Origin: Rhodopseudomonas palustris
GTDB taxonomy: Bacteria; Pseudomonadota; Alphaproteobacteria; Rhizobiales; Xanthobacteraceae
Length of the DNA stretch: 64,000 nt
NCBI RefSeq assembly: GCF_003591005.1
Contig: NZ_QYYD01000002.1
Span: 186,001-250,000 of the forward strand
Direction: 5' to 3'
Within the stretch, counting starts at the first letter, position 1; each line of letters starts with the position of its first letter. Of this stretch, positions 1 through 64,000 are shown in pieces. A program made the translations under genes and the position numbers. The notes beneath the pieces were generated by a model. That model made no database searches, was not told where the DNA came from, and saw only the letters and a program-made list of their open reading frames with translations.

Positions 1-1
1 C

Positions 2-1504
2 ATCTCCAACTGCGACAAGATCACCCCCGGCATGCTGATGGCCGCGATGCGGCTCAACATCCCCGCCGTGTTCGTCTCCGGCGGCCCGATGGAAGCCGGC
101 AAGGTGGTGCTGAAGGGCAAGACTCATTCGGTCGACCTGATCGACGCCATGGTCGCCGCTGCCGACAGCAGCATGAGCGACGAAGACGTGCAGACGATGG
201 AGCGCGGGGCGTGCCCGACCTGCGGCTCGTGCTCGGGCATGTTCACCGCCAATTCGATGAACTGCCTCACTGAGGCGCTCGGCCTGTCGCTGCCCGGTAA
301 CGGTTCGGTGCTCGCCACCCACGCCGACCGCAAGCGGCTGTTCGTCGAGGCCGGCCACACCATCGTCGATCTGGCGCGCCGCTATTACGAGAACGACGAC
401 GCCTCGGTGCTGCCGCGTAACATCGCGAGCTTCAAGGCGTTCGAGAACGCCATGACGCTCGACATCGCGATGGGCGGCTCGACCAACACGGTGCTGCATC
501 TGCTCGCCGCGGCGCGCGAGGCCGAACTCGACTTCTCGATGAGCGACATCGACCGGCTGTCGCGCCGGGTGCCGTGTCTGAGCAAGATCGCGCCCTCGGT
601 GTCCGACGTGCACATGGAAGACGTGCACCGCGCCGGCGGCATCATGGCGATCCTCGGCGAGCTCGACCGCGCCGGCCTGCTCGACACGTCATGCCCGACC
701 GTGCACAGCGAGACGCTCGGCGCCGCGCTGGCGCGCTGGGACATCCGCCAGAGCAACAGCGAGGCGGTGCGCACCTTCTTCCGCGCCGCGCCGGGCGGCG
801 TGCCGAGCCAGACCGCGTTCAGCCAGGACCGCCGCTACGACGAGCTCGACCTCGACCGCCAGAACGGCGTGATCCGCGACGCCGAGCACGCCTTCAGCAA
901 GGACGGCGGTCTCGCGGTGCTGTACGGCAATATCGCGCTCGACGGCTCGATCGTGAAAACGGCCGGCGTCGATGCGTCGGTGCTGGTGTTCTCGGGGCCC
1001 GCCAAGGTGTTCGAAAGCCAGGACGACGCGGTGTCGGCGATCCTGACCAACAAGATCGTTGCCGGCGACGTCGTGGTGATCCGCTACGAAGGTCCGCGTG
1101 GCGGCCCGGGCATGCAGGAGATGCTGTATCCGACCAGCTACCTGAAATCGAAGGGCCTCGGCAAAGCCTGCGCGCTGATCACCGACGGCCGCTTCTCCGG
1201 CGGCACCTCGGGCCTGTCGATCGGCCACGTCTCGCCGGAAGCGGCGGAGGGCGGCCTGATCGGCCTGGTACGCAATGGTGATCGGATCTCGATCGACATC
1301 CCGAACCGCAGCATCTCGCTCGACGTCTCCGACGCCGAGCTCGCTAAGCGCGCCGAGGAAGAGAACGCCCGCGGCGATGCCGCCTGGACGCCGAAGGATC
1401 GCAAGCGCGTCGTCTCCGCCGCGCTGCAGGCCTACGCGGCCCTCACCACCAGCGCCGCCAACGGCGCCGTCCGCGACGTCAGCCGCAGGCTGGGACGGAA
1501 GTAA
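2..1504 (+). CDS. ilvD: Dihydroxy-acid dehydratase (3' part, N-terminus outside the window)
   Basis: Catalyses the dehydration of 2,3-dihydroxy-3-methylbutanoate and its isoleucine-pathway analogue to the 2-oxo acids, the third common step of valine/isoleucine synthesis (EC 4.2.1.9), in the cytoplasm. About 500 residues are visible. The frame is open from base 2, so the start lies upstream. The window begins inside the first family signature ([11 protein letters not shown], with the CDKxxPG Fe-S cysteine). The second Cys region, [20 protein letters not shown], follows, and the C-terminal signature contains [12 protein letters not shown]. The family is usually about 560-615 residues, so roughly 110 are missing. 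The protein looks intact within the window and its GC-rich codon use matches its neighbours. A palindromic repeat follows the stop codon. Confidence 0.97.
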
Positions 1505-1555
1505 CAACGGCCCGAGTTGACGGGCTTTTGCAGTGTTTCAAGTCCTGATGAGTTG

Positions 1556-1645
1556 CGTCATGGCCGGGCTTGTCCCGGCCATCCACGCCTGTTCCGCGTT
1601 CCCCTCAGCAAGGCGTGGATGCCCGGCACGAGGCCGGGCATGACG
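1556..1645. repeat. Palindromic intergenic repeat, family A (copy 1)
   Basis: Two opposed arms, beginning CGTCATGGCCGGGCTTGTCC and ending GGCCGGGCATGACG, are separated by a short loop that includes the inner palindrome CCACGCC / GGCGTGG. Related copies lie at 5364, 11186, 18618, 23840, 28282, 43451, 53242, 55612 and 59405. The gap 1505-1740 holds this element and nothing else I can support. Confidence 0.9.
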
Positions 1646-1740
1646 GGTTGAGGCGTCAGTGTCCCAAGTCAGTGGCCGCAGTGTCGGTCAGACTGTCGGG
1701 ATGACGATGCTGCGCGCGAATCGAAATCGGTGTCGCGAGT

Positions 1741-2544
1741 TCACCCCGACTTCCGCAAACTCACCGGCTGATTGCGGCTCGTCTGATACGCGCGCAGCGC
1801 TTCGCCGAAGGCGAGGAAGATGGCGCGGTTGATCGGGTTGTGCTGCGGATCGTATTCGGCATGCCATTGCACGCCCAGCGCGAAGCCGGGCGCACCCTCG
1901 ATCCGGATCGCCTCGATGGTGCCGTCCTCGGCGATGCCTTCGATCACCACCCGGCCGCCGGGCTCGAGGATGCCCTGGCCGTGCAGGGAATTCACCCGGA
2001 CAACGTCGCGGCCGAACAGCCTGGAGAACACGCCGTCGGGCTTGAGCTGAACGTCGTGGCGATCGGCGAACACCACGGTGGCGTCGGGGTGGATCTCGCC
2101 GTTTTCCAGCCGCGGCATGCGGTGGTTCATCCGGCCCGGGATCTCGCGGATTTCCGGATGCAGCGAACCGCCGAACGCGACGTTCATCTCCTGCAGGCCG
2201 CGGCAGATGCCGAGCAGCGGGATGCCGCGCTCGACGCAGGTCCGCACCAGCTGCAGCGCCAGCCCGTCCCGGGCCTCGTCATACGGCTCGTGCTTCGGGT
2301 TGGGCTCGGTGTTGAAATGAGTCGGATGGACGTTGGCGCGCCCGCCGGTGAGCAGGACGCCGTCGACGATCTCGAGCAGTTCCTCGATCTCGGTGATCTC
2401 CGGACAGCCGGCGAACATCAGCGGCAGCGCGTTGGCGACTTCCGAGACGGCGCGCAGATTGCGCTCGCCGACGTGCTGGACTGCAAACCGATTATCGACG
2501 AGATGGGCGTTGCCGATCACGCCGACCACCGCTCTGCGCCTCAT
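1741..2544 (-). CDS. Gamma-glutamyl-gamma-aminobutyrate hydrolase-like class I glutamine amidotransferase (peptidase C26)
   Basis: A 267-residue cytoplasmic protein of the PuuD/peptidase C26 branch of class I glutamine amidotransferases, which hydrolyse gamma-glutamyl amide bonds such as gamma-Glu-GABA in putrescine breakdown. The nucleophile elbow is LLGICRGLQEMNVAFGG, and the catalytic His lies in LGVQWHAEYDP near the C-terminus. An oxyanion glycine segment, GVLLTGGRANVHP, comes earlier. I chose the ATG at 2544 because GAGGAGG lies about 7 bases upstream; a longer frame to 2685 adds a low-complexity extension without family similarity. It is divergent from the ClC gene. No puu genes are nearby, so the exact substrate is uncertain. 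Confidence 0.85.
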   Translation of the reverse strand: MRRRAVVGVIGNAHLVDNRFAVQHVGERNLRAVSEVANALPLMFAGCPEITEIEELLEIVDGVLLTGGRANVHPTHFNTEPNPKHEPYDEARDGLALQLVRTCVERGIPLLGICRGLQEMNVAFGGSLHPEIREIPGRMNHRMPRLENGEIHPDATVVFADRHDVQLKPDGVFSRLFGRDVVRVNSLHGQGILEPGGRVVIEGIAEDGTIEAIRIEGAPGFALGVQWHAEYDPQHNPINRAIFLAFGEALRAYQTSRNQPVSLRKSG

Positions 2545-2783
2545 TCCAGTCCTCCTCGCCATATGTCTGGACCATACAGCCAAAGTCACGAAAATCGAAC
2601 ACAAGGGTGGTGCCGAATTCGGTGGCCTGCTCTGCGCTGGGCAAGACTTGGGCCAATGCGTAGAACCGGGCCGCGCCCGCCGCACGTCGGCTCCCTACGG
2701 CGTGCGCCTTCATTCTATCACTATGCCCGAACAGGTGTGGCTCGCGTCATGTTGGAGGAGCTCGTGTCGGACGGGGGCGATCG

Positions 2784-4589
2784 GTGAGCGTGGGGTCCGG
2801 TGCGGAGGCGCAGGCTGCCGGTGCGCCCGCGCCTGCAGCCAGCGGGGCGTGGCGGCTGCCGGCCGGCTTCCGGAATTTCGTCCGGACCCGCGAAGTCGGG
2901 CTGGTGCTGGTCGCGGTGGTGATCGGGCTGTTGTCGGGCCTGCTGGTCGCGATCATCTGGCGTGCCAGTGAATTCGCCCACGCCATCCTGTTCAGCATCC
3001 CATACGGCACGCGGCTCAGCGCCAACGGCGTCATCCCCTGGCAGCGCATCGTGCTGGTGCCGCTGTGCGGTGGCCTGTTGCTGGCGGTGATCAGCGCGTT
3101 CTATGTGCAGCGCTTCAAGGGTCAGCTCGCCGACGCCATCGAAGCCAACGCGCTGTATGGCGGGCGGGTGTCGATGCGCGGCAGCCTGCTGATCTCGCTG
3201 CAAACGCTGCTGTCCAACGGCTGCGGCGCGTCGGTCGGTCTGGAAGCGGGCTACACCCAGATCTGTGCGGCGTTCAGCTCGCAGATCGGCAAGCGTCTGG
3301 CTGCGCGCCGCGCCGACATGCGGCTGCTGGTGGCCTGCGGCGCGGCCGGTGCGATCAGCGCGGCCTTCACGGCGCCGCTCGCCGGTGCGTTTTTCGCGTT
3401 CGAGGTCGTGCTCGGCGCCTACACGTCAGCCAGCCTCGTGCCGGTGATCGCCAGCTCGGTTGCGGCCTGGCTGGTGATGCGTCAGCTGGTGCATCCGTCG
3501 TTTCTGGTCGTGCCCGGCGTGCCGTCGCCGGTTTCGGTCGAGATGATCGGGCAGATGATGGTGATTGGCGTGCTGGGCGCGCTGTTCAGCATCGTGGTGA
3601 TGCTGGCGGTGGCGTTCTCCGAGCGCGCCTTCCAGCGGCTCACCGCGCTGCGGGGGGCGCTGCGCTTCGTGGTCGGAGCGCTGCTGCTGAGCGGGCTCGC
3701 GATGCTGACTCCGACCGTCCTCGGCTCCGGCCATGGCGCCATGCAGATCCTGTTGCTGAGCAACCCCACCTGGCTGATGCTTGCCACCACTTTGCTGCTG
3801 AAGACCGCCGCCTCGGCGATCTCGCTCGGTGCCGGCTATCGCGGCGGACTGTTCTTCGCTTCGCTGATGCTGGGCGCATTGATCGGCCAGCTTTACAGCA
3901 CCGTGCTCGGCCCGATCTTTCCGACGTTCGCCCTGCAGCCCGGCACTGCTGCGGTTGCCGGCATGGTCGCGGTGGCGACCGGCGTGCTCGGCGCGCCGTT
4001 CAGCATGATCTGTCTGGCGCTCGAACTCACCGGCGATTTCTCCGTCACGGTCGGCGGCGTCGTCGCGGCGTCGGTCAGCGCGATGATCGTGCGCGAGCTG
4101 TTCGGCTACAGCTTCGCGACCTGGCGCTTCCATCTACGCGGCGAGGCGATCCGGGGGCCGCAGGATGTCGGCTGGGTCGATCAGATATTTGCGGCAACGT
4201 TGATGCGGACGGATTTCGACACGGCCCGCGCCGACCTGCCGATGGCCGAGGCGCAGAAGCTGTTTCCGCCGGGACGCGTCAAGCACCTGGTGCTGCTCGA
4301 CGCCGACGGCCGCTATGCCGGCGTGGTCGGTTCGCCGGACGTCCACGACATCGACGCGACGGAAGGCGCCACGCTGGCGGGCGTCGCGCAGCAGCACGAT
4401 CAGTTCCTGTTTCCCAGCAGTAGCATCCGCGACATGCTCGCGGCGTTCGATCGCGGCGAAGTCGACATTCTCGTGGTGATCGACAACGCAGAGGATCGCC
4501 GTGTCGTCGGCACCGTCAGCGAGGCGCACGTGCTGCGCACCTATTCCAATGAACTCGAGCGGCGCAATCAGGAATTGTATTTCCGCTGA
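2784..4589 (+). CDS. ClC-family chloride channel/antiporter with C-terminal CBS pair
   Basis: A 601-residue integral membrane protein of the voltage-gated chloride channel (ClC) family. Roughly residues 30-450 hold the many hydrophobic helices, and 470-590 form a cytoplasmic CBS pair (VKHLVLLDADGRYAGVV and DILVVIDNAEDRRVVGTV). The region matching the GxEGP gating motif reads ASVGLEAGYTQ: the gating Glu is kept but the following Gly-Pro is not. The later filter motif reads GAGYRGGLFFASL rather than GxFxP. Start is GTG at 2784, preceded by a GGGGG stretch. The altered filter suggests a divergent subfamily; chloride selectivity cannot be assumed. It is probably monocistronic. Confidence 0.88.
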   Translation: MSVGSGAEAQAAGAPAPAASGAWRLPAGFRNFVRTREVGLVLVAVVIGLLSGLLVAIIWRASEFAHAILFSIPYGTRLSANGVIPWQRIVLVPLCGGLLLAVISAFYVQRFKGQLADAIEANALYGGRVSMRGSLLISLQTLLSNGCGASVGLEAGYTQICAAFSSQIGKRLAARRADMRLLVACGAAGAISAAFTAPLAGAFFAFEVVLGAYTSASLVPVIASSVAAWLVMRQLVHPSFLVVPGVPSPVSVEMIGQMMVIGVLGALFSIVVMLAVAFSERAFQRLTALRGALRFVVGALLLSGLAMLTPTVLGSGHGAMQILLLSNPTWLMLATTLLLKTAASAISLGAGYRGGLFFASLMLGALIGQLYSTVLGPIFPTFALQPGTAAVAGMVAVATGVLGAPFSMICLALELTGDFSVTVGGVVAASVSAMIVRELFGYSFATWRFHLRGEAIRGPQDVGWVDQIFAATLMRTDFDTARADLPMAEAQKLFPPGRVKHLVLLDADGRYAGVVGSPDVHDIDATEGATLAGVAQQHDQFLFPSSSIRDMLAAFDRGEVDILVVIDNAEDRRVVGTVSEAHVLRTYSNELERRNQELYFR

Positions 4590-4732
4590 AGCTGTGACGA
4601 ATTGATAGGATAACTAACAGCCTTGTCATGCGCTCGCGATTTCGTGCGCAGGGTGCCGAGGCGCCGCCTTACTCGTGACCGATCTCTCGCCTAGCTCTGC
4701 AGCGCGCCCGCGGTGGGCGCTCTACGGAGAAA

Positions 4733-5206
4733 ATGATGCCGCACCACGACGAAATCGCCCTCTCGGGCGTGATCCAGCACGTCTTCGCTCACCGGTTTAC
4801 GCTGCAAGCACACGGCGAAACCCATCTCGCAGACCTCGGCCCAAAAGGCGCCGAAGCGTTTCCGCTCAGCGCCGGACTTGAAGTGAAGCTGGAGGGCGAA
4901 CGCCGCCCCTCCGAAATCAAAGTGACGCGAATTGCGGCGCAGGGCCGGGATGCCGTGCTCATCCATCACAAGAAGCCGCATCACCCGCCGGGTCATCGTC
5001 ACCCGGACCTGCCGGCCGATCCGCACCGTGTGCTTGTGGTCGTCGAGGAAGCCGGCTGGAGCCCGAAGGGGCAGCCGCAGCGCAAGCCGAAACACTTCGA
5101 AGTCCTGGCGCGGCAGGGCCGCGGTCCGTGGACCGAGCTGCACGTCGACTTCGCCGGCACGATCTACAAGCAGAAGCCGGCCGACGCGGCCAAGTGGTCG
5201 CTGTGA
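4733..5206 (+). CDS. Hypothetical His-rich soluble protein
   Basis: 157 residues, no signal peptide or membrane segment. The N-terminal 65 residues alternate polar and hydrophobic positions (GVIQHVFAHRFTLQAHGETH, then VKLEGERRPSEIKVTRIAAQ), suggesting a small beta-barrel. A His/Pro-rich linker, HHKKPHHPPGHRHPDLP, follows at about 77-93 and could bind metal. The C-terminal half, with RPWTELHVDF-like features, looks like a second small beta domain. I do not recognise the family. The start is the first of two tandem ATGs, with GGAGAAA just upstream. It stands alone between the ClC gene and a repeat-containing gap. Confidence 0.75.
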   Translation: MMPHHDEIALSGVIQHVFAHRFTLQAHGETHLADLGPKGAEAFPLSAGLEVKLEGERRPSEIKVTRIAAQGRDAVLIHHKKPHHPPGHRHPDLPADPHRVLVVVEEAGWSPKGQPQRKPKHFEVLARQGRGPWTELHVDFAGTIYKQKPADAAKWSL

Positions 5207-5363
5207 GCTGAGTAAATCTCGGGGCAGCGCACTGGCGGTTCTATTTCTATAAGACTTAGAGCCGGCACAAGTGGCGTCGCCACAAGCACAAACCTCATGG
5301 CGAGGATCCTCAGAGCCTGACCGAAATTTGCCCCTTTCGGTTTCAGCCAGTTCCGTCTCCACG

Positions 5364-5453
5364 CGTCATGCCCGGCCTTGTGCCGGGCATCCACGCCTTG
5401 CTGACGGGGACGCAGGAAAGGCGTGGATGGCCGGGACAAGCCCGGCCATGACG
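5364..5453. repeat. Palindromic intergenic repeat, family A (copy 2), in a 412-base gap
   Basis: Arms CGTCATGCCCGGCCTTGTGC and GGCCGGGACAAGCCCGGCCATGACG surround the GGCGTGGATGG inner arm. The whole gap 5207-5618 separates convergent genes. Outside this repeat I see no gene, tRNA or clear terminator in it. Confidence 0.9.
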
Positions 5454-5618
5454 GAGTCTGTGAGCAAATCAAGCGAATTGGAAATTGACTGTGATCTCGG
5501 CCCGAGTTTCCGGCCAGGCTCCCGGGATGACCACCCAATGCAGGTGGGGATGCCAGGAGCGCCTCGATCGATCGATGAACCGCGCTAAGCGCTGCCCGTT
5601 AGCTTGCTAACAATGTGA

Positions 5619-7418
5619 TTACCCCACCTTGGCGAGATCCGCCATATAGGCGCGCCAGCCGCCGAAATGCGTGATGTCTCGCGCGCCGTCCAGCGCCGCT
5701 GGTTCCACCAGGAAGCCTTTGACCATCGTGCCGTCGGCGAGCGTGATCGTGCCGATCGACAGCGGCTGCGGAATTGCGGCGACGAAGCGGCCGAATGCGG
5801 CCGGCGACAGCGTCCAGACTTCCACCGCGATCGCCGCGCCTGCGCCCGTAGCAACGCGCAGCATGCCGGGCTTCGGCGGCACCGTGCCTTTCAGGGCATA
5901 CAGCTTGTAGTCGGCTGCAGTCTCGGTGGCGCTCATCAATGTGCCGTCGAGATTCGTCAGTTCGCTGTTGAGCGCCATGCCGGAGAGATGTGCGCCGACC
6001 ACCGCGATGTTGATGCCCTCGGCGGTGGGCGCGGCTTTGACGGCCGCCAGCGCCGGCTGCGGCTTTCCCGTCGCGCCGAGCGGCAGGGCGGTGTCGGCAT
6101 GGAAGATGCGGCCGATACTGGCGAGCTCCGCATCGCGTCCGCCCGGCGCCAACAGCGTGATGCCGAATGGTAACCCGTTCGCACCGATAGATGCCGGCAC
6201 CGCGAGACCGCAGAGATCGAGCAGGTTGACGAAGTTGGTGTACGTCCCCAGCCGACTGTTGAGCGTGATCGGATCTGCCAGCACCTGGTCGACCGTGTAG
6301 ATTGTCGGCGCGGTGGGCAACACCAGCGCGTCGAAACCCGCGAAGGTCTGGTCCGCGATCTTGCGCAAGGCCTGCAAGCGATAAAGGGCGGCGAACGTAT
6401 CAGCCGCGCTGACGGTCTTGCCGCCGAGCGTGATTTGGCGCGTCACCGGATGTAGGGCGTCGGGGGTCGAGTCGATCAGCTCGCGGATCGCCAGATAGCG
6501 TTCCGCCACCCAAGGTCCTTCATAGAGCAGCCGTGCAGTCTCATAGAGCGGCTCGATATCAACCTCGATCAACTCGGCCCCGAGCCTCGTCCAGCGCTGC
6601 AGCGCGGCCGCGTAGGCCGCCTCAGCCTGCTGATCGCCGAAGAACTGCAACTGGCCGCTGCGCGGAACGCCGAGCTTCAGCCTGTCCGGCTTCGTCGTCA
6701 GCGGCGCAACCGGCCGCTCGCGCGAATAGGCATCGTTGGGATCAGGATAACCCAGCACGCGCAACGCCGCGACGGCATCGTCGACCGTCAGCGCGAAGAT
6801 CGAGATGCAATCCAGCGTGCGGCAGGCCGGCACCAGGCCAGTGCTCGAAATCAGTCCGAGGCTCGGCTTGAGGCCGACGATGTTGTTCAGCATCGCCGGC
6901 ACGCGGCCGGAGCCGGCGGTGTCGGTGCCGAGCGACAGCGGCACCAGGCCGGCGCCGACAGCGACCGCCGAGCCCGAACTCGATCCGCCGGGCACCAGAT
7001 CGGCGCGCATCGCATTGCGCGGGATGCCGTAAGGCGAGCGCACGCCGACCAGGCCGGTGGCGAACTGATCGAGATTGGTCTTGCCGATCACGATCGCGCC
7101 GGCTGCACGCAGCCGCGCCACCGCAGTGGAGTCCTGCGCCGGCTGATACGCGAAGGCCGGGCAGGCGGCGGTGGTCGGCAGGCCGGCGACGTCGATATTG
7201 TCCTTCACCGCGACCGGCACGCCGTACAGCGGCAGCGACGGATCCTTGGCGGCGAGGGCGACCGCTTCGGCGATCGCGTCGGCTTCGTCGCGCAGCGTGA
7301 TGAAGATCGCCGGGTCGCCGTGGGCGCGGATGCGTTGATAGCAGCGTGCGACGGTCTGCGCCGGCGTGGCGGTGCCGGCGCGATGCGCGGCGACGATTTC
7401 GGCGATGGTTTCGGTCAC
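5619..7418 (-). CDS. atzF: Allophanate hydrolase
   Basis: Hydrolyses allophanate to ammonium and carbon dioxide (EC 3.5.1.54), the last step after biuret or urea carboxylation. 599 residues. The amidase-signature domain occupies about 1-440, with catalytic Lys in VAVKDNIDVAG, cis-Ser/Ser in GGSSSGSAVAVGAG and LGTDTAGSGRVPA. The C-terminal domain (about 460-595) is the typical allophanate-hydrolase extension, with NIAVVGAHLSGMALN and PFSIGT-like positions. Start is a GTG at 7418, 12 bases after the stop of the upstream regulator, with GCGGAGAA as ribosome site. It is the last gene of the atzG-E-H-regulator-F chain. AtzF-type stand-alone enzyme, not fused to urea carboxylase. Confidence 0.94.
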   Translation of the reverse strand: MTETIAEIVAAHRAGTATPAQTVARCYQRIRAHGDPAIFITLRDEADAIAEAVALAAKDPSLPLYGVPVAVKDNIDVAGLPTTAACPAFAYQPAQDSTAVARLRAAGAIVIGKTNLDQFATGLVGVRSPYGIPRNAMRADLVPGGSSSGSAVAVGAGLVPLSLGTDTAGSGRVPAMLNNIVGLKPSLGLISSTGLVPACRTLDCISIFALTVDDAVAALRVLGYPDPNDAYSRERPVAPLTTKPDRLKLGVPRSGQLQFFGDQQAEAAYAAALQRWTRLGAELIEVDIEPLYETARLLYEGPWVAERYLAIRELIDSTPDALHPVTRQITLGGKTVSAADTFAALYRLQALRKIADQTFAGFDALVLPTAPTIYTVDQVLADPITLNSRLGTYTNFVNLLDLCGLAVPASIGANGLPFGITLLAPGGRDAELASIGRIFHADTALPLGATGKPQPALAAVKAAPTAEGINIAVVGAHLSGMALNSELTNLDGTLMSATETAADYKLYALKGTVPPKPGMLRVATGAGAAIAVEVWTLSPAAFGRFVAAIPQPLSIGTITLADGTMVKGFLVEPAALDGARDITHFGGWRAYMADLAKVG

Positions 7419-7430
7419 GTCATTCTCCGC

Positions 7431-8156
7431 TTACACCGACACGGCGTAGATTTCGTATTCGTCGCGTACCAGCTCGATGTGGCTGCGCATCGCCGCCGCC
7501 GCGCCGGCCCGATCGCCGCGCATGATCGCGACGACGACGCGGTCGTGCTCGGCATGCGATTTCGCCAATCGGCCGAGATTGCGGAACTGCGCCCGCCGGA
7601 ACGGCTGCACGCGCACCCGCGTCGCCAGCGTGATCTCGGCGATGTAGTCGTTGTGCGAGCCGGCGTAGATCGCGTTGTGAAAGTTTTGGTTGACTTCGTG
7701 AAAGCGCTCGGGATTGCCGTGGTGGCTGAGCTGGCGCAATTCGGCGTGGATCGCTTCGAGATCACGTCGCTCCAGCGGCGACATCCGCTCGGCCGCAAAG
7801 CCGGCGCACATCGCTTCCAGTTCAGCCATCGCCTCGAACATGCCGGTGAGCCGTTCGAACGAGGGGCGTGCGACCACCGCGCCGTGATGCGGTCGCGATT
7901 CGACGAGGCCGCTGGCAACGAGCTGCCGCAGCGCCTCGCGCACCGGCGTGCGCGAGACCTTGAAGCGGGCGGCGATCTCGGTCTCGTCGAGCGGAGCGCC
8001 GGGCGCCAGTGTGCCGCGGACGATTTCGTCGGCGAGTTGCAGGCGCAGCTCTTCGGCACGCGTCGTCTTGCCGATCACCGCGGCCGGCCTCTTGGCTACG
8101 GTCGTGCCTGGCGGTTGTACGGCGATACGAGGCAGGGGGAGCGGATCGAGGCTCAT
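7431..8156 (-). CDS. GntR-family regulator, FCD subfamily
   Basis: 241 residues. The winged-helix DNA-binding domain (about 35-105) contains LDETEIAARFKVSRTPVREALRQL. The all-helical FCD ligand domain (110-235) carries the metal/ligand histidines in FHEVNQNFHNAIYAGSHNDY and the helix ending MRSHIE. Family members sense organic acids or related ligands and usually repress neighbouring catabolic genes. Its ATG overlaps the stop of the preceding atzH-like gene (ATGA). Sitting inside the ureide operon, it likely autoregulates it; a candidate palindromic operator lies at 16173-16184 upstream of the transporter genes. The effector is unknown. Confidence 0.92.
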   Translation of the reverse strand: MSLDPLPLPRIAVQPPGTTVAKRPAAVIGKTTRAEELRLQLADEIVRGTLAPGAPLDETEIAARFKVSRTPVREALRQLVASGLVESRPHHGAVVARPSFERLTGMFEAMAELEAMCAGFAAERMSPLERRDLEAIHAELRQLSHHGNPERFHEVNQNFHNAIYAGSHNDYIAEITLATRVRVQPFRRAQFRNLGRLAKSHAEHDRVVVAIMRGDRAGAAAAMRSHIELVRDEYEIYAVSV

Positions 8157-8560
8157 GACGTTGCCGGCGGCTCGTCGATGACGCTGACATGAGCGGCGAC
8201 GATGCGCCAGCCTTCGGGGAAGCGGATCCAGGTCTGCATCTGCCGACCGACCTTGCCGGGCGCGTTGTCCCGATAGAACAAGGTGGACGCCACCGCGGTG
8301 TCGCGACCGTAGGAACTGATCACCGTGCGCGCGGTGCGGCGCATCAGCCCGACCGGCGAGCGCCCGGAACGAAAATTCTGGATCTCGTCATAGCCGTAGA
8401 GGTTCTCGCCCATGCCGTAGCGCAGCGTGCGCGGATCATTGCGGAACAGCTCGCCGAGAACGGCGACGTCGTTGGTCACCAGCGCAGTCTCGTAGCGGGC
8501 GAAGGCCTCGCCGACTTCGGCGAGTACGTCGGGCAGATCGATGTCCATCTCAGAATCCAT
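8153..8560 (-). CDS. atzH: AtzH/HpxZ-like SnoaL-fold protein
   Basis: 135 residues of the NTF2/SnoaL-like fold, family of HpxZ (oxalurate catabolism) and AtzH. Recognisable segments are FARYETALVTNDVAVLGELF and a core with LRYGMGENLYGYDEI, ending in GRQMQTWIRFPEGWRIVAAH. AtzH is known as a small enzyme/accessory in 1-carboxybiuret metabolism; HpxZ partners with an amidase for oxalurate. It sits directly after the AtzE-like amidase stop and overlaps the regulator start by four bases, so translational coupling is likely. The start could be the second Met (four residues in). Confidence 0.85.
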   Translation of the reverse strand: MDSEMDIDLPDVLAEVGEAFARYETALVTNDVAVLGELFRNDPRTLRYGMGENLYGYDEIQNFRSGRSPVGLMRRTARTVISSYGRDTAVASTLFYRDNAPGKVGRQMQTWIRFPEGWRIVAAHVSVIDEPPATS

Positions 8561-9952
8561 TCAGAAGGTTTGCGGGCGTAGCGCGCGGGCGACGCCGGTT
8601 TGTTCGAGCGCATGCGCGACGCGCAGCGCGATATCTTCGCGCCACGGCGCGGCGATGATCTGCACGCCGATCGGCAGCGGCTCGAGCGGGATCGGCACCG
8701 CCACCACGGGCAGGCCGATGAACGAGATCGGCTGGGTGTGAATGCCGATATTGGCGCGCACCGGCAGCTCGACGCCGTCGAGCACAAAGGTTTGCTGTCC
8801 GAGCTTCGGCGCCGTGCAGGGCGTCGCCGGCGCGATGATGACGTCGACGTCCTTGAACAGTTCGAGCACACGCGCGCGATACCAGCGGCGGAATTTCTGG
8901 GCGCGGTCGACCAGCGGCGCCGGGATCATCGCGCCGGCGATCAGCCGGTCGCGGACCGCCGGATCGAAATCATTCGGCCGCTGCCGAAGTCGGTCGAGAT
9001 GCAGCGAAGCGCCTTCGACCGTGGTGATGACGAACGCCGCGGCGCGGGCGCGCGCCGCTTCCGGCAGCTCGACGGTGGTGGTGATCGAGAGGGCTTTGGC
9101 GACGCGGTCGATGGCCTCGCGCGCTTCGGGAAACAGGTTCTGGGCGAAGTAACCGCCGGCACGGGCGATGCGCAGGCCATCCAGGCCTTGCGCCAGCGAA
9201 GCGGAGACGGGCTGAAGCAGGCGCTCCGCGCAGCCGGCATCGCCGGCGTCGTGGCCCTGCATGGCGTCGTAAGCCAGAGCGAGGTCCGCGGTGCTGCGCG
9301 CGAACGGACCGAGATGATCGAAGCTGGCGACGAACGGAAAGCTGCGGCTGCGCGGCAGTCGTCCATAGGTCGGCTTCAGCCCGAAGATGCCGCAGAACGA
9401 CGACGGCACGCGGATCGAGCCGTTGGTATCGGAGCCGAGCGCCAGCGGCACCTCGCCGCCGCCGACCGCGGCGCCGGAGCCGCCGGAGGAGCCCCCGGTC
9501 ATCCGCGTCGGGTCGTGCGGATTGCGCGACGGACCGTCGTGGACGTTCTCGCCGGTGAAGTCGTAGGCGTATTCGCCCATGTTGAGCGCCCCGATCAGCA
9601 CGGCGCCCGCGGCTTCCAGCCGCTCGATCAGCACGGCGTCGCGGGGTGCGGGCGGTAGGTCGCGATTAATCTTCGAACCGGCGCGCGTCGGTAGCCCCTC
9701 GACATCGAACAAATTCTTCACCGCGAACGGCACGCCGGCGAGCGGGCCGACGCTGTCGCCACTGGCAAGCGCGGTGTCGATCGCGGAAGCACGCTTGCGC
9801 GCTCGCTCGGCGACGATATCGGTGAAGGCGTTGAGTGTGCCATCCGCCTTGCCGATCCGCGCCAGCGCGGCCTCGGTGGCGGCGAGCGCGGTGAGCGTCT
9901 TTGCCTTGACGGCAGCGGCGATCTCGGCGGCGGTCATCCAGTCGCTGGACAT
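8561..9952 (-). CDS. atzE: AtzE-family amidase (1-carboxybiuret hydrolase subunit-like)
   Basis: 463-residue amidase-signature enzyme. Catalytic Lys lies in FAVKNLFDVEGLPTRAGSK, and the Ser-cis-Ser region in MTGGSSGGSGAAVGGGEVPL followed by LGSDTNGSIRVPSSF. AtzE acts with the small AtzG subunit in deaminating 1-carboxybiuret; related pairs hydrolyse oxalurate. I start at ATG 9952, 13 bases after the AtzG-like stop, with AGGTGA upstream. The frame is open a further 22 codons without support. The neighbours (AtzG before; AtzH, regulator and AtzF after) support ureide-type nitrogen scavenging. Whether the true substrate is carboxybiuret, oxalurate or another ureide cannot be told from sequence. 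Confidence 0.9.
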   Translation of the reverse strand: MSSDWMTAAEIAAAVKAKTLTALAATEAALARIGKADGTLNAFTDIVAERARKRASAIDTALASGDSVGPLAGVPFAVKNLFDVEGLPTRAGSKINRDLPPAPRDAVLIERLEAAGAVLIGALNMGEYAYDFTGENVHDGPSRNPHDPTRMTGGSSGGSGAAVGGGEVPLALGSDTNGSIRVPSSFCGIFGLKPTYGRLPRSRSFPFVASFDHLGPFARSTADLALAYDAMQGHDAGDAGCAERLLQPVSASLAQGLDGLRIARAGGYFAQNLFPEAREAIDRVAKALSITTTVELPEAARARAAAFVITTVEGASLHLDRLRQRPNDFDPAVRDRLIAGAMIPAPLVDRAQKFRRWYRARVLELFKDVDVIIAPATPCTAPKLGQQTFVLDGVELPVRANIGIHTQPISFIGLPVVAVPIPLEPLPIGVQIIAAPWREDIALRVAHALEQTGVARALRPQTF

Positions 9953-9965
9953 CGAAGGTTTCACC

Positions 9966-10166
9966 TCAGGCACTGAACACGCTCGCCGGCTCGGTCTCGT
10001 CGGGCAGCGCGAACTCATCGACCTGCCGCGCCAGCTTCAGCGAGATTTCGAGATTGCCGCGCACGGCGGGCTTCCAGGCCGGGTCGATGGCCAGGCCGAG
10101 GGCGGAGCCGACGGCGTCGATGTAGCTATCAAGAGAGTCAGTCAAAGCGAGCCTCGTCAAGATCAT
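9966..10166 (-). CDS. atzG: AtzG-like small subunit (DUF4089)
   Basis: Short helical protein (up to 66 residues) of the DUF4089/AtzG type, which forms a heterotetramer with AtzE and stabilises it. The core SLDSYIDAVGSALGLAIDPA is followed by WKPAVRGNLEISLKLARQVDEF. An ATG at 10166 opens the frame, but a TTG at 10145 giving MTDSLDSYID fits the family's usual N-terminus and has GACGAGG in front, so it may be the real start. The stop is 13 bases before atzE. A repeat lies immediately upstream. Confidence 0.85.
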   Translation of the reverse strand: MILTRLALTDSLDSYIDAVGSALGLAIDPAWKPAVRGNLEISLKLARQVDEFALPDETEPASVFSA

Positions 10167-10174
10167 CAGCGTTT

Positions 10175-10273
10175 GTCATTCCGGGGCCGCTCCGCGGCGA
10201 GCCCGGAATCCATAACCACCGACAGTGAGTATGGATTCCGGGCCCGCGCCAAGGGGCGCGTCCCGGAATGACG
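10175..10273. repeat. Palindromic intergenic repeat, family C
   Basis: Left arm GTCATTCCGGGGCCGCTCCG, inner arms CCGGAATCCATA and TATGGATTCCGGGCCCG, right arm CGCGTCCCGGAATGACG. The only copy of this family that I see in the window. It lies between the ABC ATPase gene and atzG in the ureide operon and could form a strong hairpin in the transcript. Confidence 0.85.
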
Positions 10274-10295
10274 TGGATAGGGTGGGGAAAGATCA

Positions 10296-12128
10296 TCACG
10301 TCACCGGCAGCGGCGGGTGCGGGATGGCGGTGAGGAGTTCGCGGGTGTAGGCGTCCTGCGGATCGCCGAGCACTTGTTCGCTGGTGCCCTTTTCGACGAT
10401 GCGCCCGGCGCGCATCACGATGACGCGGTCGCACAGCAGCCGCACGACGTTGAGGTCGTGCGACACGAACAGATAGCTCATCCCCATCGACTGCTTGAGA
10501 TCCTGCAGCAGGTTGAGCACCACGGCCTGCACCGACACGTCGAGCGCCGCGGTCGGCTCGTCGAGGATGATCAGCTTCGGCCGCAGCGCGATGGCGCGGG
10601 CGATGCCGACGCGGGCTTTCTGGCCGCCGGAGAGCTGATGCGGGAAGCGGTCGAGCAGATCGAGCGGCAGCCCGACCTGGGTGGCCAGCTCCTCGCAGCG
10701 CGCCCGCAGCGCCGCGCGGCCCTTGACGTCGCCGAGTTGCAGGATCGGATCGGCGATGGCACGCGCGGCGGTGAAGCGCGGGTTGAGGCTGTCGGTCGGA
10801 TCCTGAAACACCATCTGGATCGCCTTGCGCTGCGGCAGCCGCGCGAACCGTTGCGGCAGGATCGCACCGATCTCCTCGCCGTCGAAGGTGATCCGCCCCG
10901 AGGTCTGGTCCAGCAGCCGCATCACCATCATCGAGGTCGTCGACTTGCCGCAGCCGGACTCGCCGACCAGTCCGACGCTCTCACCATGGCCGACCTGAAA
11001 GCTGATGCCGTCAACGGCGCGGAAGGCCTCCGGCTCGACAGCAGGGCCGCGCGAAAACAACCGGCTCAACGTCGCGGTGGCGCCCTGGCGGGGATATTCC
11101 TTGACCAGCTTTTCGACGACGAGGAGGGGGGCGGAAGTCTTCGAAGTGTCGGCGTCACCCTTTGCACGCTTGCCACTCACACCGTCGTCACCCCCGGGCT
11201 TGACCCGGGGGTCCATCACTCTTGGCGAAGATTCGTCCGAAGCGGGATGGATGGCCGGGTCAAGCCCGGCCATGACGGCAACGTTTGCGGCCGCCGCGGT
11301 GCTCTCTCCCTCGGGCAGCAAATCCCGCAGCCCGACGCCGAGCCGCGGCGTCGCGCGCATCAGCTTCTTCGTGTATGGATGCTGCGGGTTGGCGAAGATG
11401 TCGGCGGCGAGCGCGGTCTCGACGACGCGGCCCTTTTCCATCACCACCACGCGGTCGCAGTAGGCAGCCGCGAGGCCGAGGTCGTGGGTGATCAGGATGG
11501 TCGACAGGCCGCGGCTCCGCGTCAGCTCGACGATCAAATCCATCACCGCCTTCTGGGTGGTGACGTCGAGCCCGGTGGTCGGCTCGTCGGCGATGAGTAG
11601 CTGCGGATTGCAGGCGAGCGCCAGCGCGATCACCACGCGCTGGCACATGCCGCCGGACAGCTGAAACGGATAAGCGTGGTAGCGCTCTCGCGGCCGCGCG
11701 ATTTTCACCGCTTCCAGCGCCGCGATCGCCTTCTCGCCGCGATCCGTGGAGGTCGATTGCACGTGCTGGCGCAGCACGTCCTCGATCTGGTCGCCGACCT
11801 TGCGGATCGGGTTGAGCGCGGCGCGCGGGTTCTGGAAGATCATCGAGATCTCGCGGCCGCGCAGGTCGCGCATCTGCTGCTCGCTGGCAGCCTTGATGTC
11901 GATGCCGCCGAACATCACCGAGCCCTCGGCGATCCTGCCGGCCCGATCAAGAATCCGCATCACCGCGTAGGACGTCACCGACTTGCCGGACCCGGATTCA
12001 CCGACGATCGCCAGCGTCTCGCCCTTGCCGACGGTGATATCGACATGCTGCACCGCCTTGACGATGCCGCGCCGGGTGGCGAATTCGACGGTGAGGTCGC
12101 GGACTTCGAGCAGGGGCCGGGTGGTCAT
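10296..12128 (-). CDS. Peptide-type ABC transporter, fused double ATP-binding protein
   Basis: 610 residues carrying two complete OppD/DppD- and OppF/DppF-type ATPases in one chain. First domain: Walker A GESGSGKS, signature LSGGMCQRVVIA, Walker B LLIADEPTTGLD. Second: GESGCGKST, LSGGQKARVGIARA, LIILDEPTAALD. Each domain ends with the oligopeptide C-terminal extension (PYTKKLMRA; AYTRELLTAIPHP). I start at ATG 12128 (MTTRPLLEVRDL); the frame runs upstream to 12317 only through a palindromic repeat. The linker between the domains contains another repeat in frame (11186-11277). It powers the permeases encoded upstream and, by context, imports the ureide substrate of the Atz enzymes. Confidence 0.93.
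   Translation of the reverse strand: MTTRPLLEVRDLTVEFATRRGIVKAVQHVDITVGKGETLAIVGESGSGKSVTSYAVMRILDRAGRIAEGSVMFGGIDIKAASEQQMRDLRGREISMIFQNPRAALNPIRKVGDQIEDVLRQHVQSTSTDRGEKAIAALEAVKIARPRERYHAYPFQLSGGMCQRVVIALALACNPQLLIADEPTTGLDVTTQKAVMDLIVELTRSRGLSTILITHDLGLAAAYCDRVVVMEKGRVVETALAADIFANPQHPYTKKLMRATPRLGVGLRDLLPEGESTAAAANVAVMAGLDPAIHPASDESSPRVMDPRVKPGGDDGVSGKRAKGDADTSKTSAPLLVVEKLVKEYPRQGATATLSRLFSRGPAVEPEAFRAVDGISFQVGHGESVGLVGESGCGKSTTSMMVMRLLDQTSGRITFDGEEIGAILPQRFARLPQRKAIQMVFQDPTDSLNPRFTAARAIADPILQLGDVKGRAALRARCEELATQVGLPLDLLDRFPHQLSGGQKARVGIARAIALRPKLIILDEPTAALDVSVQAVVLNLLQDLKQSMGMSYLFVSHDLNVVRLLCDRVIVMRAGRIVEKGTSEQVLGDPQDAYTRELLTAIPHPPLPVT
11186..11277. repeat. Family A palindromic repeat embedded in frame in the ABC ATPase gene
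   Basis: The outer arms and inner arm match the intergenic family A copies (CGTCACCCCCGGGCTTGACC ... GGCCGGGTCAAGCCCGGCCATGACG). Here the element lies in the coding sequence between the two ATPase domains and is read through, adding about 30 residues that include VMAGLDPAIHP and DPRVKPGGDDG. Confidence 0.88.
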
Positions 12129-12150
12129 CGAACGCTCCACGTCTCGGTCT

Positions 12151-12270
12151 GTCGTCCCCGCGAAGGCGGGGACCCATAACCCCTGGTCTCGCGATCGAAT
12201 GAAGGTGCCGCTATCATCGCAGAACAGTCTCGCTGCGGCGTATGGGTCCCCGCCTTCGCGGGGATGACGA
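12151..12270. repeat. Palindromic intergenic repeat, family D
   Basis: Arms GTCGTCCCCGCGAAGGCGGG and CCCGCCTTCGCGGGGATGAC flank about 80 bases that include ACCCATA / TATGGGT inner arms. It separates the permease and ATPase genes of the ureide operon. Confidence 0.88.
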
Positions 12271-12294
12271 ACGTAAGCTCGGGATAGCTCGGCA

Positions 12295-13209
12295 TCACGT
12301 CCTCCGCTGCGGGTCAAAGATGTCGCGCAGGCCGTCGCCGAGCAGGTTGAAGCAGAACACGGCGATCATCAGCGCGAGGCCGGGGAATAGCGCGATCCAC
12401 CATTCGCCCGACACCATGAAGCTCGCGCCTTCCGCGACCATGATGCCCCATTCGGCGGTCGGTGGGCGGACGCCGAGGCCGATGAACGACAGGCCGGCGG
12501 CGTTGAGGATGGCGTAGCCCATGGTCAGCGACATCTGCACGATCATGATCGGCATGATGTTGGGCAGGATGTGCACCAGCAGGATGCGCATCTCGCTGTT
12601 GCCGGACAGCCGCGCGGCCATCACGAAGCCGGCCTCGCGGCGCACATTGGCCTCGGCGCGGGCGACGCGGGCGTAGAGCGGGAAGTTGACGATCGCGGTG
12701 GCGATGATGATGTTCTGCACGGTGTTGCCGAGCGCCGCGACGATGCCCATCGCCAGCACGAACAGCGGGAATGCCATGATGGTGTCGGCGATGCGGCCGA
12801 CGATGCGGTCGGTCCAGCCGCCGAAGTAACCGGCCGCGATGCCGGCGAGGCCGCCCATCAGGAATACCAGCGCCACCGAGGCCACCGAGATGAACAAATC
12901 GAGCCGGGTGGCGACCACGACGCGGCTGAAGATGTCGCGGCCGAGCTGGTCGGTGCCGAACCAGTTGGTCGCCGACGGCGGCTTCAGCGCCTGCGCAGTG
13001 TTGCTGGCCAGCGGGTCATAGGGCACGAGGTACGGCCCGAACAGCGCGGCGAACACGATCACCACCAGGAGGCCGAACGCGAAAGCGGTGACGCGATTGT
13101 CGCCGAGCACGTAGCGGGTGTGCGCCAGCATATCTCGGAGCGCCGAGCGGCGCACCGGTTTGGCGGCCGAGGTTTCGCCGAGGGGAGGGGCGACGCTGGT
13201 CATGGTCAT
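12295..13209 (-). CDS. Peptide-type ABC transporter permease (DppC/OppC-like)
   Basis: 304-residue inner-membrane protein. The N-terminal cytoplasmic stretch is followed by one helix (FAFGLLVVIVFAALFGPYLV) and then the binding-protein-dependent transport domain. The EAA-type loop for ATPase contact reads RAEANVRREAGFVMAARLSG. FGTDQLGRDIFSRV is the usual OppC-type segment before the first core helix. It starts four bases after the DppB-like gene, implying cotranscription and coupling. It partners the neighbouring permease and the fused ATPase; substrate is inferred only from the Atz context. Confidence 0.93.
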   Translation of the reverse strand: MTMTSVAPPLGETSAAKPVRRSALRDMLAHTRYVLGDNRVTAFAFGLLVVIVFAALFGPYLVPYDPLASNTAQALKPPSATNWFGTDQLGRDIFSRVVVATRLDLFISVASVALVFLMGGLAGIAAGYFGGWTDRIVGRIADTIMAFPLFVLAMGIVAALGNTVQNIIIATAIVNFPLYARVARAEANVRREAGFVMAARLSGNSEMRILLVHILPNIMPIMIVQMSLTMGYAILNAAGLSFIGLGVRPPTAEWGIMVAEGASFMVSGEWWIALFPGLALMIAVFCFNLLGDGLRDIFDPQRRT

Positions 13210-13213
13210 GCTC

Positions 13214-14227
13214 CTAGCCTTCCAGCCGCACGCGCGGGTCGATCACGCCGTAGAGAATATCGATCACCAGATTGAGCAGCACGTACATCACCGCCATGGT
13301 GAGCACGAAGCCCTGCACCGGTGCGAAGTCCGACGCGATCAGCGCCTCGACCGCGTAGGAGCCGATGCCGGGCCAGGCGTAAACTTTCTCGACCAGCACG
13401 TTGGCGCCGAGCAGGAACGAGAACACCATGCTGAGCGTCGTGATCACCGGCAGCATCGCGTTGCGGAACGCGTAGGTCATCGTCACCTTGCGCGGCGACA
13501 GGCCGCTGGCGCGCGCGGTGCGGACGAAATCCGACGCCAGGATCGCCAGCATCGAAGCGCGCGTCATGCGGGCGATCGGCGCCAGCGAAAAGATCGCCAG
13601 CGTCGCGGCCGGCAGCAGCAATTGGCTCAGCGCCGAGCGGAAGGTCTCGAAGTCGCGCGCGATCAGGCTGTCGATTAGATAGAAGCCGGTGACGGTGGTC
13701 GGCGCGCTGTAGAACACGTCGAGTCGACCGAGCGGCGCCGGCGCCCAGCCGAGCTTGAAATAGAAGACGTAGACCAGCAGCAGTCCGGTGAAGAACACCG
13801 GCAGCGACACGCCCGCGGTGGTGGTGACGCGGCACAGATGATCGATCCACGACCCCGGCCGCGTCGCCGCCATGATGCCGAGCGGGATGGCGATGACGAT
13901 GGCGATGACGAGACCGAGCAGCGTCAGCTCGGCGGAGGCGGGCAGGCGGTTGCGGATCTCGGTAGCCACCGGTTGGCCGGTGGTGAGCGACTGGCCGAGA
14001 TCGCCTTGCGCCAGCTCGGTGGTGTAGCGGACGAACTGCTCCGGCAGCGATTTGTCGAGCCCGAGCTTACTGCGGATCTGCTCGATCGCTTCCTTGCTGG
14101 CGGCGGGGCCGGCGAAGTAAGCGGCCGGATCGCCGGGGAGGGCGCGGGTCAGCAGGAACGTCACGATCACCACGCCGATCAGGCTCGGGATCGCGAACAT
14201 CAGGCGCTTGCCGATGAGAGTCAGCAT
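13214..14227 (-). CDS. Peptide-type ABC transporter permease (DppB/OppB-like)
   Basis: 337-residue inner-membrane permease. The N-terminal helix, LMFAIPSLIGVVIVTFLLTR, precedes a periplasmic segment with ALPGDPAAYFAGP; five more helices follow. The ATPase-contact loop includes ARTARASGLSPRKVTMTYAFRNA. The end, LVIDILYGVIDPRVRLEG, is typical for DppB-type permeases. It lies between the solute-binding protein gene (170 bases upstream, with a repeat) and the DppC-like gene (four bases downstream). Confidence 0.93.
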   Translation of the reverse strand: MLTLIGKRLMFAIPSLIGVVIVTFLLTRALPGDPAAYFAGPAASKEAIEQIRSKLGLDKSLPEQFVRYTTELAQGDLGQSLTTGQPVATEIRNRLPASAELTLLGLVIAIVIAIPLGIMAATRPGSWIDHLCRVTTTAGVSLPVFFTGLLLVYVFYFKLGWAPAPLGRLDVFYSAPTTVTGFYLIDSLIARDFETFRSALSQLLLPAATLAIFSLAPIARMTRASMLAILASDFVRTARASGLSPRKVTMTYAFRNAMLPVITTLSMVFSFLLGANVLVEKVYAWPGIGSYAVEALIASDFAPVQGFVLTMAVMYVLLNLVIDILYGVIDPRVRLEG

Positions 14228-14274
14228 TGATCACTTACTCCAAGTACGCACGGCGCCCGCCGCGCAGCGAAGCT

Positions 14275-14385
14275 TGCTCCCTCCCCCTTGCGGGGAGGGG
14301 TCGGGGGTGGGGGTCCCCAGGCGCTGTGCCTGCGTCGCCCTCACCCCGGCCCTCTCGCGCGAGCGGGAGAGGGGGAAGGAGAGCG
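14275..14385. repeat. Palindromic intergenic repeat, family E
   Basis: Arms CTCCCTCCCCCTTGCGGGGA and a downstream CTCTCGCGCGAGCGGGAGAG flank a G/C-rich middle containing GGGGTCGGGGGTGGGGGTCC. Such elements are common between genes in this bacterial family. It sits between the binding-protein and DppB-like genes, where it could lower downstream expression relative to the binding protein. Confidence 0.75.
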
Positions 14386-14397
14386 CCCACCTCAAAC

Positions 14398-16017
14398 TCA
14401 GCCCTTCACCATCGTCCGGTAGTCGAGACGGCGGTGGAACCAATAGGCGAAGCCGCTGACGTTCTTCTGCATCGCGACGTTGAGGTAGGGCTGGTACAGC
14501 GGCACGCGCGGGATGTCGGTGAAGGCGAGGTCGACGAAGCCCTTGACGTCGCGGTCGTAGGTAGCGGTGTCGCCGGTCGCGGCGGCGATGCGGCTGCTGT
14601 CGATCAGCTTGTCCATCTCGGGCGAGTCGTAGCCCATGGTGTTGAAGATCGACTTGCCGGAGTGATAGCACCAGTAGAAGAAGTATTCCGGATAGTCGAG
14701 CCAGCCCGAGAAGATGTTGACGTAGAGCGGCATCACCTTCTTGTTCAGCTCGGTGCGCCAGTTGGCGCCCGGGATCTTGTTGATGGTGCAGCGGATGCCG
14801 ATCTGCGCCAGGCTCTCCTGGATCAGGATGCACATCGGCTCGTTGACGCCGGCGAAGCCGAGGTCGAAGGAGAGAGTCGTGTCGAACCCGTTCGCGTAGC
14901 CGGCCTCGGCCATCAGCGCTTTGGCCTTGGCCATGTCGGTGTTGTACTTGGTCGGCTGCGGCCACTTCACTTCGGTCGGCTTGTCGGCCGCGGCGCCGAA
15001 CATCGGATTGGCGAGGCCGAACATCACCGCGTCGATGATCTTCTGATACGGCACCGCATAGGCCACCGCTTCGCGTACCTTCGGATTGTTGAACGGCGGC
15101 TGGGTGACGTTCATGCCGAGATACTGGATGCCGTTGCTGATCGGCAGCGACACCACGTTGACCTTGCCGTCGCGCTTCATCTCGGCGAAGTCCTGGTTCG
15201 GCAATTCATACGAGATGTCGGCGTCGCCGCGCTCCAGCAGCGCACGGCGGTTGCCGGCCTGCGGCACCATGCGCCAGATCACGCGCTTGATCTTCGGCAG
15301 CGGGCCGCCGACCCATTTGTCGTTGCGCTCCATGATCACTTCAGTGCCAGCGGTCCACTTCACCACGCGATAGGCGCCCGAGCCGGCGGTGTTCTGCTTG
15401 GTGTATTCGAGACCCCAAGGGTCCTTCTCGCTGGCGTTCTTCTTCACCAGTTCGGAATTGACGACGCACGGCACGATCACCGCGAGATCCGGGATCGTCA
15501 GCCTGTCCTTGGTGAGAAAGTCGACCCGCACGGTGTGGTCGTCGACGATGACGAACTGCTCGGGCTTGGTGAGCGAGCCGGCGCTCATCTGGAAGGTCGG
15601 GAAGCCGCCGACGCTGACCGAGCGGTCGAGCGACCACTTGACGTCCTTGGCGGTGACCGGCGTGCCGTCCTGGAAGGTGGCGTTCTTCTTCAGCTTGAAG
15701 GTCGCCGACATGTCGCCGACCACCATGTCTTCGGCGAGTTCGCCCTTGAACTTGTCCTTATCGTAATACGGAACGCCGCCGGGGCCTTCCTTCATCTCGT
15801 GGGTGATCAGGCGGTCGTAGCAATTCCAGGACACCTCGTAGCCCGGCACATTGGTGCCGACGCCGTGAATGTCGAGATTGTTCGGGCCGCTCTCCGACAC
15901 CACCAGAAGCGATTCCGATCGGGCGTCTGCCTTGGCGGCAGACCAGATCGCCGGCGCGGGCACCATGGCGCCGGCGGCAAGGGCGGTGGCGGATTTCAGG
16001 AAGTCGCGACGCTTCAT
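14398..16017 (-). CDS. ABC transporter solute-binding protein, family 5, Tat-exported
   Basis: 539 residues. The N-terminus MKRRDFLKSATALAAGAMVP is a twin-arginine signal, indicating folded export to the periplasm. The mature protein is an extracellular solute-binding protein family 5 (peptide/nickel/opine type), with the conserved TFKLKKNATFQDGTPVTAKD segment. It is the first gene of the operon that continues through the permeases, fused ATPase and the atz genes. Members of this family bind peptides, glutathione, nickel or small amides; by context it would deliver the AtzE substrate, but no residue proves this. Confidence 0.92.
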   Translation of the reverse strand: MKRRDFLKSATALAAGAMVPAPAIWSAAKADARSESLLVVSESGPNNLDIHGVGTNVPGYEVSWNCYDRLITHEMKEGPGGVPYYDKDKFKGELAEDMVVGDMSATFKLKKNATFQDGTPVTAKDVKWSLDRSVSVGGFPTFQMSAGSLTKPEQFVIVDDHTVRVDFLTKDRLTIPDLAVIVPCVVNSELVKKNASEKDPWGLEYTKQNTAGSGAYRVVKWTAGTEVIMERNDKWVGGPLPKIKRVIWRMVPQAGNRRALLERGDADISYELPNQDFAEMKRDGKVNVVSLPISNGIQYLGMNVTQPPFNNPKVREAVAYAVPYQKIIDAVMFGLANPMFGAAADKPTEVKWPQPTKYNTDMAKAKALMAEAGYANGFDTTLSFDLGFAGVNEPMCILIQESLAQIGIRCTINKIPGANWRTELNKKVMPLYVNIFSGWLDYPEYFFYWCYHSGKSIFNTMGYDSPEMDKLIDSSRIAAATGDTATYDRDVKGFVDLAFTDIPRVPLYQPYLNVAMQKNVSGFAYWFHRRLDYRTMVKG

Positions 16018-16172
16018 ACGGGGCTCCGAGGCACAAGGGCTAAGCTCGGAGAAGCGTTCGCAAGGTTCGTGCCAGCTGCTCGCAGGAGCAGGCCACGCTG
16101 GCTAAGCGTCGGATCCGACTACCCGAATTGTCGAAATTGGGACCAGAGCGAGCCGCGGCAGGCCGGAGGCTC

Positions 16173-16184
16173 ATTGCATACAAT
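16173..16184. promoter_or_regulatory. Candidate GntR/FCD operator upstream of the ureide operon
   Basis: ATTGCATACAAT differs by one base from the palindrome ATTGTATACAAT, a form widely seen for FCD-subfamily regulators. It lies about 155 bases before the binding-protein start, in an AT-rich patch of an otherwise empty gap (16018-16303). The link to the regulator at 7431-8156 is inference. Confidence 0.45.
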
Positions 16185-16303
16185 CGAAGAATTATGCCAA
16201 AAAATTAAGCAATTATCGACGCGCGCCCAAATTTGTCGATGCCATCCCTGCAGGCGACGGCGAGCGGAGCCGCCATCGCCTGCGAGATCGTTTGGCGCGA
16301 GTT

Positions 16304-16771
16304 TCAGTTGAATTGAGCCGGCTCAACTTGCGGAGCGGCGGTGTAGATCACCTTGTCGGGCGCCGGCTTGGATTCGATGGCACCGGCCGGCCGCACCAGC
16401 GGACGCTGGCTGCGGTAGACCTCGAAGGCGTACCAGGCAGCGACCGCTGCGGCGACCAGGCCGACCTGTCCGGCCGGCAGGATCAACGACAGGGCGATCA
16501 GGGCGACCGCAATGGTCCCGGCCTTGACGACGCTCTCGCCGTCGGCGAACAGCGCGTTGAACCGCTCCCAGTTCTCGCCCTTCCAGAACGGCGCGGTAAA
16601 GCGGTCGAGTCCGAACCGCGTCCACGCGCCGGCGAAGCCGAGTTTGCGAGCCCACATCAGGTACAAGGAGCCCGCGAAGGCGAGCAGCGAAATGGCGGCG
16701 CCGACAGGGCCGGCCGCATAGCCAATGACCACGACGAGCGCGGCTGTAAATGCAATGATCCAGTATTGCAT
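16304..16771 (-). CDS. Hypothetical membrane protein
   Basis: 155 residues. Four hydrophobic segments: two near the N-terminus (IIAFTAALVVVIGYAAG and GAAISLLAFAGSLYLMWA) and two after residue 80 (GTIAVALIALSLILPAG and GLVAAAVAAWYAFEVYRS). They are separated by a charged, Trp/Phe-rich loop (FGLDRFTAPFWKGENWERFN). The C-terminal 35 residues are polar and Pro-rich, likely cytoplasmic or periplasmic tail. I do not recognise the family. It lies alone upstream of the Tat-dependent binding-protein gene, on the same strand but 286 bases away. Confidence 0.75.
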   Translation of the reverse strand: MQYWIIAFTAALVVVIGYAAGPVGAAISLLAFAGSLYLMWARKLGFAGAWTRFGLDRFTAPFWKGENWERFNALFADGESVVKAGTIAVALIALSLILPAGQVGLVAAAVAAWYAFEVYRSQRPLVRPAGAIESKPAPDKVIYTAAPQVEPAQFN

Positions 16772-17022
16772 CGGGATACCCTTTCACCCGCGTTGCAGGT
16801 GCCTTTCCAATTGATTCGTGAGGCGGCATGAGCCGCTGCAAGTATGTGCTGAAATCTGTGAATTCGCCGCAAAAATCTTGACTGCTAATCGATGTGCTGA
16901 ACTAGCACTTCGGCTAGAGGTAATCGGATATAGTATCAGCGTAATAATGGTGTGCGGCAGGGCGACAACCTGACGCATCGATCGCTGATTTTTATCAGCA
17001 ATCTTGACGAGCGCGCAGCCGA

Positions 17023-17286
17023 TCAACGCTCCGACGGCGCCGCCTGGGCGCGTAGCGGAGTACTCTCGGCAGCAGCGATCTTGGCGTCGCGCAATCGTTT
17101 GACGTCGCGGCTCGCCATGAACGGCATGCCAAGCTTGCGCGCCTTCACCTGGACGGACGAGCGGGCGCGCTTCAAGGCAGCAGCGGCGCGCACCGCCGAC
17201 GCGCCGCTGGCGATCAATTCTTTGAGCCGCTCGACCTGTTCGTCGTCCCACGGCCGGCACGCATTGGTCTTGGCTGACATCGGCAT
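17023..17286 (-). CDS. Small helix-turn-helix protein (SANT/GcrA-like)
   Basis: 87 residues, basic. The segment WDDEQVERLKELIASGASAV followed by RAAAALKRARSSVQVKARKLGMPF looks like a trihelical DNA-binding fold similar to the small GcrA/SANT-like proteins common in Rhizobiales. Start ATG 17286 is preceded by GAGGGGA six bases away; the open frame continues upstream to 17373 but reads basic low-complexity sequence there. A DNA-binding role is inferred from the fold only. It is divergent from the ABC binding-protein gene at 17597. Confidence 0.7.
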   Translation of the reverse strand: MPMSAKTNACRPWDDEQVERLKELIASGASAVRAAAALKRARSSVQVKARKLGMPFMASRDVKRLRDAKIAAAESTPLRAQAAPSER

Positions 17287-17435
17287 AAAACATCCCCTCG
17301 CTGTGGCTGTGGTGCTGCGGCACCGCGACCGAGAAGCCCGCCTCAATTCGCGGCCAGCATGTCGGGCGGCCAAACTGCCGCAGTCGCGCGACTCATAGCC
17401 GCGCCGGCGGGCGTATCTTCAGGGTCCGAAAACAA

Positions 17436-17453
17436 TTTCGAGCGTGATCGAAA
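17436..17453. promoter_or_regulatory. Inverted repeat in the divergent gap (possible operator)
   Basis: TTTCGA-N6-TCGAAA is a perfect 6+6 palindrome, 143 bases before the binding-protein ATG and 149 bases before the HTH gene start. The remainder of the 310-base gap 17287-17596 shows no gene and no riboswitch that I can identify. Operator role is a guess from symmetry and position. Confidence 0.3.
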
Positions 17454-17596
17454 GTTCCCCAGCAGTCTGAACTGATTTCTCATCGGTTGGGCGCTGAAGG
17501 CATTCTGGTATGTCGCAAACCTGTCATCTGCCGCCGATAGGTGAAGCCGGTGCGGCGGGGGACCTCCTTTCGCGCGCCTGCTCATCGGGGATGATC

Positions 17597-18598
17597 ATGA
17601 AGTTTGCTGGTTTCGCCGCGGCGCTGCTGTCGCTGGTCGGTGTCGTCGCGCCCGCCAGGGCTGCGGATGTGATCTGCTATAATTGCCCGCCGCAATGGGC
17701 CGACTGGGCCTCGATGCTGAAGTCGGTCAAGACGGACCTCGGCTTCGATATCCCGTTCGACAACAAGAATTCGGGCCAGGCGCTGTCGCAGCTGCTCGCC
17801 GAAAGGAGCAACCCGATCGCCGACATCGGCTATTTCGGCGTCAACTTCGGCATCAAGGCGAAGGCGCAGGGTGTTACCCAGCCCTACAAGCCGCAGCATT
17901 GGAACGAGGTGCCGGCCGGCCTCAAGGATCCGGACGGCGGCTGGACCGCGATCCACTCCGGCACGCTCGGGCTGTTCGTCAATGTCGATGCGCTCGGCGG
18001 CAAGCCGGTGCCGGCGTGCTGGAAAGATCTGTTGAAGCCCGACTACAGGGGCATGGTCGGTTATCTCGATCCGCCCTCCGCGGCGGTCGGCTTTGTCGGC
18101 GCGGTGGCAGTCAACCTCGCGCTCGGCGGCAGCGAGACGAATTTTGCCCCGGCGATCGACTTCTTCAAATCGCTGCATGGCAACGACGCGATCGTGCCGA
18201 AGCAGACGTCCTATGCGCGCGTCGTGTCCGGCGAAATCCCGATCCTGTTCGACTACGACTTCAACGCCTATCGGGCCAAATACACCGAGAAGGGTAACTT
18301 CGCGTTCGTGATCCCGTGCGAGGGATCGGTAGTGTTTCCCTATGTGGTGTCGTTGGTGAAGGACGCGCCGAACGCCGACAAGGCCAGGAAGGTGATGGAC
18401 TATCTGTTGTCCGACAAGGGCCAGGCGATCTGGACCAACGCTTACTTGCGTCCGGCCCGGCCGATCGATTTGCCCGCCGAGGTCAAGGCGAAGTTCCTGC
18501 CGGACAGCGACTACGCCCGTGCCAAGAGCGTCGATTGGGCCAGGATGGAAGCGGGCCAGAAGTCGTTTACCGATCGCTATCTGGCCGAGGTGCGTTGA
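17597..18598 (+). CDS. ABC transporter periplasmic solute-binding protein (Fe3+/phosphonate/spermidine type fold)
   Basis: 333 residues. MKFAGFAAALLSLVGVVAPA is a Sec signal peptide with likely cleavage after ARA. The mature part is a class II binding protein of the type that serves ferric, thiamine, polyamine or 2-aminoethylphosphonate importers (GTLGLFVNVDALGGKPVPAC, CWKDLLKPDYRGMVGYLDPP). Start ATG 17597 has GGGG six bases upstream; the preceding in-frame ATG has no room for a ribosome site. It heads a cluster of two permeases, an ATPase and a phosphodiesterase, so an organophosphate ligand is plausible. Two Cys follow the cleavage site (VICYNCPPQW). Confidence 0.88.
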   Translation: MKFAGFAAALLSLVGVVAPARAADVICYNCPPQWADWASMLKSVKTDLGFDIPFDNKNSGQALSQLLAERSNPIADIGYFGVNFGIKAKAQGVTQPYKPQHWNEVPAGLKDPDGGWTAIHSGTLGLFVNVDALGGKPVPACWKDLLKPDYRGMVGYLDPPSAAVGFVGAVAVNLALGGSETNFAPAIDFFKSLHGNDAIVPKQTSYARVVSGEIPILFDYDFNAYRAKYTEKGNFAFVIPCEGSVVFPYVVSLVKDAPNADKARKVMDYLLSDKGQAIWTNAYLRPARPIDLPAEVKAKFLPDSDYARAKSVDWARMEAGQKSFTDRYLAEVR

Positions 18599-18617
18599 CG
18601 CCATCGCAGCAAGATTC

Positions 18618-18718
18618 GTCAGGCCCAGGCTTGTCCCGCGGCGCCTCCACGCCTTGCAGCGGCCGCGGCGCTGAAGCCGTGCGAACGAGACGTGGATCGC
18701 CGGGACAAGCGCGGCCAT
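18618..18718. repeat. Degenerate family A palindromic repeat
   Basis: GTCAGGCCCAGGCTTGTCCC and, on the far side, GTGGATCGCCGGGACAAGCG with GGCCATGGCG keep the family A order, but the arms have many mismatches. It occupies the gap between the binding-protein and first permease genes. Confidence 0.65.
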
Positions 18719-18770
18719 GGCGAGTCCTCTGAAACCGTCGAAGTCCTCATACGCATCGAACCAAGGCCCA

Positions 18771-19586
18771 ATGTCGCAACGCTCATTCTCGCTGGCCTGC
18801 ATGTCGCCGCTGCTGGTGCTCACTGCGGCGTTCTTCGTGCTGCCGATGGCACGGCTGGTCGTGGTCGGTGCCGAGGGGCCGCAGGGCGTGGCCGGCTATC
18901 TGGCGATCGTGCTGGAGCCGCGCTATCGCGCGACGCTGATCAACACCGTGCTGCTCGCCACGGCGACCACGCTGGCGACGCTGGTGATCGCCACCATCGC
19001 GGCGATCTTCCTGCAGCGTCATCGTTTCCCGGGGCGCGCCGTGCTGGTGGCGATGCTGACCTTTCCGCTGGCGTTTCCGGGCGTGGTGATCGGCTTCCTG
19101 ATCATCCTGCTCGCCGGTCGGCAGGGCGTGATCGGCGACCTGACGCGGCTCGTCACCGGCAGCAAGCTGGTGTTCGCCTATTCGATCTGGGGGCTGTTTC
19201 TCGGCTATCTGTATTTTTCGATCCCGCGCGTGATCCTCACCATCATGGCGGCGGTGCAGAAGCTCGACCGCGGCCTCGAGGAGGCGGCGCGCTCGCTCGG
19301 CGCCAGCCCCTGGGCGGTGCAGCGCGACGTGGTGCTGCCGGCACTCATGCCGGCGTTCGTCGCATCCGGCGCGATCGCGTTTGCGACGGCCATGGGCGCG
19401 TTCGGCACCGCGTTTACGCTGGCGACCAATATCGACGTGCTGCCGATGCTGATCTACACCGAGTTCACTTTGGCAGCCAACTTCGCCACCGCCGCGTCGC
19501 TGTCGGTCGGGCTCGGACTGATTTCCTGGGCGATCCTGGCGCTGGCGCGCGCGCTCAGCGGCGGCACAGTCGCGGCGACCGGCTAG
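18771..19586 (+). CDS. ABC transporter permease 1
   Basis: 271-residue inner-membrane permease with six predicted helices; the first is CMSPLLVLTAAFFVLPMARL. The ATPase-contact loop reads EEAARSLGASPWAVQRDVVLPAL, close to the EAA consensus of the PotB/CysT/PhnU group. I use the ATG at 18771; an earlier in-frame ATG (18717) lies inside a degenerate repeat and adds 18 polar residues. It is followed three bases later by the second permease, so both form the heterodimeric channel for the upstream binding protein. Confidence 0.9.
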   Translation: MSQRSFSLACMSPLLVLTAAFFVLPMARLVVVGAEGPQGVAGYLAIVLEPRYRATLINTVLLATATTLATLVIATIAAIFLQRHRFPGRAVLVAMLTFPLAFPGVVIGFLIILLAGRQGVIGDLTRLVTGSKLVFAYSIWGLFLGYLYFSIPRVILTIMAAVQKLDRGLEEAARSLGASPWAVQRDVVLPALMPAFVASGAIAFATAMGAFGTAFTLATNIDVLPMLIYTEFTLAANFATAASLSVGLGLISWAILALARALSGGTVAATG

Positions 19587-19589
19587 GCG

Positions 19590-20375
19590 ATGCAGGGTCG
19601 GCTGATCTTCACGGCTCAATTGCTGTTCACGCTGCTGGTCGCGGCGTTCCTGGTGGTGCCGGTGCTGCTGTCGATCACGGCCGGCGTCACCGTGAACTAC
19701 TTCCGCGGCATCTCGTCGGGACTGACGCTGCAGTGGGTGGCGCAGGTCTGGGATCTTTATGCCGACACCATCGGGCTGTCGTTCATGATCGCGCTCGCGA
19801 CGCTCGCAGTGACATTGGTAGTCGGCGTGCCGGCCGCCTATGCGCTGCATGTCCGCGGCGGCCGGCTGTCCCGGCTGATCGAGGAAGTGATCACGCTGCC
19901 GCTGGCCGTTCCGGGCCTCGCCATAGCCCTGGCGCTGCTGCTGAGCTATGGCGGCGTCGGCAGTTTCCGGCGCTCCTGGCTGTTCATTCTCGCCGGCCAT
20001 GTCGTGTTCACGATTCCGTTCATGGTGCGCTCGGTGATGGCGGTGTTCGCCACCATCGACATCCGCACGCTCGACGAAGGCGCGGCCTCGCTCGGCGCCT
20101 CGCCGCCGCGGCGTTTCGTCGAGGTGATCGTGCCGAACGCGATGCCGGGCATTCTGGCCGGTGCGCTGATGGTGGTGACGCTGTCGCTCGGCGAGTTCAA
20201 TCTTACCTGGATGCTGCACACACCGCTGACCAAGACGCTGCCGGTCGGCCTCGCCGACAGCTACGCGTCGATGCGGCTCGAGGTGGCGTCCGCCTATACG
20301 CTGATCTTCTTCATCATGATCGTCCCGCTGCTGGTGGCGATGCAGCTCCTGGCCGGGCGGGGACCAAAGTCATGA
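19590..20375 (+). CDS. ABC transporter permease 2
   Basis: 261 residues, six hydrophobic segments starting with LLFTLLVAAFLVVPVLLSIT. The contact loop is DEGAASLGASPPRRFVEVIV, PotC/PhnV-like. Its TGA overlaps the ATG of the ATPase gene (ATGA at 20372-20375), indicating translational coupling. It pairs with permease 1 immediately upstream. Confidence 0.9.
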   Translation: MQGRLIFTAQLLFTLLVAAFLVVPVLLSITAGVTVNYFRGISSGLTLQWVAQVWDLYADTIGLSFMIALATLAVTLVVGVPAAYALHVRGGRLSRLIEEVITLPLAVPGLAIALALLLSYGGVGSFRRSWLFILAGHVVFTIPFMVRSVMAVFATIDIRTLDEGAASLGASPPRRFVEVIVPNAMPGILAGALMVVTLSLGEFNLTWMLHTPLTKTLPVGLADSYASMRLEVASAYTLIFFIMIVPLLVAMQLLAGRGPKS

Positions 20376-21433
20376 CCATCGATACCGGACACGGCGTGTC
20401 GGTGCGGATCGAGACCTGCGGCAAGACCTTTGCCGATGGCAGCCGAGCGCTGCAGCCCGCAACGCTGGACATCGCGCGCGGTGAGACGCTGGTGCTGCTC
20501 GGTCCCTCCGGCTGCGGCAAGACCACGATGCTGCGGATCATCGCCGGGCTCGAGCAGCCGGACCGTGGCGGCCGGGTGCTGTTTGACGGCGCCGATGTGA
20601 CGTCGGTTCCGATCGAGAAACGCAATGTCGGCATGGTGTTTCAGTCCTACGCGCTGTTTCCCAACATGACCGTCGCCGAAAACATCGGTTACGGGCTGAA
20701 AATCCGCGGTGTCGCCAGGCGCGAGCGTGACATCCGCGTCGCCGAACTGGTGGCGCTGACCAACATCGCCGGGCTGGAGCATCGCCGGATCGATCAGCTT
20801 TCCGGGGGCCAGCGCCAACGCGTTGCGCTGGCACGCGCGGTCGCGATACGGCCGGCCGTGCTGCTGCTCGACGAGCCCCTGACCGCGCTGGACGCAGCGC
20901 TGCGCGATCGGCTGCGCGGCGAGCTCGATCGGCTGCTGCGCTCGCTCGGCATCACCACCATCTACGTCACGCACGATCAGGCCGAGGCGATGGCGCTCGG
21001 CGACCGCATCGTGGTGATGAGCAAGGGCGAGATTGCCCAGGTCGGCGCGCCGCGTGAGATCTACTTCCGGCCGGTCAGCCGCTTCGTCGCCGAGTTCGTC
21101 GGCGCGGCCAATATCCTCGAGGCCGAGATCGCGCAGGGCCGGCTGCGCCTGCCGGGCGGCAGCCTCGCAGTCATTGGCGCAGAATCGCAGCCGCGCGCGG
21201 TGGCGATGATCCGGCCCGAAACTATCAGCGTGGTGCCCCCGGATCGCGCGATGCTCAGAGGCCGCGTCGACAGTGTCAGCTTCATCGGCGATCGTCTGCG
21301 CCTGGCGATTGTCGGCGCAGCCGAAAAGGCGCTGACGATCGAGGCGCCCAACAATCTCGAGATTCGCGCTGGCGACACGGTCGGCCTCGCTGTCGCACCC
21401 GAGGCGATCCGGCTGCTGCAAGACGCGATGTGA
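20372..21433 (+). CDS. ABC transporter ATP-binding protein (PotA/FbpC/PhnT type)
   Basis: 353 residues. ATPase domain at about 10-240: Walker A LGPSGCGKTTM, Q-loop MVFQSYALFPNM, signature LSGGQRQRVALARA, Walker B LLLDEPLTALD, switch His in YVTHDQAEAM. The C-terminal 100 residues form a TOBE/OB-type regulatory domain (MIRPETISVV, DTVGLAVAPEAIRLL). Upstream bases are open in the same frame for hundreds of codons but read permease shadow; the coupled ATG at 20372 is the start. It energises the import system with the two permeases. Confidence 0.93.
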   Translation: MTIDTGHGVSVRIETCGKTFADGSRALQPATLDIARGETLVLLGPSGCGKTTMLRIIAGLEQPDRGGRVLFDGADVTSVPIEKRNVGMVFQSYALFPNMTVAENIGYGLKIRGVARRERDIRVAELVALTNIAGLEHRRIDQLSGGQRQRVALARAVAIRPAVLLLDEPLTALDAALRDRLRGELDRLLRSLGITTIYVTHDQAEAMALGDRIVVMSKGEIAQVGAPREIYFRPVSRFVAEFVGAANILEAEIAQGRLRLPGGSLAVIGAESQPRAVAMIRPETISVVPPDRAMLRGRVDSVSFIGDRLRLAIVGAAEKALTIEAPNNLEIRAGDTVGLAVAPEAIRLLQDAM

Positions 21434-21455
21434 ACAGGACTGATAGGGAAAGACG

Positions 21456-22292
21456 ATGACGCAGAAGCCGATTCTGATCGCGCAAATCTCCGATCTGCAT
21501 ATCAAGGCGCCCGGCAGCCTCGCTTACGGCAAGGTCGACACCGCCAAGGCTTTGGAGCGCTGCGTGGCGACGCTGAACGCGCTGACGCCGCGGCCCGACC
21601 TCGTGGTGATCTCGGGCGATCTGGCGGATACGCCGAGCGAGGAGGAATACGCGCATTTGGCTCGGCTGCTGGCGCCGCTGCAGATTCCGATTGTCGCCAT
21701 CCCGGGCAATCACGATTCGCGCGAGCTGATGCGGGGCTGCTTTCCTCAGCCGCTGTTTCCGGCGGAGGGGCCGCTCAATCAGCTGCAGCCGGTCGGCGAT
21801 CTCGATATCGTGCTGCTGGATTCCAGCGTGCCGGGACAGCCGCATGGCGAACTCGACGCAGCGACGCTGCAATGGCTCGACGCCATCCTGTCCTGCTCCG
21901 ATCAGCGCCCGGCGCTGCTGTTTCTGCATCATCCGCCTTTCCGCACCGGCATCGGGCACATGGACCGGCAGAACCTGCGCAACGCGGCCGAGTTCGCCAC
22001 CATCGTCGAGCGTTATCCGTGGGTGCGGCTGATCGCGGCCGGCCACGTCCACCGCGCAACGCTGACCCAATTTGCCGGCGTGCCGGCCACGATCTGCCCG
22101 GCGCCCAACCATGCTGTGGCGCTCGACCTCGGGGGGACTCTGCCGCCGTCGTTCCGGGTCGAGCCGCCGGCTCTGCATCTGCACGCCTGGTTTGCCGGCG
22201 GCAGCTTCGGCGATTTGGTCACTCACCAGGTGCCGATCGGAGCCTTTGACGGGCCGCATCCATTCTTCGGCCCGGATGGCAAACTGCTGTGA
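21456..22292 (+). CDS. Calcineurin-like phosphodiesterase (GpdQ/CpdA family)
   Basis: 278 residues, cytoplasmic. The binuclear metal motifs are complete: ISDLHI, VVISGDLAD, IPGNHDSRE, LFLHHPPF and AAGHVHR. GpdQ and related enzymes cleave phosphodiesters such as glycerophosphodiesters or cyclic nucleotides. It begins 22 bases after the ATPase stop and is likely the last gene of the importer operon, suggesting that an imported phosphodiester is hydrolysed here. The N-terminal substrate-specifying positions do not decide between glycerophosphodiester and cyclic nucleotide. Confidence 0.9.
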   Translation: MTQKPILIAQISDLHIKAPGSLAYGKVDTAKALERCVATLNALTPRPDLVVISGDLADTPSEEEYAHLARLLAPLQIPIVAIPGNHDSRELMRGCFPQPLFPAEGPLNQLQPVGDLDIVLLDSSVPGQPHGELDAATLQWLDAILSCSDQRPALLFLHHPPFRTGIGHMDRQNLRNAAEFATIVERYPWVRLIAAGHVHRATLTQFAGVPATICPAPNHAVALDLGGTLPPSFRVEPPALHLHAWFAGGSFGDLVTHQVPIGAFDGPHPFFGPDGKLL

Positions 22293-22418
22293 TCACGCGC
22301 GGGCTCGTGGCTGCTGATCACTTCGCCCAAACACTCGTGGAGATCACTCCAAAAGCGAACAAGTTCCCGGAACGAAAGTCGCGCCCGACCCTTGATTGAT
22401 CTCTGAACGAGGTCAAGG

Positions 22419-22793
22419 ATGCCGAATGTGGTGAGCACCAAGCCGGTCGTGCTGGTCGTCGAGGACGAAGCGCTGCTGCGGATGAATGCCGTCGATATCG
22501 TGCATCAAGCGGGGTTTGCCGTGATAGAGGCGAGCAACGCCGACGAAGCTATCGAGATATTGGAAGCGCGTGACGACATTCGCGTGGTCTTCACGGACAT
22601 CCAGATTCCGGGCTCGATGGACGGGCTGAAGCTCGCGCAAGCCGTCAGGGGCCGGTGGCCGCCGATCCAGATCATCGCGACATCGGGACGGGTGAAAGTC
22701 GCGGAGAAGGACCTGCCGGAAGGCGGGCGCTTCCTGCCAAAGCCCTACACCACCCATCAGGTGACACGGCTGCTGCTGGAAATGACTTCGTAA
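22419..22793 (+). CDS. Single-domain response regulator (receiver only)
   Basis: 124 residues, a CheY-like receiver with no output domain. Acidic pair in VVEDEALLRM, phosphoacceptor Asp in VVFTDIQIPGSMDG, Thr/Ser in IIATSGRV and Lys in RFLPKPYTTHQ. The sequence resembles the stand-alone receivers that pair with HWE/HisKA2-type kinases in alphaproteobacteria. No kinase lies beside it, so the partner is unknown. It is monocistronic by spacing. Confidence 0.9.
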   Translation: MPNVVSTKPVVLVVEDEALLRMNAVDIVHQAGFAVIEASNADEAIEILEARDDIRVVFTDIQIPGSMDGLKLAQAVRGRWPPIQIIATSGRVKVAEKDLPEGGRFLPKPYTTHQVTRLLLEMTS

Positions 22794-22938
22794 CCTCGAA
22801 AGAGATCATTCGAAGATTTCGCACTGCAGCGATGCCGGCTGTCGAAAATTTAATCTATCTCATTCTAATCGATCATCTTTCCGGGCTAGTGTGACATCCC
22901 AAATGGAGTAGTGGGATAGGGCGCCGCAGGGATACTCG

Positions 22939-23772
22939 ATGAAGCGACCGTTAACCGTCTTTGTGGGACTGAGCGCCGTGGCGGCTGTGGCGTATTTTTC
23001 GTTCAGCCACTGGGCGATCCGACACGAGAACATCAGCTTTTACGACGAGGTGCGGCAGCGCCCGATCGCGGTCGATCTGGCCGTGCGCCGCGACACCGAG
23101 ATGAAGGCCGAAGCCGGCATGACGATGCTGCCGGTCGCGATCGTCAGCCACGGTAACACCGTGAAGAACACCGAATACTCGTTCCTAGCGAACGTGCTAG
23201 CGGCGCGCGGCTTTCTGGTGGCCAGCATTCAGCACGATCTACCGACCGACGCGCCGCTGATGACGACGCAGGGCTCGCTCTACGTCGGCCGGCTGAAGGT
23301 CTACGAGCGCGGCGAGAAGAACATCATTTTCACGATCGATCAGCTCAAGAAGCGGATTCCCTACGCCGACTACGACCACCTGACGCTGCTCGGACATTCC
23401 AACGGCGGCGACATATCGATGTTCTTCGCCCAGCAGCATCCGGAGCTGGTGCGACGCGTCGTGACGCTCGACAACCTGCGGGTGCCGTTTGTCACCTCCG
23501 GCGCGGCGAAAATCCTGTCGTTCCGATCCGAGGATCCACACTTCAAGACCGATCCCGGAGTGCTGCCCGATTCCAAGATCGCCAAGCAGGCCGGCATCGA
23601 GATCATCGACACCGGCGCTCAGCACAACGAGCTGAGCGATCGCGGACCGGAGAGCGTCAAGTCGCGGATCCAGGCGACGCTGGACCAGTTTTTGTCCGAG
23701 CCGACCAACAGCAAGGTCAGCCCGATCGATCCGAGGATCCTGCACAACGACCCGCGCGCGATGGGGCCTTGA
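22939..23772 (+). CDS. Alpha/beta hydrolase with N-terminal signal/anchor
   Basis: 277 residues. The N-terminus (about 5-26, TVFVGLSAVAAVAYFSFSHW) is a signal anchor, so the hydrolase domain is probably periplasmic. The nucleophile elbow is LLGHSNGGDISMFF; an oxyanion-type VSHGNTVKNTEY comes before it. The C-terminal catalytic His probably lies in IDTGAQHNELSDRG. Dienelactone-hydrolase-like topology; substrate unknown. The 145-base gap upstream (22794-22938) is AT-rich and may hold the promoter. Confidence 0.8.
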   Translation: MKRPLTVFVGLSAVAAVAYFSFSHWAIRHENISFYDEVRQRPIAVDLAVRRDTEMKAEAGMTMLPVAIVSHGNTVKNTEYSFLANVLAARGFLVASIQHDLPTDAPLMTTQGSLYVGRLKVYERGEKNIIFTIDQLKKRIPYADYDHLTLLGHSNGGDISMFFAQQHPELVRRVVTLDNLRVPFVTSGAAKILSFRSEDPHFKTDPGVLPDSKIAKQAGIEIIDTGAQHNELSDRGPESVKSRIQATLDQFLSEPTNSKVSPIDPRILHNDPRAMGP

Positions 23773-23839
23773 AGCCCGACTCAAGGTTCGCAGCGAGGTC
23801 TGACCTCCTCCCTCACTGCCTTCGTTTGCCAACGAATTC

Positions 23840-23889
23840 CGTCGTGGCCGGGCTCGTCCCGATGTCCGGCACAAAGGCCGGGCATGACG
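23840..23889. repeat. Truncated family A palindromic repeat
   Basis: A 50-base relic (CGTCGTGGCCGGGCTCGTCC ... GCCGGGCATGACG) with the central GGCGTGG arms lost. It lies in the gap between the hydrolase and pgm. Confidence 0.7.
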
Positions 23890-24013
23890 CGCGGAAGCGA
23901 AAGTGCCCGATTTGGGGACTCATTTCCGGTCAGGCTCACAGGAGGCCACTAACCCTTGACGGCGGACTCGTGGCGGGCGAGGGATCGGTCTGGTTCGCGT
24001 GATGGAGTGCGCA

Positions 24014-25666
<1,653 letters not shown>

Positions 25667-25724
25667 TCTGCGACAACGCCGGAACCGGGATGGCGATCGA
25701 TCGTCGGCGAGCAAAACGTCTCTC

Positions 25725-25804
25725 CGTCATTGCGAGCGAAGCGAAGCAATCCAGCTCCATGCACTGAGCTGGATTGCTTCGTCGCTTCGCTCCTCGCAAT
25801 GACG
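25725..25804. repeat. Palindromic intergenic repeat, family B (copy 1)
   Basis: Arms CGTCATTGCGAGCGAAGCGA and TCGCTCCTCGCAATGACG with inner arms AGCAATCCAGCTC / GAGCTGGATTGCT. Other copies lie at 26532 and 44215. It ends 29 bases before the preferred NnrU start, and could therefore supply that gene's leader. Confidence 0.9.
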
Positions 25805-25833
25805 AGCCGCGAGGCAACACGTGGGCATCCCTC

Positions 25834-26526
25834 TTGACCGGCTGGACTGAATTCGTCGCCGCCTTCGCGCTGTTCCTGCTCAGCCACGCGCTGCCGGCAC
25901 GGCCGGCAGTGCGGGCGAAATTGGTCGGCGCGCTCGGCGAGGGCGGCTTCCTCTTTGCGTACAGCATCGAGTCCCTGCTCGTGCTGGCCTGGCTGATCGT
26001 CGCCGCAGCACGCGCGCCGTTCGTCGAACTGTGGCCGTTCGAGCGCTGGCAGATGCTCGTGCCCAATCTCGCGCTGCCGCTGGCGTGCCAGCTCACCGCC
26101 TTTGGCGTCGGCGCCGCCAATCCGCTGTCGTTCGGCGGCGATCCGCGCAAGCGCTTCGACTCCGATCATCCGGGCATCGTCGGCGTCGTCAGGCATCCGC
26201 TGCTGGCTGCGATCGGCCTGTGGGCCGCGGCGCATGCGGTGCCGAACGGCGACCTCGCGCATGTCGCGCTGTTCGGCTTTTTCGCGCTGATCGCGCTGTT
26301 CGGGATGGTGATCATCGACCGCCGCAAGCGCCGGCAACTCGGTGCTGAGACATGGGCGCGCCTCGCCGCCCGCACCTCATTCTGGCCATTCGCCGCCCTG
26401 ATCACCGGCCGCTTCCGCCCGGATCTCCGCAAGATCAGCCTGCTGCGCGTCGGCGTCGGCTTAGCCGCGTGGCTGTCGCTGCTGTGGCTGCATCCCATCG
26501 TGATCGGCGTCTCGCCGCTGCCGTAA
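25834..26526 (+). CDS. nnrU: NnrU-family membrane protein
   Basis: About 230 residues, six hydrophobic segments, member of the NnrU family associated with nitric oxide/nitrite metabolism in denitrifiers. Typical points are AFALFLLSHALPARP near the start and HPGIVGVVRHPLLAAIGLWA in the middle. The frame is open from 25774, but that part is repeat DNA; I place the start at TTG 25834 (MTGWTEFVAAF), which matches the family N-terminus, though the ribosome site is weak. NnrS and a DUF2249 gene follow on the same strand. Confidence 0.8.
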   Translation: MTGWTEFVAAFALFLLSHALPARPAVRAKLVGALGEGGFLFAYSIESLLVLAWLIVAAARAPFVELWPFERWQMLVPNLALPLACQLTAFGVGAANPLSFGGDPRKRFDSDHPGIVGVVRHPLLAAIGLWAAAHAVPNGDLAHVALFGFFALIALFGMVIIDRRKRRQLGAETWARLAARTSFWPFAALITGRFRPDLRKISLLRVGVGLAAWLSLLWLHPIVIGVSPLP

Positions 26527-26531
26527 CGCTC

Positions 26532-26611
26532 CGTCATTGCGAGGAGCGAAGCGACGAAGCAATCTAGACCGGTGCACTGGGCTGGATTGCTTCGCTTCGC
26601 TCGCAATGACG
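26532..26611. repeat. Palindromic intergenic repeat, family B (copy 2)
   Basis: CGTCATTGCGAGGAGCGAAG and CTTCGCTCGCAATGACG with inner arms AGCAATC / GATTGCT. It lies between nnrU and nnrS, so the two family B copies flank nnrU. Confidence 0.9.
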
Positions 26612-26728
26612 CTAAGGGGATGCTCCTCGCCAATCGTTCGCGAGTTTGTGCTGGCACAACCAGTCCGGTGGGCGGCGGCTTACACAGGAGAAGCCGGCGG
26701 AAGGTCGCCGGTCGATCCGGTGAACGCC

Positions 26729-27949
26729 ATGAGCAGCACGACAGTCCAATCCTCCACTGCGCCGAAGCGCAAGCCGGTGCCGCGTACCCGGTCGCATAGC
26801 GGCTGGACCGTGCTGTCCGCCGGCTTCCGCCCGTTCTTCATGCTCGGCGCGCTGTTTGCGGCGGTCGCGGTGCTGCTGTGGCTGCCGGTGTATCACGGCG
26901 AGCTGACGCTGCAGACCGCGTTCGCGCCGCGCGACTGGCACGTCCACGAGATGCTGTACGGCTATCTGCCGGCGGTCATCACCGGCTTCCTGCTCACCGC
27001 GATCCCGAATTGGACCGGCCGGCTCCCGCTGCAGGGAAGGCCGCTGCTGACGCTGGTGCTGATCTGGCTCGCCGGCCGGCTGTGCGTGACGTTCTCGGCC
27101 GACACCGGCTGGCTGATCGCGTTGCTGGTCGATGCCGGCTTTTTGCTCGCGGTGGCGCTCGCTGCCACCCGCGAGATCGTCGCCGGCAAGAACTGGCGCA
27201 ACCTCAACGTCGTCGCGCTGCTGTCGCTGCTGCTGATCGGCAACGTCGCGTTCCATCTCGAGGCGCATTTCAATGGCGCGGCCGACTACGGCATTCGCGC
27301 CGGCATCGCCGTGGTGATCATGCTGATCGCGCTGATCGGCGGCCGCATCACGCCCAGCTTCACCCGCAACTGGCTGGTGCGCGAGAATCCCGGCCGGCTG
27401 CCGGTGCCGTTCAACAAGGTCGACATGGTGATCCTCGCCTTCACGGCCGCGACGCTGCTGCTGTGGATCGTGCAGCCGGCGGGCGCGGTCACCGGAACGG
27501 CGCTGGCGATGGCCGGTGGGCTGCATCTGGTGCGGCTGGCGCGCTGGGCCGGCGACCGTACGCTGCGCGATCGGCTGCTGCTGGTGCTGCATGTTGGCTA
27601 CGTGTTCGTGCCGGTCGGCTTCCTGCTTGGCGCCTGCGCGGCGTTCGGCTTGGCGCCCGCCAGCGCCGGCCTGCATGCCTGGATGGTCGGCGGAGCCGGC
27701 GTCATGACGCTGGCGGTGATGACCCGCGCCTCGCTCGGCCACACCGGGCAGAAGCTGCACGCTTCAGCGGCGACCCAGGTCGTGTATCTCGCCGCGCTGC
27801 TCGCAGTGGCGGCGCGGATCGGCGCCGCGCTGGCGCCGGCCTGGGGCGATCCGCTGCTGCACGTCGCGGCGCTCGGCTGGTCCGTCGCCTTCCTCGGCTT
27901 CGCCGTGAGCTACGGCCCGACGCTGCTCGCGCGAGGCAAACCGCACTGA
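26729..27949 (+). CDS. nnrS: NnrS-family heme-copper membrane protein
   Basis: 406 residues with about twelve hydrophobic helices. NnrS proteins are haem- and copper-containing and relieve nitrosative stress. Family features: GFRPFFMLGALFAAVAVLLW, WHVHEMLYGYLPAVITGF and a late TRASLGHTGQKL, with several conserved His inside helices. I start at ATG 26729 (MSSTTVQSS); the longer frame passes through a repeat. A DUF2249 gene follows 37 bases later. The grouping suggests a response to NO, but I saw no convincing NnrR/FNR site. Confidence 0.9.
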   Translation: MSSTTVQSSTAPKRKPVPRTRSHSGWTVLSAGFRPFFMLGALFAAVAVLLWLPVYHGELTLQTAFAPRDWHVHEMLYGYLPAVITGFLLTAIPNWTGRLPLQGRPLLTLVLIWLAGRLCVTFSADTGWLIALLVDAGFLLAVALAATREIVAGKNWRNLNVVALLSLLLIGNVAFHLEAHFNGAADYGIRAGIAVVIMLIALIGGRITPSFTRNWLVRENPGRLPVPFNKVDMVILAFTAATLLLWIVQPAGAVTGTALAMAGGLHLVRLARWAGDRTLRDRLLLVLHVGYVFVPVGFLLGACAAFGLAPASAGLHAWMVGGAGVMTLAVMTRASLGHTGQKLHASAATQVVYLAALLAVAARIGAALAPAWGDPLLHVAALGWSVAFLGFAVSYGPTLLARGKPH

Positions 27950-27986
27950 ATTCGAATTGCTTCCAACCGCAAAAGGACCACCGACC

Positions 27987-28232
27987 ATGACCGAAGCCGC
28001 GACCGCCGAACGTGTCCTCGACGTCCGCCAGATCCCGCATCAGCAGCGCCACGAGATCATCCCGCGCCTGTTCGACAGCCTGTCTCCGGGGCAGGGCCTG
28101 CAGATCGTGGTCGACCACGACCCGCGACCATTGAAGTACTTCTTTCAAGCGGTGCATGGTGACGATTGCCAGTGGACCTATCTGGAAGAAGGCCCCGACT
28201 TGTGGCGGGTGCAATTGCGCCGGGCGGCTTAG
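27987..28232 (+). CDS. DUF2249 domain protein
   Basis: 81 residues, soluble. The family core is VLDVRQIPHQQRHEIIPRLF and LQIVVDHDPRPLKYFFQAVH, ending in WRVQLRR, a SirA/TusA-like fold common beside denitrification and NO-response genes. ATG 27987 has AAAGGA nine bases upstream. It follows nnrS at 37 bases and is probably cotranscribed. Function is not established; the acidic/His surface has been proposed to handle metals or sulfur in relatives. Confidence 0.85.
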   Translation: MTEAATAERVLDVRQIPHQQRHEIIPRLFDSLSPGQGLQIVVDHDPRPLKYFFQAVHGDDCQWTYLEEGPDLWRVQLRRAA

Positions 28233-28281
28233 CTCTCGATCATCGCCGGCACACCGAAAGCCCCGATCCTCGACCTCTCCC

Positions 28282-28371
28282 CGTCATGCCCGGCCTTGTG
28301 CCGGGCATCCACGCCTTGCTGACGAAACTCGGTGAAGGCGTGCATGGCCGGGACGAGCCCCGGGCGTGACG
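28282..28371. repeat. Palindromic intergenic repeat, family A (copy)
   Basis: CGTCATGCCCGGCCTTGTGC to GGGCGTGACG with inner ACGCCTTGCT / AAGGCGTGCAT. It sits between the convergent DUF2249 and CoA-transferase genes. Confidence 0.9.
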
Positions 28372-28431
28372 GAGGCAAAGCTAACTATCTTGCGCACAAT
28401 CCACCGGCACGCCGAGCAATCTCAGCGCATC

Positions 28432-29616
28432 TTATCCAACGCCGAGCGCGGCTAATTCATCGGCAGAATAGCCAGCATCGGCGAGCACCGCGCGGGTATG
28501 CTGGCCGAGGGTGGCGACCCTCGGCGTCGGCGCCGGATTGCCTCCCGACAGCCGGAACGGCTGGTTGAGCACCTTGAACGTGCCGCCGCCGTCTTCGACG
28601 TCTGCAAAGGCTTGCCGATGCGCGGTCTGCGGGTCGGCCATCGCTTCGGCCACGGTGCGATAGGCCGAGCACGGCACGCCATGCCGGTCGAGCGCGGCGA
28701 GGCACTGCTGCGAGGTCAGCGTCCGCGACCAGGTCTCCATGATGTCCATCAGCTCGGCCCAGTGCTCGCGGCGGTGATGATACTCGGCGAAGCGCGGATC
28801 GCTGATCAGTTCGGGATGGCCGCCGGCCTGCATGAAGCTGCGGAACGACTTCTCGCTGGCGATCGCGATCATCACATAGCCGTCGGCGGTCTCGACCGGG
28901 CCGAATTGCGGCCGCGTCTGCTTCTTGACCGGAAACTGCGCGCTCTGCAGCTCATTCAGCGTCAGGCTGAGCATCGATTCCAGCATCGATACGTCGATGT
29001 GCTGGCCTTCGCCGGTGGTTCTGCGCTGATACAGCGCCGAGGCGATCGCGCCATAGGCGTAGATGCCGGACACGACGTCGGCCAAGTAGATGCCGCAATA
29101 GTCCGGCTGGTGACGATTGGGCTGGTAAGCGAGATGCGCCAGATCGTAACCGGACGCCGCATGGATCGCCGGCGCATAGGCCGGCAGCTCGGCGGACGGG
29201 CCGGTCTGGCCGTAGCCGGAGATCGAGCAGTAGATCAGTTTCGGGTTGAGGCCGCGCAACGATGCGTTGTCCAGCTTCAGCCGCCGCATCACGCCGGGGC
29301 GGAAATTCTCCACCAGCACATCGGCGGTCGTCACCAGCCGCCGCACCGCCTCGCGCCCCTCGGCGGATTTCAGGTCCAGCACGATGCTCTTCTTGCCGAC
29401 GTTGAGCTGGCCGAACGCCGTGCTGTAGCCGTCCCGCACCGGCGGGCGGTTGCGCATCGTGTCGCCGTCGGACGATTCGATCTTGATCACCTCGGCGCCC
29501 ATGTCGGCGAGCATCCGGGTGCAGTGCGGGCCGGCAATCGTGGTGGAGAAGTCGAGGACGCGAAGACCGGCAAAGGCATTGGCGCGCGATGGTCCGGTCC
29601 GCTGATCGGCAGTCAT
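28432..29616 (-). CDS. Family III CoA-transferase (CaiB/BaiF)
   Basis: 394-residue cytoplasmic enzyme that moves CoA between acyl groups. The N-terminal Rossmann part has AGPHCTRMLADMGAEVIKIE, followed by VLVENFRPGVMRRLKL; the catalytic Asp is expected in the YCGIYLADVVSGIYAYGAI stretch. The C-terminal half contains TGEGQHIDVSMLESM. It is of full family length and complete. No acyl-CoA genes adjoin, so the acid it activates is unknown. It lies 115 bases after the end of the phytochrome-linked regulator gene, on the same strand, without obvious coupling. Confidence 0.92.
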   Translation of the reverse strand: MTADQRTGPSRANAFAGLRVLDFSTTIAGPHCTRMLADMGAEVIKIESSDGDTMRNRPPVRDGYSTAFGQLNVGKKSIVLDLKSAEGREAVRRLVTTADVLVENFRPGVMRRLKLDNASLRGLNPKLIYCSISGYGQTGPSAELPAYAPAIHAASGYDLAHLAYQPNRHQPDYCGIYLADVVSGIYAYGAIASALYQRRTTGEGQHIDVSMLESMLSLTLNELQSAQFPVKKQTRPQFGPVETADGYVMIAIASEKSFRSFMQAGGHPELISDPRFAEYHHRREHWAELMDIMETWSRTLTSQQCLAALDRHGVPCSAYRTVAEAMADPQTAHRQAFADVEDGGGTFKVLNQPFRLSGGNPAPTPRVATLGQHTRAVLADAGYSADELAALGVG

Positions 29617-29731
29617 TCAATTCCTCCCACTCTTCGTCCTGTCGTCTGCGACGACGTCGCGTGCAGGACTTCGGTTCGGCGGGAGGCTAGCGGCTCGCGC
29701 GGGCGCGGGCAAACGCGGGGAGCGCGAACTC

Positions 29732-30403
29732 CTATGGGTCGGACAGCCAGCCCATGCTGAGCGCGAACCGCACCACCTCGACGCGGTTGTGGAAGCCGAG
29801 CTTGGCCATGCCGCGCGCCTTGTAGGTCTCGACGCTCTTGGCGCCGATCTGCAGCTTGGCAGCGATGGTCTTGTTGCTGTGGCCGACCGCGGCGAGCCGC
29901 AGCACTTCGATCTCGCGGGTGGAGAGTTCCGACACGGCGCTGTGCTCGTCGCCATTCTGAACGTGCGGCGCGGTGCGGCCGATGGCGCGGCCGGCGATGG
30001 CGGGATCGAGATAGATGCCGCCGGTGCCGACCGCATGGATGCCGCGGATCAGCTCGTCGGTGGCCGAGCGCTTCAGCACGTAGCCGGATACGCCGAGATC
30101 GAGCAACTGCCGCAAGTAAGCGCCGTCCTCGTGCACGGTGAGCACCAGCACGCGGCATTCGGGGCAGGCGGCGAGAAACTTGCGCGCCACCTCGATGCCG
30201 TTGAGCCCGGGCATCGACAGATCGAGCACGGCGACGTCCGGCTTCAGCTCGATCGCGCGGCGCAGCGCGTTCGGTCCGTCATTGGCTTCGCCGACGACCT
30301 CGATGGCCGGATCGCCGGCAACAAGGGCCTTCATGCCGCTGAGCACGACCGGGTGATCGTCGGCGAGGAATACGCGCAATCGGGGAGGGGCCTGCTGGTC
30401 CAT
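29732..30403 (-). CDS. LuxR/NarL-type response regulator, partner of the bacteriophytochrome
   Basis: 223 residues. Receiver domain 10-125 with FLADDHPVVL, phosphoacceptor Asp61 in AVLDLSMPG and Lys in YVLKRSATD. LuxR-type helix-turn-helix at about 155-215: LSTREIEVLRLAAVGHSNKT followed by IAAKLQIGAKSVETYKARGM. It begins 16 bases after the bacteriophytochrome kinase stop, so the two form a two-component pair. In R. palustris the equivalent pair is reported to influence LH2 synthesis; the pucBA promoter across the divergent gap is the natural target. Confidence 0.93.
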   Translation of the reverse strand: MDQQAPPRLRVFLADDHPVVLSGMKALVAGDPAIEVVGEANDGPNALRRAIELKPDVAVLDLSMPGLNGIEVARKFLAACPECRVLVLTVHEDGAYLRQLLDLGVSGYVLKRSATDELIRGIHAVGTGGIYLDPAIAGRAIGRTAPHVQNGDEHSAVSELSTREIEVLRLAAVGHSNKTIAAKLQIGAKSVETYKARGMAKLGFHNRVEVVRFALSMGWLSDP

Positions 30404-30419
30404 GAATGTGCTTCCCTGC

Positions 30420-32762
30420 TTACAACGGAATACGTGCGTACAAAGCGGTGCCCTTGCCGGGCGCGGATTCGATTTCGAGCGAGCCGCCGACCAGCGTCAG
30501 CCGCTCGCGGATGCCGAGCAGGCCGAGCCGCTCCGGCGGGCGGTCGACGTCGGGATTGACGAAGCCGCGGCCGTCGTCCTCGACCACCATCATCACCTGC
30601 TGGTCGGTCAATCGCAGAATGACGCTGACATGCGTCGCGGCGGCGTGGCGGACGATGTTGGTCAGCGCTTCCTGCAGCACGCGATACAACGTCGTCTCGA
30701 TCGCGGCGGGCAGACGGCGGTCACCGAGCGTCATGTGCAGATCGAATTGCACCTGGGCTTTTTCGCTCCAGGCGTCGAGCAGATGCTGGATCGCGGTCTG
30801 AATTCCGAGATCGTCGAGCGCGGTCGGCCGGATCTCCCACGCCAGCCGGTTCACCTGCCGGCCGATATCGGCGGTGAGCGTCTTCATGCCGCTGATGCGG
30901 CCCTGAAGGTCGGCATTGTCCGGGGCGGCCTGGCCGATGGTTTCGAAGCCGAGCTGCAGCAAAGTGAGCGATTGGCCGAGCGTGTCGTGCAGTTCGCGGG
31001 CGATCCGCAGCCGCTCGGCTTCCTGATCTTCCACGGTCCGCCGCAGCACCTGCGACAGATCGGCCTCGACCGAGACGCGTCGGCGGGTCTCCTCCTGCAG
31101 GGTCTGCGCCACGTCCTGCGAGCGGCGCAGCCCGAATTCGACCTCGCGCATCAGCTGCTCCTGCAGCAGCCGCGCCGATTTGCGTTCGCGCGCGATGCCG
31201 TCGATCCGGTGCAGCACGACTTCGAGCAGCGACACCCGCAGTCGGTGCCCGGCTTCGATCTCGGAGACGAGCCATGGCTCGGCGTGCAGCCGCACCGAGT
31301 CCTGCCAGGCCGCGAAGCTTCGCCGCGGCGTCAGAAATTCTCCGCCGGGGCCGACGCCGACCGGCTTGTGCGGATTGCCGGCCCAGGTGACGGTGCGCAC
31401 CACTTCGGGCCGAAACCACAGCACGTAGTCCCGCGGCGACTTCGACAGCGACAACGCGAGCAGTCCGCTGGCGCGATCCGCGAAAGCGTTGGCCGGCGGA
31501 TAGAGCAGCGGCAGGCTGTCGGTGTGGAAGATCCCCTCGTTCGAGGTCGCGCCGAGCCAGCCGATCAGCGCTTCGGTCTGCGCCGCGTCCGGCGTGACGC
31601 CGATCCCGGTGAAGTGGCCGTCGATCCACAGCCCGACGCCGGTTGCCGGGATGAAGTCGAGCAGATTGGGATGAAACCGGATCAGCCCTTCGGCCAGATC
31701 GGATTCCTGGCTCATCCGCGTCACCAGCTCTTCGTGGATCCGCGTGCTGCGCAGCCGCGCCGCGAGTTGCTCGGCGCCGACCTTGGCCTCGAGCTGCGAC
31801 GAGGCCATCTCGGCGAACATCTCGCAGGCTTCGCGCAGCCGGTAGGGCAGATAGCGCGGCGAGCCGTGATGGCAGGCGATCAGTCCCCACAGCTTGCCGT
31901 GCTGGATGATCGACAACGACATCGACGCAACGACGCCCATATGCGCAAGGTACAGACGGTGTGCCGGCGAGACGCTGCGGATCACGCTCTGGCTGAGATC
32001 GAGCGGCTGTCCGGTTTGCGGGTCCGCGGCCGGCACGATCGGCGCCGGCGCGTAGCGCGCATCGGGAATCGCGCGCATCCAATTCGCCAGATACAGCGCC
32101 CGCGCCTGCTGCGGGATGTCGGAGGCTGGGTAGCGCAGGCCGAGGAAGCTTTCGATCCCCGCTGCGCGCGATTCGGCGATCACTTCGCCACTGCTGTCGG
32201 AAGCGAAGCGGTACACCATCACCCGTTCGAAGCCGGTGACGGCGCGGACTTCCTCGGCTACGGCGTTGCAGAACGCCTGTACGCCGTCGGCGCGTTGCAC
32301 GTGGCGGATCATCGATTGCACCAGCGCCAGCGAATTCTCCGGCGCTGCTTCCCGGCGCGGGTCGAACTCCAGGACCAGCAGCCCGGACGCCTGATGCACG
32401 ACGACGTCGACCGCAACGGCGTCGGAGCAGTTCACCTCTGGCGTAGTCAGCACGAAGGCGTGCAGCGGTCGTTCGAGCTTGCGGCCAGGTCCCAGCAGGG
32501 CGCGGACTTTGCTGATCCGATCGGCGGAGAGCAGCGTCGCGACCGAAGTCCCGGGAAGCCTGTCGGCGGGTACGCCGAACAGCGGCGCCGTATCCCCGGC
32601 GGCGTGAACGACGTGCAGATCGTCCGGAGCCAGCGCCAGCAGCGCACCATGGGGCTGGATCGATCCAGGCAGATGAATGGCTTCGCGATCGCAGAAATTC
32701 TGGCTGTCACCACCAAAATTCGTGCTTCTCAATTCCGAAAAACTGTCAATGCCAATCTGCAT
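30420..32762 (-). CDS. bphP4: Bacteriophytochrome histidine kinase (BphP4-like) with the bilin-binding Cys
   Basis: 780 residues; order PAS-GAF-PHY-HisKA_3-HATPase. Cys24 in NFCDREAIHLPGSIQPHGAL is the biliverdin attachment site. The GAF domain has YPASDIPQQAR and SPAHRLYLAHMGVVASMS with IACHHGSPRYLP; the PHY tongue carries TPRRSFAAW. Kinase: phosphoacceptor His in RIARELHDTLGQSLTLLQLG, N-box EALTNIVRHA, G-boxes EDDGRGF and LLGIRERLTLVGG, a NarX-like class that suits a LuxR partner. I start at ATG 32762, which puts the Cys at position 24 as in other family members. The locus matches the R. palustris BphP4/pucBAe region; strain CGA009 is known to have lost bilin binding there, whereas this copy keeps the Cys. 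Confidence 0.94.
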   Translation of the reverse strand: MQIGIDSFSELRSTNFGGDSQNFCDREAIHLPGSIQPHGALLALAPDDLHVVHAAGDTAPLFGVPADRLPGTSVATLLSADRISKVRALLGPGRKLERPLHAFVLTTPEVNCSDAVAVDVVVHQASGLLVLEFDPRREAAPENSLALVQSMIRHVQRADGVQAFCNAVAEEVRAVTGFERVMVYRFASDSSGEVIAESRAAGIESFLGLRYPASDIPQQARALYLANWMRAIPDARYAPAPIVPAADPQTGQPLDLSQSVIRSVSPAHRLYLAHMGVVASMSLSIIQHGKLWGLIACHHGSPRYLPYRLREACEMFAEMASSQLEAKVGAEQLAARLRSTRIHEELVTRMSQESDLAEGLIRFHPNLLDFIPATGVGLWIDGHFTGIGVTPDAAQTEALIGWLGATSNEGIFHTDSLPLLYPPANAFADRASGLLALSLSKSPRDYVLWFRPEVVRTVTWAGNPHKPVGVGPGGEFLTPRRSFAAWQDSVRLHAEPWLVSEIEAGHRLRVSLLEVVLHRIDGIARERKSARLLQEQLMREVEFGLRRSQDVAQTLQEETRRRVSVEADLSQVLRRTVEDQEAERLRIARELHDTLGQSLTLLQLGFETIGQAAPDNADLQGRISGMKTLTADIGRQVNRLAWEIRPTALDDLGIQTAIQHLLDAWSEKAQVQFDLHMTLGDRRLPAAIETTLYRVLQEALTNIVRHAAATHVSVILRLTDQQVMMVVEDDGRGFVNPDVDRPPERLGLLGIRERLTLVGGSLEIESAPGKGTALYARIPL

Positions 32763-32841
32763 CACATTTCTCTCAATTTTCCGTGTCCGGGACTCGGCGG
32801 ACCGGTTTGAGGATGTCCGGTATGACACGGACACCCCTGAG

Positions 32842-32859
32842 TGTCATGTTAAATTGACA
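32842..32859. promoter_or_regulatory. PpsR/CrtJ-type site 1, bphP-pucB intergenic region
   Basis: TGTCATGTTAAATTGACA fits TGT-N12-ACA exactly. Its right half forms TTGACA, a possible -35 element reading toward pucBA. The 346-base gap 32763-33108 contains this, the next site and no other gene. Confidence 0.7.
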
Positions 32860-32867
32860 AAGATGTG

Positions 32868-32885
32868 TGTCAGGATCATCTTACA
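32868..32885. promoter_or_regulatory. PpsR/CrtJ-type site 2, bphP-pucB intergenic region
   Basis: TGTCAGGATCATCTTACA again fits TGT-N12-ACA. The two sites are spaced 26 bases start to start, a paired layout typical for PpsR/CrtJ, which represses photosynthesis genes under oxygen. They lie 224 bases before the pucB ATG and 80-125 bases before the bphP start. Confidence 0.7.
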
Positions 32886-33108
32886 ATCACTCGGATGTGA
32901 TCGAAAGGGCGATGAGCCTGACCGCACCCGGGATTGGACGAGCCCCGCATCGGTCCCGCGTTCAGGCGCAAGCTGACGGCGCGGACGGGTGACGAGGCGA
33001 ACATCAAAATTGCTGAGACCACACGAACTCTGTTCGGCGTAGCAGCGAAACTACCTCCGTGCGGGTTCAGCACGAAACTGATCGAAAGTCTCTTAGGAGG
33101 TTTTTACT

Positions 33109-33264
33109 ATGGCAGACGATCCCAACAAGGTCTGGCCGACTGGCCTGACGATCGCGGAATCGGAAGAGCTCCACAAGCACGTCATCGACGGCACGCGCAT
33201 TTTCGGCGCGATCGCGATCGTCGCGCACTTCCTGGCGTATGTTTACTCGCCCTGGCTGCACTAA
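33109..33264 (+). CDS. pucB: LH2 light-harvesting protein, beta subunit
   Basis: 51 residues: [20 protein letters not shown] at the cytoplasmic N-terminus, then one membrane helix ([20 protein letters not shown] end) with the bacteriochlorophyll-ligand His in VAHFLAY and a second His near the N-side ([11 protein letters not shown]). It binds bacteriochlorophyll a and carotenoid with the alpha chain in the LH2 ring of the intracytoplasmic membrane. An almost perfect ribosome site, TAGGAGG, precedes the ATG by nine bases. It is followed 12 bases later by pucA. Confidence 0.97.
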
Positions 33265-33276
33265 GGAGTATCTAAG

Positions 33277-33456
33277 ATGAATCAAGGTCGCATTTGGACT
33301 GTCGTGAAGCCGACCGTCGGCCTGCCGCTCCTGCTCGGCAGCGTCACCGTGATCGCCATCCTCGTTCACTACGCCGTGCTGTCGCACACCACCTGGTTCC
33401 CGAAGTACTGGAACGGTAAGACTGCGGCGATCGAGAGCTCGGTCACCATCGGCTAA
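33277..33456 (+). CDS. pucA: LH2 light-harvesting protein, alpha subunit
   Basis: 59 residues with the canonical start [20 protein letters not shown], one membrane helix, and ligand His31 (AILVHYAVL). Tyr44-Trp45 (WFPKYW) are the residues that hydrogen-bond the ring of B850 pigments in high-light LH2, so this subunit predicts normal 850-nm absorption rather than the 820-nm form. His37 is present in SHTTWF. AAGGAG lies before the ATG. It is coexpressed with pucB; two hairpins follow, which should stabilise the short pucBA message. Confidence 0.97.
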
Positions 33457-33459
33457 TTG

Positions 33460-33477
33460 CAGCTTCTTTCGAAGCTG
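33460..33477 (+). terminator. Hairpin 1 after pucA
   Basis: CAGCTTC-TTTC-GAAGCTG, a perfect 7-base stem with a 4-base loop, 3 bases after the pucA stop. No T run follows, so it is probably an mRNA-stabilising or attenuating hairpin rather than a full terminator. Confidence 0.7.
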
Positions 33478-33485
33478 TGTGGCTG

Positions 33486-33509
33486 GACCGGGATCCACGG
33501 GTCCCGGTC
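33486..33509 (+). terminator. Hairpin 2 after pucA
   Basis: GACCGGGA and TCCCGGTC form an 8-base stem around TCCACGGG. Followed by GCTTGCTTTG, only weakly T-rich. With hairpin 1 it likely sets the high pucBA to pucC expression ratio known for puc operons. Confidence 0.65.
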
Positions 33510-33671
33510 GCTTGCTTTGTAGCCGAGGTGATCGCGCCGGCGGTTTGATCTGCCGCAGTTCATCTCCGGGCGCAAAGTGGTGCTGTTCGTTCGGGTCGTC
33601 CGTTCGGTCATGCTGATCTCCATCACGCTGATCAACGTCGCCGGCCTCTTGCAAGCTGGATTTGCTGGACG

Positions 33672-35099
33672 ATGAACACAGTCAGCCAAAAGATGATGAA
33701 GGTCTGGGCCTCGCTGGGGCCTCGCTTTCTGCCTTTCGCGGATGCGGCGACGCCGGATCTGCCTCTGTCCCGGTTACTCCGCCTGTCGCTGTTTCAAGTC
33801 GCGGTCGGCATGTCGCTGGTGCTGCTGGTCGGCACCCTGAACCGGGTGATGATCGTCGAACTCAACGTGCCGGCCTCGATCGTCGGCGTGATGGTTTCGC
33901 TCCCTCTGATCTTCGCGCCGTTTCGGGCGCTGATCGGCTTCAAATCCGACGTCCACAAATCCGTGCTGGGCTGGCGCCGCGTGCCGTTCCTCTACAAGGG
34001 GACGCTGGTGCAGTTCGGTGGCCTGGCGATCCTGCCGTTCGCGCTGCTGGTGCTGTCCGGCGGCGGCGAGGCCGGGCACGCGCCGGTGTGGATCGGTCAG
34101 GTCGGCGCCGCGCTGGCGTTTCTGCTGATCGGTGCCGGCGTGCACACCACGCAGACCGTCGGTCTCGCGCTCGCCACAGATCTCGCCGCGCCCGAGACGC
34201 GGCCGAAGGTCGTCGGCCTGATGTACACCATGCTGATGTTCGGCATGATCGCGAGCGCGATCATCTTCGGCATGCTGCTCGCTGATTTCTCGCCCGGCCG
34301 CCTCATTCAGGTGATTCAGGGGTCGGCCGTCGTCACCATCGTGCTCAACGCGGTCGCCTCCTGGAAGATGGAGGCGCGTCGCCGGACCGGCGGCGAGGTG
34401 GCCACCGCTCATCCCGGCGCGCCGGCCGGCGGCTTCCGGCAATCGTGGGATGCCTTCATCTCCGGCGACAACGCGATGCGCCGGCTGGTCGCGGTCGGTT
34501 TCGGCACCATGGCGTTCAGCATGGAAGACGTGCTGCTCGAGCCCTATGGCGGGCAGATCCTGCATCTGTCGGTCGGGGACACCACTAAGCTCACTGCCGC
34601 GCTGGCGGTCGGCGGTCTGTTCGGCTTCGGTCTCGCCTCGCGCGTGCTGAGCCGCGGCGCCGACCCGTTCCGGATGGCGAGCGCCGGCGCGCTGGTCGGT
34701 ATCCCGGCATTCCTGCTGGTGATCTTCGCGGCGGAGCTGCAGGGCGCTGCCTCGGCGCTGATGTTCGGCTTCGGCACGCTGCTGATCGGTTTCGGTGCCG
34801 GTCTGTTCGGCCACGGCACGCTGACGGCGACGATGAACGCTGCCCCGAAGGACCAGGCTGGGCTTGCGCTCGGCGCCTGGGGTGCGGTGCAGGCCTCGGC
34901 GGCCGGCGTCGCGATCGCGCTCGGCGGCATTCTGCGGGACGCGGTGACGGCGCTGGCGCCGCAGCTCGGACCGGCAGCCGGCTACAATTTCGTCTACTGC
35001 CTCGAACTGCTGCTGCTGTTCGCGACGCTCGTCACGATGGTCCCGCTGATCAGGCGACGGGACACCCTATTGATGCAGGGCCAACCCTCGCGGTCCTGA
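33672..35099 (+). CDS. pucC: PucC-like LH2 assembly factor (BCD/PUCC major facilitator family)
   Basis: 475 residues, twelve predicted membrane helices, member of the PucC/LhaA/bch2 branch of the major facilitator superfamily, required for LH assembly. Family features are LRLSLFQVAVGMSLVLLVGT, the loop RALIGFKSDVHKSVLGWRRV, VHTTQTVGLALATDLA, and the second-half MEDVLLEPYGGQILHLSVG. It begins 215 bases after pucA, past two hairpins, and is followed 18 bases later by the repeat-protein genes. The length and motifs are complete. Confidence 0.94.
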   Translation: MNTVSQKMMKVWASLGPRFLPFADAATPDLPLSRLLRLSLFQVAVGMSLVLLVGTLNRVMIVELNVPASIVGVMVSLPLIFAPFRALIGFKSDVHKSVLGWRRVPFLYKGTLVQFGGLAILPFALLVLSGGGEAGHAPVWIGQVGAALAFLLIGAGVHTTQTVGLALATDLAAPETRPKVVGLMYTMLMFGMIASAIIFGMLLADFSPGRLIQVIQGSAVVTIVLNAVASWKMEARRRTGGEVATAHPGAPAGGFRQSWDAFISGDNAMRRLVAVGFGTMAFSMEDVLLEPYGGQILHLSVGDTTKLTAALAVGGLFGFGLASRVLSRGADPFRMASAGALVGIPAFLLVIFAAELQGAASALMFGFGTLLIGFGAGLFGHGTLTATMNAAPKDQAGLALGAWGAVQASAAGVAIALGGILRDAVTALAPQLGPAAGYNFVYCLELLLLFATLVTMVPLIRRRDTLLMQGQPSRS

Positions 35100-35117
35100 G
35101 ACTAGAACGGAGCCACC

Positions 35118-35780
35118 ATGACGCAAATCATCACCCGGTTGTATGATTCCAGCAGCAAGCTCGCGGCGCTGGAAGCCGACCTGAAGAACGCCAGCTATCG
35201 CTACTCGATTGTCACCGGTTACCAAAGCGGCAAATCCAGCTCGGTGGACGACATCATTGCGGCGCTCGGCAAGGCTTACGTTCCCAGCGGCGAAGCACGC
35301 CTCTATGCGGACTACGTCAAGAAGGGCGCCGTCGTGGTCGCGGTGAAGGCCGAGTTCGGCTTCGCCGCCAAGGCCGCGGAGATCCTCGACCGCTACGGTC
35401 CCAACAAGATCAGCATTCAGAAATCGTCGTCGGCGACCGCCGAACAGAGCGAAGCGACGCCGTTCTCGAACATGCTGCATCTCAGCACGCTGCTCGACAC
35501 CTCGGGCAAGTACAAATCCTATTCCGGCGACTGGCTGCTCGTCGACAGCGACAAGACCTTCTCGGGGACGCCGCTCGTCATCAGCAGCAAGGGCCCATAT
35601 CAGTCGTTCTCCGGAACGCCGTTGCTGCTCGACAGCAGCGGTCCCTACAAGTCCTTTTCCGGGACTCCCCTGTTGCTGGACAGCAGCGGTCCGTACAAAT
35701 CCTATTCGGGCGAGCCGCTGCTGATCAACAATCCGACCATCTTCTCCTCCTGGCTGGGCCTGCCAGTGCTCTCTAAGTAA
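35118..35780 (+). CDS. YflT-like domain fused to tandem 16-residue repeats, in the puc operon
   Basis: 220 residues, no signal peptide or membrane helix. Residues 1-100 (MTQIITRLYDSSSKLAALEA, then VVVAVKAEFGFAAKAAEILD) resemble the YflT/general stress protein 17M fold, a small alpha/beta domain. A polar linker (101-130) leads to about five repeats of the form PYKSFSGTPLLLDSSG between 131 and 205, with less regular ends. It starts 18 bases after pucC (AACGGAG ribosome site) and ends 11 bases before a second gene made only of the same repeat type. I do not know a described function. Being in the puc operon suggests a role with LH2, its assembly or the membrane, but this is inference. Confidence 0.85.
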   Translation: MTQIITRLYDSSSKLAALEADLKNASYRYSIVTGYQSGKSSSVDDIIAALGKAYVPSGEARLYADYVKKGAVVVAVKAEFGFAAKAAEILDRYGPNKISIQKSSSATAEQSEATPFSNMLHLSTLLDTSGKYKSYSGDWLLVDSDKTFSGTPLVISSKGPYQSFSGTPLLLDSSGPYKSFSGTPLLLDSSGPYKSYSGEPLLINNPTIFSSWLGLPVLSK

Positions 35781-35791
35781 AGGAATTGATC

Positions 35792-36082
35792 ATGAGCGAA
35801 TACAAAGGACACTCCGGTACTCCGCTGATTCTCGAGCAGAAGGGCGAGTACGAAGGTTATTCCGGCACCCCGCTGATCCTGAAGCAGGAAGGCGAGTACA
35901 AGAGCTTCTCGGGCACGCCGCTGCTGCTGAAGCAGGAAGGGGAGTACCAGAGCTTCTCCGGTACGCCGCTGCTGCTGAAGCAGGAGGGCGAGTATCAGTC
36001 GTTCTCGGGCACGCCGCTGCTGCTGAAGCAGGAAGGCGAGTACAAGTCGTTCTCGGGCTATCCGCTGCTGCTCAACATCTGA
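35792..36082 (+). CDS. All-repeat protein (six 16-residue SGTPLLL repeats), puc operon
   Basis: 96 residues that divide exactly into Met-Ser, five 16-residue units and a 14-residue last unit. Consensus: EYKSFSGTPLLLKQEG; the first two units have ILE/ILK variants, and the last ends in GYPLLLNI. No signal, no membrane segment, no Cys. Alternating aromatic/hydroxyl and Leu-rich stretches suggest two short beta strands per unit, so a solenoid or filament is possible. AAAGGA lies seven bases before ATG 35792; the TTG six bases earlier is not needed. A strong terminator follows at 36111. Its role is unknown; the match to the C-terminal half of the upstream protein implies they interact or share a partner. 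Confidence 0.85.
   Translation: MSEYKGHSGTPLILEQKGEYEGYSGTPLILKQEGEYKSFSGTPLLLKQEGEYQSFSGTPLLLKQEGEYQSFSGTPLLLKQEGEYKSFSGYPLLLNI
35798..36079 (+). repeat. 48-base tandem coding repeat
   Basis: Six units (five of 48 bases, one of 42) in phase with codons. The middle units are nearly identical at DNA level (for example CTGCTGCTGAAGCAGGA), while the first two differ more. Such high identity implies recent unit duplication or gene conversion, and unit number may vary between strains. Confidence 0.9.
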
Positions 36083-36110
36083 GCCAGCCAGCGGCCTCTA
36101 GGCCTCAACG

Positions 36111-36140
36111 CGCCGCGGGCAGCGATGCCCGCGGCGTTTT
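36111..36140 (+). terminator. Rho-independent terminator at the end of the puc operon
   Basis: CGCCGCGGGC-AGCGAT-GCCCGCGGCG followed by TTTT: a perfect 10-base GC stem with a short T run, 28 bases after the repeat-protein stop. It marks the end of the pucB-A-C-repeat gene unit. Confidence 0.85.
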
Positions 36141-36310
36141 GCATTTCAGGCAGCATCGCAGCTGACAAAGTGAGTCTTTCGCGCGGCGAAAAATTCGCAA
36201 TCGGGGCGCGCTTTGCGGTGCTGCGCAAGCTCGGCTTCGCCGCAGAAAATGCTGGGCAAAGCGCGTCGCAGGCGGCAATCTGTTTCCAACGACAAAAAAG
36301 TCGAGGAAAC

Positions 36311-37873
36311 ATGACCCAGTCTGCCGAAGCCGCTGCCCCGCGCGTCAGGCCCTCTGCTCACGCGGCGGAGTCTTCCGATCACTTGGCCGGTCGTTCGCCT
36401 GATCTCCTGCCCGACCATGTCGACGTGCTGATCGTCGGCGCCGGCATTTCCGGCATCGGCGGCGCCTATCATCTGACCCGGCAATGCGCCGGCACCAGCT
36501 TCGCGGTGCTCGAAGCACAGGACAGCTTCGGCGGCACCTGGTTGACGCATCGCTATCCGGGCATTCGTTCCGACAGCGATCTCTACACCTTTGGCTATCG
36601 CTTCAAGCCGTGGACCGGCAAGCCGATCGCGACCGCGGCGGAGATCCGCGACTATCTCGGCGAAGTAATCGAGGAGAACGATCTCGGTCGCCACATCCAT
36701 TAGGGCCATCGCATCCAGTCGGCGAGCTGGTCGAGCGCCGAGCGGTGCTGGACCATCGTGGCCGAGCGCACCGCCACCGGCGAACAGGTCCGCGTCACCG
36801 CGAACTTCCTCTGGATGTGCCAGGGCTATTATCGCCACAGCGAAGGTTACACGCCCGAATGGGACGGCATGGCCGAGTTCAAAGGCCGCATCGTGCATCC
36901 GCAGACCTGGCCCGATGACCTCGATTGCAGCGGCAAGAAGGTGGTGGTGATCGGCTCGGGCGCGACCGCCGCCACACTGGTGCCGTCGCTGGCGCCGGGG
37001 TGTGCCCACGTCACCGTGCTGCAGCGCTCGCCGACCTATTTCATTCCCGGCCGCAACAAGATCGAGATCGCCGATACGCTGCGCGAACTCGGCGTTTCCG
37101 AGGAGTGGATCCACGAGATCGTTCGCCGCAAGATTCTGTTCGATCAGGCGACCTTCACGCGGCGCTCGATGAGCGAGCCGGAGGTGGTGAAGCAGGAACT
37201 GCTCGCCGGCGTCCGCGCGCATCTCGGGCCGGACTACAATCTCGACCCGCATTTCATGCCGAGCTACCGGCCGTGGCGGCAGCGTATCGCCTTCGTGCCG
37301 GACGGCGACCTGTTCAAGGGCATCGCCTCCGGCAAGGCGTCGGTGGTCACTGACGAGATCGAACGCTTTACCGAGACCGGGATCAAGCTGCAGTCCGGCG
37401 ACACGCTCGAGGCCGACATCGTCGTCACCGCGACCGGCTTCAACCTCAACGTGCTCGGCGACATCGCCTTCAGCATCGACGGCCAGCCGCTGAACTTCGC
37501 CGACACCGTCACCTATCGCGGCATGATGTTCACCGGCGTGCCCAACATGGCCTGGGTGTTCGGCTATTTCCGCGCCAGCTGGACGCTGCGGGCGGATCTG
37601 GTCGCCGATTTCGTCTGCCGCCTGCTGACCCACATGAAGCAGCACGGCCACCGCAGTGTCGTGCCGGCGCTGCGGCCCGAAGATGCCGGCATGGAACTGC
37701 TGCCCTGGATCGATCCAGAGAACTTCAACCCAGGCTATCTGATGCGCGGCATGCACCTGTTGCCGAAGCGCGGCACTAAGCCCGAATGGCAGCACAGCCA
37801 GGACTATTGGACCGAAAAAGACGAACTGCCGAAGATCGACCTCGACGATCCTGCGTTTGTCTACGCCCGCTGA
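36311..37873 (+). pseudogene. Baeyer-Villiger-type flavin monooxygenase, interrupted by one in-frame TAG
   Basis: A 520-codon reading frame broken at codon 131 (TAG, 36701-36703) with the same frame continuing on both sides, so only one base differs from a full gene. First part: FAD site VDVLIVGAGISGIGGAYHLT and GGTWLTHRYPG. Second part: the Baeyer-Villiger fingerprint FKGRIVHPQTW, second nucleotide site KKVVVIGSGATAATLVPSLA, and ATGFNLNVLGD. Start ATG 36311 has GAGGAA four bases upstream. Flanking residues HIH-stop-GHRIQSASWSS suggest that the lost residue was Tyr, as in related enzymes. Either a true recent null mutation or a sequence error; the C-terminal part alone (from GTG-like codons after 36703) would lack the FAD site. 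Confidence 0.85.
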
Positions 37874-38261
37874 GCCAGGTCAGGTCCCGAATCGCGCCGC
37901 AGGCCCAGCTCGCGCATCGGGAGGTCCGCCGTTCCCGCTATGAGGGTAAAGCCGGCCCGCGCCTGACGGATCGGGGGTGGTTGCAGGCAGCACCATGAGG
38001 CTGCATCCATCACAACGCGTTGAGAGCGGGGAACTCAAGTCTCGCTCACGACAGCGTGAATCTTAAAAGTCGATCCAAATCAAATAGTTGCTATAGCTGT
38101 GACATTGCGCCGCCGGCGTTTAATGTTGTGCCGCACCAATTCAAACTTAATTTCCGTTCATCAGACGCCTGTAGCAATGCGCAGGTGCAGCGCCGCGTGC
38201 CTTCAGCACGCGTGTCGCGATGCCGGCAGCTTGCCGGGCGGTTTTTCAAGAGGTTTGTTCG
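37874..38261. other. Intergenic region before the RND efflux genes
   Basis: 388 bases without a gene. The last 200 bases are AT-richer (for example CAAATAGTTGCTATAGCTGT near 38080-38100), as expected for a promoter, with TATAGC as a possible -10. No regulator gene is adjacent, and I see no convincing palindrome for a TetR-type repressor. Confidence 0.5.
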
Positions 38262-39479
38262 ATGCGGGGAATGATCAAGTTTGCCTTCACGGCGACGGCA
38301 CTGATGTGTCTGGCGCCGGTGCTGGCCGGCTGCAACGAACCCAAGGTGGCCAATGCGGCCGTGCCGGACAAGCCCGAGGTCAGCACCATCACCGTCAAGG
38401 CGCACGCCCGCGCGATCGTTCGCGAACTTCCGGGCCGAATCGCGCCGGTGCGCGTCGCCGATGTTCGCTCGCGCGTGTCCGGCATCGTCACCAAGCGCTC
38501 GTTCCAGCAGGGCAGCGAGGTGAAGGCCGGCGATCCGCTGTATCAGGTCGATCCGCGTCCGTTCGAAGTCGATCTCAAGGCGGCCGAAGCCGCGCTCGCC
38601 AAGGCGACTGCCGCGCGTGAGCAGGCTGAACTGAATGCGAAGCGCGTCGCCGCGCTGGCGCGCGATCAGGCCGCCTCCAAGGCGCAGAACGAAGTCGCGG
38701 CCAGCAACTCCCGCCAGGCCGAGGCCGAAGTTGCGGCGCGCGAGGCCGAGGTCGCCCGTGCCAGGCTCAATCTCGAATACGCCACCATCCGGGCGCCGAT
38801 CAGCGGCCGCATCGGTGCCGCGCTGGTCAGCGAAGGCGCGCTGGTGGTGCAGAACGACGCCACCAACCTCGCCACCATTCAGCAACTCGACCACGTTTAT
38901 GCCGACTTCACCCAGCCGGTTGCCGAAATGGTGCGGCTGCGCCGCGCCTTCGAGTCCGGCGAACTCGACCAGATCGCGCCGGACGCGGCGCGCGCTCGTC
39001 TCGTGCTCGACGACGGCTCGGTCTATCCGATTGCCGGCAAGCTGCTGTTCTCTGAAGCCAAGGTGGACGCCTACACCGGCCAGGTGACGCTGCGCGCCGA
39101 ATTCGACAATCCCAACCGCGAACTGTTGCCGGGCATGTACGTCCGGGTGCGGATCGAGCAGGGCTACGACGCCGACGCGATCGCGGTGCCCGACCAGGCG
39201 ATCCAGCGCAATGCCGGCGGCGGCAGTGAAGTGTTCGTCGTCAAGGACGACAACCGGGTCGCGGTGCAGCCGGTGCGCGTCGGCTCCCAGCAGGACGGCC
39301 AATGGCTGATCCTCGATGGTCTGAAGCCGGGCGCCAAGGTTGTGGTCGAGGGCTTTCAGAAGTTCGCGGCCGGCGACGCCGTGGTGCCGGTGAGTGCCGA
39401 AGAGACCAAGGCCGCGGCGTCGCAGCCCGCCCAGACCGCCACGACCCAGCCCGCCGGACCGACCAAGAAGGTGCAATAA
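38262..39479 (+). CDS. RND efflux periplasmic adaptor lipoprotein (AcrA-like)
   Basis: 405 residues. Lipobox LMCLAPVLAGC gives an inner-membrane-anchored lipoprotein. The barrel-sandwich lipoyl half (TVKAHARAIVRELPGRIAPV) and its partner (YATIRAPISGRIGAALVSEG) flank a coiled-coil hairpin rich in Ala/Glu/Lys (about 100-170). Start ATG 38262 has AGAGG eight bases upstream. It links the RND pump encoded six bases downstream to an outer-membrane channel, none of which is encoded nearby. Likely substrates are hydrophobic toxicants, not determinable here. Confidence 0.93.
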   Translation: MRGMIKFAFTATALMCLAPVLAGCNEPKVANAAVPDKPEVSTITVKAHARAIVRELPGRIAPVRVADVRSRVSGIVTKRSFQQGSEVKAGDPLYQVDPRPFEVDLKAAEAALAKATAAREQAELNAKRVAALARDQAASKAQNEVAASNSRQAEAEVAAREAEVARARLNLEYATIRAPISGRIGAALVSEGALVVQNDATNLATIQQLDHVYADFTQPVAEMVRLRRAFESGELDQIAPDAARARLVLDDGSVYPIAGKLLFSEAKVDAYTGQVTLRAEFDNPNRELLPGMYVRVRIEQGYDADAIAVPDQAIQRNAGGGSEVFVVKDDNRVAVQPVRVGSQQDGQWLILDGLKPGAKVVVEGFQKFAAGDAVVPVSAEETKAAASQPAQTATTQPAGPTKKVQ

Positions 39480-39485
39480 GCGCCG

Positions 39486-42400
39486 ATGCCCGCCTTTTTT
39501 ATCGACAGGCCGATTTTCGCCTGGGTCGTTGCGCTGTTCATCTGTCTGCTCGGCGTCATCTCGATTCCGTTTCTGCCGATCGCGCAGTATCCGATCATCG
39601 CGCCGCCCTCGATTTCGGTGTCGACGCAATATCCAGGCGCGTCGCCTGAGAACCTGTACAACAGCGTCACCCGGCTGATCGAAGAAGAGCTGAACGGCGC
39701 CAACGGCATTCTCAACTTCGAATCGACCTCGGACTCGCTCGGGCAGGTCGAGATCATCGCCAACTTCGAGCCCGGCACCGACACCGAGATGGCGTCGGTC
39801 AACGTGCAGAACCGCATCAAGCGCATCGAGGCGCGGCTGCCGCGCGCGGTGCTGCAGCAGGGCATCCTGGTCGAGGAAGCCTCGAGCGCGGTGCTGCAGA
39901 TCATCACGCTGAGTTCGACCGACGGCTCGCTCGACGAAGTCGGCCTCGGCGACTTCATGATCCGCAACGTGCTCGGCGAAATCCGCCGCATCCCCGGCGT
40001 CGGCCGCGCCACGCTGTACTCGACCGAGCGCGCGCTCCGCATCTGGATCGATCCCGACAAGCTGGTCGGCTACAATCTCACCGCCGCCGAGGTGACCAAG
40101 GCGATCGAGGCCCAGAACGCCCAGGTCGCCTCCGGCGCCATCGGCGCCGAGCCCAGCGACAAGGGCCAGAAGATTTCGGTGCTGGTGCTGGTCAAGGGCC
40201 AGCTCTCCTCCGCCGACGAGTTCGGCGCCATCGTGCTGCGCGCCAATCCGGACGGCTCGACGGTGCGGCTGCGCGACGTCGCGCGCATCGAGATCGGCGG
40301 CTTCTCCTATCAGTTCAACACCCGTCTCAACGGCAAGCCGGTCGCCGGCCTGTCGGTGCTGATGTCGCCGACCGGCAACGCGCTCGCCACCGCGAGCGCG
40401 GTCGAGGCCAAGATGAAGGAGCTGTCGCGCTTCTTCCCGGCCAATATCAAATACGAGATCCCCTACAACATCACGCCGGTGGTCGAGGCCTCGATCACCA
40501 AGGTGGTGCACACGCTGCTCGAAGCGGTGGTGCTGGTGTTCGTGGTGATGTTCCTGTTCCTGCAGAACATCCGCTACACCATCATTCCGACCATCGTGGT
40601 GCCGGTGGCGCTGCTCGGCACCTGCGTGTCGCTGCTGCTGTTCGGCTATTCGATCAACATGCTGACGATGTTCGGCATGGTGCTGGCGATCGGCATCCTG
40701 GTCGACGACGCCATCGTGGTGGTTGAAAACGTCGAACGCATCATGGCCGAGGAGGGGCTGCCGCCCAAGGAAGCCACCCGCAAGGCGATGTCGCAGATCA
40801 CCAGCGCCATCGTCGGCATCACCGCGGTGCTGATCGCGGTGTTCGTGCCGATGGCGTTCTTCCCGGGCTCGGTCGGCATCATCTATCGGCAGTTCTCCGT
40901 GACCATGGTGTCGGCGATCGCGTTCTCGGCGCTGCTGGCGCTGTCGTTGACGCCGGCGCTGTGCGCGACGCTGCTGAAGCCGGTGGTGAAGGGTCACGCC
41001 CACGCCGAACGCGGCTTCTTCGGCCGCTTCAATCGCATCCTCGACAGCACCCGCGAACGCTATTCCAGCGTGGTCCGCTGGAATCTCGGCCGCACCGGGC
41101 GGCTGATGATCCTGTACGCGGTGCTGGTCGGCGTGCTCGGCTGGGGCCTGGTGCGGATGCCCGGCGGCTTTCTGCCGATCGACGACCAGGGCTTCATCAC
41201 CGTCGACCTGCAGACCCCGTCTGAATCGTCCTACAACCGGACCTACGACGTCATCAAGAAGGTCGAGGACTATCTGCTCAAGCGCGAGGGCGTCGAGAAC
41301 GTCACGTTCCTCACCGGCTTCAGCTTCCTCGGCCAGGGCATGAACGCCGCGCAGGCCTTCGTCACGCTGAAGGACTGGTCGGAGCGCGATGCCAATTCGT
41401 CCGCGGCCGCGATTGTCGCCGAGGCCAACAAGACACTCGGCTCGGTGCGTGACGCGCGTATCGCGGCGCAGCAGCCGCCGCCGATCGACAACCTCGGCAA
41501 CTCCTCGGGCTTCAGCTTCCGCCTGCAGGACCGCGGCCAGAAGGGCTATGAGGCGCTGGTGCAGGCCAGCCAGCAACTCGTCACCTCCGCCAATGCCAGC
41601 CCGGTTCTGCAGAACGTCTATGTCGAAGGTCTGCCGCCGGCCCCGGTCATCAACCTGGTGATCGACCGCGAAAAGGCCAGCGCCTTCGGCGTCACCTTCG
41701 AGGACATCAACAACACCATCTCGACCAATCTCGGCTCGGCGTATGTCAACGACTTCCCGAATCGCGGCCGTATGCAGCGCGTCATCGTGCAGGCGGACAT
41801 TCCCGACCGGATGAAAGCCGACGATATCCTGACCTACAACGTCAAGAACAGCCGCGGCCAGCTGGTGCCACTGTCGTCCTTCGCCACCATCGAATGGTCG
41901 AAGGGCCCGACCCAGGTCGTCGGCTTCAACTACTATCCGGCCATCCGCATGAGCGGCGAGGCGAGGCCCGGCTTCACCACCGGCGATGCGATCGCCGAGA
42001 TGGAGCGGCTCGCCGGACAGCTGCCGCGCGGCTTCGGCTACGACTGGACCGGCCAGTCGCTGCAGGAAAAGCTGTCGGGCTCGCAGGCGCCGTTCCTGCT
42101 GGGGCTGTCGGCGCTCGTCGTGTTCCTGGTGCTCGCTGCGCTGTACGAAAGCTGGACCATTCCGGTCGCGGTGCTGCTCACGGTGCCGCTCGGCATCACC
42201 GGCGCGGTGATCGCGGCGATGATGCGTTCGCTGCCGAACGACGTGTACTTCACGGTGGGTCTGATCACCATCATCGGACTGGCCGCAAAGGACGCGATCC
42301 TGATCGTCGAATTCGCCAAGGACCTCCGCAAGGAGGGCAAGTCGCTGCGCGACGCCACTATGGAAGCCTGTCATCTGCGCTTCCGGCCGATCCTGATGAC

Positions 42401-42647
42401 CGGCCTCGCCTTCGTCTGCGGCGTGCTGCCGATGGCGATCGCCACGGGCGCCGGCGGCAAGAGCCAGCAGGCGCTCGGCACCAGCGTGATGGGCGGCATG
42501 ATCGCGGTGGTGATCCTGGCGCTGCTGATGGTGCCGGTGTTCTACGTCGTAGTGCAGCGCGTGCTCGGCCGCGACAAGTCCGATGATCCTGTGGTGCAGC
42601 CCCACGATGTGCCGCTGCACGCGCAGCTTCCCAAGGACGCTGTTTAG
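39486..42647 (+). CDS. RND (HAE1) multidrug efflux transporter (AcrB-like)
   Basis: 1053 residues, the normal length. MPAFFIDRPIFAWVVALFIC is the standard HAE1 start. Proton-relay Asp pair in GILVDDAIVVVENVERIM, second-half IGLAAKDAILIVEFAKDLRK with the Lys, and the typical LLMVPVFYVVVQRVLG end. Twelve membrane helices with two large periplasmic loops are visible. It follows the adaptor by six bases. No local regulator or outer-membrane gene. A large antisense reading frame covers it but is a codon-bias shadow. Confidence 0.96.
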   Translation: MPAFFIDRPIFAWVVALFICLLGVISIPFLPIAQYPIIAPPSISVSTQYPGASPENLYNSVTRLIEEELNGANGILNFESTSDSLGQVEIIANFEPGTDTEMASVNVQNRIKRIEARLPRAVLQQGILVEEASSAVLQIITLSSTDGSLDEVGLGDFMIRNVLGEIRRIPGVGRATLYSTERALRIWIDPDKLVGYNLTAAEVTKAIEAQNAQVASGAIGAEPSDKGQKISVLVLVKGQLSSADEFGAIVLRANPDGSTVRLRDVARIEIGGFSYQFNTRLNGKPVAGLSVLMSPTGNALATASAVEAKMKELSRFFPANIKYEIPYNITPVVEASITKVVHTLLEAVVLVFVVMFLFLQNIRYTIIPTIVVPVALLGTCVSLLLFGYSINMLTMFGMVLAIGILVDDAIVVVENVERIMAEEGLPPKEATRKAMSQITSAIVGITAVLIAVFVPMAFFPGSVGIIYRQFSVTMVSAIAFSALLALSLTPALCATLLKPVVKGHAHAERGFFGRFNRILDSTRERYSSVVRWNLGRTGRLMILYAVLVGVLGWGLVRMPGGFLPIDDQGFITVDLQTPSESSYNRTYDVIKKVEDYLLKREGVENVTFLTGFSFLGQGMNAAQAFVTLKDWSERDANSSAAAIVAEANKTLGSVRDARIAAQQPPPIDNLGNSSGFSFRLQDRGQKGYEALVQASQQLVTSANASPVLQNVYVEGLPPAPVINLVIDREKASAFGVTFEDINNTISTNLGSAYVNDFPNRGRMQRVIVQADIPDRMKADDILTYNVKNSRGQLVPLSSFATIEWSKGPTQVVGFNYYPAIRMSGEARPGFTTGDAIAEMERLAGQLPRGFGYDWTGQSLQEKLSGSQAPFLLGLSALVVFLVLAALYESWTIPVAVLLTVPLGITGAVIAAMMRSLPNDVYFTVGLITIIGLAAKDAILIVEFAKDLRKEGKSLRDATMEACHLRFRPILMTGLAFVCGVLPMAIATGAGGKSQQALGTSVMGGMIAVVILALLMVPVFYVVVQRVLGRDKSDDPVVQPHDVPLHAQLPKDAV

Positions 42648-42750
42648 AGCGTTGTCGAGCGACGTGGATACCGGTTCGCGTGAAGACGCGTCTAAGGAAG
42701 CCCTAGAGCTCCGGTTCTGATTCGATCAGTACCGAAAAAGCTCTCGTTCG
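42648..42750. repeat. Mosaic intergenic repeat, family F (Rhizobiales-type)
   Basis: Order: CGAGCGACGTGGATACCGGT, TTCGCGTGAAGACGCG, then GAGCTCCGGTTCTGAT-TCG-ATCAGTACCG with AAAAGCTC. The last part folds as a 10-base stem with one mismatch. I recognise this composite element as a common intergenic sequence of Rhizobiales. It lies between the RND gene and the next small gene. Confidence 0.75.
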
Positions 42751-42753
42751 ACC

Positions 42754-42774
42754 CCGCTGGTTCGATTCCAGCGG
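42754..42774. terminator. Hairpin resembling a tRNA T-arm
   Basis: CCGCTGG-TTCGATT-CCAGCGG, a perfect 7-base stem with the T-loop sequence TTCGATT. No full tRNA can be folded around it and no T run follows. It may be the end of the repeat element, a weak terminator or a tRNA-derived relic. Confidence 0.4.
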
Positions 42775-42819
42775 AGCATCTCAGGCGTCATTCGCCGCAG
42801 GCCGGCACTGGCCGGCGTT

Positions 42820-42844
42820 GGAACCTTTGAGAAAACCTCCGGTT
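42820..42844 (+). promoter_or_regulatory. Possible EcfG-type (general stress) promoter
   Basis: GGAAC, 16 bases, then GGTT resembles the alphaproteobacterial EcfG consensus GGAAC-N16/17-CGTT with one mismatch. It ends 51 bases before the ATG at 42896, a suitable distance. Confidence 0.35.
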
Positions 42845-42895
42845 GTCAGTCGACAGGTGACATTCGAGTGTTCAACCCATTTGACGGAGATTTTC

Positions 42896-43339
42896 ATGAA
42901 CGGTGACCAACCCATTAGCTGGCTGATGTTCTTCACGCTGGCGGCCGGAATCGCGATCGTCGGCTTCGCGTTCCTCAACTTCATCAAGTCGCGCTCGAAC
43001 CGCGCGGTCGCGGCCGATACGCTGGAAGGCAACGGCAACGGTCGTGGTGCCGCGCCGGACGGTGCCCTGCCGGAACTGATCGGCATCACCGTGTTCGCGC
43101 TGATTGCCATGGGCCTGCTGGCCACCGGTGTCAGCTCGCGCAACGACACCCAGACCGCGCAAGTAACGGCTCCGGCCGCGACCAGCGGCACCACCGGCAT
43201 GGCGCAGCCCAAGAACATCCAGAACGAGCCGAAGCAGTATCAGCCGGCCAATCCCGGCACCGACACCCGCGTCGCCCCGACCGGCTCCGACGCCGGCGTC
43301 GGCAACTCCCCGGGCAACACCGGCACGCTGACCAAGTAA
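42896..43339 (+). CDS. Hypothetical small membrane protein
   Basis: 147 residues. Two hydrophobic helices (ISWLMFFTLAAGIAIVGFAF and LIGITVFALIAMGLLATGV) flank a basic, Gly/Asn-rich loop. The C-terminal 65 residues are low in complexity and rich in Thr, Pro, Gly and Asn, probably disordered in the periplasm. GACGGAG lies seven bases before ATG 42896. I do not recognise the family. A possible EcfG promoter lies in front, which would mean stress induction, and a strong terminator follows. Confidence 0.75.
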   Translation: MNGDQPISWLMFFTLAAGIAIVGFAFLNFIKSRSNRAVAADTLEGNGNGRGAAPDGALPELIGITVFALIAMGLLATGVSSRNDTQTAQVTAPAATSGTTGMAQPKNIQNEPKQYQPANPGTDTRVAPTGSDAGVGNSPGNTGTLTK

Positions 43340-43362
43340 GCGCGATATCTGATCAGTACGAC

Positions 43363-43388
43363 AAACGGGGGCCTTTCGGCCCCCGTTT
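43363..43388. terminator. Strong hairpin terminator
   Basis: AAACGGGGGCC-TTTC-GGCCCCCGTTT, an 11-base perfect stem with the A/T ends that make it work in both directions. It follows the 42896-43339 gene by 23 bases. Confidence 0.9.
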
Positions 43389-43450
43389 GCTTGTGCTCTC
43401 GGCAAATCGACCAGCGGAAGCTATTGCCTTGAGAGATCCCACATCCCGTC

Positions 43451-43540
43451 CGTCATGGCCGGGCTCGTCCCGGCCATCCACGCCTTTTTCGCCGCGATCT
43501 CAGCGAGGCGTGGATGCCCGGGACAAGCCCGGGCATGACG
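43451..43540. repeat. Palindromic intergenic repeat, family A (copy)
   Basis: CGTCATGGCCGGGCTCGTCC to GGGCATGACG with CCACGCC / GGCGTGG inner arms, between two convergent genes. Confidence 0.9.
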
Positions 43541-43597
43541 AGGAGAGCGGTTGACTGGTAGCAGATGAGCATCGTCGCGAGGGCGACAGTGCTCCAA

Positions 43598-44062
43598 CTA
43601 CGCCTTCGCGGCCTCGTAGGCGGCGTTCTGCTGCTCCATTAGGGTGATCTTGTCCTGGATCTTGCTGCGCTGCGCTGTGAGTGTCGGCAGCACGGTGGCG
43701 TCGGCGCCGGCGGCCGCGATCGCGTCGTCGTATTTCGAGACGTTGCGCTTCTCGCCATCGATCAGCCCGGGCAGCACGCTGCCGTCGAGGCCGTCGAACA
43801 GCGAACGCACGCTCATGATGGTCCTGTGCACCACGCTCATGAACGAGCCGCTGTCGTCGGCTTGTTCGCCGGCGCCGATCAGCAACGCGGCGAGTTCATC
43901 GGCATTGGAGTGATGCAACGCGATCATGTCACGAAACAGCGACGTCAGCCCTTTGCCCTCGGCGTCTTCGAGCGCTTCCTGGTAACCGTTGCGGGCGTCG
44001 ATCGCGGCGGTGTGCAGCGTTTTCAAGTGATCGAGAATGTTGGTATCCAAGTAAGCCTCCAT
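43598..44062 (-). CDS. PA2169-type four-helix-bundle protein (DUF2383)
   Basis: 154 residues, all helical by composition. The segment LKTLHTAAIDARNGYQEALE with FRDMIALHHSNADELAALLI matches the ferritin-like DUF2383/PA2169 family. Carboxylate and His positions in the helices could bind metal, but this is not shown for the family. I start at ATG 44062 (MEAYLDTNIL); an earlier Met adds 16 residues with no support. No neighbour gives a role; relatives are often stress- or stationary-phase-associated. Confidence 0.82.
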   Translation of the reverse strand: MEAYLDTNILDHLKTLHTAAIDARNGYQEALEDAEGKGLTSLFRDMIALHHSNADELAALLIGAGEQADDSGSFMSVVHRTIMSVRSLFDGLDGSVLPGLIDGEKRNVSKYDDAIAAAGADATVLPTLTAQRSKIQDKITLMEQQNAAYEAAKA

Positions 44063-44214
44063 CGGGTGATTGCGGACGCGCGCTTGAGGCGCGGTTCCGT
44101 GCGCAAACAACCGGGAGGGCGGAGCGTGGTTCTGTCCGGATTATGCCGGACGCCTCAGGGCCTATCCGATTACCAACGCCTCTGGGTTTGTCGGTCATGG
44201 CCAAGCTTGTGCTG

Positions 44215-44334
44215 CGTCATTGCGAGCCACCGGGTCGGCGCACTGCGCCGCCCGATGACAGGCTCCGCGAAGCAATCCGGGCGCCGTGCACTGAGCCTCT
44301 GGATTGCTTCGTCGCTTCGCTCCTCGAAATGACG
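44215..44334. repeat. Palindromic intergenic repeat, family B (copy 3, expanded)
   Basis: CGTCATTGCGAGCCACCGGG to TCGCTCCTCGAAATGACG, with inner GAAGCAATC / GATTGCTTC and about 40 extra bases in the left arm. It sits in the 356-base gap 44063-44418; the rest of that gap shows no gene. Confidence 0.85.
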
Positions 44335-44418
44335 TCGGAACTCAATAGTGGCCTCCTCCGAACCGCCCGCGGAGTTCTCCATTTCGCCTCCGCAGGCAGA
44401 CGCCCAGCCGCTGCGAAG

Positions 44419-45648
44419 TTACTTGCGCTGTTCGCCGTCTTGGGGCGTCAGTCCATACGGCTTCACCAACGCCCAGACATGCGCGGGCACCATGTTCTTG
44501 ATCTTGTGCTTGTAGGCCCGGCGCAGATGCAGCACGGTTTCAACCGCCTTCATCTCGACCCGGGCGCGGGCGAATTCCAGGCCGCGCGGGCCGACCTTCG
44601 GCATCAGCCAGCCCATCAACGGCCGCAGCCAGTTCGGCATGCCGCGCACCGGTAGGCCGCCAGCGGCAAGCTCGGTGTTCTTGAGGAAGCCCTTCACCGG
44701 CGCGGCGCGCTTGCCGGCGCTGGTCGGTTCGCTGAGCCGGACCTCGTCGCCGAGCAGGCGAAGCAATTCCTCGCCGCGCTGGTTGCGTACCAGCAGCCAC
44801 TGCTCGCCGCGTCCGGCCATGTAGCCGACCGTGATGTCGGCCAGAGTGTTGGTGTAGTCGACGCAGGTGCGGCAGGTGATCGGGAAGAAGTCGGACGGCA
44901 GTTTGGAGATCGGAAGCAGCAGAAACGGGATCTCCTCCACGCGGCCGTCGTCGAAGCGCAGCTCGACATGATAGTCGGCGCGAAACTCCAGATAGGTGAT
45001 GGTCTCGGGCTTGTCCGACAGCAGCTCGAGGAAGCCGTGAAACGCTTCGGTGGTGGTGTTGTCGGAGCAGGGCGTGCCGATCACATACAGCCGCTCGAAG
45101 CCGAGCGTCTGCTCCAGCGAGCGCAGCGCATAGATCTGGCAGGGGATGCCGATTACAGCGAGGCGCTTGTAGCCGGCGGCGCGCGCCGGCTCGAGCAGCG
45201 CCAGCGACGGCGCGTAGCCCATCCGCATGCCGCGGCATTGCGCCATGTCCTCGGCGCGGGTCACCAGCACCGGCCGCGGCTTCCATTTGTCGTCCGGGTC
45301 GGCCGCCATCGTCAGCACCGCGTCGACCGCGCCGGTTTCCAGCAGCCGCTCCCCGATCCTGGTGGTGATGCCGGTCCACTGCGCGCCGTCGCGTGGCCGT
45401 TTCATCGCCGCCTGCAGCATGCGGCGGTAGGGGCCGAAGAACGCTTCGTCCGGTTTGCCGGCATCGCGCGTGCGGCCGTGGACCGTGTGCTCCATGGCCG
45501 GATAGTTCGGCTTGATGAACTGGCACGCCTGGCCGCACTGCTTGGGGTCGCTCATCCGCGACACGCCGCAATCGGTGCACAATTCGCGCGGCGCCGGCGC
45601 GTTGAGCGGTGGGGTGATCAGCTGATCGGGAACGACGCGGCTGTCCAT
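44419..45648 (-). CDS. bciB: F420-dehydrogenase/FrhB-family iron-sulfur flavoprotein, likely divinyl (proto)chlorophyllide 8-vinyl reductase BciB
   Basis: 409 residues. N-terminal Fe-S Cys set C24-x2-C27-x10-C38-x3-C42 (LCTDCGVSRMSDPKQCGQAC), then GIPCQIYALRSLEQ, GTPCSDNTTTEAF and a later CRTCVDYTN. This architecture is that of the FrhB family, which includes the ferredoxin-dependent 8-vinyl reductase BciB of chlorophyll synthesis. Proximity to bch/hem genes favours BciB over an archaeal-type F420 enzyme, since F420 genes are absent here. ATG 45648 has AAGGA seven bases upstream. It would reduce the C8 vinyl group of the chlorin precursor in the cytoplasm. Confidence 0.72.
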   Translation of the reverse strand: MDSRVVPDQLITPPLNAPAPRELCTDCGVSRMSDPKQCGQACQFIKPNYPAMEHTVHGRTRDAGKPDEAFFGPYRRMLQAAMKRPRDGAQWTGITTRIGERLLETGAVDAVLTMAADPDDKWKPRPVLVTRAEDMAQCRGMRMGYAPSLALLEPARAAGYKRLAVIGIPCQIYALRSLEQTLGFERLYVIGTPCSDNTTTEAFHGFLELLSDKPETITYLEFRADYHVELRFDDGRVEEIPFLLLPISKLPSDFFPITCRTCVDYTNTLADITVGYMAGRGEQWLLVRNQRGEELLRLLGDEVRLSEPTSAGKRAAPVKGFLKNTELAAGGLPVRGMPNWLRPLMGWLMPKVGPRGLEFARARVEMKAVETVLHLRRAYKHKIKNMVPAHVWALVKPYGLTPQDGEQRK

Positions 45649-45755
45649 GCACATTCCTTCGCCGCGGCACGTTGCGGCGCCTTCGCGTGCCGATGCGGCC
45701 GTTCTAAAAGAGCGCTGCACAGCCTCGCCATTCGCCATAAGTCAGGCGTCAGCGA

Positions 45756-46247
45756 TCAATAGAGCCAAAGCCGGACCACCGATAGATCTGCATCAAACGC
45801 CCGCCCGATCGCCACCAGCCCGACCCGCCGCAGCCGGGCCGGCACGAAGGGCGTCTCGATGCGATGCGGCTGGAATTCCGCGAACGGCAGCCGCAGCACC
45901 GTTGGATGCGGCGGCGCCACAAAGGCGTGGCGATAGGATTGCTGCGGCCGGACCATATCGGTGGTGCGCAGATGCGCGCCGTAGGTCTCGCCATTGCCGA
46001 AGACTTCGAGTCCGATGCCCGTGAAGGCGCTGGCGTCGAATGCGCCGCCGTCCGGCTGAAGGTCCAGCGCGATCTGAATGAAGCCGCCATTGTTCTCGGT
46101 CGACACCGCGCCGCGCATCCGCACCGGTGCGTGCTCTCCGGCGCTCGGCGCGTGCAGCGTGCCTTGCGACACGCCGCCCATCACCATGTCGGTGATCAGG
46201 CGCCAGCGCCGTCGGCCCGCATCCGGCCACAGCTCGATCTCCGTCAT
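45756..46247 (-). CDS. CIA30-family (NDUFAF1-like) protein
   Basis: 163 residues, beta-sandwich CIA30 domain. It opens with WRLITDMVMGGVSQGTLH, the usual signature, followed by STENNGGFIQIALDL and GIGLEVFGNGETYGAHLRT. Eukaryotic relatives assist respiratory complex I assembly; bacterial ones are often next to photosynthesis or stress genes and have no proven function. Its ATG overlaps the stop of the upstream hydrolase (46244-46247, ATGA), implying coupling. Confidence 0.85.
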   Translation of the reverse strand: MTEIELWPDAGRRRWRLITDMVMGGVSQGTLHAPSAGEHAPVRMRGAVSTENNGGFIQIALDLQPDGGAFDASAFTGIGLEVFGNGETYGAHLRTTDMVRPQQSYRHAFVAPPHPTVLRLPFAEFQPHRIETPFVPARLRRVGLVAIGRAFDADLSVVRLWLY

Positions 46248-47848
46248 CGGATCACCATCGGGAATGTCACCGCGATCGCCCAGGCGAACAGGATGGCGTT
46301 CGCCAGTGCGCCCGGCAATGGATGGTTGGTGGCCTTGTAGGTCCAGTTGCTGATCAGGCCGAAGGCGACGAACAGAAGCAGGATTGCCGGCACGATGATG
46401 ATCAGGAAGAACAGCTTGTGCAGATTGAGCGCCACCGCGGCGGCGAGCGAGGCGAGAAAGCAGAATTTCGCCAGCGCATAGGCGCCGCGCCGCGCGCCTT
46501 CGCCGTGCGCCATCCATTCGGCGGTGACGAAATACGGGATGGTGCCGCAGGCGACCGCTGCGATCAGGTGCACGCGCGGTTCGATCGGCATGAAGGAGAA
46601 CAGATAGGTATCGAGCGGCCAGCCGAAGCCGATGATGTTATAGGCGATCGCAACTGTCGCCGCGATGATCAGAGCGGCGATCGAGGTCCGTGGATGCGCC
46701 GGGTCCGGCAGCGATTCCAGCCGCGCAAGGCTGTGGCCGGCGTGGTGCGGCGGATGCGTCGCCGCCTTGCGCTGGCGTAGCCGGATGAGCCAGAGAATCG
46801 CGGCGGTCAGCGCGCCATACAGCAGGAAATGCAGCGTCAGGTAATCGCCGAGCAGGATGATCAGAAAGTCGGTGGGCGCCTTCCACAGCAGCAGCGGTGT
46901 CAGCACCGCGGGCGCGATGGCTGCGATCAGCAGCGGCTTCCAGGCGAGGCTGGCGCCCATCGGCACCGGCGCGGCTTGCGGCAGCAGCGCCGACAGCGGC
47001 CACGCCAGCGCGATCAGTCCACCGAACAGTAGCGCCAGCCAGATCGGCCTTCGGTCGATCCAGCCGCTGCTGGTGCGGCCGAAGGAGTCGTTCATCCAGG
47101 CGAGCGCCTCGCGCAGTGAGTCCTGGCTGTACAGCACGCCGATATGTTCGACTCCGGAGGACAGCGCCAGCCGCCGTGCGGTACCCTTGTCGAATTCGCC
47201 ATAGGTGCGGCCGGCAACGGCGCCGCCGCCGGTCGACAGATTGACGATGCGCAGGCCCTCGTCGATCAGCATCTGCGGCTCGAGCGCGCCGACGATCACC
47301 AGCAGATTGCGCGGGCTCGTCGCGGTTGCGACCCGGGTGAACACCGACACTGCGACGGTCGCGACGATCTCCGGGTGCGCCATCGCGTAGCGCACCACGA
47401 TGTCCGAGGCCATCGAATGGCCGAGCACGGCAGCGCGGCCGTCGCTCTGCGGCAGCGCTCGCGCGTAGTCGGTGACGCGCGCCAGATCGTCGACCAGCAC
47501 GCCGGTGATCCTGGTCGGCTCGTCGACGTCGCCCTTCATCGTTACCGGATTGCGGCCATGGCCGGTGAAATCGAAGGTGACGGCGATGTAGCCGTTGCGT
47601 GCCATGGTCTGGGCGAACGGCTGCATCAATTGCTGCGAGCCGGCGAAGCCGTGAGCGATTACCACGACGGGCGCGCGCGTGGTGGTCGGAGCGCGAAACA
47701 CCGTCAGCGGCGTATCGCCGACGGTCGCATGGGCGACGATCAGGTCACCCTTGCCGCGCTGCAGCTGCCACAGTGCCAGCGCTACCGCGATTACCGCCAG
47801 CAACGCGACGACGATGCGGACGGCGCCGAAGCTGTGGCCGGACTTCAT
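46244..47848 (-). CDS. Alpha/beta hydrolase fused to a polytopic membrane domain
   Basis: 534 residues. The N-terminal anchor VRIVVALLAVIAVALALWQL precedes an alpha/beta-hydrolase domain at about 40-260, with VVIAHGFAGSQQL and nucleophile elbow AVLGHSMASDIVV. From about 270 onward come eight or more hydrophobic helices (for example WLALLFGGLIALAWPLSALL). The combination is unusual but known as a conserved hypothetical arrangement. Start overlaps the DUF3422 stop by one base and the end overlaps the CIA30 start, so the three genes are a coupled unit. The lipid- or ester-like substrate is unknown. Confidence 0.8.
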   Translation of the reverse strand: MKSGHSFGAVRIVVALLAVIAVALALWQLQRGKGDLIVAHATVGDTPLTVFRAPTTTRAPVVVIAHGFAGSQQLMQPFAQTMARNGYIAVTFDFTGHGRNPVTMKGDVDEPTRITGVLVDDLARVTDYARALPQSDGRAAVLGHSMASDIVVRYAMAHPEIVATVAVSVFTRVATATSPRNLLVIVGALEPQMLIDEGLRIVNLSTGGGAVAGRTYGEFDKGTARRLALSSGVEHIGVLYSQDSLREALAWMNDSFGRTSSGWIDRRPIWLALLFGGLIALAWPLSALLPQAAPVPMGASLAWKPLLIAAIAPAVLTPLLLWKAPTDFLIILLGDYLTLHFLLYGALTAAILWLIRLRQRKAATHPPHHAGHSLARLESLPDPAHPRTSIAALIIAATVAIAYNIIGFGWPLDTYLFSFMPIEPRVHLIAAVACGTIPYFVTAEWMAHGEGARRGAYALAKFCFLASLAAAVALNLHKLFFLIIIVPAILLLFVAFGLISNWTYKATNHPLPGALANAILFAWAIAVTFPMVIR

Positions 47849-49161
47849 CAGTCCTCACCCGCGATGTGTTTCCTGCGGATGCTGCGCACCGTCCACCAGA
47901 TCGAGAGCGCTGCGATCGGCACGAAGCCTGCTGTAACCAGATTAGGGTCGACCTTGATCTGACCGGCCTCGTGCAGGCCTTTCACCAGGTAGCCGAACAG
48001 CCCGACCACGTAGTAGGTGATCGCCGCGGTCGACAGGCCTTCGACGGTGGTCTGCAGCCGCAACTGCAGCCGGGTCCGCGCGTTCATCGATTTCAGCAGT
48101 TCCTGGTTCTGCTGTTCGAGTTCGACATCGACGCGGGTGCGCAACAGATTGGCGGCGCGCGCGAGCTTGAGCGATAGGTCCGACTGCCGCGCCTCGGTGG
48201 TGGCGCAGGTGCGCATTGCCGGCTTCATCCGGCGCGCCAGAAACGACGACCAGGTCGGAAGGCCGCCGACCTTGCGTTCGCCGAGCGTGGCGAGGCGGCC
48301 GGTCATGATTTCCTCATAGGCGCGGCTGGCGCTGAACCGGCCGAGGCTGGCGGCGGCGCCGGCCTCGACTTCCGCCGCGAGTTCGGTGAGCTCCCGCAAC
48401 AGGCGGTTGTTGATTTCGAGGTCGCCGGCCCTGCGCATCTCGGCGGTGACTTCGGCGAGGCGACGTTCGGCATTGCTGATCGATGGGCCGAGCCGCTGCG
48501 CTTCCGGCAGGCCGAGCAGCGCCAGCGTCCGGTAGGTTTCGATTTCAAGCACGCGTTGCACCAGCGCGCCGGCGCGCTCAGGCGCCATGCCGCGGTCGAC
48601 CACCAGCACCCGCACAAACCCCGACGGGCCCGGCTGGAAGTCGGTCGCGTACAACGCCGCGCCATCGGAGTTTTCCGCCACTGCCAGGCTGGCGCGATTG
48701 AACAGCCGCTCCGGCGCGGTCACCGGCGGGTTGTCGGCGAGCACGTGCAGGTCCACCGCCACCAGCAACGGACCAGGTTGCGGCAGCAGCCGCATCGGCG
48801 AGGCGAGGGACGACGCATCGGGATGAAACGGTGTCGTGGTCGCGTCGGCGGTGAACTCCCAGGTGTAGGTGGTGAATTCCGAGTGCTGCTCCCAGCGCAG
48901 CGTCGTCGTTCCGAAGCTGGCGCGATGGTGCTTCTCGCCGATCGTCGGCCCCTGCAGTCCGCGCGACTCGCAGAAGCGCGTCATGGCCGCGCGGTCGGCT
49001 GCCGCCCTGTCACTCGTAGTATCGAACGCGAAGTGCAGCACGCGCGCCGGCACCGAGAGGGCCGTGAAAGGGCGCGCGTGAACCTCGCCGAGTACGACCG
49101 CCCGCAATGGATGCGGCGAAAGTCTACCATCGCCGTCACCGATCCGAACTTCTGCCGTCAT
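47848..49161 (-). CDS. DUF3422 family membrane-anchored protein
   Basis: 437 residues. A long soluble N-terminal part (LRAVVLGEVHARPFTALSVP and WEFTADATTTPFHPD are typical) is followed by helices with coiled-coil character (about 230-390), and two C-terminal hydrophobic segments (STAAITYYVVGLFGYLVKGL; VTAGFVPIAALSIWWTVRSI). Member of the conserved proteobacterial DUF3422 family, no known function. I start at ATG 49161 (MTAEVRIGDG), with AAGG upstream; the open frame continues another 16 codons. It is divergent from hemC and heads the three-gene chain. Confidence 0.85.
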   Translation of the reverse strand: MTAEVRIGDGDGRLSPHPLRAVVLGEVHARPFTALSVPARVLHFAFDTTSDRAAADRAAMTRFCESRGLQGPTIGEKHHRASFGTTTLRWEQHSEFTTYTWEFTADATTTPFHPDASSLASPMRLLPQPGPLLVAVDLHVLADNPPVTAPERLFNRASLAVAENSDGAALYATDFQPGPSGFVRVLVVDRGMAPERAGALVQRVLEIETYRTLALLGLPEAQRLGPSISNAERRLAEVTAEMRRAGDLEINNRLLRELTELAAEVEAGAAASLGRFSASRAYEEIMTGRLATLGERKVGGLPTWSSFLARRMKPAMRTCATTEARQSDLSLKLARAANLLRTRVDVELEQQNQELLKSMNARTRLQLRLQTTVEGLSTAAITYYVVGLFGYLVKGLHEAGQIKVDPNLVTAGFVPIAALSIWWTVRSIRRKHIAGED

Positions 49162-49408
49162 GGGTATTTTGACCTTGCTCAACATTGCGCCGATTGACTT
49201 GAGTAGCATTGTGGCGCGATGGACAGAAGCCGAAAGGTTTTACCTGCACAGGCAGTGTAAGGCCGTCGCTGGCGCCCGAATTGTTCGAGATCAACGACCG
49301 CGGCACCCCGCCCGGTCTTACGAAAAATCCGGTAGTCATCTGTTTGCAATTTGGCCCGGACTGGTATTGTTCGGCCGTCAATCGCCGCGGGCCCTTCGCG
49401 GTCGTCGA

Positions 49409-50401
49409 ATGGAGCGTGTGGTGAAAATTCCAGTCCGCATTGGGACGCGCAAGAGCGTGATGGCGCTTGCCCAGACCGAGGACATCGCCAAGCAGTTGCG
49501 TGCAGCCGCGAGCGAACTTGACGTCGAGATCGTGAAGTTCGAGACCGTCGGCGACAGTGATCAGGTCAGCAAGCTGCTGCCGCACGGCGGCAAGGGCGGG
49601 GCGTTCGTGGCGGAGATCCGCGCCGCGATGCTGCGCGGCGAGTTGCAGTGCGCCATGCACTCGCTCAAGGACATGCCGGCCAATGAAGAGACACCCGGGC
49701 TGATCGTCGCCGCCACCCTGGCGCGCGATCCGGCCAACGACTCGCTGGTGCTGCGCAAGGGCCTGACGCTGGACGAATTGAAGGCCTCGCGCGGCAAGGG
49801 CTACACCATCGGCACTAACGCGGTGCGCCGCGCCGCTTACGCCAGGCGGCTGTTCCCCGAGGTCAACGTCATTCACTTCCGCGGCGCCGCCGATACACGC
49901 CTGCGCAAGCTCGACAATGGCGAGAAGCAGCGGCTGCCGGACGGCGGCGAGGTCGGTCCCGCCGATGCGCTGATCATGGCGCGCTCCGGTCTCGAGCGCG
50001 TCGGCTTTGCCGATCGCATCGCGCACGACTTCACGCCGGACGAGATGCTGCCATCGGCCGGGCAGGGCATCGTTGCGGTCGAGTGTCCGATCAATGACTG
50101 GCAGACCCGCAAATATCTGGCGCTGATCGACGATCCCAAAGCGCGGCTTTGTTGCGATGCGGAACGTGAAGTCTTGTGGGTGCTGGACGGCCATTGCAAC
50201 TCGCCGATGGCCGCTTACTCCACCATCAACGGCTCGGAGATGACGCTGAGCGCCTCGGTGCTCGATCAGGAAGGCGGGCTGTTCATCGAAGCCACCCGCA
50301 CCGGGCGAGCCGATCGCCCGCGCGAGCTCGGCCGCAGTGTCGGCCTCGATCTGCTCGGCAAGGGCGCCGCCGCGATCATCGAAAAAACGCGGCCGGAGTA
50401 A
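49409..50401 (+). CDS. hemC: Hydroxymethylbilane synthase (porphobilinogen deaminase)
   Basis: Polymerises four porphobilinogens to hydroxymethylbilane (EC 2.5.1.61), feeding heme and bacteriochlorophyll. About 330 residues. Motifs: IGTRKSVMALAQ, HSLKDMPANE, GTNAVRRAAYARR, and LPSAGQGIVAVEC. The dipyrromethane-cofactor Cys is expected in DGHCNSPMAAYS. ATG 49409 opens the protein; a GTG at 49421 with GGAG six bases upstream (M-K-I-P-V-R-I-G) is an alternative. It precedes bchI by eight bases, so it is cotranscribed with bchI-bchD and may be the photosynthesis-linked copy. Confidence 0.93.
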   Translation: MERVVKIPVRIGTRKSVMALAQTEDIAKQLRAAASELDVEIVKFETVGDSDQVSKLLPHGGKGGAFVAEIRAAMLRGELQCAMHSLKDMPANEETPGLIVAATLARDPANDSLVLRKGLTLDELKASRGKGYTIGTNAVRRAAYARRLFPEVNVIHFRGAADTRLRKLDNGEKQRLPDGGEVGPADALIMARSGLERVGFADRIAHDFTPDEMLPSAGQGIVAVECPINDWQTRKYLALIDDPKARLCCDAEREVLWVLDGHCNSPMAAYSTINGSEMTLSASVLDQEGGLFIEATRTGRADRPRELGRSVGLDLLGKGAAAIIEKTRPE

Positions 50402-50409
50402 CTCATCCC

Positions 50410-51432
50410 ATGGCGATCGTATTCCCGTTCTCCGCCATCGTCGGCCAGGAAGAGATGAAGCTCGCCCTGCTGATCGCGGCGGTCGATCAGAAGGTCGGCG
50501 GCGTGCTGGCGTTCGGCGACCGCGGCGCCGGCAAGTCGACCGCGGTGCGCGCGCTCGCCGCGCTGCTGCCGAAGATGAAGACGGTCGTCGGCTGCCGTTA
50601 TAATTGCGATCCGGATCAGCCCGATCGCTATTGCGACGAGTGCAAGGACAAGCTCAAGCACGGCAAGGTCAAGACCGCGCAGGTGCCCGTGCCGGTGGTC
50701 GATCTGCCGCTCGGCGCCACCGAGGACCGCGTTGTCGGCGCGCTCGATCTGGAGCGCGCGCTCGCCAAGGGCGAGAAGGCGTTCGAACCGGGGCTGCTCG
50801 CCCGCGCGCATCGTGGCTTCCTGTATATCGACGAAGCCAATTTGCTCGAGGATCATCTCGTCGACCTGCTGCTCGACGTTGCCGCTTCCGGTGAGAACGT
50901 GGTCGAGCGCGAAGGCCTTAGCATCCGCCACCCGGCGCGCTTCGTGCTGGTTGGCACCGGCAACCCGGAAGAGGGCGAACTGCGTCCGCAACTGCTCGAC
51001 CGCTTCGGCATGTCGGTGGAAGTCAAGACGCCGGATACGTTGCCGGAACGCATCGAAGTCGTGCGTCGCCGCGATACGTTCGAGAACGATCCCGGCGCCT
51101 TCATCGAGACGTGGACCAAGGAAGAAGGCAAGCTCCGTCGCAAGATTTCGCAGGCCAAGGAGCGGCTACCGGACGTGACCGTGCCCGACTCGGCGCTGGA
51201 GCGCGCAGCGAAACTTTGCATGACGCTCGGCACCGATGGGCTGCGCGGTGAGCTCACGCTGATGCGCGCCGCCCGCGCGCTTGCGGCGCTGGAGCACGAC
51301 AAAACCGTCACCGACGATCACCTCAAGCGCATCGCGCCGTCGGCGCTGCGGCATCGGCTGCGCCGCAATCCGCTGGACGACGCAGGGTCGAGCGTGCGTG
51401 TCGATCGGGCGCTCGCTGAAATCTTCGGATGA
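50410..51432 (+). CDS. bchI: Magnesium chelatase subunit I
   Basis: 340 residues, AAA+ ATPase subunit of Mg-protoporphyrin chelatase (EC 6.6.1.1), the first committed step of bacteriochlorophyll synthesis. Walker A GDRGAGKST, Walker B GFLYIDEANLLEDHLVD, sensor VGTGNPEEGELRPQLLDRFG. A short Cys-rich insertion with CRYNCDPDQPDRYCDEC is normal for BchI. It starts eight bases after hemC, and its stop overlaps bchD (ATGA at 51429-51432). The hexamer works with BchD and BchH; bchH is not in the window. Confidence 0.97.
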   Translation: MAIVFPFSAIVGQEEMKLALLIAAVDQKVGGVLAFGDRGAGKSTAVRALAALLPKMKTVVGCRYNCDPDQPDRYCDECKDKLKHGKVKTAQVPVPVVDLPLGATEDRVVGALDLERALAKGEKAFEPGLLARAHRGFLYIDEANLLEDHLVDLLLDVAASGENVVEREGLSIRHPARFVLVGTGNPEEGELRPQLLDRFGMSVEVKTPDTLPERIEVVRRRDTFENDPGAFIETWTKEEGKLRRKISQAKERLPDVTVPDSALERAAKLCMTLGTDGLRGELTLMRAARALAALEHDKTVTDDHLKRIAPSALRHRLRRNPLDDAGSSVRVDRALAEIFG

Positions 51433-53201
51433 GCATCTCGCCCGCATGGTCCGATGCGGTGACCGCGGCGCAGTTGTTCGCGGTGGATCCGGTCGGCACC
51501 GGCGGCGTGCTGCTGCGCTCGCGCGCCGGCCCGGTGCGCGACCGCTGGATGGCGCTGCTGCGCGCCGCGCTGCCACCGGATCAGCCGTATCGGAATCTGC
51601 CCCTGCATATCGCCGACGGCCGCCTGCTCGGCGGACTGGACCTGTCGGCGACGCTGCTCGCCGGTCGCCCGGTCGCCGAGCGTGGCCTCTTGGCGGAAGC
51701 CGACGGCGGCGTGCTGGTGGTGGCGATGGCCGAGCGGCTGCAGTCCTCTACCAACGTGTATCTCACCGCGGCGATGGACGCGCAGGAAACCGCGGTGGAG
51801 CGCGACGGCCTGTCGCTGCGGATGCCGGCGCGGTTCGGTGTCGTCGCGCTCGACGAGGGCATCGACGACGAGTTCGCGCCGGCTGGGCTGCGCGACCGGC
51901 TCGGCTTTCATCTCGATCTCGATCAGTTCGCCTGGCGCGACACCGAGGATTTTCCGGTCGAACTCGACGCCATCATGGCGGCGCGCGAACGTCTCGCCGG
52001 CATCAAGGTCGAGAGCGAGCAGATCGAGGCGATCTGCACCGCAGCGGCCGCGCTCGGCATCGTGTCGCTGCGCGCGCCGCTACTTGCGATCCGCGCCGCC
52101 AAGGCGAGCGCCGCTCTGTTCGATCGCCGCACCATCGAGCAGGACGACATCACGCTCGCCGCGCGCCTTGTGCTGGCACCGCGCGCGACGGTGTTCCCGC
52201 AGCAGGATCAGCCAGATCAGGCCGACGAGCCGCCGCCGCCCGAGCCGCCGCCGCCGGATGATAACAAGGACAACGACGATCAGCAGGAGCCGCCGACGCC
52301 GGATTTGGACAAGGCGCTCGACGAAGTCATCCTCGCCGCGGTGAAGGCCGCGATGCCGCCCGGTGTGTTAGAGGCGCTGCGCGCCTCCGCCGGCCGCTCG
52401 CGGTCGCGCTCCGCCGGCAAGGCGGGCGAGCTGCAGAAGTCGAAGAAGCGTGGCCGTCCCGCCGGCTCGCTGCGCGGCGAGCTGCGCGACGGCTCCAAGC
52501 TCAACGTCATCGAAACGCTGCGCGCCGCCGCGCCGTGGCAGCCGCTGCGCCGGCGCCAGGCCGAGACGCGTCCCGGCACCAAGCCGCGCGTGCTGGTGGA
52601 AAAGGACGACTTCCGCATCGCGCGCTTCAAGCAGCGCACCGAGACCATCACCATCTTCGTGGTCGACGCCTCGGGCTCGGCGGCGCTGCATCGTCTCGCC
52701 GAAGCCAAGGGCGCGGTCGAGTTGTTACTCGCTGATTGCTACGTGCGCCGCGATCAGGTTGCGATGGTGTCGTTCCGTGGCACGATTGCCGAAGTGCTGC
52801 TGCCGCCGACGCGGTCGCTGGCGCGCGCCAAGCGCAGCCTCGCCGGCCTGCCGGGCGGCGGCGGCACGCCGCTCGCGGCCGGGCTCGACACCGCCTTCAT
52901 GATGGCCGACTCGATCAAGCGCAAAGGCCAGACCCCGACCGTCATCGTGCTCACCGACGGCCGCGCCAACATCGCCCGAGACGGCGCGCCGGGCCGGCCG
53001 CAGGCCGAGGAAGACGCCAAGACCTCGGCCCGTCAATTCCGCGTCGCCGGCATCAATTCGGTGGTGATCGACATGTCGCCGCGCCCGGGCCCGCAAGCCG
53101 AAGCCTTCGCCAAGGAAATGGACGCCCGCTATTTGCCGCTGCCGCACGCGGATGCAACGGTGCTGGCACAAGCGGTGACCGCCGCGGCGCGGGCGGGCTG
53201 A
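51429..53201 (+). CDS. bchD: Magnesium chelatase subunit D
   Basis: 590 residues. N-terminal AAA+-like domain without intact Walker residues (SRAGPVRDRWMALLRAALPP), a Pro/Asp-rich linker (about 260-285, PPPPEPPPPDDNKDNDD), and a C-terminal VWA domain with the MIDAS motif IFVVDASGSAALHRLAEA and VLTDGRANIARDG. It assembles with BchI into the ATPase platform that drives Mg insertion by BchH. Coupled to bchI by a four-base overlap. A repeat and the hemE terminator follow. Confidence 0.97.
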   Translation: MSISPAWSDAVTAAQLFAVDPVGTGGVLLRSRAGPVRDRWMALLRAALPPDQPYRNLPLHIADGRLLGGLDLSATLLAGRPVAERGLLAEADGGVLVVAMAERLQSSTNVYLTAAMDAQETAVERDGLSLRMPARFGVVALDEGIDDEFAPAGLRDRLGFHLDLDQFAWRDTEDFPVELDAIMAARERLAGIKVESEQIEAICTAAAALGIVSLRAPLLAIRAAKASAALFDRRTIEQDDITLAARLVLAPRATVFPQQDQPDQADEPPPPEPPPPDDNKDNDDQQEPPTPDLDKALDEVILAAVKAAMPPGVLEALRASAGRSRSRSAGKAGELQKSKKRGRPAGSLRGELRDGSKLNVIETLRAAAPWQPLRRRQAETRPGTKPRVLVEKDDFRIARFKQRTETITIFVVDASGSAALHRLAEAKGAVELLLADCYVRRDQVAMVSFRGTIAEVLLPPTRSLARAKRSLAGLPGGGGTPLAAGLDTAFMMADSIKRKGQTPTVIVLTDGRANIARDGAPGRPQAEEDAKTSARQFRVAGINSVVIDMSPRPGPQAEAFAKEMDARYLPLPHADATVLAQAVTAAARAG

Positions 53202-53241
53202 TCGACGCGGCGCTTAGTTCATTCGGCACCACACCTCCCCA

Positions 53242-53331
53242 CGTCATGCCCGGGCTCGTCCCGGGCATCCACGCCTTGCTGAAGGAAATGCCGGAAAGGC
53301 GTGGATGGCCGGGACAAGCCCGGCCATGACG
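53242..53331. repeat. Palindromic intergenic repeat, family A (copy)
   Basis: CGTCATGCCCGGGCTCGTCC to GGCCATGACG with GGCGTGGATGG inner arm, between the convergent bchD and hemE genes. Confidence 0.92.
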
Positions 53332-53383
53332 GAGTAACAGGTATTACCTGCGTGCCAAGTCACAGGGTCACGATGCCAACAAA

Positions 53384-53409
53384 AAAGCCGGCGCTTGCGC
53401 ACCGGCTTT
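53384..53409 (-). terminator. Terminator of hemE
   Basis: AAAGCCGG and CCGGCTTT form the outer stem around a second GCGC / GCGC inner pairing. Read on the minus strand it is followed by TTTTTT. It lies 22 bases after the hemE stop; on the plus strand the T run is weaker. Confidence 0.85.
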
Positions 53410-53430
53410 GGTTTGTTGAACGAGAGCGGC

Positions 53431-54477
53431 TCAACCTTTGAACGCCCGCACCCGCTTCACCATCTGTTCGACATGAGCGGTCGACGCATCCGGGGTGATG
53501 CCGTGGCCGAGGTTGAAGATGTGGCGGCCGGCGGAGAAGTTCTTCAGGACGTCGTCGACGCCTTCGTCGAGCGCCGCGCCGCCGGCGATGAGCAGCAGCG
53601 GATCGAGATTGCCCTGCACCGCGACCTTGGTCTGCACCTGCTCGCGGATCAGCTTCGGCTCGGCGGTCCAGTCGATGCTCACCGCGTCGACGCCGGTGCG
53701 CTCGATGAAGGCCGGCAGCAACGCGCCGGCGCCGCGCGGGAAGCCGATGATCTTGGCGCCCGGCACCTGCTTGCGCACGCCCTCGACGATGCGCCGCGTC
53801 GGTTCGATCACCCAGCGTTCGAATTCGCGCGGCGGCAAAATGCCGCCCCAGGTGTCGAACAGCTGCAGCACGTCGGCGCCGGCTTCGAGTTGCTTCAACA
53901 GATACGCGATCGAGCTCTCGACCAGCACGTCGATGATCTTGGCGAAGGCGCCGGGGTGCTGATACGCCATCAGCCGCGCCGGAGCCTGATCCGGCGTGCC
54001 ATGGCCGGCCACCATGTAGGTGGCGACCGTGAACGGCGAGCCGCAGAAGCCGATCAGCGTAGTTTCCTTCGGCAGTTCGCTGCGCACGATGCGCAGCGCC
54101 TCGAACACCGGCTCGAGCTTGGTCAGATCGATCGCGCCGTTCAGCGTGCCGACCAGGTCCGGTGAATTCAACGGATCGAGCCGCGGGCCTTCACCGGCTT
54201 CGAACCGCACCGAGCGGCCGAGCGCGTAGGGCACCACCAGAATGTCCGAGAAGATGATCGCGGCGTCGAAGCCGAAGCGCCGGATCGGCTGCAGCGTGAC
54301 CTCGGCGGCGAGCTTGGCGTTGAAGCACAGATCGAGGAAGCTGCCGGCCTCGGCGCGCGTGGCGCGGTATTCCGGAAGATAGCGACCGGCCTGCCGCATC
54401 ATCCACATCGGGGGAGAAGCCTGCCGGTTGCCGGAAAGCACTTCCATGAACGGTTTCGTCACCAGATTCTGTGTCAA
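53431..54477 (-). CDS. hemE: Uroporphyrinogen decarboxylase
   Basis: Converts uroporphyrinogen III to coproporphyrinogen III (EC 4.1.1.37) in the common heme/bacteriochlorophyll branch. About 348 residues. Signatures: [20 protein letters not shown] and [17 protein letters not shown], active-site Asp in [12 protein letters not shown], and [12 protein letters not shown] at the end. I use a TTG at 54477 ([16 protein letters not shown]); a GTG nine codons... further in (MTKPFMEV) is possible, and longer open sequence upstream is not coding. Convergent with bchD, divergent from the next hydrolase. Confidence 0.94.
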
Positions 54478-54588
54478 GAGATCTACCCACTGTTTTACGA
54501 CAAGCGACCTTGACGGTCTGATACACTGCGAACACCGTCTTGACCACGCCGACCTGCGGCGGAGGCCGCCGCGAATAGGAATTTCGAG

Positions 54589-55560
54589 ATGAGCGAAACT
54601 GCGACCACCCCAGCATCCCCCACACCCCCCGAAACCCGCCGCCAAGAGCCGGCGCTGCCGCCGCCGGTGCCGGGCGAAAAGCACGACATCGACAGTTTCG
54701 GCGGACGGCTGACCTATTGGTCGGCCGCGCCGGCCGAGCCGTCCTCGGAGCCGCCGCTGCTGCTGATTCACAGCATCAACGCCGCCGGTTCGGCCTATGA
54801 GGTCCGGCCGATCTTCACGCACTACGCAGCCAGGCGCCCGGTCTACGCGGTGGAATTGCCCGGGTTTGGACATTCGTCGCGTACCAAGCGTCAATACACC
54901 ATTCGGATGATGACGGATGCGATACATTCCGTAGTTGCCGAAATTCAGAAGGCGCATCCGGATCAAAAGATTGACGCGCTGGCGCTGTCGCTCGGCAGTG
55001 AGTTTCTCGCCCGTGCGGCGAGCGAAACGCCGGCCGCGTTTCGCACGCTCGCGCTGGTGGCGCCGACCGGCTTCGACAAGAAGAACCAGCGCTGGAGCCG
55101 CGGCTCGCGCGCGATTCCGTGGCTGCATTCGTTTTTCGAGAATCCGCTGTGGAGCGAGAGCATCTTCAAGGCGCTTACCGCCAAGCCGGTGATCGCCTGG
55201 TTTCTGAAGAAGGCGTTCGGCTCGCCCAACATCGATCAGGGCATGCTCGACTACGACTATCTGACGACGCATCAGCCCGGCGCCCAGCACGCGCCTTATT
55301 ACTTCGTCTCGGGCTTCCTGTTCAGCCAGGACATCCTGCGAATCTATCAGGACCTGCCGATGCCGGTGTGGTTCAGCCACGGCGTGCGCGGCGATTTCGT
55401 CGATTACGGCTTCAAGAACACGGTCGAAGGCCGGCCGAACTGGACCATCACCGTGTTCCAGACCGGTGCGATGCCGCATTTTGAAGTGCCGAGCGAATTC
55501 ATGCGCGCCTACGACGAATTCCTCGCGCGCGTGACCGGGCCGAGCGTGGTGACGCTGTAG
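54589..55560 (+). CDS. Alpha/beta hydrolase in the photosynthesis cluster
   Basis: 323 residues, soluble. A Pro-rich N-terminus (about 30 residues) precedes the fold: [32 protein letters not shown], nucleophile elbow [13 protein letters not shown], and likely catalytic His in [12 protein letters not shown]. It differs from BchO, which lies 253 bases downstream. The C-terminal cap is longer than usual. The substrate is unknown; its location between hemE and bchO and divergence from hemE suggest a pigment-linked role, but this is inference. Confidence 0.8.
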
Positions 55561-55611
55561 CGGCGATGGCGATGAGACGCCCCAACAGCGATTGGGCACG
55601 ACCTCTCCCCA

Positions 55612-55740
55612 CGTCATGCCCGGGCTTGTCCCGCCTGCGCGGCCGTAGCCGCTTCGGCGCGGCGAAGGCCCGGGCATCCACGCCTTGGGGCCTCGCCGCG
55701 CGGCAAGGCGTGGATGGCCGGGACAAGCCCGGCCATGACG
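55612..55740. repeat. Palindromic intergenic repeat, family A (extended copy, 129 bases)
   Basis: The left arm is interrupted by about 40 extra bases (CTGCGCGGCCGTAGCCGCTT, itself partly palindromic), then the usual GGGCATCCACGCC, GGCGTGGATGG and GGCCATGACG follow. It lies between the hydrolase and bchO. Confidence 0.88.
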
Positions 55741-55813
55741 GAGTTGAGCGCCGAACCAGAAATCGACCGCAACAAGCCGGCACGGCTGCTCACTCCGCGT
55801 CGGAGTTCGCGCC

Positions 55814-56704
55814 ATGAGCGACCTCGTCTGGAGCCGCGACGGCGCCGACTGGCCGCATCGCGAGGCGAGCCGGTTCGTCGAGGCCGGCGGCTTCCGCTGG
55901 CATGTGCAGCAGATGGGGCCGGCGGGGGCGCCGGTGCTGCTGCTGATCCACGGCACCGGCGCCGCGACGCATTCCTGGCGCGGCCTGATGCCGCTGCTGG
56001 CCAAGGACTATCAGGTGATCGCGCCGGATCTGCCCGGCCACGGCTTCACCCAGTCGCCGCGCGCGCACCGGCTGTCGCTGCCCGGCATGGCGGCCGATCT
56101 CGCGGCGCTGCTGCGCGTGCTGAACGTCTCGCCGCAGATCGTGGTCGGTCACTCGGCCGGCGCCGCGATCGCCGCGCGGATGTGCCTCGACGGCGCCATC
56201 GCGCCGAAGCTGCTGATCAGCCTCAACGGCGCCTTCCTGCCTTACGGCGGGCCTGCGGCGAACTTCTTCTCGCCGCTCGCCAAGATGCTGGTGCTGAATC
56301 CGTTCGTGCCCAGCCTGTTCGCCTGGCAGGCCGGCTCGCGCGGCGCGGTCGAGCGCCTGATCGGCAATACCGGCTCGACGCTCGACGCGCAGGGACTGAA
56401 GCTCTACGGCAAGCTCGTCGGCAATTCCGGCCACGTCGCCGCCGCGTTGCGGATGATGGCGAACTGGGACCTGGAGCCGCTGCTGCGCGCGCTCCCCCAA
56501 TTGAAGCCGCAACTCGTTCTGGTCGCGGCCGAAGGCGACCGCGCAATTCCGCCGTCGGTCGCCCGTCAGGTGCAGGAAATCCAGCGCAAAGCCGTCATCG
56601 AGCGGATCCCGCGGCTGGGCCATCTGGCGCATGAGGAGCAGCCGCAGTTGATCGCCGACCTGATTGCGCGATTTTCGCGCCTGACCGCGCAAAATGTCGA
56701 ATAG
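55814..56704 (+). CDS. bchO: BchO, alpha/beta hydrolase of bacteriochlorophyll synthesis
   Basis: 296 residues. [35 protein letters not shown], nucleophile elbow [14 protein letters not shown], catalytic His in [13 protein letters not shown]. BchO proteins are alpha/beta hydrolases regularly found beside bchI/bchD and annotated as magnesium chelatase accessory factors. It starts after a repeat and ends 77 bases before crtI. Function is by family and context; no biochemical role is firmly fixed. Confidence 0.9.
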
Positions 56705-56718
56705 ATCAAAGACGGGAC

Positions 56719-56736
56719 TGTAAGTTTCGCATTACA
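56719..56736. promoter_or_regulatory. PpsR/CrtJ-type site 1 upstream of crtI
   Basis: TGTAAGTTTCGCATTACA fits TGT-N12-ACA exactly, 46 bases before the crtI ATG. PpsR represses crt, bch and puc genes under oxygen. Confidence 0.8.
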
Positions 56737-56754
56737 CATTTAGACTGGTTCGGC

Positions 56755-56772
56755 TGTCAATTTTTCGTTACA
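56755..56772. promoter_or_regulatory. PpsR/CrtJ-type site 2 upstream of crtI
   Basis: TGTCAATTTTTCGTTACA fits TGT-N12-ACA exactly, 36 bases downstream of site 1 start to start. It ends 10 bases before the ATG at 56782, so repressor binding would also block the start region. Confidence 0.8.
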
Positions 56773-56781
56773 GTGGTCCCC

Positions 56782-58317
56782 ATGCTCGATCCCGGTCCCA
56801 AACCCGCGCCCCGTACCCCTGATGATCGTGCCCCGCATGCGGTGGTGATCGGCTCCGGCTTTGGCGGCCTGGCCGCTGCGGTCCGGCTCGGCGCCAAAGG
56901 GTATCGCGTCACCGTCCTGGAAAAGCTCGATCAGCCCGGTGGCCGGGCTTATGTCCACAAACAGGACGGCTTCTCGTTCGACGCCGGCCCGACCATCGTC
57001 ACTGCGCCATACCTGTTCGAGGAGCTGTGGAAGCTGTGCGGCAAGCGGATGTCGGACGACATCACGCTGAAGCCGATGTCGCCGTTCTACCGGATCCGCT
57101 TCGACGACGGCACGTTCTTCGACTACTCCGACGACCGCAACGCGGTGCTCGACCAGATCGCCAGGTTCTGCCCGGACGACGTGCCGGCCTATGACCGCTT
57201 CATGGCGGCGTCGCACGAGATCTTCAAGGTCGGCTTCGAGCAGCTCGGTGACCAGCCGTTCAGCCGCTTCACCGACATGCTGAAGATCGCCCCGGCGATG
57301 CTGCGGCTGGAGAGCTATCGCAGCGTCTACAGCCTCGTCGCCAAGCACTTCAAGGATCCGAAGCTGCGGCAGGTGTTCAGCTTCCATCCGCTCTTGATCG
57401 GCGGCAACCCGTTCATGTCGAGCTCGGTGTATTGCCTGATCACTTACCTCGAAAAGCAGTGGGGCGTGCATTCGGCGATGGGCGGCACCGGCGCGCTGGT
57501 CGCCGGCCTCGCCAAACTGATCGCAGGGCAGGGCAATCGCATCCTGTACAATCAGGACGTTCGCCAGATCGTCGTCGAGCACGGCGCGGCGACCGGCGTC
57601 AAGCTCGCTGACGGCGAAGTCATCAAGGCCGACATCGTCGTGTCCAATGCCGATTCGGCCTCGACCTATCGCTATCTGCTGGCGCCCGAGGCGCGCAGGC
57701 GCTGGACTGACGCCAAGATCGAGCGCTCGCGCTACTCGATGAGCCTGTTCGTCTGGTACTTCGGCACCAAGCGGCGCTACGAGGACGTCAAGCACCACAC
57801 CATCCTGCTCGGGCCGCGCTATCGCGAGCTGATCAGCGACATTTTCGGCCGCAAGGTGCTGGCCGACGATTTCAGCCTGTATCTGCATCGCCCGACCGCG
57901 ACCGATCCGTCGCTGGCGCCGCCCGGCTGCGATACGTTCTACGTACTGTCGCCGGTGCCGAATCTGCTCGGCGATATCGACTGGCACAGCAAGGCCGAGC
58001 CGTATCGCGCGTCGATCGCCAAGATGCTGGGAGCGACCGTGCTGCCGGGTCTCGAGGAGCAGGTGGTGAGTTCGAAGATCACCACGCCGCTGGATTTTCA
58101 GGACCGGCTGTCGTCGTTCCGCGGCGCAGCGTTCGGGCTGGAGCCGGTGCTGTGGCAGAGCGCCTGGTTCAGGCCGCACAACCAGAGCGAAGACGTCAAG
58201 AATTTGTATCTGGTCGGCGCGGGCACCCATCCCGGCGCCGGGCTGCCTGGTGTGCTGTCCTCCGCGCGCGTGCTCGATTCCCTGGTCCCCGAGGCCAACA
58301 GTCTGGTGACGTCATGA
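56782..58317 (+). CDS. crtI: Phytoene desaturase
   Basis: 511 residues, FAD-dependent bacterial CrtI. N-terminal dinucleotide site HAVVIGSGFGGLAAAVRLGA with LEKLDQPGGRAYVHKQDGF, and the C-terminal signature region NLYLVGAGTHPGAGLPGVLS. It converts phytoene through three or four steps to neurosporene or lycopene in the membrane, the start of spirilloxanthin-type carotenoids. ATG 56782 is preferred over the GTG nine bases earlier, which abuts the PpsR site. The stop overlaps crtB (ATGA). Two PpsR sites in front predict strong oxygen repression. Confidence 0.95.
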   Translation: MLDPGPKPAPRTPDDRAPHAVVIGSGFGGLAAAVRLGAKGYRVTVLEKLDQPGGRAYVHKQDGFSFDAGPTIVTAPYLFEELWKLCGKRMSDDITLKPMSPFYRIRFDDGTFFDYSDDRNAVLDQIARFCPDDVPAYDRFMAASHEIFKVGFEQLGDQPFSRFTDMLKIAPAMLRLESYRSVYSLVAKHFKDPKLRQVFSFHPLLIGGNPFMSSSVYCLITYLEKQWGVHSAMGGTGALVAGLAKLIAGQGNRILYNQDVRQIVVEHGAATGVKLADGEVIKADIVVSNADSASTYRYLLAPEARRRWTDAKIERSRYSMSLFVWYFGTKRRYEDVKHHTILLGPRYRELISDIFGRKVLADDFSLYLHRPTATDPSLAPPGCDTFYVLSPVPNLLGDIDWHSKAEPYRASIAKMLGATVLPGLEEQVVSSKITTPLDFQDRLSSFRGAAFGLEPVLWQSAWFRPHNQSEDVKNLYLVGAGTHPGAGLPGVLSSARVLDSLVPEANSLVTS

Positions 58318-59381
58318 GTTTGCAATCCGATCTGCTGGCCCAATCCGACATGCTGGCCTGCCGCGAGATGATCAAGGAAGGCTCGCACACCTTCCACGCG
58401 GCTTCCAAGGTGCTGCCGCGGCGGATCAGCGATCCGGCGATCGCGCTCTATGCGTTCTGCCGCGTCGCCGACGACGCCGTCGATCTCGGCCTCGACCGCG
58501 CCGCCGCGGTCGACGTGCTGAAGGACCGGCTCGATCGCGCCTGCCGCGGCCTGCCGCGCGCTTATCCGTCCGACCGCGCCTTCGCGGACGTGATCGCGCG
58601 CTTCTCGATTCCGCCGGCGATTCCCGAGGCGCTGATCGAAGGCCTCGAATGGGATTCGCAGGGCCGCCGCTTCGAGACGCTGTCCGATCTGTACGCTTAC
58701 TGCGCGCGCGTCGCCGGCACCGTCGGCGTGATGATGACGCTGGTGATGGGCCAGCGCCGGCCGGACATCGTCGCCCGCGCCTGCGACCTCGGCTGCGCGA
58801 TGCAGCTCACCAACATCGCCCGTGACATCGGCGAGGACGCCCGCAACGGCCGCATCTACATGCCGCTGCAATGGATGCGCGAGGCCGGTCTCGATCCGGA
58901 GAGCTGGCTCGCCGATCCAAAATTCACGCCGGAGATCGCCGGCATCGTCAAGCGGCTGATCGACACCGCGGACGCGCTGTACGATCGCGCCACGCTCGGC
59001 ATCGCCCACCTGCCGCGCTCGTGCCGGCCCGGCATCTTCGCGGCGCGTGCGCTGTACGCCGAGATCGGCCGCGAGGTCGAACGAAGCGGCCTCGACTCGG
59101 TGTCGAGCCGCGCCGTGGTCTCGACCGGCCGCAAGCTCGCGGTGCTGGCGCGCTTGCTCGCGTTCCAGGAAACCGAATGGGCGCCGGCGAAGTATCTGCC
59201 GGCGAAATTCGGCGACATGGAAGAGACCCGCTTCCTGATCGACGCGGTAATTGCCCACCCGGTCCGTGAAATGCCGGCGCGTCCCAAGGTCAAGCCGCTC
59301 GAACAGAAAGTCGCCTGGCTGGTCGAGCTGTTCACCAAGCTCGAACGCCGAGACCAGATGCTGCAACGCAGCCGGGTGTAG
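58314..59381 (+). CDS. crtB: Phytoene synthase
   Basis: 355 residues. Joins two geranylgeranyl diphosphates to phytoene (EC 2.5.1.32). Substrate-binding Asp-rich motif YAFCRVADDAVDLG, second motif NIARDIGEDARNGRIYMPLQ, and the AYCARVAGTVGVMM helix are all present. Translationally coupled to crtI by a four-base overlap and therefore under the same PpsR-type control. A repeat follows before hemF. Confidence 0.95.
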   Translation: MSLQSDLLAQSDMLACREMIKEGSHTFHAASKVLPRRISDPAIALYAFCRVADDAVDLGLDRAAAVDVLKDRLDRACRGLPRAYPSDRAFADVIARFSIPPAIPEALIEGLEWDSQGRRFETLSDLYAYCARVAGTVGVMMTLVMGQRRPDIVARACDLGCAMQLTNIARDIGEDARNGRIYMPLQWMREAGLDPESWLADPKFTPEIAGIVKRLIDTADALYDRATLGIAHLPRSCRPGIFAARALYAEIGREVERSGLDSVSSRAVVSTGRKLAVLARLLAFQETEWAPAKYLPAKFGDMEETRFLIDAVIAHPVREMPARPKVKPLEQKVAWLVELFTKLERRDQMLQRSRV

Positions 59382-59404
59382 TTAGCTAATAGGTTCAATA
59401 AGGT

Positions 59405-59490
59405 CGTCATGCCCGGGCTCGTCCCGGGCATCCACGCCTTGCTGAGCAGAGGCGAAGGCGTGGATGGCCGGGACAAGCCCGGCTATGACG
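59405..59490. repeat. Palindromic intergenic repeat, family A (copy)
   Basis: CGTCATGCCCGGGCTCGTCC to GGCTATGACG with ACGCCTTGCT / AAGGCGTGGATGG inner arms, between crtB and hemF. Confidence 0.92.
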
Positions 59491-59604
59491 TCCGGGATAG
59501 GCTGTGGCCTAACACCGAGCGCGGTAGCCGCCACCCGTTTGCAAAAACTCTCGAAGCCGCCACACTGGCGTGGTACCGATGCTCACTTGCAACGGATCAT
59601 CGCC

Positions 59605-60516
59605 ATGACCATCGACGCCGACCTCGACCGCAACCCAGCAACTTCGGACGACCCGGTGGAAGCGCGCCGCACCCGCGCGCGGGCCTGGTTTGAAGGCCTG
59701 CGCGACCGGATCTGTGCCGAGATCGAAACGCTCGAGCGCGAGGCGCCGGCCGAGCTGTTTCCCGGCGAACCCGCGACCTTCAGCTACAAGCCGTGGCAGC
59801 GCAAGACCGGCGCCGGCGGCGGCGTCGGCGGCTTTCTGTCGAACGGCCGGCTGTTCGAAAAGATCGGCATCCACACCTCGTCGGCCAACGGCCGGCTGAC
59901 GCCGGAGATGGCGAAGAACCTGCCGGGCGACGGCGTCACGCTGGACTACGTCTCGACCAGCATCAGCCTGATCATGCATCCGCGCAGTCCGCGGGTGCCG
60001 ACCGTGCACATGAACACGCGCTTCCTCTCCACGTCGCAGGGCTGGTTCGGCGGCGGCGCGGATTTGACGCCGATGCTGCCGGAGCAGCGCAGCCAGGACG
60101 CCGAGGACGCGGCGATCTTTCACGCCGCCATGAAGGCCGCCTGCGACGCGCACGATCCGACCTACTACGCGAAATTCAAGCCGTGGGCCGACACCTACTT
60201 CTTCCTGCCGCATCGCGGCACGGCGCGCGGCGTCGGCGGCATTTTCTACGATCACCTCAATAGCGGCGATTTCGAACGCGACTTCGCCTTCACCCGCGAC
60301 GTCGGCTCGGCGCTGCTCGACATCTACCCGAAGATCGTCCGCAAGCGCATGGTCGAACCCTGGACCGACGCGGAGCGCGCCCAGCAGCTCGCCTGCCGCG
60401 GCCTGTATGTCGAGTTCAATCTTCTGTACGACAAGGGCACGATGTTCGGCCTGCAGACCGGCGGCAACACCGAAACTATCATGAGCTCGATGCCGCCGCT
60501 GGTGAGCTGGAGCTGA
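59605..60516 (+). CDS. hemF: Oxygen-dependent coproporphyrinogen III oxidase
   Basis: 303 residues. Converts coproporphyrinogen III to protoporphyrinogen IX with O2 (EC 1.3.3.3), the aerobic form of the step served by HemN without oxygen. Signatures: KTGAGGGVGGFLSNGRLFEK, VPTVHMNTRFLST, GGADLTPMLPEQ, HRGTARGVGGIFYDH, YVEFNLLYDKGTMFGL. ATG 59605 has CGGA about nine bases upstream. It lies after crtB but is separated by a repeat, so it may have its own promoter. Two microprotein genes follow 34 bases later on the same strand. Confidence 0.96.
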   Translation: MTIDADLDRNPATSDDPVEARRTRARAWFEGLRDRICAEIETLEREAPAELFPGEPATFSYKPWQRKTGAGGGVGGFLSNGRLFEKIGIHTSSANGRLTPEMAKNLPGDGVTLDYVSTSISLIMHPRSPRVPTVHMNTRFLSTSQGWFGGGADLTPMLPEQRSQDAEDAAIFHAAMKAACDAHDPTYYAKFKPWADTYFFLPHRGTARGVGGIFYDHLNSGDFERDFAFTRDVGSALLDIYPKIVRKRMVEPWTDAERAQQLACRGLYVEFNLLYDKGTMFGLQTGGNTETIMSSMPPLVSWS

Positions 60517-60550
60517 GTACACAGTCAACCGCGCATCGCGGGAGGCGGCG

Positions 60551-60685
60551 ATGGAAGACTATTACGGACTGATCGAACTTGCCGCCGTGTTCGTCTGCCT
60601 GATCGCCGGCTGGCTGATCCTCGAACGCCAGGGCAAGCGCCTCGATCGCGCTCGCGCCGAGCGCGACAAGCCGCGCCATGAATAG
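60551..60685 (+). CDS. Small single-helix membrane protein (44 residues)
   Basis: MEDYYGLIELAAVFVCLIAG begins a protein with one membrane helix (ELAAVFVCLIAGWLIL) followed by ERQGKRLDRARAERDK, a basic/acidic amphipathic tail. GGGAGG lies six bases before the ATG. It begins 34 bases after hemF and overlaps the next gene by eight bases, which encodes a paralogue. No family recognised; small membrane proteins of this type often act on a partner complex. Confidence 0.72.
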   Translation: MEDYYGLIELAAVFVCLIAGWLILERQGKRLDRARAERDKPRHE

Positions 60686-60830
60686 CGACAGCGCCTTCAA
60701 TTACTTCGAGATCCTGATGCTCGGGATGTTCGCCGCGGGCTGGTTGGTGCTGGAATGGCAAGGCAAGCGGTTGGACAGGAAGCGCGAGGCGGAGAAGGCG
60801 CGGAGTGAGGCGCGCTCAGACCAACGCTGA
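60678..60830 (+). CDS. Small single-helix membrane protein (50 residues), paralogue of the preceding gene
   Basis: MNSDSAFNYFEILMLGMFAA leads into GWLVLEWQGKRLDRKREAEK. It shares the pattern AGWL(I/V)LExQGKRLDR with the upstream 44-residue protein, so both derive from a duplication. Its ATG lies eight bases before the end of the first gene (ATGAATAG), which couples their translation. The frame stays open and ends seven bases before the convergent gene at 60837. Confidence 0.72.
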   Translation: MNSDSAFNYFEILMLGMFAAGWLVLEWQGKRLDRKREAEKARSEARSDQR

Positions 60831-60836
60831 CGCCGC

Positions 60837-61625
60837 TCAAATCTTCAAGTTACGATACACCGACACTTCACGTTCGCGCGCCAGCCTGGCGTCGTCGCCG
60901 GCGCGGATGCCGCGCCAGACGTCGAACAGCATGACGATGGTGGTGATCAGTCCGGTGATCTTGCCGATCAGGAAGCCGAACGGGAAGATCAGCCGCTCCG
61001 GCGGCAGGATGAATTGCGAGCCGAGGAAGATCAGCAGCGCGTTGCCGAAATACGCGGTGCGGTACAGCGTCTTCTCTTTCCAGGCGCTGCGCGCGTAAGG
61101 CTTCGAACTCTTCTTCACCGCCTTGTTGTAGCGCGGGTTGCGCAGCAGGCCCCACATCCGCCGTTTGTTCGGCAGCGCCCGCGGCCCGGCCAGCAGCGCG
61201 CGGAAATGCGCGCGCATCTGCAGGTGCGCCAGCAACGCCAGCAGCAGATTGCCGATCACCAGCGCGGCCTTCAGCTCCCACAGCGAGAGCAGCAGCTGTG
61301 CGCCGATGTCGACGAACAACAGATGCGTCGCGGCGTTGAGCACGAAGGCGGAGCGGTGAAACGCGGCGCGGTTGATGTCGCCGACCTTCTCGTCGATGAA
61401 CGCCGCGCCCGGCTTGGCGGCGCCGAGCTGCAGCAGCGCGGCGCGCTGCGGCTCGGTCAGCGGCCAGCTCTTGCCGAGTTCCGCGATCGTCAGTTCCGGC
61501 GATCCGCGCCGGATCCGGAACGTCGCCTTGGCGGCCCAGCCGGAGACGCGCGCCAGCCAGCGCCGGGTCACGGCGAAGCGTGAGGCCGGCACGATTTCGA
61601 CGAGCGGGTGCGGTTCTGGCTGCAT
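60837..61625 (-). CDS. Hypothetical membrane protein
   Basis: 262 residues. The first 95 are soluble-looking (FRIRRGSPELTIAELGKSWP). Membrane helices lie at about 96-115 (ATHLLFVDIGAQLLLSLWEL), 118-135 (AALVIGNLLLALLAHLQM) and 200-245 (FGNALLIFLGSQFILPPERL and LIGKITGLITTIVMLFDVWR). Basic stretches such as RNPRYNKAVKKSSKP separate them. I do not recognise the family. It lies convergent to the microprotein genes. Confidence 0.7.
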   Translation of the reverse strand: MQPEPHPLVEIVPASRFAVTRRWLARVSGWAAKATFRIRRGSPELTIAELGKSWPLTEPQRAALLQLGAAKPGAAFIDEKVGDINRAAFHRSAFVLNAATHLLFVDIGAQLLLSLWELKAALVIGNLLLALLAHLQMRAHFRALLAGPRALPNKRRMWGLLRNPRYNKAVKKSSKPYARSAWKEKTLYRTAYFGNALLIFLGSQFILPPERLIFPFGFLIGKITGLITTIVMLFDVWRGIRAGDDARLAREREVSVYRNLKI

Positions 61626-61705
61626 CGAGTCCTATTGGCGTTGCCGTGGGCGGTCCCGATTCACGACAAGACCATGCGGCATGACAACGAGCCGAAGCCG
61701 CGCGG

Positions 61706-62704
61706 TCAATCCCCGAAAATCGGCGTCTCCGCCAGCCGCCGGGCGGCCTTCAGCGCCGCCTTGAGCTGAGCGTCACGAGCGTCGCCGCCGCCGGATGCCA
61801 AATCCTCGGCCGCGTCAGCCGCTGGCCTGGCGTGGCCACCCGCCTTGGCGCCGCGCGATTTGTTCGCAACGCGGCTCGCCAGGTCGCGTTGTACCGCTGC
61901 GTCGTTCAGCGCGCCGAGGGCGTCGAGCAGCTTCTTCAGCCGCTTGCTGAATTTCGCCAGGTGCTTGCCGCTGTTGCGTCCGGCAAACAGGCTCTCGAAG
62001 AAGCCGGCCGTGTAGTACAGCTTCTTGGCGGCGATGCGCACCCGGTGGCGTTGTTCGTCGCTCAGCTCATCCAGCCGGTCGAGCTTGCCGATCAGCCGTT
62101 TGGCGCGGCGCTTCAGCGTGCGCTTGGCGAAGGTCTTGGCCTTCGCCGGAACATCCTGCGCGGTCTGTGCCCGTTCGCCGGCATCGGCCCAGCGCTGCAA
62201 ATCGGCCAGCAGCTTGTCGAACCGCTCGTCGGCGACGGCGCGGCCGGCGGTCGTGAACGCGCTGGCGCGATCGGTTGCGACGCGCTTGCGGAAGGCGTTC
62301 GAACTGGCGCTGCTGGTCTCCTGCAGCTTGAGGTCCATCAGATGCAGGTCGCGCGCCGGGCCGAGCCGGCCGGTCAGCCATTTCAGCTCGCGCTTCAACC
62401 GCTCGGTCTCGGGGCCGTGCACCAATGCGGCGAAGATCGTGATCATCACCCGGGTGCGCCGCAGCGCGATCCGCATCTGGTGCACGCCGGTCGGGTCGCG
62501 CTGCTCGACGGCGGGGCGTAGCGATGCGATCCGCGCGATCAGTGCGGCCGCAATCGACTTGAACGCGTCGGTTGTGGTGCTCGCGGCAGGAAGAACAATC
62601 GCCTCGGAGACCGCCCGGCGTGCCGATGATCGGGCGCTTTTCACAGCCGTCCTGCGCTCCGCGCTGCGTGGAGCGACCACAGCTTTCTTGACAACTCGAC
62701 GCAT
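61706..62704 (-). CDS. CHAD domain protein
   Basis: 332 residues. After a basic, Ala/Arg-rich N-terminus (about 50 residues), the CHAD helical domain contains VHQMRIALRRTRVMITIFAA and RHRVRIAAKKLYYTAGFFES, with the typical conserved His, Arg and Lys. CHAD domains bind inorganic polyphosphate and are found free or with CYTH domains. There is no CYTH part here. ATG 62704 with AGG six bases upstream is used; the frame continues 22 codons upstream without support. No polyphosphate kinase gene is nearby. Confidence 0.86.
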   Translation of the reverse strand: MRRVVKKAVVAPRSAERRTAVKSARSSARRAVSEAIVLPAASTTTDAFKSIAAALIARIASLRPAVEQRDPTGVHQMRIALRRTRVMITIFAALVHGPETERLKRELKWLTGRLGPARDLHLMDLKLQETSSASSNAFRKRVATDRASAFTTAGRAVADERFDKLLADLQRWADAGERAQTAQDVPAKAKTFAKRTLKRRAKRLIGKLDRLDELSDEQRHRVRIAAKKLYYTAGFFESLFAGRNSGKHLAKFSKRLKKLLDALGALNDAAVQRDLASRVANKSRGAKAGGHARPAADAAEDLASGGGDARDAQLKAALKAARRLAETPIFGD

Positions 62705-62816
62705 CTCAACCTGCAGCGGCACCCATCCGCGGGGACAATGTAGCAGCTTTGGAGCCGAATTGTGTGTCACGCAGGAACGCCGCGGCGCGAAAAATCGTCG
62801 CGCGCGCGACGGAGCG

Positions 62817-63083
62817 CTAGGCGCGCTGCAGAACCTGCAGCGGATAGCCGATCAGCTTCGCCGCTGCGTAAGCGATGGCCATGCCGATCAGCGCCGCGAC
62901 CGCCTGCCCGCCGTAGAACCAGACCAGCGAATCCGGATCGGGATTGAGGCGCACCGCGAGGTCGAGGCACCACAGGATCGCCGCGACACCCACCACCAGC
63001 ACAATGAAGAGTTGCACGCGCTGCACGGCGGCTTCGATCCGGGCCATGCGGGCTTCGACGTGTTTGTCGGGGACCGTCGTCAT
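62817..63083 (-). CDS. Hypothetical small membrane protein
   Basis: 88 residues. An N-terminal amphipathic segment (ARMARIEAAVQRVQ) precedes two hydrophobic helices: LFIVLVVGVAAILWCLDLAV and FYGGQAVAALIGMAIAYAAA. The loop between them is NPDPDS-like and periplasmic or cytoplasmic. GAGGA lies five bases before ATG 63083. No family recognised. It is separated from the CHAD gene by 112 bases on the same strand. Confidence 0.7.
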   Translation of the reverse strand: MTTVPDKHVEARMARIEAAVQRVQLFIVLVVGVAAILWCLDLAVRLNPDPDSLVWFYGGQAVAALIGMAIAYAAAKLIGYPLQVLQRA

Positions 63084-63344
63084 TGCGTCCTCACTACCAA
63101 CCAAAGTTCAACCAGCGATCGCCTTGCGATCGATTCCTGATTAGCACGGAGCTGCGCTGCAAGTGCACTGCTGATACTCCAGCACAAATCATCGTGGACG
63201 ACGATTAGTCCGTGGTCGTAGTGATCATCATGATCGCCGCGGCCGTTGACTTAGCGCAAATACGACGGAAGGTAAATTTGGGAAACAGGGCCCCTTTACA
63301 GCAGTTCTAATCGCCGCGATGGCGTTCGCTGGGGGGAGCTCTCG

Positions 63345-64000
63345 ATGCATACACCTTGGCAAGCCGCGACGGCGCTGGAGGGCGGGCCGAAGGAGCTGCG
63401 CCCCCTGACCGGCAACGAGGCGATCGCCCGTGCGGCGTGGGAAGCCGGCGTCCGCGTCGCCGCCGCTTATCCCGGCACGCCCAGCACCGAGATCCTCGAA
63501 AGCCTCGGCAGTTATCCGGCCGAAGATCTGCACGCGCAATGGTCGACCAACGAGAAGGTCGCGCTCGATGTGGCGATCGGCGCATCGTTCGCCGGCAGCC
63601 GCGCGCTGTGCGCGATGAAGCATGTCGGTCTCAACGTCGCCGCCGACGCGCTGATGTCGTTCGCCTATATCGGCGTCAATGGCGGGCTGGTGCTGATCGT
63701 CTGCGACGATCCCGGCATCCACTCGTCGCAGAACGAGCAGGACAGCCGGATCTACGGCCTGCTCGGCACGCTGCCGATCCTCGAGCCGTCCGACGCGCAG
63801 GAGGCGTACGAGTTCACCAAGCTGGCTTTCGATATTTCCGAACAGTTCGACACGCCGGTGATCGTGCGCAGCACCACGCGGCTGTCGCACACCCGCAGCA
63901 CCGTCTCGGTCGGGCTGCGCTGCGAGGTGTCGGCGCGGGTGTTCCTGGAGCAGCCTTCGAAGAACGTGATGATTCCGGCGCATGCGCGCGGCCGTCACGT
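63345..64000 (+). CDS. iorA: Indolepyruvate ferredoxin oxidoreductase, alpha subunit (5' part; runs off the window)
   Basis: Oxidatively decarboxylates aryl-2-oxo acids such as indolepyruvate to aryl-acetyl-CoA with ferredoxin (EC 1.2.7.8). 218 residues are visible. The start is ATG 63345, with GGGGGGAG about six bases upstream. LRPLTGNEAIARAAWEAGVR leads into VAAAYPGTPSTEILESLG, and ALCAMKHVGLNVAADALM with GGLVLIVCDDPGIHSSQNEQ are typical for the pyruvate-ferredoxin oxidoreductase core fold of IorA. The frame is open to the end of the window. The iorB subunit would be expected just beyond. Confidence 0.93.
   Translation, partial: MHTPWQAATALEGGPKELRPLTGNEAIARAAWEAGVRVAAAYPGTPSTEILESLGSYPAEDLHAQWSTNEKVALDVAIGASFAGSRALCAMKHVGLNVAADALMSFAYIGVNGGLVLIVCDDPGIHSSQNEQDSRIYGLLGTLPILEPSDAQEAYEFTKLAFDISEQFDTPVIVRSTTRLSHTRSTVSVGLRCEVSARVFLEQPSKNVMIPAHARGRH

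Follow-up and report, generated by a model that had tools for sequence, protein, structure and literature searches.

A candidate LH2 partner family with serine-unit tails encoded beside LH2-gamma in the puc operon of Rhodopseudomonas palustris

Introduction

In Rhodobacter capsulatus PucD/PucE, the 14-kDa 'gamma' of LHII, is encoded after pucC and is linked to the stability of LH2. A gamma polypeptide has been shown physically on LH2 of Rhodopseudomonas palustris, where LH2-gamma (RPA1495) is present in all four LH2 types described (PMC9618040). According to that study it is an extended ribbon which runs round six of the nine alpha/beta pairs at the cytoplasmic rim of the LH2 ring, and each of its six serines is the ligand of the Mg of one extra BChl a. 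The chain resolved by cryo-EM has 97 residues and is an intact pigment-binding ribbon, and a BLASTp search in the same paper found gamma restricted to Rhodopseudomonas (PMC9618040). The protein list of low-light LH2 also includes gamma (Q6N9P5; PMC9897067). Another gene, rpa3011, lies beside pucBAd and is described as a "hypothetical protein"; at least 14 of 17 strains up-regulate it along with pucBAd when light is low (PMC6879726). The window analysed here, meaning the whole stretch of 64,000 nucleotides of R. palustris DNA, contains a puc operon in which pucC is followed by two repeat-protein genes, referred to as gene 1 and gene 2 (Table 1).

Results and Discussion

The puc operon of the window and LH2-gamma

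The puc genes of the window lie beside a divergent bacteriophytochrome gene, a homolog of which adjoins the puc operon in most Rhodopseudomonas loci and in L107. The named neighbours of the operon genes are pucC, the phytochrome and an FMO-like gene. Residues I26, Y44 and W45 of PucA are those of the LH2 type in the typing scheme of PMC5069747. The initial annotation had placed gene 1 closely behind pucC and gene 2 closely behind gene 1, and the gaps of 18 and 11 bases were confirmed. The five genes pucB-A-C-gene1-gamma would form one operon with a single transcript and, judged by gene order, gene 1 would be the ortholog of RPA1494.

Table 1. Features of the puc locus in the window and related genes in other loci (positions are those of the window unless a locus is named)
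Feature	Position	Strand	Evidence or remark
Bacteriophytochrome histidine kinase gene, divergent from puc	30420..32834	-	Pfam PAS_2, GAF, PHY, HisKA_3, HATPase_c
Two TGT-N12-ACA palindromes upstream of pucB, 8 bases apart	32842-32859, 32868-32885	+	
pucB (LH2 beta, 51 aa)	33109..33264	+	sequence; 96-98% match in G020, G064, G060
pucA (LH2 alpha, 59 aa)	33277..33456	+	Pfam LHC 6.1e-14
Hairpin between pucA and pucC	33486..33509	+	10-pair stem identical in 17/17 Rhodopseudomonas-lineage loci
pucC (LH2 assembly factor family)	33672..35099	+	Pfam PUCC 6.4e-150
Gene 1, 220 aa, LH2-linked: YflT-like N-domain and Ser-unit tail	35118..35780	+	
Ferredoxin-like alpha/beta N-domain (residues 1-95 of gene 1)	35118..35402	+	AlphaFold2 pLDDT
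Gene 1 tail (residues 113-220), made of a PFS unit, five SG units and, at the end, an FSSWLGLPVL unit	35454..35777	+	
Gene 2, LH2-gamma, 96 aa from ATG, six BChl-ligand repeats	35792..36082	+	PDB 7zcu_S match
Intrinsic terminator-like hairpin at operon end	36110..36137	+	12 pairs, 10 G-C
145-aa repeat protein	L042 6073-6510; L044 3077-3514; L047 225-662; L102 10165-10602		
Paralogs away from puc genes, similar N-domain, GLPVL-type tail	L064 4954-5478; L054 5103-5609; L066 4767-5258; L104 6416-7138; L154 1180-1623		

The terminator that had been proposed behind gene 2 does exist as a hairpin. A scan of the window found 4 terminator-like sites against 3.7 expected in shuffles, that is, no excess. 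The hairpin 3' of gamma outscored all 340 shuffles in 16 of 17 Rhodopseudomonas-lineage loci (exception L040), these 17 being drawn from the 21 lineage loci with gene 1 behind pucC, with L042, L044 and the two of L102 left out. The score of the second hairpin, between pucA and pucC, equals the top score among the shuffles made for the post-gamma hairpin. It is likely a transcript attenuator or stabiliser and may hold the levels of pucC, gene 1 and gamma below those of pucBA. Upstream of pucB are the two TGT-N12-ACA palindromes, which fit the consensus of PpsR/CrtJ-type sites; the whole window has 11 matches to this pattern against 4.3 expected in shuffles. A second such pair is found at 56719-56772, some 1.4 kb ahead of a phytoene-synthase-type gene (58152-59381) that is followed by a coproporphyrinogen oxidase gene (59464-60516). 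The window thus extends to other pigment genes.

Gene 2 matches the LH2-gamma chain of PDB 7zcu (7zcu_S) by phmmer at 9.5e-49 over residues 2-96 of its 96 residues, and it is virtually certain that gene 2 is LH2-gamma, the ortholog of RPA1495 (Qian 2022). Its six Ser-Gly (SG) pairs are invariant in 14 of 14 aligned gamma orthologs, an alignment that excludes a four-unit copy from L042. The published sequence Q6N9P5, compared by eye, equals the gamma of L037. The repeats noticed earlier in both proteins were found again, five SG units and a terminal FSSWLGLPVL in gene 1 and six units in gene 2. They are not a product of chance, because the tandem-repeat scores are 135 for gene 1 and 257-359 for gene 2. 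Both genes had been called undescribed and foreign to the known puc components. For gene 1 the first of these descriptions stands, but gene 2 is the published LH2-gamma, so that the second is wrong for it, and the idea that both genes are new was rejected. A modified multi-core peptide, also considered at first, was rejected because the gamma ortholog is an intact pigment-binding chain in the cryo-EM structure; moreover, no modifying enzyme is present among the named neighbours.

Variant copies of gamma were observed in a few loci. In L042 a gamma with only four units (6566-6772) adjoins a 145-aa repeat protein, and in L041, which is also an LH2 locus of this genome (G008), gamma has the normal six units. 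In L034 (6111-6365, 5450-6100) and L036 (6028-6282, 5367-6017) gamma and gene 1 are composed mostly of 13-residue repeats instead of 16-residue ones; the repeat length shifts jointly in the two neighbouring genes.

Gene 1 has a predicted folded domain and a gamma-like tail

In the AlphaFold2 model of gene 1 the N-domain has a pLDDT mostly of 86-91, with one block at 62, and the element order beta-alpha-beta-alpha-alpha-beta-alpha. The model of a distant family member shows the identical element order at a pLDDT of about 90-98. Confidence drops in the tail, to about 42 in gene 1 and about 50 in the distant member. S117 and the five SG pairs of the tail are invariant in 19 of 19 aligned gene 1 members of the genus Rhodopseudomonas, and the tail matches the gamma chain 7zcu_S at 4.2e-28. 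Gene 1 therefore has the SG repeats with ligand serine that characterise LH2-gamma. It does not consist of repeats only as gamma does, since its residues 1-95 are predicted to be folded, mostly with high confidence.

The label 'YflT-like' given earlier to gene 1 holds at the level of profiles, as comparison with five alphaproteobacterial YflT-type proteins gave an hhalign probability of 98.6% (E 1.4e-15), though Pfam returned no match for the gene 1 protein of the window, which stays below the gathering score of YflT (PF11181). Two of the five comparison proteins were checked against Pfam and both pass PF11181. When 20 family members were searched with Pfam and NCBIfam, solely YflT was returned, weakly and in 2 of the 20 (best E 0.0014). 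A fold search with two family models matched nothing in the PDB at E 0.001. One of the two result lists was headed by the gamma chain itself (E 0.02), and the other entries were generic NDK and PII-like folds. No description of gene 1 was recognised in the available text of the literature on LH2-gamma, PucD/PucE and genes downstream of pucC, nor were the locus names RPA1494 and RPA1493 found in the literature searched, in which RPA1495 is named by one paper. The gene 1 family is apparently undescribed, and these searches gave it no name or function beyond the weak YflT matches.

Gene 1 accompanies LH2 genes in alphaproteobacteria

A gene 1 match was found in 16 of 16 Rhodopseudomonas genomes, and in 15 of them a full-length gene 1 lies between pucC and gamma; in the remaining one (G012) the assembly breaks in the repeats. 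In the family sample of 296 genomes complete LH2-linked copies occur in those 15 and in G020, G064, G060 and G150. The last of these is the only genome with a match among the 18 of genus g27, and it has pucBAC and a gene 1 without SG repeats and without gamma.

In the order sample 53 of 297 genomes have some profile match at E 0.001. Matches of 1e-12 or better are present in 16 of the 297. All 16 belong to the 62 genomes in which pucC was found, and the 235 pucC-negative genomes have no such match. In the class sample 9 of 289 genomes have matches of 1e-16 or better, again all among the 21 that are pucC-positive. It should be noted here that both cut-offs were chosen after the hit lists had been seen and that the genome of the window is included in both samples. 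The co-occurrence with pucC for which the initial annotation had suggested a search is thus present for strong matches, and the possibility raised there, that homologues lie mostly far from photosynthesis genes, is refuted, as the strong relatives in the order and class samples are all beside LH2 genes. The genome searches score only the best first-look candidates per genome, about ten with the gene 1 profiles, and the absences given below may therefore be misses.

Two homologs of pucC, or pucBA adjacent to pucC, were taken as the mark of an LH2-type genome. By this definition gene 1 adjoins the LH2 genes in 18 of 23 LH2-type genomes of the order sample, including two true members (G354, G390) that fall below the 1e-12 line. 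In the class sample 9 genomes have two pucC homologs, and gene 1 lies beside the LH2 genes in 8 of them, the exception being G708; G679, with one partial pucC, has gene 1 beside pucBA. No gene 1 was seen by the LH2 genes of G325, G367, G431 and G480, which belong to one genus, and none was found in the LH2-bearing G708 and G885. These genomes indicate that LH2 can do without gene 1 in some cases. The pucC of G382 is on a short contig that contains neither pucBA nor gene 1. Nine of the 39 other pucC-positive genomes of the order were opened and had neither pucBA nor gene 1. Family f64 (99 genomes) has 17 pucC-positive members; ten were opened, two are LH2-type (loci L225 and L226) and one of these has gene 1 (G903). 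Seven LH2-type genomes were without a local copy. Three of them have no N-domain match, and the matches found elsewhere in the other four (E 1.7e-8 to 3.6e-7) look like YflT-type hairpin proteins that lack the tail. A minority of the weak matches were opened: L108-L111, L152, L153 and L221 are other YflT-like proteins, and L154 is a paralog treated below.

Outside the Rhodopseudomonas lineage the position of gene 1 varies. Over 27 loci it comes after pucC in 14, between pucA and pucC in 7 (in L216 it is 2.2 kb before pucC, and L218 has a second pucBA) and on the opposite strand beside pucBA in 6. The gap from pucC to gene 1 ranges from -4 to 218 bases in 35 loci. In L225 the gene 1 relative (6190-6867) overlaps pucC by 4 bases and lies near groES/groEL-like genes as judged by eye. 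The distance matrix of the N-domain tracks that of pucC over 33 loci (r 0.81, 0 of 2000 permutations), a correlation which species history alone could also generate. From this distribution gene 1 very probably belongs to an LH2-linked family, and the LH2 partnership suggested for the two genes is borne out by the identity of gene 2 and by the strong gene 1 relatives beside LH2 genes.

Tail units outside Rhodopseudomonas

The last 115 residues of 27 proteins from outside the Rhodopseudomonas lineage, several of them close relatives, contain 45 units defined by their flanks, and all 45 have serine where gamma has its ligand; the unit pattern was written post hoc and leaves the serine position unnamed, though serine had already been seen there. 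With a serine content of 12.6% in these tails, shuffled tails gave a mean of 0.36 units and a maximum of 3. Two of the 27 (L149 and L225) have no unit by the flank pattern, and L225, from family f64, has four similar GGYKPVIPMPLLS-type repeats that lack serine at the ligand-like position. Outside the Rhodopseudomonas lineage the units are few and irregularly spaced. A profile of 16 such proteins alone gave no gamma match in the PDB at E 10, and its direct comparison with gamma is weak (hhalign 42%, E 2.6e-4). The link therefore runs via the gene 1 of Rhodopseudomonas, which holds both kinds of unit. A ligand role common to gene 1 tails and gamma would accordingly be founded on the unit pattern together with the Rhodopseudomonas members.

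These tails bear on the idea that the gene 1 tail resembles gamma merely through recombination of adjacent repeats, the gene itself having a function unrelated to LH2. Gene conversion would produce what was seen in L034 and L036, where both proteins carry 13-residue repeats. But the LH2-linked members of other families, which have no gamma, keep both the linkage and the serine units, and the correlation of N-domain with pucC distances points the same way, subject to the effect of species history. This idea is considered very improbable.

Paralogs and low-light operons

Two loci, L051 and L053, carry beside pucBA a paralog about 38% identical to gene 1 of the window; neither stretch has pucC or gamma near it. 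By the scheme of PMC5069747, L053 has an alpha gene of LH4 type (MFM) near the paralog and L051 one of LH3 type (IFM). The order in L053 is pucBA, the paralog on the other strand, pucA and two phytochromes, the same as described for strain CGA009 (PMC6879726), and from this gene order the L053 paralog would be RPA3011. A further relative is a 145-aa repeat protein without the N-domain, which has eight SG units in exact 16-residue register and a terminal FSS unit, so that the tail can exist as a separate polypeptide. It was observed near LH4- or LH2'-type puc genes, the nearby alpha genes being MFM in L042, L044 and L047 and IYM in L102. It is possibly a longer gamma for the nine-fold ring.

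Paralogs with a profile match of 99.7% also occur away from puc genes, in 19 of 296 genomes of the family sample, all of the Rhodopseudomonas lineage. In another family, G427 has a 147-aa paralog with a GLPLL-type tail away from puc genes (L154). By position, therefore, the wider gene 1 family is not purely photosynthetic. Those of L064 and L054 adjoin alpha-amylase-like genes, as judged by eye.

Such paralogs, together with an N-domain related to that of YflT, a heat-induced stress protein, could be explained if gene 1 were a stress or regulatory protein whose gamma-like units bind LH2 to dissociate, quench or protect it. A stress partner had been among the early suggestions, and what upholds that suggestion is the distant YflT similarity. 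This similarity is remote, the best direct Pfam match being the one quoted above for 2 of 20 members; gene 1 is part of the LH2 operon or its direct neighbour, and in low light the expression of RPA3011 goes with that of LH4. We consider a stress or regulatory role quite improbable. A filament anchored by the YflT domain, proposed at the same time, found no support.

Origin of gamma and proposed role of gene 1

With the gamma profile a stand-alone gamma was detected in G020, G064 and G060. A search of 27 other carriers of gene 1 yielded none; a weak match in G903 (4.7e-4) falls inside the genome's own gene 1. As stand-alone gamma is seen only in the Rhodopseudomonas lineage, it probably arose from the tail of gene 1. 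Gene 1 is probably the wider and older form and gamma the tail without the domain. On this distribution we regard the derivation of gamma from the gene 1 tail as likely. In a poorly resolved, midpoint-rooted tree of the N-domain the off-puc Rhodopseudomonas paralogs group with the Rhodopseudomonas gene 1, so that a local duplication history is possible, and the tree does not settle strict orthology between the Rhodopseudomonas gene 1 and the genes of other families.

Our data could be accommodated in the following mechanism. Both genes would encode LH2-specific partners within one pucB-A-C-gene1-gamma operon. Gamma is, as shown for the R. palustris ortholog, the ribbon of the cytoplasmic rim whose six serines hold six extra BChl a, and gene 1 would consist of a soluble ferredoxin-like (YflT-like) domain and a long, flexible tail whose units contain serine. 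The tail units of the Rhodopseudomonas proteins would be the gamma repeats, gamma having been copied from the tail minus the domain. The gene 1 tail may run over nascent alpha/beta subunits at their cytoplasmic face, held partly by ligation of BChl by serine, and may aid the loading or ordering of B800-level pigment during PucC-guided assembly. Gene 1 would then depart, gamma being the version that stays. Overall, we give a probability of about one in two to the explanation in which gene 2 is gamma and gene 1 is an LH2-linked protein with a role in assembly or pigment loading. That the tail of gene 1 contacts LH2 and BChl is somewhat probable; a transient role in assembly or loading is a tentative proposal whose chances fall a little short of even.

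Instead of leaving the complex, gene 1 could be a labile or conditional subunit of LH2 that binds the alpha/beta pairs in the manner of gamma, brings BChls with it and comes off in detergent or is made only under certain conditions. Its SG units, with five invariant pairs, are close to those of gamma, the paralog beside pucBAd is apparently induced in low light as judged by synteny, and some genomes have the domainless 145-aa protein. The published accounts of four cryo-EM structures and two mass-spectrometry studies of purified LH2 report gamma and, as far as their available text goes, not gene 1 (PMC9618040, PMC9897067), and the units outside the Rhodopseudomonas lineage are few and irregular. 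Since purified LH2 is reported with gamma only, a transient role of gene 1 is favoured over a permanent subunit with moderate confidence, and a labile subunit is considered unlikely. To extend the transient role further is more speculative, and we hold this extension to be less likely than not. The gene 1 family may be a widespread, overlooked LH2 assembly protein whose cytoplasmic domain is joined to a disordered ribbon that carries BChl by means of its serines. Gamma and its longer version with eight SG units and one terminal unit, found in some low-light LH2 operons and offering about one unit per alpha/beta pair of the nonamer, may then be domainless tails that were turned into permanent antenna.

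Few antennas have been studied as well as LH2, yet a conserved gene to which our searches gave no name or function adjoins pucBAC in most of the sampled alphaproteobacterial LH2-type genomes. The gene 1 family is a testable candidate for the loading of the monomeric B800-level pigment. It may also explain where the gamma ribbon, detected in Rhodopseudomonas alone by PMC9618040, came from. The 145-aa relative bears on a question asked by the authors of that paper, why gamma covers six of nine subunits. RPA3011, a low-light induced and uncharacterised protein, gains a likely identity.

Comparison with known systems

The place after pucC and the link to LH2 are features that gene 1 and gamma have in common with PucD/PucE of Rhodobacter capsulatus. 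LH1 gamma of Blastochloris viridis shares with LH2-gamma its name and its place outside the antenna ring (PMC10214105). It differs in that it encircles LH1, is present in 16 separate copies and contacts mainly the beta ring (PMC10214105). RPA3011, beside pucBAd, would be the LH4-linked paralog of gene 1 by synteny with L053, and it is called only a hypothetical protein in the text available from PMC6879726. The YflT domain (PF11181, heat induced stress protein) is similar to the N-domain of gene 1 at the level of profiles. Gene 1 is unlike YflT in having neither the glycine-rich hairpin nor a Pfam match, and its tail is absent from the five YflT-type proteins compared. Gene 1 is distinguished from LH2-gamma (RPA1495, Q6N9P5; PDB 7ZCU, 7ZDI, 7ZE3, 7ZE8) by its folded N-domain, by five SG units and FSS-type units, by a far wider distribution and by being unreported in purified LH2. 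Gene 2 agrees with LH2-gamma in its six repeats and six invariant Ser-Gly pairs, and gene 1 carries SG units of this kind in its tail.
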